Shown one piece after another: positions 1-40,210 of a stretch of DNA of 40,210 nucleotides. The position numbers were made by a program, and so were the translations under genes. The stretch is from a bacterium (GTDB lineage Bacteria; Pseudomonadota; Alphaproteobacteria; Rhizobiales; Aestuariivirgaceae), in NCBI GenBank assembly GCA_022842165.1, contig JALHQC010000040.1, positions 1 through 40,210 of the forward strand, given 5' to 3'. Under the pieces are notes generated by a model. The model worked only from the letters and a program-made list of their open reading frames with translations. It made no database searches and was not told the DNA's origin. The number at the start of each line of letters is the position of its first letter. Within the stretch, counting starts at the first letter, position 1.

Positions 1-103
1 CTCGACGGTTTCTTTGCAGCGGGGATGAGGCGGCGCGGTTGATCTTGTCCGCCGCGCCGGACGTGCTATGCGGGCGCCCATCGCATGAACCTCGGGGGCC
101 TCC
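1..103. other. Upstream flank of purH, no supportable gene
   Basis: This short flank may hold the last 13 codons of a gene entering from the left, with a TGA at 40-42 in frame 1, but the peptide is too short to recognise. A GGCGCGG/CCGCGCC inverted repeat (arms 32-38 and 52-58) lies directly after that stop. It has no T-run, so it is at best a weak terminator. A purine-rich stretch just before the purH start (about 93-98) could serve as its ribosome binding site. Confidence 0.3.
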
Positions 104-1684
104 ATGTCCGAACCCATCCGCCGCGCGCTGATTTCCGTTTCCGACAAGACCGGGCTTGTCGATTTCGCCAGGCGGTTGGCCGGGCTCGGCATCGAACTCC
201 TGTCGACGGGCGGCACCGCGAGGGCGCTATCCGATGCCGGGCTCGCGGTGACCGAGGTTTCAACCGTTACCGGCTTTCCCGAAATCATGGACGGACGGGT
301 GAAGACCCTCCACCCCGGAATTCATGGCGGCCTTCTGGCGGTGCGCAGCAATCCAGAACATCGCAAGGCTCTGGAGGAACACGGCATCACGCCCATCGGC
401 CTTCTGGTCGTCAATCTCTATCCCTTCGAGGACACGGTCCTCAAGGGTGCATCCTGGGAAGCGACCGTCGAGAACATCGATGTCGGCGGTCCCGCGATGA
501 TCCGCGCGGCCGCCAAGAACCATGATGACGTGGCTGTCGTCGTCGATCCGTTCGACTACGAATCGATTATTGCCGAACTCATTGCGGAGACGAATCGAAC
601 CACGCTCAAGACGCGGCGGCGGCTGGCAGCCAAGGCTTTCGCGCGTACGGCCAGTTACGACGCGGCGATCAGCCAATGGTTCAGCATGCAGGCGGGTGTG
701 CCTTTCGACGCTTATTTTGCGACCGGTGGACGGAAGCTGCAGGCGTTGCGCTATGGCGAAAACCCGCACCAGGCAGCAGCGCTTTATGCAGCGCCGGGGC
801 AGCGCTTCGGTGTTACCGCGGCGCGCCAGGTGCAGGGCAAGGAACTCTCCTACAACAATATCAACGATACCGATGCCGCCCTCGAATGCCTGGCCGAGTT
901 TGAAAATCAGGATGCTGCGGCCTGCGTCATCGTCAAGCATGCGAACCCCTGCGGCGTGGCGGTGGGCAACAGCCTGCTCGAGGCCTATGGCAAGGCGCTG
1001 GCCTGCGATCCGGTCAGCGCTTTCGGCGGCATCATCGCATTGAACCGCAGGCTCGATGCGGCGGCGGCGCGTGCCATCACCTCGCTGTTTACCGAGGTGA
1101 TCGTCGCACCCTCGGCGGATGACGATGCAGTTGCCCTCGTTGCTGGGAAGAAAAACCTACGCCTGTTGCTGCTCGACGATCGCCCGATGACCGGCAGCGG
1201 CAGTCTCGTGCGCTCGGTGGGCGGAGGGCTTCTGGTGCAGAACCGCGATACGGCCTCCGTCGATGACATGGAGCTGAAGATCGTCACCCGCCGCGCGCCC
1301 ACGGATGCCGAGCTCGCCGATCTTCGCTTTGCCTTCCGGGTCGCCAAGCATGTGAAATCCAATGCCATCGTCTATGCGAAAAATGGCGCGACGGTGGGGA
1401 TTGGCGCAGGCCAGATGTCGCGGGTCGATTCGGCCCGCATCGCGGTGCGGAAAAGCGAGGATGCGGCAACTGCAGCAAACCTGCCCCATGCCGCGGTCAG
1501 GGGCTCGGTCGTGGCGTCTGATGCCTTCTTTCCTTTTGCCGACGGTCTCCTTCAGGCGGCCGAGGCCGGCGCCACCGCCGTCATCCAGCCGGGTGGATCG
1601 CTGCGGGATGACGATGTCATCAAGGCCGCCGATGACGCAGGTCTTGCCATGGTGTTCACGGGCGTCCGTCATTTCCGCCATTGA
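104..1684 (+). CDS. purH: Bifunctional AICAR transformylase / IMP cyclohydrolase PurH
   Basis: PurH catalyses the last two steps of de novo IMP synthesis: formyl transfer from 10-formyl-THF to AICAR, then ring closure to IMP. It is cytosolic. The 526-residue length is normal for the family. The N-terminal cyclohydrolase (MGS-like) domain shows SVSDKTG at 11-17, STGGTA at about 34-39 and [10 protein letters not shown] at 67-76. The transformylase domain shows RYGENPHQ and the catalytic KHANPCG motif at 278-284, where His279 corresponds to the catalytic histidine. The gene is convergent with parB, with only 15 bp between the stop codons. The ATG at 104 follows a purine-rich stretch. The identification is secure. 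Confidence 0.97.
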
Positions 1685-1688
1685 GCGG

Positions 1689-1712
1689 GCAGACGGTCGC
1701 TACTTTGTCTGC
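1689..1712. terminator. Possible shared hairpin between convergent purH and parB
   Basis: GCAGAC (1689-1694) and GTCTGC (1707-1712) form a 6-bp inverted repeat with a 12-nt loop, in the 15-bp gap between the purH and parB stops and reaching into the parB 3' end. There is no clear T-run on either side. It may reduce read-through in both directions, but a chance repeat of this size is quite possible. Confidence 0.2.
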
Positions 1713-2566
1713 AGCCTGGCGCAGATATCCTCGAGCTGGTCGAGCGTCTTGTAGCTGATCGTCAGGGTTCCGCCGGCATCGCCCCGATGCGCGATTTCGA
1801 CCTTGAGGCCGATCGCTTCAGAAACGATTTTTTCGAGCGCCTTGGTGTCGGCATCCTTTTCCGGCCTGGCCTTTGGCTTGCGGTTGGGTGCGGCATCCCG
1901 CGCCAGACCCTCGGCCTCGCGCACCGACAGGCCGAGCTTGATGATCTGGTCCGCCAGTTCCGCAGGCGAATCGGTCGCCACCAGGGCGCGGGCGTGCCCG
2001 GCGGTCAGGTTGCCCTGCTCGATCTGCTGGCGCACCGTCTCCGGCAGATTGAGAAGGCGGAGCGTGTTGGCGATGTGGCTGCGGCTCTTGCCGATCGATT
2101 CGGCCAGCTGCTGCTGGGTATAGTTGAACTGTTCCAGCAACAGGCCATAGGCCCGTGCTTCCTCGAGGGGATTGAGGTCCGAGCGCTGGATATTCTCGAT
2201 CAAGGCAATTTCCAGCGCCTCGCCGTCGGAAAGTTCGCGGATCAGCACCGGCACATCGTGAATCCCGGCCCGCTGGGCAGCGCGCCACCGCCGTTCACCC
2301 GCGACGATCTCGTATTCGCCCTGCGGCATGGGCCGCACCACGATCGGCTGCAGGAGGCCCTTGTCGCTGATCGACTTGGCCAGGTCGTCGAGATCGGCTT
2401 CGGCGAAATACTTGCGCGGATTATTGGGGCTGGCCTTGAGCATCTCGATCGGCATATGGCGCAGCGTGCGCACATCCTGAACGATTGCGTCCTCGCTGGT
2501 ATCGTCGCCCATCAGGGCGGCCAGACCGCGTCCCAGGCGTTTCTTCGGGGCCTGCATCATGTCCAT
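1700..2566 (-). CDS. parB: Chromosome-partitioning protein ParB
   Basis: ParB is a CTP-dependent clamp that loads at parS, spreads along the DNA and recruits ParA and SMC for origin segregation. The 288-residue protein opens with a basic KRLGRGLAALMG motif (9-20), typical of the ParA-stimulating tail. The CTP-binding core has PNNPRKYF (47-54), GERRWRA (90-96) and ENIQRSDL (124-131). A helix-turn-helix for parS recognition spans about 148-170, and a C-terminal dimerisation segment follows. It lies 57 bp downstream of parA on the same strand. Two parS-like sites are at 4023-4038 and 5994-6009. ATG codons at residues 3 and 4 are alternative starts. The overall call is very secure. Confidence 0.97.
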   Translation of the reverse strand: MDMMQAPKKRLGRGLAALMGDDTSEDAIVQDVRTLRHMPIEMLKASPNNPRKYFAEADLDDLAKSISDKGLLQPIVVRPMPQGEYEIVAGERRWRAAQRAGIHDVPVLIRELSDGEALEIALIENIQRSDLNPLEEARAYGLLLEQFNYTQQQLAESIGKSRSHIANTLRLLNLPETVRQQIEQGNLTAGHARALVATDSPAELADQIIKLGLSVREAEGLARDAAPNRKPKARPEKDADTKALEKIVSEAIGLKVEIAHRGDAGGTLTISYKTLDQLEDICARLQTK

Positions 2567-2623
2567 TTCTCACACTTCTTTCAGCCGTACCGGCACGACC
2601 TGTTGGTTACGGCTACGAATCGA

Positions 2624-3460
2624 TCAGGCAGCGCGGAGTTCGCGCTCGCGGCGGATCACTTCCGACGCCAGGCGGATATAGGCCTGCGAACCCACACAGG
2701 CATTATCATAAAGCAATACCGGCTTGCCATAGGACGGCGCCTCCGAGACGCGTACGTTCCGTGGTATGACCGTCTGGTAGACCTTGTCTCCCAGCACGCT
2801 GCGAACGTCTTCAGCCACCTGCTCCGACAGATTGTTGCGGCGGTCGAACATGGTGAGCACCACACCCTGAATGGTCAGCCGCGGGTTGAGGCTGGCCTTC
2901 ACCCGCTCCACCGTCTTGATCAGCTGGCTCAATCCCTCGAGCGCGAAGAACTCGCATTGCAGCGGCACCAGAATGGCATCGGCGGCCGACAGGGCATTGA
3001 TCGTGAGGAGGTTGAGGGAGGGAGGGCAATCGACCAGCACATAGCTGTAGCTGCGGTTGGGGTCGGCCTTCTTCACCAGCGCGGCAATGGCATCGGCCAG
3101 CCGGTAGGTCTTGCGGTCGATATCCGCCAGTTCAAGCTCGGCTCCCAGGAGATCCATGGTCGACGGCGCGCAATGCAGGCGCGGAATGCCGGATTCGACG
3201 ATCACGTCCTTCAGCGAGGCCTCTCCCATCAGCATGTGATAGGTCGAGCGCTGCCCGCTGCGCCGCGGAACGCCGATGCCGGTACTGGCATTGCCCTGGG
3301 GATCGAGGTCGACGATCAGCACGGTTTCCCCGACGGCGGCCAGCGCGGTGCCAAGATTGATGGCGGTGGTCGTCTTGCCAACGCCGCCCTTCTGGTTGGC
3401 CACCGCGAGGATGCGGGGCAGGGCCGGCGAAATTGGGGCCGAAGTGGGCAGATCAGACAC
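2624..3460 (-). CDS. parA: Chromosome-partitioning ATPase ParA
   Basis: ParA is a deviant-Walker ATPase that binds nucleoid DNA and pulls ParB-parS complexes, moving sister origins to the poles. The 278-residue protein carries the deviant Walker A KGGVGKTT at 24-31 and the switch motif DLDPQG at 51-56, with no N-terminal DNA-binding extension, so it is of the chromosomal (Soj-like) type. It begins with GTG at 3460, overlapping the end of rsmG by 8 bp. An AGAGG purine stretch six bases upstream supports that start and no nearby ATG would keep the Walker motif. The order rsmG-parA-parB is the classic origin-proximal arrangement. Confidence 0.97.
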   Translation of the reverse strand: MSDLPTSAPISPALPRILAVANQKGGVGKTTTAINLGTALAAVGETVLIVDLDPQGNASTGIGVPRRSGQRSTYHMLMGEASLKDVIVESGIPRLHCAPSTMDLLGAELELADIDRKTYRLADAIAALVKKADPNRSYSYVLVDCPPSLNLLTINALSAADAILVPLQCEFFALEGLSQLIKTVERVKASLNPRLTIQGVVLTMFDRRNNLSEQVAEDVRSVLGDKVYQTVIPRNVRVSEAPSYGKPVLLYDNACVGSQAYIRLASEVIRRERELRAA

Positions 3461-4079
3461 GTTTGGCCTCTTTCACTTCGAGTATGACGCCACGAGAATC
3501 ACAGATGCTCGGATGTCTTGAAACAGTGAGTTTCCAATATTTGGTAGCTTCGGTCAATTCAAGCTCCACATCTTGCCCCTTGTGGAAAAGGCCAGTTGCA
3601 CCCCTGGCGAGAAATGGCTCGGCATAATCCAGGAGCAGCGGCAAAGGCGCCAGCGCCCGCGCGACGACGCATTGAACTGCCGGAAGCTCTGCCGCGTCCC
3701 GCAGGGCCTCGAGGCGGTGATTGTGAACGGTGGCTCTGGCGCCCGTCTTGCGGATGGCCTCGCGCAGGAAGGCGGCCTTCTTGGCGTTGCTTTCGTAGAG
3801 ATGGGCTTCGAGATTTCCGGCAATGGCAATGACAAGGCCCGGTATTCCAGCGCCGGAACCCAGTTCCGCGATGACCCGCGCCGCGGCGGGAAGCAGCGGC
3901 AGGAGCTGTACCGCATCGAGGATATGCCGGCTCCACACATGGCCCACGGTCGAAGACCCGATCAGGTTGATGCGCTGCTGCCAGTGAAGCAGCGTATCGA
4001 CATAGATCTGCAGGCGTTCCAGTGATTCACGTGAAACATCAAAGTTGCGGAGCAGGAAGGCTGGGTCTTCGCTGTTCAT
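3453..4079 (-). CDS. rsmG: 16S rRNA (guanine-527 N7) methyltransferase RsmG
   Basis: RsmG (GidB) methylates N7 of G527 in 16S rRNA using SAM. Loss of the enzyme in other bacteria gives low-level streptomycin resistance. The 208-residue length is normal. The SAM-binding loop reads ELGSGAGIPG at 72-81. The N-terminus encodes DVSRES (14-19), and the DNA behind these codons is a near-perfect parS site (4023-4038), so this stretch appears to be both coding and centromeric. The gene starts 3 bp after the mnmG stop and overlaps parA by 8 bp, consistent with a mnmG-rsmG-parA-parB transcript. Confidence 0.96.
   Translation of the reverse strand: MNSEDPAFLLRNFDVSRESLERLQIYVDTLLHWQQRINLIGSSTVGHVWSRHILDAVQLLPLLPAAARVIAELGSGAGIPGLVIAIAGNLEAHLYESNAKKAAFLREAIRKTGARATVHNHRLEALRDAAELPAVQCVVARALAPLPLLLDYAEPFLARGATGLFHKGQDVELELTEATKYWKLTVSRHPSICDSRGVILEVKEAKRV
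4023..4038. other. parS-like ParB-binding site inside rsmG
   Basis: The sequence TGATTCACGTGAAACA matches the widely conserved parS 16-mer TGTTTCACGTGAAACA at 15 of 16 positions. The single mismatch is at position 3. It lies in codons for DVSRES near the RsmG N-terminus, less than 2.5 kb from parB. Coding-region parS sites near the origin are known in other bacteria. Binding here is inferred from the match only. Confidence 0.85.
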
Positions 4080-4082
4080 ATC

Positions 4083-5948
4083 TCAGGCTGCGGAACGCCG
4101 GTCACGCCGCCTGATATGGCCGAGGATGACGGCCAGTGCCACCGGCGTCATGCCATCGATGCGCGAAGCTTGGCCGAGCGTTGCAGGCCTCACCCTGTCG
4201 AGCTTCTGGCGGAGTTCCGCCGAGAGGCTTGGCATGGCGGCATAGTCGAGCCCTTCAGGAAGCGTCAGCTGGTCTTCCTTCCGCAGCACTTCGATCTCTG
4301 CCCTCTGGCGGCCGATGTAGCCCGAATAGAGCGCTTCGGCTTCAAGCGCCTCCACCACGTCGCCGGAAAGACCGCGTAACCCCGGCCAGATACGGCAGAC
4401 GCCCTCGAACCCCACCTCCGGCATGGCCATCAATTCCAGCGCGCTGCGCCGCAGCCCGTCCTGGTTGACTTTGAGCCCGGCCTTGAGGGCCTCGGACGAT
4501 GTCAGGCCAAGGCGCCTGGCCTCGGCCATGCCAGCCTCGATCCGCTGCTGCCGCCCGGCAAAGGAGGCCGCTCGCTGCACGCCTGCGATGCCGAGTGACA
4601 GGGCAAGCGGCGTCAGCCGGATATCGGCATTGTCGGCGCGCAGCGACAGCCGGTACTCGGCGCGCGAGGTGAACATCCGGTAGGGCTCGGTGACGCCCTT
4701 GGTAACGAGATCATCGATCATGACGCCAATATAGGCCTGGGCACGATCAACTATGATGGCGTCCTGCTGTCCGGCCTTGCGAGCGGCGTTCAGGCCGGCC
4801 ACCAAGCCCTGTGCCGCAGCCTCTTCATAGCCGGTCGTCCCGTTGATCTGACCGGCGAGGAACAGATGGGGCAGCCGCTTCACTTCGAGGCTGAGGTCAA
4901 GCTCGCGCGGATCGACATAGTCATACTCGATCGCATAGCCCCAGCGCTTCACGGCAACGTTTTCAAGACCCGGGATGGAATGAATGAAGGCATCCTGAAC
5001 ATCCTCGGGAAGGGATGTCGAAATGCCATTGGGATAGACCGTGTCATCGTCAAGCCCCTCGGGCTCGAGGAAGATCTGGTGGCTGTCCTTGTCGCTGAAC
5101 CGCTGCACCTTGTCCTCGATCGACGGACAGTAGCGCGGCCCGACGCCCTCGATCTGACCTGAATACATTGGAGACCGGTGGATATTGTCGCGGATGATCT
5201 GGTGGCTCGCCGCCGTCGTGTGGCTGATGAAACACGATACCTGGGGCGTAACGATTGCCTGGGTGAGGAACGAGAACGGAACTGGCTGTTCATCGCCCCT
5301 CTGCTCCTCCAGCCGGTGCCAAGCAATCGTCCGGCCATCGAGGCGGGCAGGTGTGCCGGTTTTCAACCGTCCAAGCTGCAGGCCCGCAGCAGCAAGCTGT
5401 GCCGAGAAACCCTGCGATGGCGCCTCGCCGTGCCGGCCCGCCGGAATTCGCTTCTCGCCAATGTGAATCAAGCCATTGAGAAACGTGCCCGTGGTCAGGA
5501 CGGCGCTGCGGCAGGAGAATTCGCGACCATCCTCGCAGACGACGCCCGCCACCGCACCGTCGCGCAGGATGAAGCCGCAGGCTGACGCTTCGAGGATATG
5601 AAGATTGTCCTGCTCACGCATCACGCGCTGCATGGCCTCGCGATAGAGCTTTCGGTCAGCTTGCGCGCGCGGCCCTCGCACGGCCGGGCCTTTTGACCTG
5701 TTGAGAAGCCGGAACTGAATTCCCGCCGCGTCGGCGACACGCCCCATAACGCCATCCAGCGCATCGATCTCGCGTACGAGATGACCCTTGCCGACGCCGC
5801 CGATCGCTGGATTGCACGACATCTCGCCAATCGTTCCGGCCTTGTGTGTGAGCAAGGCGGTGCGCGCGCCGCTGCGGGCAGCGGCACTTGCAGCTTCAGT
5901 TCCGGCGTGGCCGCCGCCAATGACGATGACATCGTAGTTCGTTGACAT
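4083..5948 (-). CDS. mnmG: tRNA uridine-34 carboxymethylaminomethyl enzyme MnmG
   Basis: MnmG (GidA) is the FAD-dependent partner of MnmE. The complex installs the (carboxymethyl)aminomethyl group on wobble U34 of several tRNAs, using methylene-THF. The 621-residue length is normal. The N-terminal Rossmann dinucleotide motif is [11 protein letters not shown] (from residue 10), followed by CNPAIGG and the family signature region [11 protein letters not shown]. The C-terminal helical domain for MnmE and tRNA binding is intact. The gene is 66 bp downstream of mnmE, with a parS-like site in the gap, and 3 bp upstream of rsmG. Confidence 0.97.
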
Positions 5949-5993
5949 GGCGCCTATGTAGTCGAATGCAGGGTTGCGGTCAAAACACGCGCG

Positions 5994-6009
5994 CGTTTCA
6001 CGTGAAACA
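5994..6009. other. parS-like ParB-binding site between mnmE and mnmG
   Basis: CGTTTCACGTGAAACA matches the conserved parS 16-mer at 15 of 16 positions, and its 14-bp core GTTTCACGTGAAAC (5995-6008) is a perfect palindrome. It sits in the 66-bp mnmE-mnmG gap, about 4.4 kb from the putative oriC and about 3 kb from parAB. This is the best parS match in the window. Confidence 0.92.
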
Positions 6010-6014
6010 GCGTT

Positions 6015-7352
6015 TCATTTTCCAATGCAGAACTTGGCGAAGATGGCGCCCAGCCATTCTTCAACTTCGGTACGGCCGGTAATACGCCCCACTGCTTCCG
6101 CCGCCCTTCGAATGTCCTCGGCTTTCATTTCGAGTCCGCTCAGATCATGCACCAGTGAATCGTTCAGCCTACGAATCGATTGCTGCGTTGCCTCTTTCTG
6201 CCGGGCGGACACGATCGTGGCATTGTCTTTCAGATGCAGCCGTCCCTGCAGAGTTTCCGTCAGTGCTGCAACCAGCTCCGGTATGCCCGCGCCAGATCGG
6301 GCTGAGACCGGTATGACTCTGGGTAAATCGTTTCGGATGAGTCCCGATCCTGGGCCGTAGAGGTCAGCCTTGCTCAGCACCACCACGTCAGGGTTACAGG
6401 AAGCGTCGTAGCGCTCGCTGCTTTCAATATCCGCTGAGCACACCCAGACAACAATATCGGCAGCTCGAAGCTCGTGCCTGGTCCTGTCGATTCCCTCGCG
6501 CTCGATCTCATCACCACCCTGTCTCAGCCCCGCCGTATCAGTCAGTATGACCGGGATGCCGTCCATATCGAGCATCACCTCAATGACATCGCGCGTGGTG
6601 CCAGGAATGGCCGAGACGATGGCCGCATTCCGCCGCGCCAGGGCATTGAGGAGGCTGGACTTGCCGGTATTGGGCAGGCCCGCCAGCACGACTTTCACGC
6701 CATCGCGGATGATTTCCGCCTTGCCAGCCGCAGCCACTGCCTTTTCCATTTCGTCGACCAGCGCCACGCATTGCGCATCGATCCGGCTGGCCGCAGCTGC
6801 GGCGACACCTTCTTCCTCGGAAAAATCGATCACCGCTTCAATATCGGCACGGATCTGCAGCAACCGTTCCCGCCACGAATCGAAAACCGAGCTGGCCTCT
6901 CCCAGCATGTGTGACATGGCCTGTCGCCGCTGGCGTTCTGTATTGGCGGCGAGAAGGTCACCCAGCCCCTCGGCTTCCACAAGATCCATCTTGCCATTCA
7001 TTACCGCGCGCCTGGTGAATTCGCCGGCTTCGGCTGGCCGTACCCCTGGAAATCGCGCGAGCACCTTGAAGACCGCGGCCAGTACCGCCCGGCTGCCGTG
7101 CACATGAAGTTCGGCGCAGTCTTCGCCCGTAAACGACCGGGGACCGGGAAGCCAGACGGCCACCGCCTCATCCAGGACATCGCCGGTTGCGGGATCGGTC
7201 AGCTTGCGGAGGCTGTAGTGTCGCGGGTCCGGAATGCTACCGGTCATACCAGCCAATACCGCGCCGGTGCCGGGGCCAGACAGCCTCACAAGCGCAATGG
7301 CCGCCCGCCCGCTGCCGGATGAAACGGCGTAGATCGTATCGTTAGCACTCAT
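6015..7352 (-). CDS. mnmE: tRNA modification GTPase MnmE
   Basis: MnmE (TrmE/ThdF) is the GTPase partner of MnmG in U34 modification of tRNA. The 445-residue protein has the N-terminal THF-binding domain (1 to about 120), a helical domain, and an inserted G domain with P-loop GLPNTGKS (225-232), GTTRD (251-255) and DTAG (272-275). It ends in CIGK, with the conserved Cys at 442. All key residues are present. The P-loop has Leu-Pro where many orthologues have different residues, but the GKS lysine and serine are kept. It lies 53 bp downstream of rho. Confidence 0.97.
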   Translation of the reverse strand: MSANDTIYAVSSGSGRAAIALVRLSGPGTGAVLAGMTGSIPDPRHYSLRKLTDPATGDVLDEAVAVWLPGPRSFTGEDCAELHVHGSRAVLAAVFKVLARFPGVRPAEAGEFTRRAVMNGKMDLVEAEGLGDLLAANTERQRRQAMSHMLGEASSVFDSWRERLLQIRADIEAVIDFSEEEGVAAAAASRIDAQCVALVDEMEKAVAAAGKAEIIRDGVKVVLAGLPNTGKSSLLNALARRNAAIVSAIPGTTRDVIEVMLDMDGIPVILTDTAGLRQGGDEIEREGIDRTRHELRAADIVVWVCSADIESSERYDASCNPDVVVLSKADLYGPGSGLIRNDLPRVIPVSARSGAGIPELVAALTETLQGRLHLKDNATIVSARQKEATQQSIRRLNDSLVHDLSGLEMKAEDIRRAAEAVGRITGRTEVEEWLGAIFAKFCIGK

Positions 7353-7385
7353 AACGGCACCGAATCGGAGCGGCGTCCGGCCATG

Positions 7386-7403
7386 CCCGCCACTATCGGC
7401 GGG
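7386..7403 (-). terminator. Hairpin just after the rho stop codon
   Basis: A perfect 6-bp GC stem CCCGCC (7386-7391) / GGCGGG (7398-7403) with a 6-nt loop starts three bases beyond the rho stop (7406-7408). It has no U-tract in the direction of transcription, so it may be a weak terminator or an RNA 3'-end stabiliser between rho and mnmE rather than a full intrinsic terminator. Confidence 0.35.
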
Positions 7404-7405
7404 TA

Positions 7406-8689
7406 TCAGGCATTCATCGAGTCGAAGAAGTCGCTGTTACCCTTGGTCTGACGCAGCTTGTCGAGCAGGAACTCGACCGCGTCGACCGTTCCCATCGGAT
7501 TGAGGATGCGGCGCAGCACATAGGTCTTCTTGAGGAGATCGGGCTTCACCAAGAGTTCTTCCTTGCGGGTACCGGAGCGCAGGATGTCGATTGCCGGGAA
7601 CACCCGCTTGTCCGCAACCTTGCGGTCGAGGATGATTTCCGAATTGCCGGTGCCCTTGAACTCTTCGAAGATCACTTCGTCCATGCGGCTGCCAGTGTCG
7701 ATCAACGCGGTCGCGATGATCGTCAGCGAACCGCCTTCCTCGATATTGCGTGCCGCGCCGAAGAAGCGCTTCGGACGCTGCAGCGCATTGGCGTCCACGC
7801 CACCGGTCAGCACCTTTCCGGAAGACGGCACTACCGTATTATAGGCCCGCCCGAGGCGGGTGATCGAATCGAGCAGGATGACGACGTCGCGTCCGTGCTC
7901 CACCAGGCGCTTGGCCTTCTCGATCACCATTTCGGCAACCTGCACGTGGCGCGAGGCCGGCTCGTCGAATGTCGAGCTGATGACCTCGCCCTTCACCGAG
8001 CGCTGCATGTCGGTGACTTCCTCCGGTCGCTCGTCGATCAGCAGCACGATCAGGTAGCATTCCGGATGGTTCGCGGTGATGGAGTGGGCGATGTTCTGCA
8101 GGAGAACGGTCTTGCCGGTGCGCGGCGGGGCGACGATCAGCCCGCGCTGACCCTTGCCCAGCGGCGACACGATGTCGATCACGCGGGCCGAGAAATCCTT
8201 CCGCGTCGGATCGCCGGTTTCCATTTCGAGGCGTTCGTCCGGATAAAGCGGCGTCAGGTTGTCGAAGTGAACCTTGTGCCGGGTCTTTTCGGGATCTTCG
8301 AAATTGATCTTGTTGACCTTGACGAGGGCGAAATAGCGCTCCCCGTCCTTGGGGCTGCGGATCTGGCCCTCGACCGTATCGCCGGTCCTCAGCGTGAATT
8401 TCCGGATCTGGCTCGGACTGATGTAGATGTCGTCGGGTCCAGCCAGGTAGTTCGCATCGGGGTTGCGCAGGAAGCCGAAGCCATCCTGCAGCACTTCCAC
8501 CACCCCTTCGCCGATGATCTCGACATCGCGGATGGCGAGGTTCTTCAGAATGGCGAACAGCAGTTCCTGCTTGCGCAAGGCGCTCGCATTCTCGACTTCC
8601 AGTTCCTCGGCCAGCGACACCAGCTCGGCCGGCGTCTTCAATTTGAGGTCCTGAAGCTTGATTTCTTTCAGCTCGGCGATAGCAGTCAT
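7406..8689 (-). CDS. rho: Transcription termination factor Rho
   Basis: Rho is the hexameric RNA helicase that terminates untranslated transcripts. The 427-residue protein has the Rho N-terminal helical domain (about 9-50), an RNA-binding cold-shock-like domain (about 56-130, with GFGFLRNP at 70-77) and the ATPase core with Walker A APPRTGKT at 187-194. The primary-site and Q-loop regions appear intact. The gene follows hemJ after a 125-bp gap that may hold its own promoter or leader. Its position in the hemE-hemJ-rho-mnmE series is typical of alphaproteobacterial origins. Confidence 0.98.
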
Positions 8690-8814
8690 CTATTTTGTCA
8701 CAATGGGGGGTTCCGGCCTTGAAGCGGGAACGTTAAGGAGGGAGCTGCATCAAGCCGGAGCGATGCGAAGCAGATGCAATATAGCCGCTCCGGAGCCCGG
8801 AGCCAACAACAAAC
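8690..8814 (-). promoter_or_regulatory. hemJ-rho intergenic leader region
   Basis: This 125-bp region precedes rho and follows hemJ. It contains an inverted repeat CCGGAGC (8755-8761) / GCTCCGG (8787-8793) with a 25-bp spacer. In other bacteria rho is often autoregulated by Rho-dependent termination in its leader, so this gap is a plausible place for that. No clear -35/-10 pair could be assigned. Confidence 0.25.
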
Positions 8815-9255
8815 TCAAAACGGCTTCACGACCACGAAAATCACGATTCCCACGAGCAGCAGCGTGGGCACTTCGTTGAGGATGCGGAAGTAGCGCCCCG
8901 AGGCGCCTTCGCTGTCATTCCTGAACCTCACCGCATGACGCTCGAGCACGCCATGATAGATCACCATGCCGCCCACCGCCGCCAGCTTCAGCCACAGCCA
9001 CACCGGCAGCGGTCCATACCACCCACCAGCCCAGATAAGCCACAGGCCGGACAAGACAGCCACTAGCCCAGCCGGCCGCATGATGGCCTTGAGCAGGCGG
9101 TGTTCCATCACCTTGAAGGTCTCCGACAGTTCCGCCGACGCCCGGCCTTTCTCGGCATGATAGACGAAGAGCCGCGGCAGGTAGAACAATCCGGCCATCC
9201 ACGAAATGACTGCCAGGATATGGACCGTCTTCGCCCACAAATAGCTATCGCTCAT
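8815..9255 (-). CDS. hemJ: Protoporphyrinogen IX oxidase HemJ
   Basis: HemJ is the integral membrane enzyme that oxidises protoporphyrinogen IX to protoporphyrin IX in bacteria without HemG or HemY. The 146-residue protein has about four transmembrane segments. The N-terminal segment contains the conserved histidine in KTVHILAVISW (His12) and the family motif GLFYLPRLFVYH. A second conserved block is HRLLKAIMRPAG. The start overlaps the end of hemE by 11 bp, consistent with co-translation of two heme enzymes. The call rests on the family motifs and on the hemE context. Confidence 0.93.
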   Translation of the reverse strand: MSDSYLWAKTVHILAVISWMAGLFYLPRLFVYHAEKGRASAELSETFKVMEHRLLKAIMRPAGLVAVLSGLWLIWAGGWYGPLPVWLWLKLAAVGGMVIYHGVLERHAVRFRNDSEGASGRYFRILNEVPTLLLVGIVIFVVVKPF

Positions 9256-10294
9256 CGAACCGCCTCACGGCATCGACCACGGCGCCAACCACTGTGGGAT
9301 CGGTCCCCAGCCTGATGCCATGACCGAGATTGAAGATATGCCGCTGCCGGTCGACGCCGCCGCAGACACGCACGGCTTCCCGCCGTGCCACCTCCTCGCC
9401 CGCAAACAGTGCCACCGGATCGAGATTGCCCTGCACGACGATATCGCGGGGCAGAGACGCCAAGTCGGTTTCGGTCTCGATACCGATAGCGCTCGTTCCC
9501 GGTATGGCCGCGGCCCGGGGCTGGTTCAGCCCGATACCGCGCGCAAAGACGATGACCGGCAGGCCGGGATGCCGGGCCTTCACGCCCTCGACAATCGCGG
9601 CAATGGGTTTCAGGACGATATCGTCCAGCTCGCTCCCTACAAGATCCCCGGCCCAGGAGTCGAAAATCTGCACAACCTGCGCCCCGGCATCGGCCTGCGC
9701 CGAGAGATAATCGATCGATTCCGTCACCAGCCTTGCAATCAGCGCCATGAACCAGGGCTGGCGCTGATAGGCCGCCACTTTCGCCTGCACCCGGTCGGAA
9801 CTGCCGCCGGCGACCATGTAGCTCGCCACCGTCCACGGCGCCCCGCAGAAGCCGATCAGCGCCTTGTCCTGCGCCAGGAGCGACCGTGTCAGGCGGACCG
9901 TCTCGCAAACCTTCCTGACCTCGAAAGACCCCGCCACCGGTTTCAACGCATCGAGATCGTTCATGCTGCGCACTGTTCCCAGCACCGGACCCTCCCCTTC
10001 CTCAAACTTCAGGGGCAGGCCCATGGCGTGGGGAACGACCAGAATATCGGCAAACAGGATGGCGGCGTCAAAATCATAGCGCCGCAGCGGCTGGATCGTC
10101 ACCTCGGCTGCCAGTTCGGGATTGTAGCAGAGATTGACGAAAGACCCCGCCTTCTCCCGCACCGCCCGGTATTCTGGAAGATACCGCCCGGCCTGCCGCA
10201 TGAACCACATCGGGCGGCGAAGTGCTGGCCTCCGGTTCAGAACATCGAGGAGGGCATTGCGGGGTCCTTGGCCTTCCTCCCTACTATCTATCAT
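9245..10294 (-). CDS. hemE: Uroporphyrinogen decarboxylase HemE
   Basis: HemE decarboxylates uroporphyrinogen III to coproporphyrinogen III in heme synthesis. The signature PMWFMRQAGRYLPEY is at 28-42. The catalytic-aspartate region reads FADIL (Asp83), and a second signature is GFCGAPWTVASYM. I chose the ATG at 10294 (349 residues), which is normal for the family and has a purine-rich AAGAGA just upstream. A TTG at 10348 would add 18 residues with no family counterpart. The gene reads away from the putative origin and overlaps hemJ by 11 bp. Confidence 0.96.
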   Translation of the reverse strand: MIDSREEGQGPRNALLDVLNRRPALRRPMWFMRQAGRYLPEYRAVREKAGSFVNLCYNPELAAEVTIQPLRRYDFDAAILFADILVVPHAMGLPLKFEEGEGPVLGTVRSMNDLDALKPVAGSFEVRKVCETVRLTRSLLAQDKALIGFCGAPWTVASYMVAGGSSDRVQAKVAAYQRQPWFMALIARLVTESIDYLSAQADAGAQVVQIFDSWAGDLVGSELDDIVLKPIAAIVEGVKARHPGLPVIVFARGIGLNQPRAAAIPGTSAIGIETETDLASLPRDIVVQGNLDPVALFAGEEVARREAVRVCGGVDRQRHIFNLGHGIRLGTDPTVVGAVVDAVRRFDER

Positions 10295-10407
10295 TTTATC
10301 TCTTCTTTTATCTTTTGTTTGCGGCGCAAAAAGCGGGATACATCCCAATCCAATGGCCGTCCACAGCCGAGATGCCGAGGTTTCAGGTTAACGCGGTTGG
10401 TAGGCCA

Positions 10408-10422
10408 TTAACCATTTATTAA
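10408..10422. promoter_or_regulatory. CtrA-type binding site 1
   Basis: TTAA-CCATTTA-TTAA is an exact match to the CtrA consensus TTAA-N7-TTAA. In Caulobacter, CtrA bound at the origin represses replication initiation. The site begins 20 bp after a TTAAC half-site at 10388-10392. Confidence 0.75.
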
Positions 10423-10428
10423 GACACG

Positions 10429-10443
10429 TTAACAATCTCTTAA
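10429..10443. promoter_or_regulatory. CtrA-type binding site 2
   Basis: TTAA-CAATCTC-TTAA is a second exact TTAA-N7-TTAA match. It starts 21 bp after site 1, placing both sites on the same face of the helix. The pairing makes a chance occurrence in GC-rich DNA unlikely. Confidence 0.75.
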
Positions 10444-10471
10444 TACAAACCGGACAATGGCGCGGCAGGCT

Positions 10472-10476
10472 GACTC
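10472..10476. promoter_or_regulatory. GANTC (CcrM-type) methylation site in oriC
   Basis: GACTC matches GANTC, the target of the cell-cycle methyltransferase CcrM of alphaproteobacteria. It lies between the CtrA-type sites and the DnaA box. A single 5-bp motif is weak alone, so its relevance depends on the origin context. Confidence 0.45.
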
Positions 10477-10485
10477 AGGGACCGC

Positions 10486-10494
10486 TTTTCCACA
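10486..10494 (+). promoter_or_regulatory. DnaA box
   Basis: TTTTCCACA matches the DnaA-box consensus TTWTNCACA at all nine positions. It is the only full match in the hemE-ppsR gap. TGTGGAATA at 10528-10536, on the other strand, differs at one position. Confidence 0.75.
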
Positions 10495-10626
10495 TCGCGC
10501 CGCAATTCATTGCCCAACCCCTTCGGCTGTGGAATACCCGGAGCATAGAACCTGACAACCCGCCACGCCGCCGAAACGCTCCACAGTCGTCCACATTTTT
10601 TCAACAGGCCTTGCCACGTCCTCCAC

Positions 10627-11463
10627 ATGCCCGAGCCGGCCTCCCAGCGCTACTACCACCTTCACCTGGTCTCGGATGCGACCGGGGAGACGCTGAACAC
10701 CGTGGCGAAGGCCGCCGCCGCGCAATATTCCGGCTTCCGCCCCATCGCCCATATCTATGCGCTGGTCCGCACCCCCTCGCAACTCAACCGCGCCATGCGG
10801 GAAATCGAGCAGCAGCCCGGAATCGTCCTTTTCACCCTGATCAATCCCGACATCCGGAAACATCTCGAAGCGCATTGCGAAACGCTCGGCGTGCCCTGCG
10901 TCTCGATCCTCGATCCGGTGATCGCCATTCTGGCGCAATATCTGAACACCCAGTCGAGTCCCCAGGTCGGCGGCCAGCATGCGCTGAATTCAGACTACTT
11001 CAAGCGCATCGATGCCCTGAATTTCACGATGGCTCATGACGACGGCCAATCGGTCGAAGATATCGGGAAGTCGGATGTCATCATCCTGGGCGTCAGCCGC
11101 ACCTCCAAGACACCGACCTCGATCTACCTGGCCCAGCGCGGCGTTCGTACCGCCAATATTCCGATCGTTCCGGGCGTGCCGGTGCCGCTTGCCCTGTCGC
11201 ATGTCCGGGGGCCGCTGATCGTCGGGCTGATCGCCAGCGCCGAGCGGATCGCCCAGATCAGGCGCCACCGGCTGCTGACATTGAAAGAGAGCCGCTCGAC
11301 CGACTATATCGATCCGCGTCTTATCACCGATGAGCTGATGTTCATGAAGTCCCTGTGCTCGCAGCACGACTGGCCGATGATCGATGTCACCCGGCGGTCC
11401 GTCGAGGAGACGGCCGCCACGATTCTGAACCTGCTGGCCGAAAGCAAGCGGCAGGAGAATTGA
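10627..11463 (+). CDS. ppsR: Pyruvate,phosphate dikinase regulatory protein (DUF299)
   Basis: This family contains bifunctional kinase/phosphorylases that use ADP and Pi to inactivate and reactivate pyruvate phosphate dikinase or PEP synthetase. The 278-residue protein has the N-terminal HLVSDATGETL block and the family P-loop GVSRTSKT at 155-162. No dikinase gene is in the window, so the exact target (PpdK or PpsA) is not settled. The family member RP001 is the classic right-hand neighbour of alphaproteobacterial origins. No clear Shine-Dalgarno precedes the ATG, and the codon overlaps a TCCACA element of the origin. It is the first gene of the rightward arm. Confidence 0.93.
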   Translation: MPEPASQRYYHLHLVSDATGETLNTVAKAAAAQYSGFRPIAHIYALVRTPSQLNRAMREIEQQPGIVLFTLINPDIRKHLEAHCETLGVPCVSILDPVIAILAQYLNTQSSPQVGGQHALNSDYFKRIDALNFTMAHDDGQSVEDIGKSDVIILGVSRTSKTPTSIYLAQRGVRTANIPIVPGVPVPLALSHVRGPLIVGLIASAERIAQIRRHRLLTLKESRSTDYIDPRLITDELMFMKSLCSQHDWPMIDVTRRSVEETAATILNLLAESKRQEN

Positions 11464-11475
11464 CGGGAACACCCC

Positions 11476-12060
11476 ATGATCATTCTCGCCTCCACCAGCC
11501 CGACCCGCCGGATGATGCTCGCCAATGCCGGCGTCAGTTTTGACACGGCCTCCCCGGAGGTTGACGAACGCGCCCTCGTGGCCAGAAATTCCGCATGGGC
11601 GCCGGAAGACATCTCCGCACGGCTCGCGGAAGCAAAATCGCTCGATGTCTCGCTTCGCCACCGCCGTGCGCTTGTCATCGGCGCAGACCAGGTCCTCGTT
11701 CTGGGAGACAAGGTCTACTCGAAGCCCGCTGACATCGAGGATTGCCGTCGCCAGCTGCTGGAGCTGCGGGGAAAGTCCCATCGCCTCATCGCGTCCGTCA
11801 CCTGTGCGAGAGATGGTAGGGCCATCTGGTCATTCACCGACACAGCAATTCTCACAATGCGCAATTTCAGTGATGCGCTCCTGGACAGCTATCTGGCCGA
11901 ACAGGGGGCGGCGTGCCTGAAATCCGTTGGCGGCTATCAGATCGAGGGAAGGGGCCTGCAGTTATTCGCTGCGATTGCTGGAGACTATTTCACCATTCTG
12001 GGTCTGCCGCTCCTGCCGCTTCTCGAATGTCTCCGGCGCGAGCAGGAGCTTGCCTCATGA
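11476..12060 (+). CDS. maf: Maf-family nucleotide pyrophosphatase
   Basis: Maf proteins hydrolyse nucleoside triphosphates, often modified or non-canonical ones, to monophosphates as a house-cleaning activity. The 194-residue protein shows STSPTRR (6-12) for phosphate binding, the GADQVL block (catalytic-base Asp71) and the C-terminal SVGGYQIEGRG motif. The substrate subclass is not certain from the sequence alone. It starts 12 bp after ppsR, and its stop overlaps the aroE start in an ATGA. Confidence 0.93.
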   Translation: MIILASTSPTRRMMLANAGVSFDTASPEVDERALVARNSAWAPEDISARLAEAKSLDVSLRHRRALVIGADQVLVLGDKVYSKPADIEDCRRQLLELRGKSHRLIASVTCARDGRAIWSFTDTAILTMRNFSDALLDSYLAEQGAACLKSVGGYQIEGRGLQLFAAIAGDYFTILGLPLLPLLECLRREQELAS

Positions 12061-12896
12061 TCAAGGCCTGCGTCATCGGCTGGCCGATCAGCCATTCGCG
12101 CTCGCCTCTCATCCATGGCTATTGGCTGAAGCAGCACGGCATTGACGGTTCCTACTCGCGCATCCCCGTCGAACCGGAAAACCTTGCCACCTTCCTGGGA
12201 GGCCTGAAGGAGGCGGGGTTTGCCGGCTGCAACGTCACCCTCCCGCACAAGGAACAGGCCTTCGACATTGTTCAGCATACGGACGAATCGACGAGACGCC
12301 TCGGCGCTGTCAACACCGTCTTCATCCGTGGAGGCGAGATTCATGGCACCAACACCGATGGCGAGGGTTTTCTCGACAGCCTGAAAAGCAAGGTCCCCGC
12401 ACTGTCCCTGAACGGCCAGCGCGCCGTCGTGCTGGGTGCGGGCGGCGCTGCAATGGCGATCGTCAACGCACTGCTCCTCCAGGGCATGTCGGAAGTGGCG
12501 GTTGTCAACCGTTCACCCGGCAAGGCCGAACAGTTGCGGCTGCGTTTCGGCGGCAAGGTCCGTCCGGTCCTGTGGCAGCAGCGCGCCGATGTTCTGGATG
12601 ATGCAGCACTTGTCGTGAATACGACGTCGCTCGGCATGAAGGGTCAGCCCGGCCTCGAACTCGATCTCTTCCGCCTGAACCCGCAGGCCGTCGTCACCGA
12701 TATTGTCTATACGCCGCTGCGGACCAGGCTTCTGGAAGATGCCAGCGCACGCGGCAACGTGACTGTCGAAGGCCTTGGCATGCTGCTGCATCAGGCGGTG
12801 CGCGGCTTCGAGCTGTGGTTCGGCGTGAGGCCAGTGGTAACGGACGAACTTCACGATTTCGTCGCCCGCGACATCGATCCGGACTATGCCCGATGA
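12057..12896 (+). CDS. aroE: Shikimate 5-dehydrogenase AroE
   Basis: AroE reduces 3-dehydroshikimate to shikimate with NADPH, the fourth step of the shikimate pathway. The 279-residue product shows SHSRSP (12-17) for shikimate binding, the catalytic lysine in NVTLPHK (Lys65), the NTD motif with Asp101, and the NADP loop GAGGAA at about 127-132. I chose the ATG at 12057. It overlaps the maf stop (ATGA) and starts exactly at the family's usual N-terminus. A longer in-frame extension into maf is not conserved-looking. The next gene, coaE, is also joined by ATGA. Confidence 0.96.
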   Translation: MIKACVIGWPISHSRSPLIHGYWLKQHGIDGSYSRIPVEPENLATFLGGLKEAGFAGCNVTLPHKEQAFDIVQHTDESTRRLGAVNTVFIRGGEIHGTNTDGEGFLDSLKSKVPALSLNGQRAVVLGAGGAAMAIVNALLLQGMSEVAVVNRSPGKAEQLRLRFGGKVRPVLWQQRADVLDDAALVVNTTSLGMKGQPGLELDLFRLNPQAVVTDIVYTPLRTRLLEDASARGNVTVEGLGMLLHQAVRGFELWFGVRPVVTDELHDFVARDIDPDYAR

Positions 12897-13495
12897 TCGT
12901 CGCAGGCCTTACCGGATCGATCGCCATGGGGAAGTCCGAAACCTCGAAAATGTTTGCAGCCCGTGGTATTCCGGTGTTCGACAGCGACCAGGCCGTTCAT
13001 GAACTCTATGCGAAGGGCGGCGAGGCCGTGACGCCGGTCTCCACACTTGCGCCCGCCGCGATCGTCGATGGCGCCGTCGACCGCCAGCGCCTTGCAAAGC
13101 TCGTCCGCGAGGATCCCTCGCTCCTGAAGAAGATCGAGGCGGTCGTCCATCCCCTAGTCAGGTCGCGGCAGGACGGGTTTCTCGAACGCGCCCGGCGCGA
13201 TGGCGCGCCTTTCGCCGTTCTCGACATACCACTTCTCTTCGAAACCGGGCGCCACAGGGAGGTTGACAGAATTCTCGTCGTCTCGGCGCCCGCGCATGTC
13301 CAGAGAGAGCGCGCGCTGAAGCGGCCGGACATGACTGTGGAGAAGCTCGATTTCATCCTGGCGCGGCAGGTGCCGGATGATGAAAAACGCGCCGGGGCGG
13401 ATTATGTGATCGATACCTCGGTAGACCTCGAAACCACGGCGCGCGAGGTTGGCCGCATCATCGCCGAATTGAAGAAGGCCGCAGAGACGCAATGA
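12893..13495 (+). CDS. coaE: Dephospho-CoA kinase CoaE
   Basis: CoaE phosphorylates the 3'-hydroxyl of dephospho-CoA, the last step of CoA synthesis. The 200-residue protein has the P-loop GSIAMGKS at 8-15 and the family block DIPLLFETG. The ATG at 12893 overlaps the aroE stop in ATGA and gives the normal N-terminus. Its own stop overlaps dnaQ in a second ATGA. Other CoA-pathway genes in the window are coaA (24912) and coaBC (34062). Confidence 0.95.
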
Positions 13496-14193
13496 TCAGG
13501 GAAATCATTCTCGATACCGAAACCACCGGCCTCGATCCGGCCAAGGGCGACCGTGTGGTCGAGATCGGCGCGGTGGAGCTTCTGAATCATTTGCCCTCGG
13601 GGCGCACCTTTCACGTCTATATCAATCCCGAGCGCGACATGCCGCCGGAAGCCGAGGCGGTGCATGGCCTCTCGGCCGCCTTCCTGTCGGACAAGCCGGT
13701 CTTCGGCAAGATCGCCGGAGATTTCCTCGACTTCATCGGCGATGCGGTTCTCGTCATCCACAATGCCAGCTTCGACATGGGCTTTCTCAATGCCGAATTG
13801 TCATTCCTGAAGCGGCCCGCCATTCCGCCCGAGCGGGTGATCGACACCCTGCACCTCGCCCGCCAGAAACATCCCGGCACCGGCAACAGCCTCGATGCGC
13901 TGTGCCGGCGCTATGGCATCGACAACAGCCGGCGCACCAAGCATGGCGCCTTGCTCGATTCTGAATTGCTGGCGGAAGTCTATCTCGAGCTGATCGGCGG
14001 ACGGCAGACGGCGCTGATCCTGGAGGCCTCGGTCGGCAGGGCCACGGCTGCGACTGCGGTCGTCACGTCCCAGGCCGGCCTCAGGCGGCCATCGCCCTTG
14101 CCGCCGCGCCTGAGCGAGGCCGAGCGGCACGCCCACCTTCTGTTCGTCGAACAGCTGGGCGAGCATGCGCTGTGGAAATCGTCGCTGAACTAG
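13492..14193 (+). CDS. dnaQ: DNA polymerase III epsilon subunit (3'-5' proofreading exonuclease)
   Basis: DnaQ proofreads replication errors within the polymerase III core. The 233-residue protein has Exo I DTETTG (Asp8, Glu10), Exo [12 protein letters not shown] (Asp95) and Exo [14 protein letters not shown] (His151, Asp156), so the catalytic set is complete. A C-terminal tail follows for contact with the alpha subunit. It closes the maf-aroE-coaE-dnaQ run of ATGA-coupled genes and is convergent with secB. Confidence 0.96.
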
Positions 14194-14239
14194 CGCATTG
14201 GGCGAGCAAGTGGGATCACTTGCGAAGCGAAAAATGCGC
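14193..14239. terminator. Nested inverted repeat after dnaQ
   Basis: An inner perfect hairpin GCAAGTG (14206-14212) / CACTTGC (14217-14223) with a 4-nt loop is enclosed by GCGCATT (14193-14199) / AATGCGC (14233-14239). It starts at the dnaQ stop codon. It has no T-run. Its place between convergent dnaQ and secB suggests transcript-end formation or RNA 3' protection. Confidence 0.45.
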
Positions 14240-14264
14240 CAGAGTCAAAGTTTGCGAGCAGCTT

Positions 14265-14288
14265 ACCGGCGGTCAAATGACCGCCGGT
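14265..14288. terminator. Perfect 11-bp dyad upstream of the secB stop
   Basis: ACCGGCGGTCA (14265-14275) and TGACCGCCGGT (14278-14288) form a perfect dyad with a 2-nt centre, four bases beyond the secB stop. It is the strongest hairpin in the window. It lacks a T-run on both strands and could act as a bidirectional, possibly Rho-assisted, end point for secB and dnaQ transcripts. Confidence 0.55.
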
Positions 14289-14292
14289 TGCT

Positions 14293-14856
14293 CTAGGCCT
14301 TGCCGGCAACCTGCTGCTGCATGCGCTTCTGGTACATCGACGCAAAATCGATGGGATCGAGCATGAGCGGCGGAAACCCGCCATTCCGTGTCGCTTCCGC
14401 CAGGATCTGGCGCGCGAAGGGAAACAGGATGCGCGGGCATTCGATGAGCACCGCCGGATGCAGCATCTGGGCGGCGAAGTTCTCAAGGCGGAACGTGCCG
14501 GCATAGACCAGTTCTGCCGCAAAAATCACCTTCTCCTTCACCGTCGCCTTGGCATCGAGGTGAAGTTCGACCTCGAAATCGCTAGGGCTCAGGTTCCGGG
14601 CATTGACGTTGACGGCAATATTGATGTCGGGCTGGGTCTGCTGCGGCCCAAGCGTCGCTGGTGCATTGGGGTTCTCGAAGCTCAAATCCTTCAGGTACTG
14701 ACCAAGGATGCGAAGTGAGGCTGGCCCCTTGGGCGCGGCATCGGTGGCTGCGGGTTCGGGCGGCACCGGCATGCTGGCGGCGGCCGTCGGTGCGCCTTCG
14801 CCATTGGCTTCCTTCGCCTCATCCTTCTTGGTGGTGGATTTCGGAGTCTTCGACAT
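14293..14856 (-). CDS. secB: Protein-export chaperone SecB
   Basis: SecB is a tetrameric cytosolic chaperone that keeps preproteins unfolded and delivers them to SecA. The core (about residues 46-187) shows the family blocks LGQYLKDLSFENP, INVNARNL-type beta strands and LIECPRILFPFARQI. The N-terminal 45 residues are a low-complexity Lys/Ala/Pro-rich tail, making the protein (187 residues) longer than the roughly 155-165 usual in the family. The gene is convergent with dnaQ. Its order next to dnaQ and fxsA is typical of alphaproteobacterial origin regions. Confidence 0.94.
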   Translation of the reverse strand: MSKTPKSTTKKDEAKEANGEGAPTAAASMPVPPEPAATDAAPKGPASLRILGQYLKDLSFENPNAPATLGPQQTQPDINIAVNVNARNLSPSDFEVELHLDAKATVKEKVIFAAELVYAGTFRLENFAAQMLHPAVLIECPRILFPFARQILAEATRNGGFPPLMLDPIDFASMYQKRMQQQVAGKA

Positions 14857-14932
14857 GTCTGGTGGGCCTCATTGATATAGCGCGGCCCTTCGCTAACATG
14901 CTGGCAACAGCGCTGCAAGCCGGGTTGACGTT

Positions 14933-15400
14933 TCAGTCCGGTTCGCCCGGTCGGCGCGGCGGTTCGGCATCCCCCTGGATTTCGACAGCTTCGGCCTCGA
15001 TCACCGTGACATGCCGGCGGGCGGAAGCCGTTTCGGCGGTGGTGGTGCGCAGTGTCCCGGCCTTCATGCGCCCGCCAAGCCAGCGGCGGACCGGCGGCAG
15101 AAACAATAGAAGGGCAAGGCCGTCGCTGAAAAATCCCGGTACCATGAACAGGAGGCCAGCACCGACGCGGATCAGTGTATCGCCCGCCAGCCCCCGGTTC
15201 AGCGAGGGATCCTGAACCGGCGAGCGCAGCACCTCCGCCGCGTTGACGCCTGCCGACTTGAACAGGCTAACCCCGATGATTCCCCCGGCCAGAAGCAGCA
15301 GCAGCGTGGCGATCACGCCCAGCGCATCGCCCACCCAGATGATGGAGGCGATTTCTAGAACGAAACCGGCAAGCAGGAAAACCGGCAGGTAGCGCAGCAT
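14933..15400 (-). CDS. fxsA: FxsA-family membrane protein
   Basis: FxsA proteins are small inner-membrane proteins. E. coli FxsA relieves exclusion of phage T7 by the F plasmid when overproduced, and the normal role is unclear. The 155-residue protein has hydrophobic segments at about 5-23, 27-47 and 75-100, with the family motif GxGLLFMVPGFFSDGLALLLFLPPVRRW (key residues P88, G89, D93 and the PP pair near 102-103), then a charged cytosolic tail. A purine-rich AGGAAGAG lies upstream of the ATG. It precedes secB by 76 bp and is divergent from the Tim44-like gene. Confidence 0.88.
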   Translation of the reverse strand: MLRYLPVFLLAGFVLEIASIIWVGDALGVIATLLLLLAGGIIGVSLFKSAGVNAAEVLRSPVQDPSLNRGLAGDTLIRVGAGLLFMVPGFFSDGLALLLFLPPVRRWLGGRMKAGTLRTTTAETASARRHVTVIEAEAVEIQGDAEPPRRPGEPD

Positions 15401-15424
15401 CGTGAAACTTCTCTTCCTTTGGCC

Positions 15425-15453
15425 TTGGACCTCTGGGTCCCCTTCTATATATA
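15425..15453 (+). promoter_or_regulatory. Candidate promoter for the Tim44-mltA-smr-xre operon
   Basis: TTGGAC (15425-15430), a 17-bp spacer and TATATA (15448-15453) resemble a housekeeping promoter. The predicted start would be near 15460, about 65 bp upstream of the first ATG. A GGACC/GGTCC inverted repeat (15427-15431/15436-15440) overlaps the -35 box and spacer. The TATATATA core reads the same on both strands, so it could also serve fxsA. Confidence 0.35.
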
Positions 15454-15525
15454 GGTTCTATTCGTCCAGCGCGCCAACTCTCAGGGGCGGCGCTGCGTCT
15501 GCGGCATGCATATCTGGAAGATGAA

Positions 15526-16242
15526 ATGAATTTTGATCCGTTGAATCTGTTGCTTCTGGCGGTCGCTCTCGTGGTGTTCTGGCGCCTGCGGTCGGTCTTG
15601 GGAACGCGGACCGGCAATGAGCGCCCGCCGCTCGAACCCTTCGGCACCAAGCCGGCCGACGCGAAGAAACCGGGCGATGCGCCGGGCACTGTCATCCGTT
15701 TTCCCCAGAACGAAGATGCCGAACCGCGCCGTGGGCTGGAGCCCGAACCTGCCGAGCCGGTCTGGAAAGGCTATGCCGAGCAAGGCTCTGAACTTGCAGC
15801 CACCATCGCGAGGATGGCCGAAAGCGATAGCTCGTTCACGCCCCGCTCTTTCATCGACGGGGCCAAAATGGCTTACGAGATGGTGATCGAAAGCTTCGCC
15901 CAGGGCGACAAGAAGACGCTGAAGAACCTGCTGTCGCGGGATGTCTTCGATGGTTTTGCCGCGGCAATCGATGCCCGCGAGGCCGCCGGCCAGCGGGTGG
16001 AGCAGCGCTTCGTCGGTATTGACAAGGCGACGATCAAGGCCGCGAGCCTCATCGGCAGCAAGGCCAGCATCACCATGCAATTCGTCAGCGAACTGATCTC
16101 CGCGACCTTTGCGAAGTCGGGCGAAGTGGTCGATGGCGATCCGAAGGAAATCCGCGAGGTCACCGACGTCTGGACCTTCGAGCGCGATGTCACCTCGCGC
16201 GATCCGAACTGGAAGCTGGTCGCGACCCAGGCCCCGGCCTGA
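15526..16242 (+). CDS. Tim44-like domain protein (TimA family)
   Basis: Bacterial Tim44/TimA proteins are membrane-anchored relatives of the mitochondrial import motor subunit Tim44. Caulobacter TimA is known at the cytoplasmic membrane. The role is not well defined. The 238-residue protein has one N-terminal transmembrane segment (about 5-19), a charged and Pro-rich linker, and a Tim44-like domain from about 95 to 233 containing SFIDGAKMAYEMVIESFAQGD. A GGAAG sequence lies just upstream of the ATG. The next gene, mltA, starts at the stop codon (TGATG), so the two are translationally coupled. Confidence 0.9.
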   Translation: MNFDPLNLLLLAVALVVFWRLRSVLGTRTGNERPPLEPFGTKPADAKKPGDAPGTVIRFPQNEDAEPRRGLEPEPAEPVWKGYAEQGSELAATIARMAESDSSFTPRSFIDGAKMAYEMVIESFAQGDKKTLKNLLSRDVFDGFAAAIDAREAAGQRVEQRFVGIDKATIKAASLIGSKASITMQFVSELISATFAKSGEVVDGDPKEIREVTDVWTFERDVTSRDPNWKLVATQAPA

Positions 16243-17402
16243 TGCGGGCATGGCGATCGTTCCGCCAGGTCCTGTTCGCCGTCCTTAGTTTCGTGCCGCT
16301 GAGCATGGCCCACGCGCTGGAACCTGTGTCCTTCGCCAGCCTTCCCGGCTGGGCAGCGGATGATCATGCCGCAGCCCTTCACAGCTTCCGCCGGTCCTGC
16401 ACTGAAATCCTGGCGGAAGGAGCGGCCTTCGCAAGGCCCGTCGCCCATGGCGGCAAGCGCCGGCACTGGGTCGAGCTGTGCACTTCGGCCTCCGCGGCAG
16501 ACGACGCGCACGACTTCTTCGAAAGGAACTTCCTGCCCTTCAGGGTAATCGACGAGGAGCGGCCCGCCGGCCTCTTCACAGGCTACTACGAGCCCGAAGC
16601 CGAAGGTAGCCGGACGCCGGATGAAACCTATACGGTTCCGGTCTACGGCAAGCCCCGCGACCTCATCGCCTTCGATACCAGGCAGCGCAGCAAGACAGGT
16701 CTGAGCTATGGCCGCCTCGTGAAGGGCAAGCCTCTGCCCTATTTCACGCGGCAGGAAATCGAACAGGGTGCACTGGCGGGCCAGGGCCTTGAATTGGTCT
16801 GGCTGAAGGACTGGGCCGACGCCTTCTTCATCCATATCCAGGGCTCGGGCCGCATACGCCTTCCCGATCAATCGGTGTCGAGGCTCGCCTTTGCTGCAAA
16901 ATCCGGAAGGCCCTACACGGCGATCGGCGGTGTGCTGGTCGAACGCGGCATCTTCACTCGCGATGAACTGTCGATGCAGGCGCTGAGAGCCTGGATGGAG
17001 AAAGAGCCCGGGGCTGCCCGTGAGCTGATGTGGCAGAATGAGTCGTTCATCTTCTTCCGAGAAGTCGAACTGGAAGATCCGGCCCTCGGCGCGCTGGGGG
17101 CGCAGGGCGTGCAGCTGACGCCGCTTCGCAGCATCGCCATCGACCGCAGCCTGTGGATGTTCGGAACGCCTGTCTGGCTCGATACCAGGGTGCCGAGCGG
17201 CAGGAACGCAGCGCTTGAGGAGTTCCGCAAGCTGCTGATCGCGCAGGATACCGGCAGCGCCATCAAGGGCGCGGCCCGAGGCGATGTGTTCTGGGGATTC
17301 GGCGAAGAGGCTGGCCGCCCCGCCGGCCACATGAAAAGCCCCGGCACGATGACCGTGCTGCTCCCCCGCAAGGTTGCGCGCGACCTGGGGCTTGCCCCGT
17401 GA
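16242..17402 (+). CDS. mltA: Membrane-bound lytic murein transglycosylase A
   Basis: MltA cleaves the MurNAc-GlcNAc bond of peptidoglycan, leaving 1,6-anhydro ends. The 386-residue protein has a signal peptide with a likely cut after AHA (residue 25) and no lipobox cysteine there, so it is probably periplasmic rather than a lipoprotein as in E. coli. The MltA domain shows GYYEPEAEGS and the IHIQGSGRIRLPD block. A C-terminal 3D domain (about 295-365) contains DRSLWMFGTPVWLDT and the QDTGSAIKGAARGDVFWG motif with the conserved aspartates. It is coupled to the Tim44-like gene (TGATG) and to the Smr gene (GTGA). Confidence 0.93.
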   Translation: MRAWRSFRQVLFAVLSFVPLSMAHALEPVSFASLPGWAADDHAAALHSFRRSCTEILAEGAAFARPVAHGGKRRHWVELCTSASAADDAHDFFERNFLPFRVIDEERPAGLFTGYYEPEAEGSRTPDETYTVPVYGKPRDLIAFDTRQRSKTGLSYGRLVKGKPLPYFTRQEIEQGALAGQGLELVWLKDWADAFFIHIQGSGRIRLPDQSVSRLAFAAKSGRPYTAIGGVLVERGIFTRDELSMQALRAWMEKEPGAARELMWQNESFIFFREVELEDPALGALGAQGVQLTPLRSIAIDRSLWMFGTPVWLDTRVPSGRNAALEEFRKLLIAQDTGSAIKGAARGDVFWGFGEEAGRPAGHMKSPGTMTVLLPRKVARDLGLAP

Positions 17403-17974
17403 GCCGGAAGCCTTTCGATTACGACCTCTGGCTTGAGACTGCCAAGACCATCAAGCCGCTCCGCCACCGCGCATCCAGAACGCCTCCGGCGCTGTCTTCT
17501 CCGAAGATCGCGCCCGATACCAGGAAGCCCCTCGCGACGCCTTCCGCGCCGCATGTCCATGCGCCGTCTCCCGCCCACAAGGTGCCGCCCCACATCACCG
17601 GATTCGACCGTCGCACCGCGCAGAAATTCACCCGCGGCCAGGTCGAGATCGAGCGCCGCCTCGATCTCCACGGAACGGGAATCGAGATGGCGCGCATCCG
17701 CCTGCTGCAGTTCCTGCGCGAAGCTCAAGGCCTGGGCACACGCACGGTGCTCGTCATCACCGGCAAGGGCGAGTCTCCCTATTCGCGCCACACCCTGCAT
17801 GGCGCCGATCACTTTCACGCGCCCGAACGTGCCGGACGTCTCCGCCGCCTTGTGCCCGAATGGCTGCATGAAGCGGAGTTCCGCGCCCATGTGTCGGGCT
17901 TTCAGCCAGCGCATCCCCGGCACGGCGGCGGCGGCGCCTTCTATGTGAAGATCAGACGGCTGCGAGATTACTGA
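17399..17974 (+). CDS. Smr domain protein
   Basis: Smr domains are small nuclease-like modules found in MutS2 and in stand-alone proteins. Stand-alone Smr proteins have been linked to RNA or DNA cleavage. The 191-residue protein has a basic, disordered N-terminal half (about 1-80) and a C-terminal Smr domain with LDLHG (about 88-92), TVLVITGKG and the HPRHGGGGAFYVKIRR end. It starts with GTG overlapping the mltA stop (GTGA), and its stop overlaps the next gene (TGATG). The substrate is unknown. Confidence 0.9.
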   Translation: MSRKPFDYDLWLETAKTIKPLRHRASRTPPALSSPKIAPDTRKPLATPSAPHVHAPSPAHKVPPHITGFDRRTAQKFTRGQVEIERRLDLHGTGIEMARIRLLQFLREAQGLGTRTVLVITGKGESPYSRHTLHGADHFHAPERAGRLRRLVPEWLHEAEFRAHVSGFQPAHPRHGGGGAFYVKIRRLRDY

Positions 17975-18345
17975 TGACACCCTTCGGCGACAGGATGCGG
18001 AAGCTCCGCGCCGAACGCGGCGTGACCCTGAAGGAGATGGCCGAAGCGATCGGCGTATCGTCGGCCTATCTCTCGGCGCTTGAACACGGCAAGCGCGGGC
18101 GGCCAGGCTGGCATCTGATCCAGCGCATCCTCTCCTACTTCAACATCATCTGGGATGATGCCGAAGAGGTCGTGAGGCTGGCGCGCATCTCGCACCCCCG
18201 CATTGCGATTGACACGTCGGGCCTCGACCCGAAGGCGACCGAGCTTGCCAACCGCCTCGCCGACGAGATCGGCAGGCTCGATACCGCAACGCTCGATGAA
18301 ATGATGAGCGTGCTCGACCGCCGGCGGAAAAAACCTAGAGGATGA
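17974..18345 (+). CDS. Xre-family helix-turn-helix regulator
   Basis: This 123-residue protein has a canonical Xre/Cro helix-turn-helix at about 5-65 ([23 protein letters not shown], then [13 protein letters not shown]), followed by a short helical tail that may mediate dimerisation. It is the last gene of the Tim44-mltA-smr run, coupled by TGATG. Its 3' end overlaps the end of hslU by 11 bp in convergent orientation. Its targets are unknown. Autoregulation of this operon or control of envelope genes is a guess. Confidence 0.85.
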
Positions 18346-19636
18346 ACTTCGAGAGATCGGCATTCTTCGCAAGACTGCCGACATGCTTCTCGACATAGGC
18401 GGCATCGATATCGACCGTCTCGCCAGAGCGGTCGGGTGCCGCAAAACTCACTTCGTCCAGAAGCCGTTCCATCACCGTCTGCAGGCGCCGCGCGCCGATG
18501 TTCTCGACGCTGGCATTGGTGTCGGCAGCAATTCCGGCAATTGCCGAGATACTGTCATCGCTGAAATTCAGCGTGACGCCTTCAGTCGCGAGAAGTGCCC
18601 GGTACTGCTTGATGAGGCTCGCTTCCGGCTCGGTGAGGATGCGCTTCAGATCGTCGCGGTCAAGCGCCTTCAGCTCGACGCGGATCGGCAAGCGCCCCTG
18701 CAGTTCGGGCAACAGATCCGAAGGCTTGGCAATGTGAAACGCGCCTGATGCGATGAAGAGAATGTGGTCGGTCTTCACCGGCCCATGCTTGGTCGAAACC
18801 GTGGTGCCTTCGATCAGCGGCAGCAAGTCACGCTGTACGCCTTCGCGGCTGACGTCCGCTCCCTGGCGTTCGGAACGCGCACAGATCTTGTCGATCTCGT
18901 CGAGGAACACGATGCCATTGTTTTCGACGACGTCGATCGCTTCCTGGACGATCTGCTCCTGGTCCAGCAGCTTGTCGGACTCTTCCGCCAGCAGCACCTC
19001 GTGGCTGGCCTTCACATGCATGCGCCGCGTCTTGGTGCGCCCGCCAAAAGCCTTGCCCAGCATGTCGGAGAGATTGATGACGCTCGCCGAACCGCCGGGC
19101 ATGCCCGGAATGTCGAAGCTCGGTGCACCTGTATCGGCAACCTGCACTTCGATTTCCTTGTCATCGAGTTCGCCCGATCTGAGTTTCTTGCGGAAGCTCT
19201 CGCGCGTTGCCTCCGAGGCATTGGCGCCGACGAGCGCATCGACTACCCGGCGCTCGGCATTCAGGTGCGCCTGCGCTTCCACATCCTTGCGGCGCGCCGT
19301 CTTCACCATGGCGATGCCGGATTCCAGGAGATCGCGGATGATCTGGTCGACGTCGCGGCCCACGTATCCGACCTCGGTGAATTTCGTCGCCTCGACCTTC
19401 AGGAATGGCGCGTTGGCAAGCTTGGCGAGCCGCCGGGCAATCTCGGTCTTGCCCACGCCGGTGGGCCCGATCATCAGGATGTTCTTCGGCATCACCTCTT
19501 CGCGTAAAGCGCCTTCGAGCTGCTTCCGCCGCCAGCGGTTGCGGAGCGCGATTGCCACGGCGCGCTTGGCGTCGGTCTGGCCGACGATGTGGCGGTCGAG
19601 TTCGGAAACGATTTCGCGCGGAGAGAAGTCTGTCAT
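18335..19636 (-). CDS. hslU: ATP-dependent protease ATPase subunit HslU
   Basis: HslU (ClpY) is the AAA+ unfoldase of the HslUV protease. The 433-residue protein has Walker A GPTGVGKT (57-64), the pore loop GYVG (90-93), the intermediate domain (about 110-235), Walker B FLDEID (244-249) and the C-terminal tail LSKFIL that docks into HslV. I chose the ATG at 19636, which gives the standard [14 protein letters not shown] start. It overlaps the stop of the upstream membrane-protein gene in ATGA. An upstream extension in the same frame is unrelated to the family. Its 3' end overlaps the Xre gene by 11 bp. Confidence 0.97.
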
Positions 19637-20709
19637 GTCAAACCTTTTGAGAGAGCAGGTGCCGCCGGCGGAACGCGGGCCGCGATGGTGTCCGGCACCA
19701 TCTTCAGGACCATTTCGCGGAGCGGCCGCCATGCGGCGGAAAGCAGAAGAACGATGGAGCCGACGAGCAGGATCCCGAAGGCCGAGCCTAACGCCCATCC
19801 GGCGGCGGACGTCAGCGCGAAGGCGGCGTAGGCAAGATAGCCAAGCGACGACACCAGCACGGCGCGCCGGTCGATCACCAGCGCGACGAGGCACAGGATG
19901 ACGAAGATCACCAGAATTGCCACGGCCTCGCCTGGTCCCTGTTGCCCCGTTAGTCCGAGGGAGACGATCAATGGGTGAACGATGATGGGGGCGGCCAGCA
20001 GGTGCAGCCAGAAGGCGATGTCGGTGCGGCGTGTCAGGCGCTGGCGGTCCGACATGTCGAAGCGCATGGCGAGCGCGAAGGCGGCAAGTCCGATGGGAAT
20101 GAAGACAAGGGCGGGATAGTCACCCACGATCCCCGGCAGGATCGACGACACGATGGCGATGACCATGATACCGGCAGCGCCGAAACCTGCCGCGATGGTG
20201 ATCGGCACCTGGAACCTGAACCAGTGCGCGGCGGCGGCAGCTCCTGCGGCGAGGGCAGAGACGAAGACTGCGACCGCGTTTTCGCTTGGAATATTGGAGA
20301 GCCATACCGGCGATCCTCCGCCCCCCAGCAGCGCATGGCATGACAGTAGGACCGAAACGACAAACACCAGCAGCAGCACGATGCTGGGAAGCGCCATCCG
20401 CTTCTTTCGCGTGAAGAATTCCGCCAGCAGCCAGGCGGCGATGGCACAGGCTGCGGCTGACGCGGCAGTGCCAAGTTCGGTCAGCATATAGGACAATGCG
20501 CCGAGAAACAGCGCCAGTCCGATGGTGACGAAGATATCATTGAAGCCCGTCACCAGCCGCAGCTGTTCCTCGTCCGCACTCGCTGCTGTGCTGCGGGTTT
20601 GGAGAAAGGCCAGCAGCCTCTCGCTGCTTTGCCGGTCGAGAACGCCAGCCTCGACGGCGGCATCGAGATCGGCAGCTGCATTTCCGCCCGACCACATGGC
20701 GGGCGTCAT
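19633..20709 (-). CDS. Uncharacterised polytopic membrane protein within hslVU
   Basis: I do not recognise this 358-residue protein with confidence. It has a short soluble N-terminus (about 1-55) with a helix [20 protein letters not shown], then about ten hydrophobic segments and a short basic/Pro-rich C-terminus. The layout, a short helical region followed by many membrane spans, recalls DUF2157-type proteins, but this is tentative. It is joined to hslV by an ATGA overlap at its start and to hslU by another at its end, so it is almost certainly co-translated with the HslUV protease. No catalytic motif is visible. Confidence 0.85.
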
Positions 20710-21251
20710 GACTCGAGGCTCTCGACCGTCAGATTGCCATTGGTATAGACGCAGATCTCGGCCGCGATCGCCATGGCCTTGCGGGCAATGTCCTCGGCAC
20801 TCATGTCGGTGTCGATCAGCGCGCGGGCGGCGGCCAGCGCATAATTGCCGCCCGACCCGATGGCGACCACACCCTTCTCGGGCTCCAGCACGTCGCCCGT
20901 GCCCGTCAGCACCAGGGTCACGTTTCTGTCGGCGACGATCATCATGGCCTCGAGGCGGCGGAGATAGCGGTCGGTCCGCCAGTCCTTCGCCATGTCGACG
21001 CAGGCCCTGGTCAGCTGGCTCGGATATTGTTCGAGCTTGGCTTCAAGCCGCTCGAACAGCGTCATGGCGTCCGCCGTGGCGCCCGCGAATCCGGTGATGA
21101 CCTGACCGCCTCCTAGGGGCCGCACCTTCCGGGCATTGCCCTTGATGACGGTCTGCCCCAGGCTCACCTGGCCATCGCCGGCGATCACCACCTTGCCATT
21201 CTTGCGCACCGAAAGAATGGTGGTTCCGTGCCATGTCAGTGCGTCAGCCAT
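20706..21251 (-). CDS. hslV: ATP-dependent protease proteolytic subunit HslV
   Basis: HslV (ClpQ) is the proteasome-like peptidase of the HslUV complex. I chose the ATG at 21251 (181 residues), because AAGGA stands seven bases upstream. A TTG at 21272 would overlap that site. The mature N-terminal nucleophile should be Thr10 in HGTTILSVR after removal of a nine-residue propeptide. The family blocks GDGQVSLG and [14 protein letters not shown] are intact. The stop overlaps the start of the membrane-protein gene (ATGA). Confidence 0.96.
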
Positions 21252-21374
21252 CGGAAAATCCTTTTTCGCCAATGGCCCACATGTAGGCCGCCGCGGCTTC
21301 CAAGAAAAGCCACCTTGGCCAATTCCTTTCGCATCTGCTAAGAGGCGGCGTCCTTAAGGGTGCAGGAACCATTG
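21252..21374. promoter_or_regulatory. Divergent hslV / hisB intergenic region
   Basis: This 123-bp gap must hold promoters for both the hslV and hisB operons. On the hslV strand CTTGGAAG (complement of 21297-21304) resembles the CTTGAAA -35 box of heat-shock promoters, with a possible but non-canonical downstream element near 21279-21285 at short spacing. I could not assign a convincing hisB promoter. An AGGAA stands six bases before the hisB ATG. Confidence 0.3.
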
Positions 21375-21968
21375 ATGCGCAAGGCTTCAGTCGAACGCAA
21401 GACCACCGAAACACAGCTTTCCGTCACCGTCGATCTCGACGGCACGGGCGCTTACAGCGTGAAGACGGGCGTCGGCTTCCTCGATCACATGCTGGAACAG
21501 CTCGCGCGCCATTCGCTGATCGACATCAGTCTTGAAGCCAGGGGCGACCTGCACATCGATTTCCACCACACGGCGGAGGATTCAGGCATCGCCATCGGCC
21601 AGGCGGTGGAAAAAGCCCTGGGCGACCGCAAGGGCATTTGCCGTTATGCGAGCCTCGATTTGCCCATGGACGGTACCCTGACGCGCGCCGCGATCGACGT
21701 TTCGGGGCGGCCTTTCCTCGTCTGGAAGGTCGATTTCACCGTACCAAAGATCGGCGACTTCGACACCGAACTGGTGCGCGAGTGGTTCCAGGCCTTCGCC
21801 ATGAACGCCGGCGTCACGCTCCACGTTGAAACCCTCTACGCCGACAACAACCATCACATCGCCGAATCCTGCTTCAAGGCCCTGGCGCGGGCGCTTCGCG
21901 AGGCGATCGAGATCGACCCGCGCCAGAAGGACCGCATTCCCTCGACCAAGGGAACGCTCGCAGGCTGA
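21375..21968 (+). CDS. hisB: Imidazoleglycerol-phosphate dehydratase HisB
   Basis: HisB is a Mn-dependent dehydratase that converts imidazoleglycerol phosphate to imidazoleacetol phosphate in histidine synthesis. The 197-residue protein is the single-function form and lacks the phosphatase domain of the E. coli fusion. Metal ligand motifs are [22 protein letters not shown] and [10 protein letters not shown] prefer the ATG at 21375 with its AGGAA site over a GTG at 21360. Its stop overlaps the start of the DUF2628 gene (TGATG). Confidence 0.96.
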
Positions 21969-22408
21969 TGGCACTCTTCACGGTTCTCGAACCGCCCAAA
22001 GGCGAGATCGACAAGGTGACCTTCGTCAGGGAAGGCTTCGCGCCCCTGGCGCTGGTCTTCACCGTACTGTGGGCCCTCTGGCACCGTATGTGGGTGATGG
22101 CTGCCATACTCTTTGCAATCCTCGTGGCGATCAGCCTGTCCGTTACCCTGCTCGATCTCAATCCGGCCGTGGCCAGCCTTTTGGAACTGGCCACCGGCCT
22201 CATCTTCGGTTTCGAGGCACGCAGGCTGAGGATCATGTCGCTCGAGCGCTCCGGCTATCGCCAGGCGGGCCTGATCGAGGCTTCGACGCGCGAAGCCGCC
22301 GAACTCGGCTATTTCGCCGCCAGGCCGCGTAACGCACAGGCCGCCGCTCCAGCACCGAAGCTCCGCATCGATGCCGAGGATACGCTCGGCCTCTTCGGAA
22401 CGAGGTGA
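21968..22408 (+). CDS. DUF2628 family membrane protein
   Basis: The 146-residue protein has an N-terminal amphipathic stretch (1-22), about three hydrophobic segments between 25 and 68, and a soluble C-terminal tail containing [24 protein letters not shown]. This fits the DUF2628 family, which is often found between hisB and hisH in alphaproteobacteria. The biochemical role is unknown. It is coupled to hisB by TGATG and ends 8 bp before the hisH ATG, so it is an integral member of the histidine operon. Confidence 0.82.
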
Positions 22409-22416
22409 GGCCGCGT

Positions 22417-23067
22417 ATGAGCGTCGTCATCATCGATTACGGCTCCGGAAACCTGCATTCTGCGGCCAAGGCCTTCGAGCGCGCGGCCCGCGACAATGGC
22501 CTCGACATCCCGGTCGTGGTCACCGCCGATCCGGAGAAGCTGCGCGCTGCGGAGCGGATCGTGCTGCCCGGCGTTGGCGCCTTCAAGGATTGCCGCGACG
22601 GTCTCAAATCTATTCCCGGCATGTGGGACACGCTGGAAGACCAGGTCATTGTCAGGGCCAGGCCCTTCCTCGGCATCTGCGTTGGCATGCAGCTCATGGC
22701 ATCGCGCGGCCTCGAGCATGATGTGACCGGGGGCTTCGGGTGGATCGAGGGTGACGTGAAGCCCATCACGCCGCGTGACGCTTCCTTCAAGATTCCGCAC
22801 ATGGGCTGGAACACGCTGGAAATGCAGCGTCCCCACGCGCTGCTTGATGGCATTGAGCTGGGTGAAAACGGCCTCCATGGCTATTTCGTCCATTCCTATC
22901 ATCTCGACGCGAAACACCCATCACATGTCATCGCCACCACCGAGCACGGCATGGCCGTCACTGCGATGGTAGGCCGGGACAACATGGCGGGAACCCAGTT
23001 CCACCCCGAGAAAAGCCAGGGGCTCGGCCTCGCCCTCATCGCCAATTTCCTGAGGTGGCGGCCATGA
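22417..23067 (+). CDS. hisH: Imidazole glycerol phosphate synthase glutaminase subunit HisH
   Basis: HisH hydrolyses glutamine and passes ammonia to HisF to form imidazoleglycerol phosphate and AICAR. The 216-residue class I amidotransferase has the nucleophile in GICVGMQL (Cys88) and the rest of the triad in FHPEKS (His196, Glu198). I chose the ATG at 22417, preceded by GAGGTGAGG, over the GTG at 22405. Its stop overlaps hisA (ATGA). The AICAR by-product is a substrate of PurH, encoded at the left end of the window. Confidence 0.96.
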
Positions 23068-23795
23068 TCCTGTTCCCCGCAATCGACCTCAAAGACGGCC
23101 AGTGCGTGCGCCTGAAGCTGGGCGACATGTCTCAGGCGACCGTCTTCAACGAAGATCCCGCCGCGCAAGCCGCACAATTCGAAAGCCAGGGTTTCCAATA
23201 CCTGCATCTCGTCGACCTCAACGGCGCCTTTGCCGGAAAGCCGGTGAACGAGGCTGCTGTCGAGTCGATTCTGAAATCAGTCATTATCCCCGTCCAGCTG
23301 GGCGGTGGCATTCGCACGATTGGGCAGATCGAGGCCTGGCTTGCCAAGGGCATCCGCAGGGTCATCCTCGGCACCGTGGCGCTTCGCGATCCTGAACTCG
23401 TCAAGAAGGCCTGCAAATTGTTCCCGGGCCGAATCGCGGTCGGGATCGATGCCAAGGGGGGACGTGTTGCTGTCGAGGGCTGGGCTGAAACCTCCGATCT
23501 CACCGCCACCGATCTCGCCCGGCGTTTCGCTGATGCCGGCGTCTCTGCCATCATTTTCACTGATATCGACCGGGATGGCGTTCTGAAAGGCCTTAACATC
23601 GAGTCGACTCTGACACTGGCGAATGCCGTAAACATCCCCGTCATTGCGTCGGGGGGCTTTGCCTCCATGGACGACGTCCATCGCTTGCTCCAGCCGGACT
23701 GTGAAATCCTTGAAGGCGCCATTTCAGGCCGTGCGCTCTATGATGGCCGGATTGATGTTCCATTGGCGCTGCGCCTTATCCGCGAGGCCGCCTGA
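23064..23795 (+). CDS. hisA: ProFAR isomerase HisA
   Basis: HisA performs the Amadori rearrangement of ProFAR to PRFAR in histidine synthesis. It is a 243-residue (beta/alpha)8 barrel with the catalytic pair Asp8 (PAIDLKDG) and Asp129 (GIDAKGG), and phosphate-binding loops LGGGIRT and ASGG. The ATG at 23064 overlaps the hisH stop (ATGA), and a GTG nine bases earlier is less likely. The hisF start overlaps the hisA stop. Confidence 0.96.
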
Positions 23796-24556
23796 TGCTG
23801 AAAGCCCGCCTCATTCCCTGCCTCGACGTGAAGGATGGCCGTGTCGTCAAGGGCGTCAACTTTATCGATCTCCGCGATGCCGGAGACCCTGTGGAAATCG
23901 CCAAGGCCTATGATGCCGCCGGGGCCGACGAACTCTGCTTCCTCGACATCACGGCAACGCACGAGAACCGCGGCATCATCTTCGATGTCGTCTCGCGCAC
24001 GGCGGAAGCCTGCTTCATGCCCCTGACCGTCGGCGGCGGCGTGCGCACCCTCGACGATATCCGGAAGCTCCTGCTGGCCGGCGCCGACAAGGTCTCGATC
24101 AATTCCGCCGCCGTCGCCGACCGCGACTTCGTGCGCCGGGCGGCGGAAAAGTTTGGTGCTCAATGCGTGGTCGTGGCGATCGACGCCAAGTCGGTTGCAC
24201 CCGGCAAGTGGGAGATCTTCACCCACGGGGGCCGCAAACCCACCGGCATCGATGCGATAGCCTTTGCGAAGGACGTCACCTCGCTGGGCGCAGGCGAGAT
24301 CCTGCTGACCTCGATGGACCGCGACGGCACCGGCAAGGGTTTCGACATTGCTTTGACCCGCGCCATTGCCGATGCGGTGACCGTGCCGGTCATCGCGTCT
24401 GGCGGTGTCGGCACTCTCGATCATCTGGTCGACGGCATTCGCGATGGCCACGCGGCAGCCGTGCTTGCCGCCTCGATCTTCCATTTCGGCACCTACTCCA
24501 TCGCCGAAGCCAAGCACCACCTTTCGGCCAATGGCGTGCCCATGCGGCTGTGCTAG
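23795..24556 (+). CDS. hisF: Imidazole glycerol phosphate synthase cyclase subunit HisF
   Basis: HisF is the cyclase partner of HisH. The 253-residue barrel has catalytic Asp11 ([14 protein letters not shown]) and Asp130 (VVAIDAK), plus the phosphate loops VGGGVRT and ASGGVG. It is paralogous to the adjacent hisA, as in most bacteria. It is coupled to hisA by TGATG and followed 20 bp later by hisE. Confidence 0.97.
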
Positions 24557-24576
24557 GAAAGGCAAAGGGGATCGAC

Positions 24577-24909
24577 ATGGCCGATCATGGGCTGGATATT
24601 CTGGTGGAGCTTGCCGCCGCAATCGCAAGCCGCAAGGGCGCTTCGCCGGAAGAGTCCTATACCGCCAAGCTCCTGTCGCAGGGCGTCGAGAAATGCGCCA
24701 AGAAACTGGGTGAAGAAGCTGTCGAGGCGGCACTTGCCGCCGTGCTCGGCGACAAGAAGCATATCGCCGCTGAATCAGCCGATCTGCTCTACCACCTGCT
24801 GGTGCTGCTCGAAGCAACCGGCGTGAGGCTTTCCGATGTGATGGACGAGCTTCAGCGCCGCCAGGGCGTGAGCGGCATCGCCGAAAAAGCTGCGCGTCCG
24901 AAGGTCTGA
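24577..24909 (+). CDS. hisE: Phosphoribosyl-ATP pyrophosphohydrolase HisE
   Basis: HisE hydrolyses PR-ATP to PR-AMP, the second step of histidine synthesis. The 110-residue all-helical protein contains the MazG-like metal-binding residues in [13 protein letters not shown] and [13 protein letters not shown]. It is the free-standing form rather than a HisI-HisE fusion. The ATG at 24577 follows AAAGGGG and gives the family N-terminus [15 protein letters not shown]. hisG, hisD, hisC and hisI are not in this window. Confidence 0.94.
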
Positions 24910-24911
24910 GA

Positions 24912-25862
24912 ATGGAAGAACTCGTCAAGGAAGTCTCGCCGTTCCGCCGCTTCTCGCGCGAGGAATGGGCAGCGCTCCGCGCCGACACGCCGATGACGCT
25001 GACCCAGCAGGATCTCGATGAGCTGCGCGGATTGAACGACCGCATCGACCTCGCTGAGGTCGAGACGATCTACCTGCCGCTGTCGCGCCTTCTCAATCTC
25101 TATGTCACCGCAACGCAGGGCCTGTTCCGCGCCACGAATAATTTCCTTCATTTGTCGGAGCGCAAGGTCCCTTACGTGATCGGCATGGCGGGAAGCGTCG
25201 CCGTTGGGAAAAGCACCACCGCGCGCATCCTGCAGCGCCTGCTGGCACGCTGGCCCAAGCACCCGAAGGTCGATCTCGTCACCACCGATGGATTTCTATT
25301 GCCCAACGCCATTCTGGACCGCGAGGGCCTGATGACGCGCAAGGGCTTTCCCGAGAGCTATGACCTTCCGGCGATCCTGCGCTTCCTCTCCGACATCAAG
25401 GCGGGGAAACGCAACGTCACGGCGCCGCTCTATTCGCACCTTACCTATGACGTCCTGAAGAACGAGCATGTCACCGTCGACCAGCCCGACATCCTGATCG
25501 TCGAGGGCCTCAACGTGCTGCAGACCGGGCGCCCCCCGCGCGATGGCCGCGGCATTCCGAACTCGTCCGACTTCTTCGATTTCTCGATCTATATCGACGC
25601 CGATATCGCCGACCTGCGCAAATGGTACATCGAGCGCTTCTTCACTTTGCGCGACAGCGCCTTCCGCAATCCGAAATCCTATTTCCATCGCTATTCCACG
25701 CTGACCGACAAGGAAGCCCGCGAGACGGCAACCCGCATCTGGGAGACGATCAATCTCCTGAACCTGCGCGAAAACGTGCTGCCGACCAGGCCGCGCGCCG
25801 ATCTCGTGCTGCGCAAAGGCGCGGATCACTTCATCCGCAGCGTTTTCTTGAGGAAACTATAG
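24912..25862 (+). CDS. coaA: Pantothenate kinase type I CoaA
   Basis: CoaA phosphorylates pantothenate, the first committed and usually feedback-controlled step of CoA synthesis. The 316-residue protein is the bacterial type I (P-loop) form, with GSVAVGKS at 94-101 and the blocks TTDGFLLPN and KGFPESYD. It starts two bases after hisE, so it belongs to the his operon transcript, an arrangement known in rhizobia and relatives. Its TAG stop shares the palindrome CTATAG with the stop of the convergent PfkB kinase gene. Confidence 0.96.
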
Positions 25863-26852
25863 GAAGCCGACGGCCCTGGCATGGGCGCGGAGATTGATCT
25901 CCGGCCTTGCGCCGATATGCGAGATGACTTCGGCGGCGGCCAGCGCGCCGAGCTGAGCGCATTCCGGCAGCGCCCGTCCGCTGGTGAAGCCGAACAGGAA
26001 GCCCGCCGCGAAAAGATCGCCCGCCCCCGTGACGTCGACGACCTTGTTCACGGGATAGGCGGGTGCGGCGTGTATCTCCTGGCCTTTCACGACAACGCAG
26101 CCGGCGGCTGACCGCGTCAGCACCGCGATGGGGCAATCCTTGGCAATCGCCTGCATCGCGCCGTCGAAATTCTGCGTCATGTAGAGCGACTTGATTTCGG
26201 ACTCGTTGGCGAACACGATGTCGATGTCGTTGCGGATCAAGTCGAGGAAGCTGTCGCGGTGGCGCTCGACGCAGAATGAGTCCGACAGCGTGATCGACGT
26301 CTTGCGCCCCGCCGCGCGGGCGATCTTCGCTGCAAGCTTGAAGGCCTCCTTGGCTTCCGGCCGGTCCCACAGATAGCCTTCCATATAGGTGACCTGTGCC
26401 GCTTCGACGGTCGCCTTGTCGACATCCGCTGTGGTGAAGTTCACGCAGGCGCCGAGATAGGTGTTCATCGTGCGCTCGCCGTCGGGCGTCACCAGAATGA
26501 ACGAGCGCGCAGTGGCAGGCCCATCGGTTGCAGCGGGCGTATCGAAACGAACGCCCTGGGCCCGCATGTCATGCCGAAAGATGGCGCCCAGCTGGTCTTG
26601 CTTCACCTTGCCGAAATAGGCGGCCTTGCCGCCAAATGAGGCGACCCCTGCCGCCGTGTTGCCGGCAGAGCCCCCCGACACCTCGATTGCCTGCCCCATG
26701 TCGCCGTAAAGAAGCTCAGCGCGTTCCTCGTCGATCAGGTTCATCGAACCCTTGACCAGCCCATGCCTGGCGACGAAACCATCTTCCACCCGCGCCAGAA
26801 CGTCGACAATGGCATTCCCGATGCAAAGCACATCGATGTTCGAAGCGGTCAT
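25857..26852 (-). CDS. PfkB-family sugar/nucleoside kinase, probably adenosine kinase
   Basis: The 331-residue protein is a PfkB/ribokinase fold enzyme with the N-terminal [11 protein letters not shown] motif, the SGGSAGNTA substrate block (59-67), and the C-terminal signature [12 protein letters not shown] with the catalytic base Asp279. Sequence features such as the N-terminal GNAIVD and the MEGYLWDRP block resemble adenosine kinases annotated in rhizobia, but substrate choice cannot be settled from sequence alone. It is convergent with coaA, overlapping by 6 bp, and divergent from the EI24-type gene. Confidence 0.85.
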
Positions 26853-26933
26853 TATTTTCTCCAGCGCCCGTGAACCTTGCCCCTAGCGAAGCTCTCTTGC
26901 GCTGGCAAGCTTTCCTCATTACCTGTTCGATCC

Positions 26934-27596
26934 ATGATCGCATCAGCCTTCAAAGCCTTCGGAGATCTTCTGTCGCCGGATTTCCGCTCGGTGCTGCTGA
27001 AGGCCATAGGCCTGACGATCGCACTTTTCATCGCCGTTTTGGTCGCAGTCGAGGTCATACTTCTGGCGCTTACCCAGTTCTCCTGGCCCTGGGCCGACTG
27101 GGCCTTAGGGCTCGGCACCGGCATCGTGCTGCTGGTCGCGTTCTTCTTCCTGATGTCGCCAGTGACGGCGGCCTTCGCCGGCCTGTTCCTGGACCGGATC
27201 GCCGAGAAGGTGGAGGTGCGGCATTACCCAGCAGACCGGCCGGGCATACCGCTGCCGCCGCTGAAGGCCATCACGATGGCGGTGCAGTTTTTCCTGATCG
27301 TCCTGCTGGTCAATCTTGCGGTCCTGCCGGTGGTGTTTTTCGGAGTAGGCGCGGTGGTGCTGGTGGCGGCGAACGCATATCTCCTAAGCCGCGAGTATTT
27401 CGAGATGGCGGCCATGCGCCATATGCCCATCGAGGACGCGCGCCGGCTGCGGAAGGAAAATACCGGAACCGTCTTCATCGCCGGCCTGCTGCCCGCCGTG
27501 TTTTCGCTTGTGCCCTTTGTCAACCTGGTCGTCCCGCTCTACGCCACGTCCTACTTTGTGCATCTGTTCAAGTCGGTGCGGGCGTCTTCGGCCTGA
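26934..27596 (+). CDS. EI24/CysZ-like membrane protein
   Basis: This 220-residue protein has a start typical of the EI24 domain family (IASAFKAFGDLLSPDFRSVLL) and about four to five transmembrane segments (about 20-45, 55-80, 118-155, 185-210). The conserved SREYFEMAAMRHM block is present. Members include the E. coli sulfate permease CysZ, but no sulfur genes are nearby, so transport of sulfate is not supported here. I chose the ATG at 26934 over an upstream TTG. Its 3' end overlaps nth by 29 bp in convergent orientation. Confidence 0.8.
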   Translation: MIASAFKAFGDLLSPDFRSVLLKAIGLTIALFIAVLVAVEVILLALTQFSWPWADWALGLGTGIVLLVAFFFLMSPVTAAFAGLFLDRIAEKVEVRHYPADRPGIPLPPLKAITMAVQFFLIVLLVNLAVLPVVFFGVGAVVLVAANAYLLSREYFEMAAMRHMPIEDARRLRKENTGTVFIAGLLPAVFSLVPFVNLVVPLYATSYFVHLFKSVRASSA

Positions 27597-28227
27597 AGCG
27601 GCAGATGTCCGAAATCGGGCAGCGCCAGCATTCGGGCTTCCGCGCCTTGCACACATAGCGCCCATGCAGGATCAGCCAGTGGTGGGCATGCCGCCCATAG
27701 GCCTTGGGCACTTTCCTGAGAAGCTGCAGTTCGACTGCGAGCGGCGTCTTGCCGGGGGCAAGGCCGGTGCGGTTGCCCACCCGGAACAGATGGGTATCGA
27801 CTGCGATTGTCGGATGACCGAAGGCAATATTGAGCACCACATTGGCGGTCTTCCGGCCAACGCCTGGTAGTGCTTCCAGCGCCTCGCGGTCGTCGGGAAT
27901 CTTGCCGCCATGCTTCTCGATCAGCTGCCGCGACAAGGCGATCACGTTCTTTGCCTTGCCACGGAACAATCCGATGGTCCTGATATGATCCTGAACCGTA
28001 TCCTCGCCCAGCGCGGCCATCTTCTCGGGCGTATCGGCGATGGCAAACAGCGCCTTGGTCGCCTTGTTGACGCTCTCGTCGGTTGCCTGCGCCGAAAGTA
28101 CGACCGCAACCAAAAGGGTAAAATCATTGATCCAGTGAAGCTCGCCCTTGGGCTCGGGACTGGCGGCATGAAAGCGGTGGAACATGTCCTCGATCTCGTC
28201 AGGTCTGAGACGGCTTGTCTTTGCCAT
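27568..28227 (-). CDS. nth: Endonuclease III (DNA glycosylase/AP lyase) Nth
   Basis: Nth removes oxidised pyrimidines and nicks the AP site in base excision repair. The 219-residue protein has the helix-hairpin-helix LPGVGRKTANVVLN with catalytic Lys126, the catalytic Asp144 in AVDTHLFRV, and the C-X6-C-X2-C-X5-C iron-sulfur motif near the C-terminus. The ATG at 28227 has an AGGAAAA site just upstream. The gene is divergent from the DUF2244 gene (42-bp gap) and overlaps the EI24-type gene by 29 bp at its 3' end. Confidence 0.97.
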   Translation of the reverse strand: MAKTSRLRPDEIEDMFHRFHAASPEPKGELHWINDFTLLVAVVLSAQATDESVNKATKALFAIADTPEKMAALGEDTVQDHIRTIGLFRGKAKNVIALSRQLIEKHGGKIPDDREALEALPGVGRKTANVVLNIAFGHPTIAVDTHLFRVGNRTGLAPGKTPLAVELQLLRKVPKAYGRHAHHWLILHGRYVCKARKPECWRCPISDICRFRPKTPAPT

Positions 28228-28269
28228 GATTTTCCTGTTCTGCTTGCATTCGAGGGGTAGAGCAGGTCG

Positions 28270-28746
28270 ATGCACCGAAGCAATTCAAAACCATGGCAGG
28301 CCATACTGACGCCGCACCGCAGCCTGTCCAGACAAGGCTTCCTGGCAGTGATGGCCGTCATCGTCGCGGTCAATCTGGCGGTGGGCGCTCTCTTCATGTC
28401 GATCGGCGCCTGGCCGGTTGCAGGCTTTGCCGGGCTGGATGTCCTGCTGATCTGGTGGGCCTTCCGCGCCAATTTCGCCGATGCCCGCCGCATGGAGCGG
28501 ATCAGCATTACCGATCATGAACTGGTGTTCGACCGGATGCGGGGCGATGACCCGCCCGAGCAGCAGCGCTTTGTCCGCCGCTGGGTGAAGGTCGAGCTTG
28601 AGGAAGACATCGAGCGCGAGCTGATTGGCAGGCTGTCGCTCGTCTCGGGCCAGGTCAGGCTGACGGTGGGGGACTTCCTGGCGCCCGACGAGCGCAAGAC
28701 GCTGGCGGCGGCGCTGCGCTCCGCCTTGGCCATACCGCGCATCTGA
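28270..28746 (+). CDS. DUF2244 family membrane protein
   Basis: The 158-residue protein has two close transmembrane segments (about 23-45 and 48-65) and a soluble C-terminal domain of about 90 residues. The opening PHRSLSRQGFLAVMAVI and the later ERISITDHELVFDR and FVRRWVKVELE blocks match the DUF2244 family, common in alphaproteobacteria. Members are sometimes found near cytochrome oxidase genes, but none are here. The function is unknown. It is followed 48 bp later by the AraC-Ogt gene. Confidence 0.85.
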   Translation: MHRSNSKPWQAILTPHRSLSRQGFLAVMAVIVAVNLAVGALFMSIGAWPVAGFAGLDVLLIWWAFRANFADARRMERISITDHELVFDRMRGDDPPEQQRFVRRWVKVELEEDIERELIGRLSLVSGQVRLTVGDFLAPDERKTLAAALRSALAIPRI

Positions 28747-28794
28747 TCAGCTTTCGGGTGGGCGCCGGGCACGCTGTCGGCTATTTTGAACGGC

Positions 28795-29673
28795 ATGACA
28801 GACCTTACCCCCATGCAGAGTGCCGCGCGCGACTACGAGATCGTCCGGCACAATCTTGAATTCCTGAGGGAGCACTGGCGCGAGCAGCCCTCCCTGGAAA
28901 GCCTTGCCGAGCGGAATGACATGAGTGCCGCCCATCTCCAGCGGCTCTTCATGCGCTGGGCGGGCCTGAGCCCCAAGGCCTTCGTCCAGGCCCTGACCAT
29001 AGATCACGCCCGCAAGCTCCTGCGCGATTCCGCAACCATCCTCGATACCGCCTATGAGGTCGGGCTCTCGGGACCGGGCCGGCTGCACGATCTGTTCATC
29101 ACCCATGAGGGAATGTCGCCGGGCCTCTACAAGGCGCGCGGCAAGGGATTGACCATCCGCTATGGCTTCCACCCCTGCCCTTTCGGCATGGCCCTCATCA
29201 TGATGACGGACTACGGCATCTGCGGTCTGGCCTTTGCCGATCCCGGGCAGGAACAGGCGAGTTTCGAAGACATGAAGCGCCGCTGGCCCGATGCCATCTA
29301 CGTGGAAGACCAGTCCGCCACCCTGCCGGTGGTCTCGCGCATTTTCTGCCCCTCGCAGTGGAAAACCGACAAGCCGCTCCGCATCGTCTTCATCGGGTCT
29401 GATTTCGAAACCAGGGTGTGGGAGACATTGCTGCGCATTCCCATGGGCCAGGCCACGACCTATTCCGACATTGCCAGCCACATGGGCAATGCGAAAGCCT
29501 CGCGCGCGGTTGGCTCGGCGGTGGGCCGCAACCCGATCTCCTTCGTCGTGCCCTGTCATCGCGTGCTGGCGAAATCGGGTGGCCTTGGCGGCTATCACTG
29601 GGGGTTGACGCGAAAGCAGGCAATCCTCGGATGGGAAGCCGGCTTCCTGACGGGAACCCAGAAGGCGGCCTGA
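28795..29673 (+). CDS. AraC-type regulator fused to O6-methylguanine-DNA methyltransferase
   Basis: The 292-residue protein has an N-terminal AraC helix-turn-helix domain (about 10-110) and a C-terminal Ogt methyltransferase domain. The suicide Cys254 lies in the PCHRV motif, and IPMGQATTYSDIA is the helix-turn-helix of the Ogt fold. Compared with E. coli Ada it lacks the N-terminal zinc domain that senses methylphosphotriesters, so it cannot be activated in the classical way. It likely repairs O6-methylguanine and may still act as a regulator. The ATG at 28795 is preferred to a TTG nine bases upstream. It is convergent with irr (5-bp gap). Confidence 0.92.
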   Translation: MTDLTPMQSAARDYEIVRHNLEFLREHWREQPSLESLAERNDMSAAHLQRLFMRWAGLSPKAFVQALTIDHARKLLRDSATILDTAYEVGLSGPGRLHDLFITHEGMSPGLYKARGKGLTIRYGFHPCPFGMALIMMTDYGICGLAFADPGQEQASFEDMKRRWPDAIYVEDQSATLPVVSRIFCPSQWKTDKPLRIVFIGSDFETRVWETLLRIPMGQATTYSDIASHMGNAKASRAVGSAVGRNPISFVVPCHRVLAKSGGLGGYHWGLTRKQAILGWEAGFLTGTQKAA

Positions 29674-29678
29674 AACCC

Positions 29679-30095
29679 CTAAGCGCGGGTCTTCCGCAGG
29701 CGGATGATGATGTCGATCCGGTCGATCTCGGTTCCGGGCGGCAGATCCGGCAAGCCCTTCACTTCGAGATCATCGATTCCGATGTCGACGAGACTGCCCG
29801 TCTCTTCGAGGAAATAGTGAAAGTGGTTCGAGGTGTTGGTGTCGAAGAAGGTGCGGTCGCCTTCGAAGGCCACTTCCCGCAGCAGGCCAGCGGCCTTGAA
29901 CTGGTTCAGTGTATTGTAAACCGTGGCGAGCGATACATCCATGCGGGCGGCCACCGCCTCCTGATGCAGCGACTCCGCACTCACATGCCGGTCGCCCGCT
30001 CCAAACAGCATGGTCGCCAGCGCCAATCGCTGCCGCGTCGGCCGCAGGCCGGCCAGCCGCAGCCGTTCAGCCATATGTTGCTCTTGAAGCATCAT
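29679..30095 (-). CDS. irr: Fur-family iron response regulator, Irr-type
   Basis: Irr is the heme-sensing iron regulator of Rhizobiales and relatives, controlling iron uptake and heme synthesis. The 138-residue Fur-fold protein has a winged helix (about 10-85, with LRPTRQRLAL and SLATVYNTLNQFKAAGLLREV) and a histidine-rich segment NHFHYFLEETG, the pattern seen in Irr rather than Fur or Zur. An N-terminal heme regulatory motif is not evident. The start is one of two adjacent ATG codons (30095 or 30092) after AAGGA. It is divergent from fabA, a linkage known in Rhizobiales. Confidence 0.88.
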   Translation of the reverse strand: MMLQEQHMAERLRLAGLRPTRQRLALATMLFGAGDRHVSAESLHQEAVAARMDVSLATVYNTLNQFKAAGLLREVAFEGDRTFFDTNTSNHFHYFLEETGSLVDIGIDDLEVKGLPDLPPGTEIDRIDIIIRLRKTRA

Positions 30096-30254
30096 CACGT
30101 CGATCCTTATATGCGATAGCGCAACTATAATGCAATCTGGGTGCCAATGCGGCGCGCTGCCACGTCCGAAAGCGCACTTGGACCCCAATTTCCCATGTGA
30201 TAGGAACGGCTGATCCGGGGGCATCCGGGACGATTTTGGGGACCAGAACTGAGA
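30096..30254. promoter_or_regulatory. Divergent irr / fabA promoter region
   Basis: This 159-bp gap separates irr and fabA. On the fabA strand a perfect TATAAT occurs at 30126-30131 but has no good -35 partner. TTGGAC (about 30179-30184) with TAGGAA 17 bp downstream is a weaker alternative closer to fabA. On the irr strand TATAAG (complement of 30107-30112) overlaps the ribosome binding site. No clear iron-control palindrome was found by eye. Confidence 0.4.
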
Positions 30255-30767
30255 ATGACCGATCGGAAATCGCGGTACGACTATGAGGATCTGCTGGCCT
30301 GCGGCCGTGGCGAGCTGTTTGGCCCCGGCAATGCCCAGCTGCCGCTTCCGCCCATGCTGATGTTCGACCGCATCACGGAAATCTCGAAGGACGGCGGCTC
30401 CGCAGGGCTGGGAAAGATCGTGGCCGAATTCGATATCAGGCCCGACCTGTGGTTCTTCCCCTGCCATTTTCAGGGTGACCCGGTCATGCCCGGCTGCCTC
30501 GGCCTCGATGCCCTGTGGCAGCTGACCGGTTTCTTTTTGGGCTGGCTGGGCGAACCCGGCAGGGGCCGCGCCATTGGCGTCGGCGAAGTGAAGCTCACTG
30601 GCATGGTAACGCCTGCCGTGAAGAAAGTAACCTATGAAGTCGACGTCACGAGGCTGATCCTGCGCAAGCTGAAGCTCGCGGTATCGAACGGCGTCATGAA
30701 AGCGGATGGTGAAACGGTGTATCAGGTTTCCGATATGAAGGTCGGCCTGTTCCAGCCGGGCACCTGA
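30255..30767 (+). CDS. fabA: 3-hydroxydecanoyl-ACP dehydratase/isomerase FabA
   Basis: FabA dehydrates 3-hydroxydecanoyl-ACP and isomerises the product to cis-3-decenoyl-ACP, the entry to anaerobic-type unsaturated fatty acid synthesis. The 170-residue hot-dog protein has the catalytic His71 in [13 protein letters not shown] and Asp85 in CLGLDALWQ, both as in E. coli FabA. It is followed 14 bp later by fabB, its obligatory partner. Confidence 0.97.
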
Positions 30768-30781
30768 GAAAGGATCAAGCA

Positions 30782-31996
30782 ATGAGGCGAGTCGTCGTTA
30801 CCGGTCTCGGCATCGTGTCGAGCATTGGCAATAATGTTCAGGAAGTCCTGAATTCGCTGTTCGAGGCGAAGTCCGGCATCGTCAAGGCAGAAGCCTACGA
30901 GAAGCTTGGATTCCGCTGCCAGGTGCATGGCGCGCCGAATTTCGATCTCGACAGCATCGACCGCCGCGTCCGCCGCTTCATGGGCGATGGCGCAGCCTGG
31001 AACTATGCAGCGATGCAGCAGGCAATCGTCGACTCGGGCCTCGAGGAGAGCGACGTCAAGAACGACCGCACCGGCATCATCATGGGCTCCGGCGGACCAT
31101 CGACGCGGACGATCGTCCAGGCCGCCGATACGACACGCGAGAAGGGCCCGAAGCGCGTCGGGCCTTTTGCGGTGCCTGCCGCGATGTCGAGCACCAACTC
31201 CGCAACGCTTGCGACGCCGTTCGGTATTCGCGGTGTCAACTATTCGATTTCATCGGCCTGCGCGACCTCGTCTCACTGCATCGGCAACGCCGCCGAAATG
31301 ATCCAGTGGGGCAAGCAGGATGTGATGTTCGCGGGCGGGGGCGAGGAACTCGACTGGACACTTTCAGTGCTGTTCGACGCGATGGGCGCCATGTCGTCGA
31401 AATACAACGGCACCCCGCACAGCGCCTCACGCGCCTATGACAAGAACCGCGACGGCTTCGTGATCGCCGGCGGCGCCGGCACCGTGGTGCTGGAAGAACT
31501 CGAGCACGCCAGGGCGCGCGGCGCGAAGATCTACGCCGAACTCGTCGGCTACGGCGCGACGTCGGATGGCTACGACATGGTCCAGCCCTCGGGCGAAGGC
31601 GCCATCCGTTGCATGAAGCAGGCAATGGCTGGCGTGACTAACAAGATCGACTACATTAACCCGCATGCCACCTCGACGCCGATCGGCGACAAGAAGGAAA
31701 TCGAGGCCATCCGCGCCGTGTTCGGCAGCGATATTCCGCCGATCTCCGGTACCAAGTCCCTGACGGGTCACTCGCTCGGCGCGGTGGGCGTTCAAGAGGC
31801 GATCTACTCGATCCTCATGATGAAGAACAATTTCATCTGCGAGAGCGCCAATATCGAGGAACTGGACCCCGAGTTCAGCGACATTCCGATCGTCAGGAAA
31901 CGCATCGACAATGCCAAGGTCGATACGGTGATGTCGAACAGCTTCGGCTTTGGCGGCACCAACGCAACCCTCGTCTTCCAGCGCTACAACGGCTGA
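30782..31996 (+). CDS. fabB: 3-oxoacyl-ACP synthase I FabB
   Basis: FabB elongates the FabA product and so commits it to unsaturated fatty acids. The 404-residue thiolase-fold protein has the catalytic triad Cys160 (SSACATSSH), His295 (NPHATSTP) and His330 (SLTGHSLGA). AAGGA seven bases upstream supports the ATG. Pairing with fabA identifies it as FabB rather than FabF. fabI follows after 3 bp. Confidence 0.97.
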
Positions 31997-31999
31997 TTC

Positions 32000-32803
32000 A
32001 TGACAGACAAATTGATGGCGGGACGGCGCGGCCTCGTGATGGGTGTCGCCAATGATCATTCCATTGCCTGGGGCATCGCCCAGCAGCTTCACAAGCACGG
32101 CGCTGAACTGGCCTTCACCTATCAGGGAGAGGCCTTCGGACGGCGCGTGAAGCCACTGGCGGAGTCGGTAGGCTCGCCAATTCTGCTTCCCTGCGATGTC
32201 GAAGACATTTCAACGGTCGATGCCGTGTTCGACAAGCTGAAGGTGCATTGGGGCAAGATCGATTTTCTTGTCCACGCCATCGCCTTCTCCGACAAGAACG
32301 AGCTGAAGGGAAAATACGCCGACACCACGCGCGAGAATTTCGTGAAGACGATGGTGATCTCGTGCTTCTCCTTCACCGAGATTGCCAAGCGCGCTGCAGC
32401 ATTGATGCCGGATGGCGGCTCGCTCGTCACGCTCACCTATGGCGGCTCGGTTCGCGTCATGCCGAACTATAATGTCATGGGCGTCGCCAAGGCAGCACTC
32501 GAATCCTCGGTGCGCTATCTCGCGGCCGATTATGGCCCGCAGGGCATCCGCGTGAACGCGATTTCCGCAGGCCCCATGCGCACGCTGGCGGGAGCGGGAA
32601 TTGGCGATGCGCGCCAGATGTTCAGCTTCCAGCAGGATCACGCGCCGCTGCGGCGCACGATCACGCTCGATGAAGTGGGAGGTGCGGGTCTCTATCTCCT
32701 GTCGCCCCTGTCCGGCGGCGTGACGGGCGAAATCCACTATGTCGACTCGGGCTACAACATCATCTCGATGCCACGGCCCGAGGATCTGAAGAACGGGGCC
32801 TGA
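32000..32803 (+). CDS. fabI: Enoyl-ACP reductase FabI
   Basis: FabI is the NADH-dependent enoyl-ACP reductase that completes each elongation cycle and is the target of triclosan. The 267-residue SDR-fold protein has the catalytic pattern Tyr157-x6-Lys164 (with Tyr147 upstream) and an N-terminal MGVANDHSIAWGIA nucleotide-binding block typical of FabI. It ends the fabA-fabB-fabI operon and is convergent with the moeB-like gene across 6 bp. Confidence 0.96.
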   Translation: MTDKLMAGRRGLVMGVANDHSIAWGIAQQLHKHGAELAFTYQGEAFGRRVKPLAESVGSPILLPCDVEDISTVDAVFDKLKVHWGKIDFLVHAIAFSDKNELKGKYADTTRENFVKTMVISCFSFTEIAKRAAALMPDGGSLVTLTYGGSVRVMPNYNVMGVAKAALESSVRYLAADYGPQGIRVNAISAGPMRTLAGAGIGDARQMFSFQQDHAPLRRTITLDEVGGAGLYLLSPLSGGVTGEIHYVDSGYNIISMPRPEDLKNGA

Positions 32804-32809
32804 TCCCGT

Positions 32810-33625
32810 TCAGCGGTCGATGTAGTTCCCGGCCTCGAGCGATCCGATCGACGGGGAACGGCCGGTCAGCGGATTGTCCGGGTTCCATGCCAGCCGCGTC
32901 TCGTAGAAACGCGACGCCAGCGCGTCATACATCAGCAGGCGTCCGGCGAGGCTGTCGCCGACGCCGAGAATCTCCTTGATCACTTCCATCGCCTGCATAG
33001 AACCGAGGATGCCGGGCAGCGCGCCGAGAATGCCCGCCTCCTCGCATGCCGGGAACAATCCGCGCGGCGGCAATTCGCCCATCAGGCAGCGATAGGTGGG
33101 CCATGGCACGCCATCGGGTGAAGTCTCGTGCGGCTTGAACGTCGAAATCTGCCCGTCGAACTGGCCAACCGCAGCGGACACGAGAGTCTTGCGTGCAAGA
33201 TAACAGGCATCGCTGACGAGATAGCGCGTCGGGAAATTGTCGCAGCCATCGGCGACGATGTCATACTGCCCGATGATGCCGAGAGCGTTTTCCGCAGTGA
33301 TGCGGTGGTTGTGCTCCACCACATGCACATGAGGGTTGAGCCCTTGCAGCGTCTCGCGCGCGCTCGCCGTCTTGGGCAGCCCGACCCGCGCCGTCGTGTG
33401 GACGATCTGCCGCTGCAGGTTCGAGACGCTCACCGTATCATGGTCGATGATGCCGATGGTGCCGACGCCGGCCGCCGCGAGATAACATAGAAGTGGCGCA
33501 CCAAGCCCGCCGGCGCCGATGGCAAGGACCTTCGCCGACTTGAGCTTGTTCTGCCCCGGTCCGCCGACCTCGTGCAGAACGAGATGGCGTGCGTAGCGTT
33601 CGATCTCGTCGGATAACAATGCCAT
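32810..33625 (-). CDS. MoeB/ThiF-family adenylyltransferase (E1-like), zinc cysteines lost
   Basis: Proteins of this family adenylate the C-terminus of MoaD or ThiS for molybdopterin or thiamine sulfur transfer. The 271-residue protein has the nucleotide loop GAGGLG (37-42), the DHDTVSVSNLQRQ block and the DGCDNFPTRY motif. Compared with E. coli MoeB, the first zinc pair reads PTYRC (Thr177, Cys180) instead of CxxC, and the second reads NPDNPLTG (Asn251, Thr254) where the family has CxxC. It probably does not bind zinc. No moa or thi genes are near. It is coupled to dut by a one-base overlap. Confidence 0.85.
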   Translation of the reverse strand: MALLSDEIERYARHLVLHEVGGPGQNKLKSAKVLAIGAGGLGAPLLCYLAAAGVGTIGIIDHDTVSVSNLQRQIVHTTARVGLPKTASARETLQGLNPHVHVVEHNHRITAENALGIIGQYDIVADGCDNFPTRYLVSDACYLARKTLVSAAVGQFDGQISTFKPHETSPDGVPWPTYRCLMGELPPRGLFPACEEAGILGALPGILGSMQAMEVIKEILGVGDSLAGRLLMYDALASRFYETRLAWNPDNPLTGRSPSIGSLEAGNYIDR

Positions 33626-34065
33626 CAGGCTTTGCCCGACGAGCCGAATCCGCCGGCACCCCGCGCGGTGTCATCGAGCGTTTCGACCACGCGCCAGGAA
33701 ATCCGTGAGACTGGAGCAACCACGACCTGCGCGATGCGGTCGCCACGGGTGATTACGAAATCATGTTGGCCATGGTTGATGAGCGGAACTTTCACTTCGC
33801 CACGATAATCGCTATCGATAGTACCGGGTGCATTCAGCACCGTAACGCCATTCTTTACGGCAAGTCCTGAGCGCGGGCGAACCTGTGCCTCATAACCATG
33901 CGGAAGGGCCACTGAAATTCCCGTAGGCATCAGACAACGCGCGCCGGGTTTCAGGACGATGTCCTCGGCGGCGCGAAGATCCATGCCCGCAGCGCCTGCA
34001 GTTTCATAAGCAGGAAGCGGCAGGCCTTCGCCATGCGGCAATTGCCGGATATCGACCTCGATCAT
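33625..34065 (-). CDS. dut: dUTP diphosphatase Dut
   Basis: Dut hydrolyses dUTP to dUMP, keeping uracil out of DNA and feeding dTMP synthesis. The 146-residue trimeric dUTPase has all five motifs: AGMDL (26-30), PRSGLA (64-69), [10 protein letters not shown] (81-90), RGDRIAQ (107-113) and the C-terminal [10 protein letters not shown] (135-144). The start overlaps the coaBC stop (ATGA), a coaBC-dut linkage common in proteobacteria. Confidence 0.97.
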
Positions 34066-35288
34066 TCCGCGGCCCTGATGTGCGGAACGAGCATCAATGC
34101 CAGGCGCTCCATCAGTTTACAGGCGACATCGGCCTTGGTCATGTCCGGCCAGCTCTCGACTCCTTGAGCCGAAACCAGGTGCACCTTGTTATGATCGCCG
34201 CCGAAGACGCCAAGTTCGGCACTCACGTCATTGGCGACGATCAGGTCGCAGCCCTTCTTCGCAAGTTTCTCCGTGGCATGCTTCACGACATGCTCGGTTT
34301 CCGCCGCAAAGCCGACGACGATCTGCGGACGTTTGCCTGAGGAACGCGCGATGGTTCTGAGGATGTCCGGATTTTCGGCGAGCGTGAGCACAGGCGTGCC
34401 CCCCTTTCCCTTCTTCATCTTCTCGACTGCTGCCGTTTCGGCCCGCCAGTCGGCCACCGCTGCCGCAAAGATCGCGATATCGGCGGGAAGCTCTTCCTCG
34501 CAGGCCTTCAGCATGTCGCGCGCAGTCTCGACGGGCAGCATCTGCACGCCGTGCGGGATCGGTAGCGACACCGGCCCCGAAACGAGGACCACTTCAGCGC
34601 CAAGCGCCACAGCGGCCTCGGCCAGCGCATAGCCCTGCTTGCCGGACGAGTGATTGGAGATATAGCGCACCGGGTCGATGGGCTCGCGCGTCGGCCCCGC
34701 CGTGATCAGCACGCGCTTTCCGGCGAGCGGCTGTGCTTTCGGCTGCAGCATGGCGATGATCGCTGCGAGGATTTCCGAAGGCTCGGCCATGCGGCCCGGC
34801 CCGAACTCTCCGCAGGCCATTTCGCCGTCGTTGGGCCCAACGACAGTAATGCCGTCGCGCTTCAATGTGGAGAGATTGCGCTGCGTCGCCTGATGGTTCC
34901 ACATCCTCACATTCATCGCGGGCGCGATCAGCACGCGCTTGTCTGTCGCAAGAAGTGCCGTCGAGGCGAGGTCATCGGCAAGGCCATGCGCCATCTTGGC
35001 CATGAGGTCGGCGGTGGCGGGCGCGACAACGAGCAGGTCTGCCGCGCGCGACAGTTCGATATGCCCCATCTCGATTTCATCGGTAAGGCTGAACAGCGCC
35101 GTGTGAACCTTCTCGCCCGACAGGCTCGCAAGCGTCAGCGGCGTCACGAACTCCTCCGCCGCCCTGGTCATGATGATGCGGACGAGAGCCCCTCTGGTCT
35201 TCAGCAGGCGGATCAGTTCATGGCATTTGAAGGCAGCAATGCCGCCGCCGATGATGAGAAGAACGGTTTTTCCCGTGGGCGATGTCAT
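34062..35288 (-). CDS. coaBC: Bifunctional phosphopantothenoylcysteine decarboxylase / synthetase CoaBC
   Basis: CoaBC makes 4'-phosphopantetheine precursor in two steps, cysteine ligation (CoaB, CTP-dependent) and FMN-dependent decarboxylation (CoaC). The 408-residue protein has the N-terminal CoaC flavoprotein domain with GGGIAAFK, the catalytic His in [14 protein letters not shown] and the PAMNVRMW motif, then the CoaB domain from about 185 with [21 protein letters not shown] and NPDIL. I chose the ATG at 35288, giving the usual N-terminus. It is coupled to dut (ATGA). Confidence 0.95.
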
Positions 35289-35330
35289 GGCGTCATTATG
35301 CCAGCATTCCGGTGCCGCTGCCAACGCCCC

Positions 35331-36893
35331 TCAAAAGATCAGGTGAATGGCGATCGCCACCAGCGCGGCGGCGCCCGCCACGATCGCCAAACGCGTTAAC
35401 CGTGTTTGCCGGCTTTGCGCCCGTGCCAGTTCCCGGGTGGTTTCGGCATCGAGCCTGAGGCCGCCGCCATTGGCCATCTCCGCCAGCATCATGGTGGCCT
35501 TCTGCACATCTTCCAGCATCGCGGGAAGCCCTGAAACCATGCGGCCCAGCGCACCGGTAGCTTCCTCGATCCTCCCCACGGGCCCCAGCTTCCGCTCGAT
35601 CCAGCCGCGCACCACGGGTTCCGCCGTCACCCACATGTTGAGATCGGGGTTCAGCGTGCGGGCAACGCCTTCGACCACCACCATGGTCTTCTGCAGCAGC
35701 AGAAGCTGCGGCTGCGTCTGCATGTTGAACTGCGCTGTCACCTCGAACAGTTGCGTCAGCAGCTTTGCCATCGAAATTTCATTGGCGGCCCTGTCCATGA
35801 TCGGCTCGCCGATCGCCCGCAGCGCCTGCGCGAAGACATGCGGGTCCTGGTCTGCCGGCACATAGCCTGCCTCGAAATGGACCTGCGCCACCCGCAGATA
35901 GTTGCGGGTGATGAAGCCATAGAGGATTTCAGCGAGGAACATGCTCTCCTTGGGCCCGAGCCGCCCGACGATGCCGAAATCCACCGCCACCAGATTTCCG
36001 GAATGGTCGACGAAGAGATTGCCCTGATGCATGTCGGCATGGAAGAAACCGTCGCGGATCGCGTGGCGGAGGAAGCTCTGGATCACCGTGTCGCCCAGCG
36101 CCTTGAGGTCGAAGCCCTGCGCGCGCAATCCCTCGACATCTGAAATCGGTGTGCCGTCGATCCATTCGGTTGTCAGCACATCGCGCGCGGTGCGCGTCCA
36201 GTCGACCTTCGGCACCCGGAAGCTCGGATCGCCGCTCGTGTTCTGCGCCATCTCCGAAAGCGCCGCCGCCTCCATGCGCAGGTCTAGCTCCTGCTTCATC
36301 GACTGCTCGAGCATCTGCACCGCGGCCACCGGCCTGAGCCGCCGCCCCTCGGCGCTGGCCTTTTCCATCAACCGTGCGGCAAAATAGAAACTGCCGAGAT
36401 CGGATGCAAAGCGCTTGGCCACGCCCGGGCGCAGCACCTTCACCGCCAGCACGCGGCCATCGCTTGCAACCGCCTTGTGCACCTGGGCAATCGAGGCCGC
36501 CGCCACCGGCGGACCGAATTCGGAAAACAGCGTCTCGACATCCGCTCCGAGATTGGCGCGAATGATGCGTTTTGCATCTTCTATCGGAAAGGGCGGCAGC
36601 CTGTCCTGCAGGGACTTGAGATCGAAGGCGCGATGAACCCCGACAAGATCAGGGCGTGTGGCGAGGAATTGCCCGAGCTTGATGTAGCTCGGCCCCAGCG
36701 TGGCGAGCGCCGCCGCGGCGGGGTTGACGGTTGTCTTCTCAGGGCGGCGCGTACCGAGCTTCGCGGCCGCCAGCCCAAACCGCGCCAGCGCCGGCAATTG
36801 CGCGATCTGCTCAGGCGTCATCAGTGCGTCGTAGGCAGCAAGAGTACGGCCCGCCCGCAGCAGGTTGAAGCTGTGCCTGAGGCCGGACAGCAT
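35331..36893 (-). CDS. ubiB: Ubiquinone biosynthesis kinase-like protein UbiB
   Basis: UbiB is an atypical kinase-like ATPase of the ABC1/ADCK family needed for ubiquinone synthesis. The 520-residue protein shows the KxGQ motif in YIKLGQFLATRPDL, the alanine-rich loop AAASIAQVHKA, the lysine-bearing VLAVKVLRPG and the DFG-like VDFGIVGRLG. It ends in a hydrophobic C-terminal segment (about 499-519) that should anchor it to the membrane. Its start overlaps the ubiE stop by one base (TGATG). Confidence 0.96.
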   Translation of the reverse strand: MLSGLRHSFNLLRAGRTLAAYDALMTPEQIAQLPALARFGLAAAKLGTRRPEKTTVNPAAAALATLGPSYIKLGQFLATRPDLVGVHRAFDLKSLQDRLPPFPIEDAKRIIRANLGADVETLFSEFGPPVAAASIAQVHKAVASDGRVLAVKVLRPGVAKRFASDLGSFYFAARLMEKASAEGRRLRPVAAVQMLEQSMKQELDLRMEAAALSEMAQNTSGDPSFRVPKVDWTRTARDVLTTEWIDGTPISDVEGLRAQGFDLKALGDTVIQSFLRHAIRDGFFHADMHQGNLFVDHSGNLVAVDFGIVGRLGPKESMFLAEILYGFITRNYLRVAQVHFEAGYVPADQDPHVFAQALRAIGEPIMDRAANEISMAKLLTQLFEVTAQFNMQTQPQLLLLQKTMVVVEGVARTLNPDLNMWVTAEPVVRGWIERKLGPVGRIEEATGALGRMVSGLPAMLEDVQKATMMLAEMANGGGLRLDAETTRELARAQSRQTRLTRLAIVAGAAALVAIAIHLIF

Positions 36894-37660
36894 CAGATGC
36901 GCCAGCCGGAATGAATGGCGACGACCCCACCCGTCAGGTTGCGGTAAGTGGCATTGTGAAAGCCCGCCGCCGCGATCATGTCGCGGAACTCATCCTGTTT
37001 CGGAAACGTCCGGATCGATTCAACGAGATAGCGGTAGGGCTGCCCGTCGCCCGTCACCACCTTGCCCACGGCGGGAATGACGGTGAAGGAATAGGCGTCA
37101 TAGATCTTGTCGAGGAGCGGCAGGTCCACATGCGAGAACTCGAGGCACAGGAAGCGCCCGCCGGGCTTCAGCACGCGGTAGGCTTCCGCCAGCGCCCTGT
37201 CGATATGTGTCACATTGCGGATGCCGAAGGCGATCGTGTAGCAATCGAAGCTCTTGTCCGGAAAGGCCAGCGCCTCGGCATTGCCGACCGAAAAGGCGCA
37301 GCGCCCCAGAAGCCCTTCGGCCCCAGCGCGCTTGGCGCCCTCGCCTACCATCTCGGGCGAGATATCGGCTATCGTCACCCGCACATTGGGGCCACCGGCC
37401 CGGGCGATCCGGAAGGCGACGTCACCCGTGCCGCCTGCCACATCGAGATGGTGAAACGGAGCGGTTCCACGCGGCGGATTGACCATCGCCACGAGATCAT
37501 CCTTCCACAGCCGATGCAGACCCGACGACATCAGGTCGTTCATCTGGTCGTAGCGTTCGGCAACCTTGGAGAACACCTCGTTGACGAGGCCCTGTTTCTC
37601 CACCTCGCCTACGCGGCGGAAGCCGAAGGCGACATCGTTTTCGGTGGTGTTCTCACTCAT
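36893..37660 (-). CDS. ubiE: Ubiquinone/menaquinone C-methyltransferase UbiE
   Basis: UbiE is the SAM-dependent C-methyltransferase of ubiquinone (and menaquinone) synthesis. The 255-residue protein has the SAM motif DVAGGTGD at 73-80 and the family signatures [17 protein letters not shown] and IAFGIRNV. It lies 23 bp downstream of murJ and overlaps ubiB by one base. No menaquinone-only genes are visible, so the ubiquinone role is the likely one. Confidence 0.97.
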
Positions 37661-37683
37661 GGCGCAACCCTAGTGGCAAAAAC

Positions 37684-39246
37684 CTAACGTTTCAGCATCG
37701 ATCTCAGCTCGCCAAGTCGCATGGCTCCGGTGACATGGGCAATGCCAAAATAGCTTGCAACCCCGCCTGTGACGAGCAGTAGCAGCCCCCATGCAGCGGC
37801 GATGAAACCTGCGCCTGCGGCATAATTGTCTCTGATAAGCCAGTGGCCGCCGAGCAGCAGCACGCCCATCAGCAGGCCAGAAAGCACGATGCGGGGAAGC
37901 CGCCGCTTCGACCGGTCATCCAGCGCAAACAGGCCGCGCTTCGACAGCGTGTAGCCCAGAAGCCCGCAGTTCACCCAGGCGGCAATCGTCGTCGCCAGCG
38001 CGATGCCCACATGCCCCATCCACTGCGACAGCACGATGGCGGCAATGATGTTGACGATCACCGAAATGATCGCAAAGCGCATCGGCGTTCTGGTGTCTTC
38101 GCGCGCATAGAAGCCCGGCTGGAAGACCTTCGACATCGAGAAGGCCGGAAGCCCGGCGGCGAAGGCCAGCACGGTGGGTGCCACGGCCAGCGTATCGGCC
38201 CTTGTGAAGGCGCCATGCTCGAAGACGGTGTGAACGATGGGGGCAGGAATTGCCATCAGCGCGAAGGCGGCGGGGATCGTGAGGAACATCGAGAGTTCCA
38301 GTGCCCGGTTCTGGCTGAGTAGGGCGCCCGCCTCGTTTCCGGCGCGCAGCTTTCGAGAAAGATCAGGCAGCAGTACGACGCCGATCGCCACCCCGATCAC
38401 GCCCAGCGGCAATTGGTAGAGGCGGTCGGCGTAATAGAGGAAGGCCACCGCGCCATCGATCGTCGTCGCGATCATGGTGGCGATCACCAGATTGATCTGC
38501 ATGATACCGCCCGACACGATGCCGGGAACGGAAAGTGCGATGACCCGCTTCACATCCGGCGTCAGCTTCGGCCACTTCGGCCACAGCGCCATGCCGGCTC
38601 GCCGGCAGGCCACCGCCAGAAGCAAAAATTGCGCAACCCCCGCCGCGAAAATGCCCCAGGCGAAGATATAACCCGTCGCCGGTGTGTTGCCCGTCGCCAG
38701 CATCCAGGCGACGATGTTGGACGCGATCATCACGATGTTGAGGAGGATGGGTGCCGCCGCCGCCGCGGTGAACCGGTTGAGGCTGTTCAGCACGCCAGAT
38801 TGCAGCGCGGTGAGCGACATGAACAGGAGATAGGGAAAGCAGATGCGCGTCAGGTCGACCGCAAGATCGAACTTCGCATCATCGCCAGTGAAACCCGGCG
38901 CGATCACATAGATGAACAGCGGCATCGCAGCCATGGCGATGGCCGAAAACAGCAGGAGCCACGCCAGCAGGACCGAGAACACCTCGATCGCGAAAACTCT
39001 CGCCTTTTCCGCACCGTCGCCCTCGATGCGTTTGGCAAACAGCGGCACGAAGGCGTTGTTGAATGCGCCTTCCGCGAACAGCGCGCGGAACAGGTTCGGA
39101 AAGCGCTGCGCCACGAAAAAGGCCTCGGCGACAAATCCCGTACCGAGCGTGAAGGCGATCAGCTGGTCGCGCAGGAATCCCAGCACGCGGCTGATCAGTG
39201 TGAAACCGCCGACCGTCGCCGCAGACTTGAACAGGGAAGTGGTCAT
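37684..39246 (-). CDS. murJ: Lipid II flippase MurJ (MviN)
   Basis: MurJ flips lipid II across the inner membrane for peptidoglycan synthesis. The 520-residue protein has about 14 transmembrane segments. The N-terminus shows the family block RVLGFLRDQLIAF, followed by the arginine-bearing QRFPNLFRALFAEGAFNNAFVPLF. It lies one base downstream of the glnD stop, the glnD-murJ order common in Alphaproteobacteria. Confidence 0.97.
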   Translation of the reverse strand: MTTSLFKSAATVGGFTLISRVLGFLRDQLIAFTLGTGFVAEAFFVAQRFPNLFRALFAEGAFNNAFVPLFAKRIEGDGAEKARVFAIEVFSVLLAWLLLFSAIAMAAMPLFIYVIAPGFTGDDAKFDLAVDLTRICFPYLLFMSLTALQSGVLNSLNRFTAAAAAPILLNIVMIASNIVAWMLATGNTPATGYIFAWGIFAAGVAQFLLLAVACRRAGMALWPKWPKLTPDVKRVIALSVPGIVSGGIMQINLVIATMIATTIDGAVAFLYYADRLYQLPLGVIGVAIGVVLLPDLSRKLRAGNEAGALLSQNRALELSMFLTIPAAFALMAIPAPIVHTVFEHGAFTRADTLAVAPTVLAFAAGLPAFSMSKVFQPGFYAREDTRTPMRFAIISVIVNIIAAIVLSQWMGHVGIALATTIAAWVNCGLLGYTLSKRGLFALDDRSKRRLPRIVLSGLLMGVLLLGGHWLIRDNYAAGAGFIAAAWGLLLLVTGGVASYFGIAHVTGAMRLGELRSMLKR

Positions 39247-39247
39247 G

Positions 39248-40210
39248 TCAGGCCTGTGCGGCCAAAGGTTGAGGCGGTGAGAGAACGCTGGTCAACGCAT
39301 TCTCGATCTGGCGGTGCCGCGTGGCGTTCTCGATTTTCGCACCTGTCAGATCCGTCACATAGAACACGTCGATCGCCTTTTCGCCGAAGGTGGTAATATG
39401 GGCGGAGGCAATATTGAGGTTCAGCTTGTAGAGCGCCTCTGTGAGATCGTAGAGCAGCCCGATGCGATCCAGCCCGTTGATCTCGATCACCGTGTAGCGG
39501 TTCGACGACTGGTTATCGACGATGACGCGCGGTTCGACCGTGAAGGCCTTGATGCGAAGCTGTGGCCTATAGGCGCGCGCCACGGCTTCGCGCAGCCACA
39601 ACTCGCCGCGCAGAGCTTTTCGCACCAGTTCTGCGATCCGCTCCGCGCGCCGCCGCTCGTCGTCCTCGGTCGTGAATTCCCGCTGGATCAGGATCGTGTC
39701 GAGCGCCATGCCATCCGCGGTCGTGAAAATCTGCGCGCCCGCGATATTGGCGCCGGCTGCGGCACAGGCACCGGTGATCAGCGCCAGCAGGCGCGGATGA
39801 TCGGGTGCATAGATCGTCAGCTCGGTGATGGCGGTAAAGGCGTCGGTCTCGGTACTGGTCACGACGCTCTTGGGCGTAGACCGCGCGATAAGGGCCGCGT
39901 GCTTCACCTGCTTTTCCGTGGTGGTGCCGAGCCAGTAGGCCTCGTAGTGGCGCGCCGCATAGGTCTTCTTTTCCGCATCGTCCCACGAAGGCATCTGCGC
40001 AAAGAAGGCCGACTGGGCGTCGTTCACGCGGTCCTTGCGCGAGACGGCAGTATGCCCGCCGGTCAGCACGGGCTCTGCCTCCGAATAAAGCGTCCGCAGC
40101 AACTGGCCCTTCCAGCCATTCCACACGCCGGGTCCCACGGCGCGGATATCGGCAACCGTCAGGATGATCAGAAGCTTCAGCCGCTCCAGGCTCTGCACGA
40201 CTGCGCAGAA
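39248..40210 (-). CDS. glnD: PII uridylyltransferase GlnD, C-terminal part (5' end outside window)
   Basis: GlnD uridylylates and deuridylylates PII signalling proteins in response to glutamine. Only the last 320 codons are in the window, and the reading frame stays open to base 40210. The visible part holds the end of the HD domain region (LTVADIRAVGPGVWNGWKGQLLR) and two C-terminal ACT domains for glutamine sensing (about LTIYAPDHPRLLALIT and IEINGLDRIGLLYDL). The catalytic nucleotidyltransferase domain lies beyond the right edge. murJ follows after one base. Confidence 0.95.
   Translation of the reverse strand, partial: FCAVVQSLERLKLLIILTVADIRAVGPGVWNGWKGQLLRTLYSEAEPVLTGGHTAVSRKDRVNDAQSAFFAQMPSWDDAEKKTYAARHYEAYWLGTTTEKQVKHAALIARSTPKSVVTSTETDAFTAITELTIYAPDHPRLLALITGACAAAGANIAGAQIFTTADGMALDTILIQREFTTEDDERRRAERIAELVRKALRGELWLREAVARAYRPQLRIKAFTVEPRVIVDNQSSNRYTVIEINGLDRIGLLYDLTEALYKLNLNIASAHITTFGEKAIDVFYVTDLTGAKIENATRHRQIENALTSVLSPPQPLAAQA

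Follow-up and report, generated by a model that had tools for sequence, protein, structure and literature searches.

Described origins and the hemE-ppsR gap

The replication origin Cori of Caulobacter crescentus carries five CtrA sites across the origin, and steric exclusion of DnaA is the simplest mechanism discussed for them in the accessible sections of PMC1914354 and PMC4468827. Weakening of all five CtrA sites disturbed the laboratory cell cycle only mildly, although these sites did prove important when antibiotics were combined with nutrients (PMC4468827, in extract). The predicted origins of Rickettsia, Wolbachia, Ehrlichia and Anaplasma are adjacent to hemE, and for many of these origins in silico analysis predicts DnaA and CtrA boxes (PMC1914354, in extract). 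In Hyphomonas neptunium, CtrA is detected by ChIP-seq at a site adjoining the origin (PMC7200025, in extract); this stalked budding bacterium is placed in Caulobacterales (PMC8116508, in extract), not in Hyphomicrobiales. Sinorhizobium meliloti and Brucella abortus belong to the same order as the organism analysed here, yet CtrA of the former does not bind its origin (PMC4433202, in extract), and CtrA of the latter is reported, as cited in the accessible part of PMC2877005, not to bind the origin. According to the accessible part of a 2015 review, CtrA sites are not seen in origins beyond Caulobacter and possibly Rickettsia (PMC4468827). In the openly licensed literature searched, as far as its text is accessible, no paper was found that describes CtrA boxes in the origins of Hyphomicrobiales.

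The window, which means here the whole stretch of 40,210 nucleotides that was analysed, is one whole contig of a draft genome that comprises 117 contigs and 4.30 Mb. By PpsR identity, the nearest named records are a metagenome-assembled genome (MAG) with 86% and Aestuariivirga litoralis with 83%. Further MAGs come next, among them several labelled Aestuariivirga, and the organism is therefore most likely of the Aestuariivirga type within Hyphomicrobiales. The gene order is purH, parB, parA, rsmG, mnmG, mnmE, rho, hemJ, hemE, the gap, ppsR, maf, aroE, coaE, dnaQ and secB. The original prediction placed a Caulobacter-like replication origin with CtrA-type control in the gap between hemE and ppsR, whose product we take to be of the RP001 type. 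As described there, the genes on both sides read outward, and the gap is exactly 332 bp long. The coordinates are summarized in Table 1.

Table 1. Features of the hemE-ppsR gap and of its surroundings in the window
Feature	Position	Strand	Description
parB	1700..2566	-	ParB_N, HTH_ParB, ParB_C; TIGR00180
parA	2624..3460	-	AAA_31/CbiA; top NCBIfam match is ParA partition ATPase, under the cut-off of that model
rsmG (gidB)	3453..4079	-	TIGR00138, PF02527
parS-like site within rsmG	4023..4038	no strand	one mismatch to TGTTTCACGTGAAACA
mnmG (gidA)	4083..5948	-	TIGR00136, 814 bits
parS-like site, mnmG/mnmE interval	5994..6009	no strand	one mismatch to TGTTTCACGTGAAACA
mnmE	6015..7352	-	NF003661
rho	7406..8689	-	TIGR00767
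hemJ	8815..9255	-	TIGR00701
hemE	9245..10294	-	TIGR01464; left border of the gap, minus-strand ATG at 10294
AT/pyrimidine-rich tract across the hemE start	10280..10319	no strand	75% AT; block kept in the 10-row alignment
Gap (very probable oriC)	10295..10626	no strand	332 bp, divergent genes outward
TCCACA DnaA-box core	10360..10365	+	9/10 aligned rows
CtrA-type box 1, TTAA-N7-TTAA	10408..10422	no strand	exact match
CtrA-type box 2, TTAA-N7-TTAA	10429..10443	no strand	exact match; 21 bp from box 1 (start to start)
DnaA box TTTTCCACA	10486..10494	+	exact for TTWTNCACA, one mismatch to TTATCCACA; core at 10489
DnaA box TATTCCACA	10528..10536	-	one mismatch to TTWTNCACA; TGTGGA on + strand
TCCACA core, unconserved	10580..10585	+	2/10 aligned rows
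TCCACA core	10590..10595	+	8/10 aligned rows
TCCACA core over the ppsR start	10622..10627	+	ends on A of ATG; 1/10 aligned rows (window alone)
ppsR (PPDK/PEP synthase regulator, COG1806/DUF299)	10627..11463	+	NF003742, 328 bits; right border of the gap, ATG 10627

The gap was searched for TGATCCACA, which we take to be the letters of the Caulobacter G-box, and for WATCAANNNNTTR, presumably the IHF consensus. The former is absent from the gap at up to one mismatch, and the latter has no exact match in the gap, where two one-mismatch matches overlap box 2. The gap resembles Cori in its flanking genes, several DnaA boxes, TTAA-N7-TTAA sites and an AT-rich stretch (PMC1914354, PMC4468827, both in extract). 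It differs from Cori in that it has two CtrA boxes instead of five, in that it lacks the G-box, described with a T-to-G change (PMC4468827, in extract), and the exact IHF consensus, and in that its DnaA boxes are of the TTTTCCACA and GTCCACA types. The term Caulobacter-like should therefore be narrowed, and the gap is not of the Cori sub-type of freshwater Caulobacter, given the lack of a G-box within one mismatch and of an exact IHF consensus. The origins of Wolbachia, Ehrlichia and Anaplasma (Rickettsiales) differ from the gap in that COG1253 is located where the gap has ppsR. The gap fits hemE-COG1806 origins in its flanking genes, conserved DnaA boxes, AT excess and nearby parABS.

Location of the probable origin

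Five TCCACA sequences are located fully inside the gap (10360, 10489, 10528, 10580 and 10590), and a sixth one straddles the start of ppsR. The window contains 23 TCCACA sequences, of which 17 are distributed over the remaining 39.9 kb, and the gap is its densest 332-bp stretch. The original prediction listed a consensus DnaA box, a one-mismatch box and four further TCCACA cores. The box at 10486 is a consensus box when TTWTNCACA is used, but not when TTATCCACA is used; the one-mismatch box is present on the minus strand at 10528, and all four further cores (10360, 10580, 10590 and 10622) are present. The predicted AT/pyrimidine-rich flank is also present, and the AT content of the entire gap is 48%, as compared with approximately 38% for the window. 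The tract across the hemE start is a candidate for either an unwinding region or a hemE leader. The z value of the gap folded as single-stranded DNA is -1.8 and was given no weight. The one GANTC site of the gap (10472), which had been listed among the origin features, is present, but carries no weight and was dropped as such a feature, because the frequency of GANTC over the whole window (74 in 40.2 kb) predicts about one site in the gap and the site is not conserved in the aligned relatives. The 74 GANTC sites of the window compare with 210 in shuffles, which may count this palindrome on both strands, so that some depletion is possible.

The gap was aligned with those of nine near relatives (10 rows including the window). 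The conserved blocks are the pyrimidine-rich edge on the hemE side, the region from GGGATACA to CCCAATCC that runs into a TCCACA core, the CtrA-type boxes and the DnaA cores. The core of the DnaA box at 10486 is TCCACA in eight of the ten rows, with one shifted, and TGTGGA at 10528 is present in all ten. The GGGATACA-CCCAATCC block (10333-10358) adjoins the left DnaA core and shows few changes among the ten rows; the hemE reading frame is open through part of this block, up to a TTG at 10348. When 6-base words were counted blindly in the hemE gaps of 45 families of the order (57 gaps), TCCACA ranked first, with 107 occurrences as compared with 12.5 expected. This first rank of the DnaA-box core by enrichment supports the location of the origin. 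The parAB genes are located approximately 7-9 kb from the gap, and the two parS-like sites, identified with TGTTTCACGTGAAACA (presumably the parS consensus), are located 4.3 and 6.3 kb from it. Two such sites at up to three mismatches are found in none of 100 shuffles.

The original prediction proposed GC skew as a check, and this check does not bear it out. In the congener G018, no V-shaped profile is seen over 360 kb, and the GC skew (18 stretches) is nearly zero on both sides of the gap. When nine breakpoints were tried in a word-polarity scan of this genome, the one at the gap gave the lowest mean z2. The octamer GGGNAGGG, which we take to be the E. coli KOPS (FtsK-type), is distributed 10:10 to the left and 24:14 to the right of the gap in G018, which is a weak polarity. 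The congener G028 is assembled into two large contigs (C1 and C2). Its GC skew (61 stretches) is positive in 38 of the 40 stretches on C1 and negative in all 21 on C2, and does not change sign across hemE. It also keeps its sign at C1 ~830 kb, the presumed terminus, where GGGNAGGG flips.

The polarity of GGGNAGGG was counted in the fetched stretches of G028. Within ~400-430 kb of C1 ~830 kb, the counts are 28:0 in one direction and 0:31 in the other, and this flip resembles that of a terminus. Beside hemE, they are 16:3 on one 200-kb side and 5:6 on the other, followed by 12:26 beyond. Octamers trained near the terminus give values of 0.61 and 0.51, and then 0.44, in held-out stretches around hemE. 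If C2 is reversed before C1, the two arms from the terminus to hemE would be 1.636 and 1.653 Mb long, the joining and the orientation of the contigs being presumed. Whichever way C2 is oriented, the polarity flip coincides with hemE or lies no more than 200 kb away, the resolution being ~200 kb. This result supports an origin near hemE at coarse resolution. The hemE gap of G028 itself contains neither an exact CtrA box nor ppsR. A dif-like site, searched for by pattern, is not found in any of the three genomes searched.

The assignment of oriC to the gap, which we regard as very probable, is supported by the synteny, the parS-like sites, the conserved DnaA boxes and the polarity of the FtsK-type octamer in one congener.

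CtrA-type boxes in the gap, in the genus and across the order

The two exact TTAA-N7-TTAA sites that had been noticed in the gap are the sole two of the window, and none of 100 shuffles contains any. A spacing of 7 bases between half-sites is that of CtrA (PMC1914354, in extract). The pair occupies the central, AT-rich part of the gap (65% AT), with the left DnaA box on one side and the right DnaA cluster on the other. The genome contains 32 TTAA-N7-TTAA sites in 4.3 Mb, as compared with 11 for the reversed pattern, and only the two in the gap are within 100 bp of each other.

Among the ten aligned rows, both boxes are exact in seven and at least one is exact in all ten. The left and right halves are kept in ten and eight rows respectively for box 1, and in nine and ten rows for box 2. 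All 11 near genomes, including that of the window, have at least one box and eight have two; their 19 sites compare with 0.035 expected from shuffles, with the reservation that these genomes share ancestry and the rows are not independent. A hemE match is present in 36 of the 37 genomes of the genus, and 29 of the 30 hemE loci that were fetched are usable (L168 has no usable gap). Among the 18 deeper congeners, eight have a box and ten have none, with ten sites in total as compared with 0.27 expected. The ppsR gene is absent beside hemE in 16 of the 29 usable loci, where a maf match is located ~270-360 bp from hemE instead. Eight of these 16 loci carry a box, at positions unlike those of the near genomes, which shows that the boxes are independent of ppsR. 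In 22 of the 37 congeneric genomes, no ppsR match was obtained.

No enrichment is seen beyond the genus in 66 gaps from named-record PpsR loci, many of which belong to Hyphomicrobium, Sneathiella, Parvibaculum and their relatives (three sites at spacer 7 and zero to five at other spacers), and their flanks (820 kb, mostly genes) contain one site at spacer 7 with no peak. A hemE search across 150 genomes of the order gave matches in 147, and 60 stretches beside hemE, hand-chosen with one or more per family, were fetched. The order sample consists of 57 gaps from 45 families; the pair from the own family of the window was kept apart, and one gap shorter than 200 bp (L279) was left out, being excluded from the shuffle test but included in the spacer counts. 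This sample contains 25 TTAA-N7-TTAA sites, as compared with zero to six at each of spacers 0-6 and 8-20 (mean 2.1). First-order Markov shuffles give 1.42 sites at spacer 7 and never more than 7 in any of 300 rounds, and 18 of the 45 families have at least one box, as compared with 1.3 expected. In the same sample, GTTAAC occurs 31 times as compared with 3.8 expected, and ranks after TCCACA and five more DnaA-box words. This palindrome is the CtrA half-site plus flanking G and C. Boxes across the order are unexpected because of the results for S. meliloti and B. abortus. In the other genus of the family of the window, neither of two gaps has a box. In one locus of a different family (L313, family f44), a TTAA-N7-TTAA pair at gap positions 56 and 77 repeats the 21-bp offset of the window.

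Within the genus, enrichment of the box is also seen across whole genomes. In G018, 360 kb contain five sites at spacer 7 and at most two at any other spacer; in G028, 1.64 Mb contain 15 at spacer 7 and at most ten at any other (ten at spacer 6). Part of the order-wide excess could therefore be a general property of regulatory DNA, the baseline being the other spacers and the shuffles. In a PpsR tree of 86 rows, 20 of them with a box, the state changes at least ten times, although this tree is a quick one with long branches, and the number of changes cannot separate gain from loss. Each row is a locus in which both genes are present and PpsR measures 200 amino acids or more; loci repeating L032-L040 were left out, as were the duplicates L041 and L089 and further loci that fail these conditions, including the box-bearing L101.

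Proposed role of the boxes

The genome encodes 14 Trans_reg_C matches, of which that at C26:14536 is CtrA (NF045991, 425 bits against a cut-off of 350); its best PDB match is 4qpj, with a chain named CtrA. A ChpT-type HPTransfase domain is encoded at C26:17203, approximately 2.4 kb from the ctrA gene. GcrA and a RAMA domain, which is found at the C-terminus of CcrM, are also encoded. The dnaA gene is located on a different contig from the gap. The surroundings of 15 of the 32 genomic sites were fetched, and six neighbouring proteins were picked by eye. Five of them have a Pfam match (type IV prepilin peptidase, TadE/G-like, receiver-only response regulator, Hpt and divergent polysaccharide deacetylase), and the sixth has none. 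The Caulobacter CtrA regulon includes proteins of the prepilin peptidase, Tad and receiver kinds. The predicted CtrA-type control is supported only at the level of sequence, because the tandem boxes are kept in near relatives, CtrA and a ChpT-type protein are encoded, and spacer 7 is enriched across the order.

We consider it likely that the gap is an origin at which DnaA opens the DNA and phosphorylated CtrA (CtrA~P), bound to the tandem boxes, blocks initiation. DnaA would bind the conserved TCCACA boxes at 10360, 10486, 10528 and 10590 and, by analogy with known origins, would open AT-rich DNA, either in the tract on the hemE side (10280-10319) or in the AT-rich middle (10400-10450). CtrA would be phosphorylated and activated through a CckA-ChpT relay. 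CtrA~P dimers would then bind both boxes (10408-10443) on the same face of the helix, the 21-bp spacing corresponding to two turns. Bound CtrA~P would lie with the left DnaA box on one side and the right cluster on the other and, by analogy with Cori, would thereby block the assembly of DnaA, or the opening of the DNA, for as long as CtrA remains active. We infer the binding, the blocking, the relay and their timing at this gap. The boxes are probably functional at the origin, as judged from their sequence, and the chance that gating of initiation is their main role is about even. Their effect may also be conditional, because that of the Caulobacter sites is conditional.

The gap may be oriC with boxes that act only in transcription, such that CtrA regulates hemE, or ppsR, from a promoter within the origin. 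This possibility is doubtful. The box also adjoins ordinary genes elsewhere in the genome, it is located within ~110 bp of the hemE match in four of the 18 box-bearing families (f21, f27, f36 and f44), and a role confined to hemE is possible because hemE is present in all sampled loci. However, the box is located ~165-260 bp from hemE in ten of these 18 families, and the two boxes keep a constant 21-bp spacing between DnaA boxes. Regulation of ppsR alone is unlikely, because half of the 16 congener loci without adjacent ppsR have a box. It is improbable that CtrA does not act here and that the boxes instead serve another DNA-binding protein or belong, as AT-rich segments, to the unwinding element. 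The AT-rich surroundings of the pair would agree with this explanation, but spacer 7, which is the CtrA spacing (PMC1914354, in extract), is the only one enriched in the order sample, and AT-richness cannot give this selectivity.

It is most improbable that replication starts elsewhere and that the gap, close to the par locus, is instead a conserved region of divergent promoters. The lack of a GC-skew switch at the gap in either congener and the negative word-polarity scan of G018 are what such a region would give, whereas the first rank of the DnaA-box core in the hemE gaps of 45 families, the parS-like sites near the gap, and the switch of octamer polarity in G028, located at hemE or close to it, argue against it.

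The location of this origin is as predicted for an alphaproteobacterium, and the novelty lies in the CtrA boxes across the order. The excess of the 7-base spacer over 45 families, by 25 to 2, contradicts the statement of the 2015 review (PMC4468827, in extract) at the sequence level. Whether direct gating of the origin by CtrA is widespread in Hyphomicrobiales and repeatedly gained or lost, with S. meliloti and Brucella being atypical of the order, is in our estimate evenly balanced. The near relatives with two, one or no boxes form a natural series with which to test when and why CtrA governs initiation, and it becomes testable whether the CtrA switch gates replication in a far broader range of bacteria.
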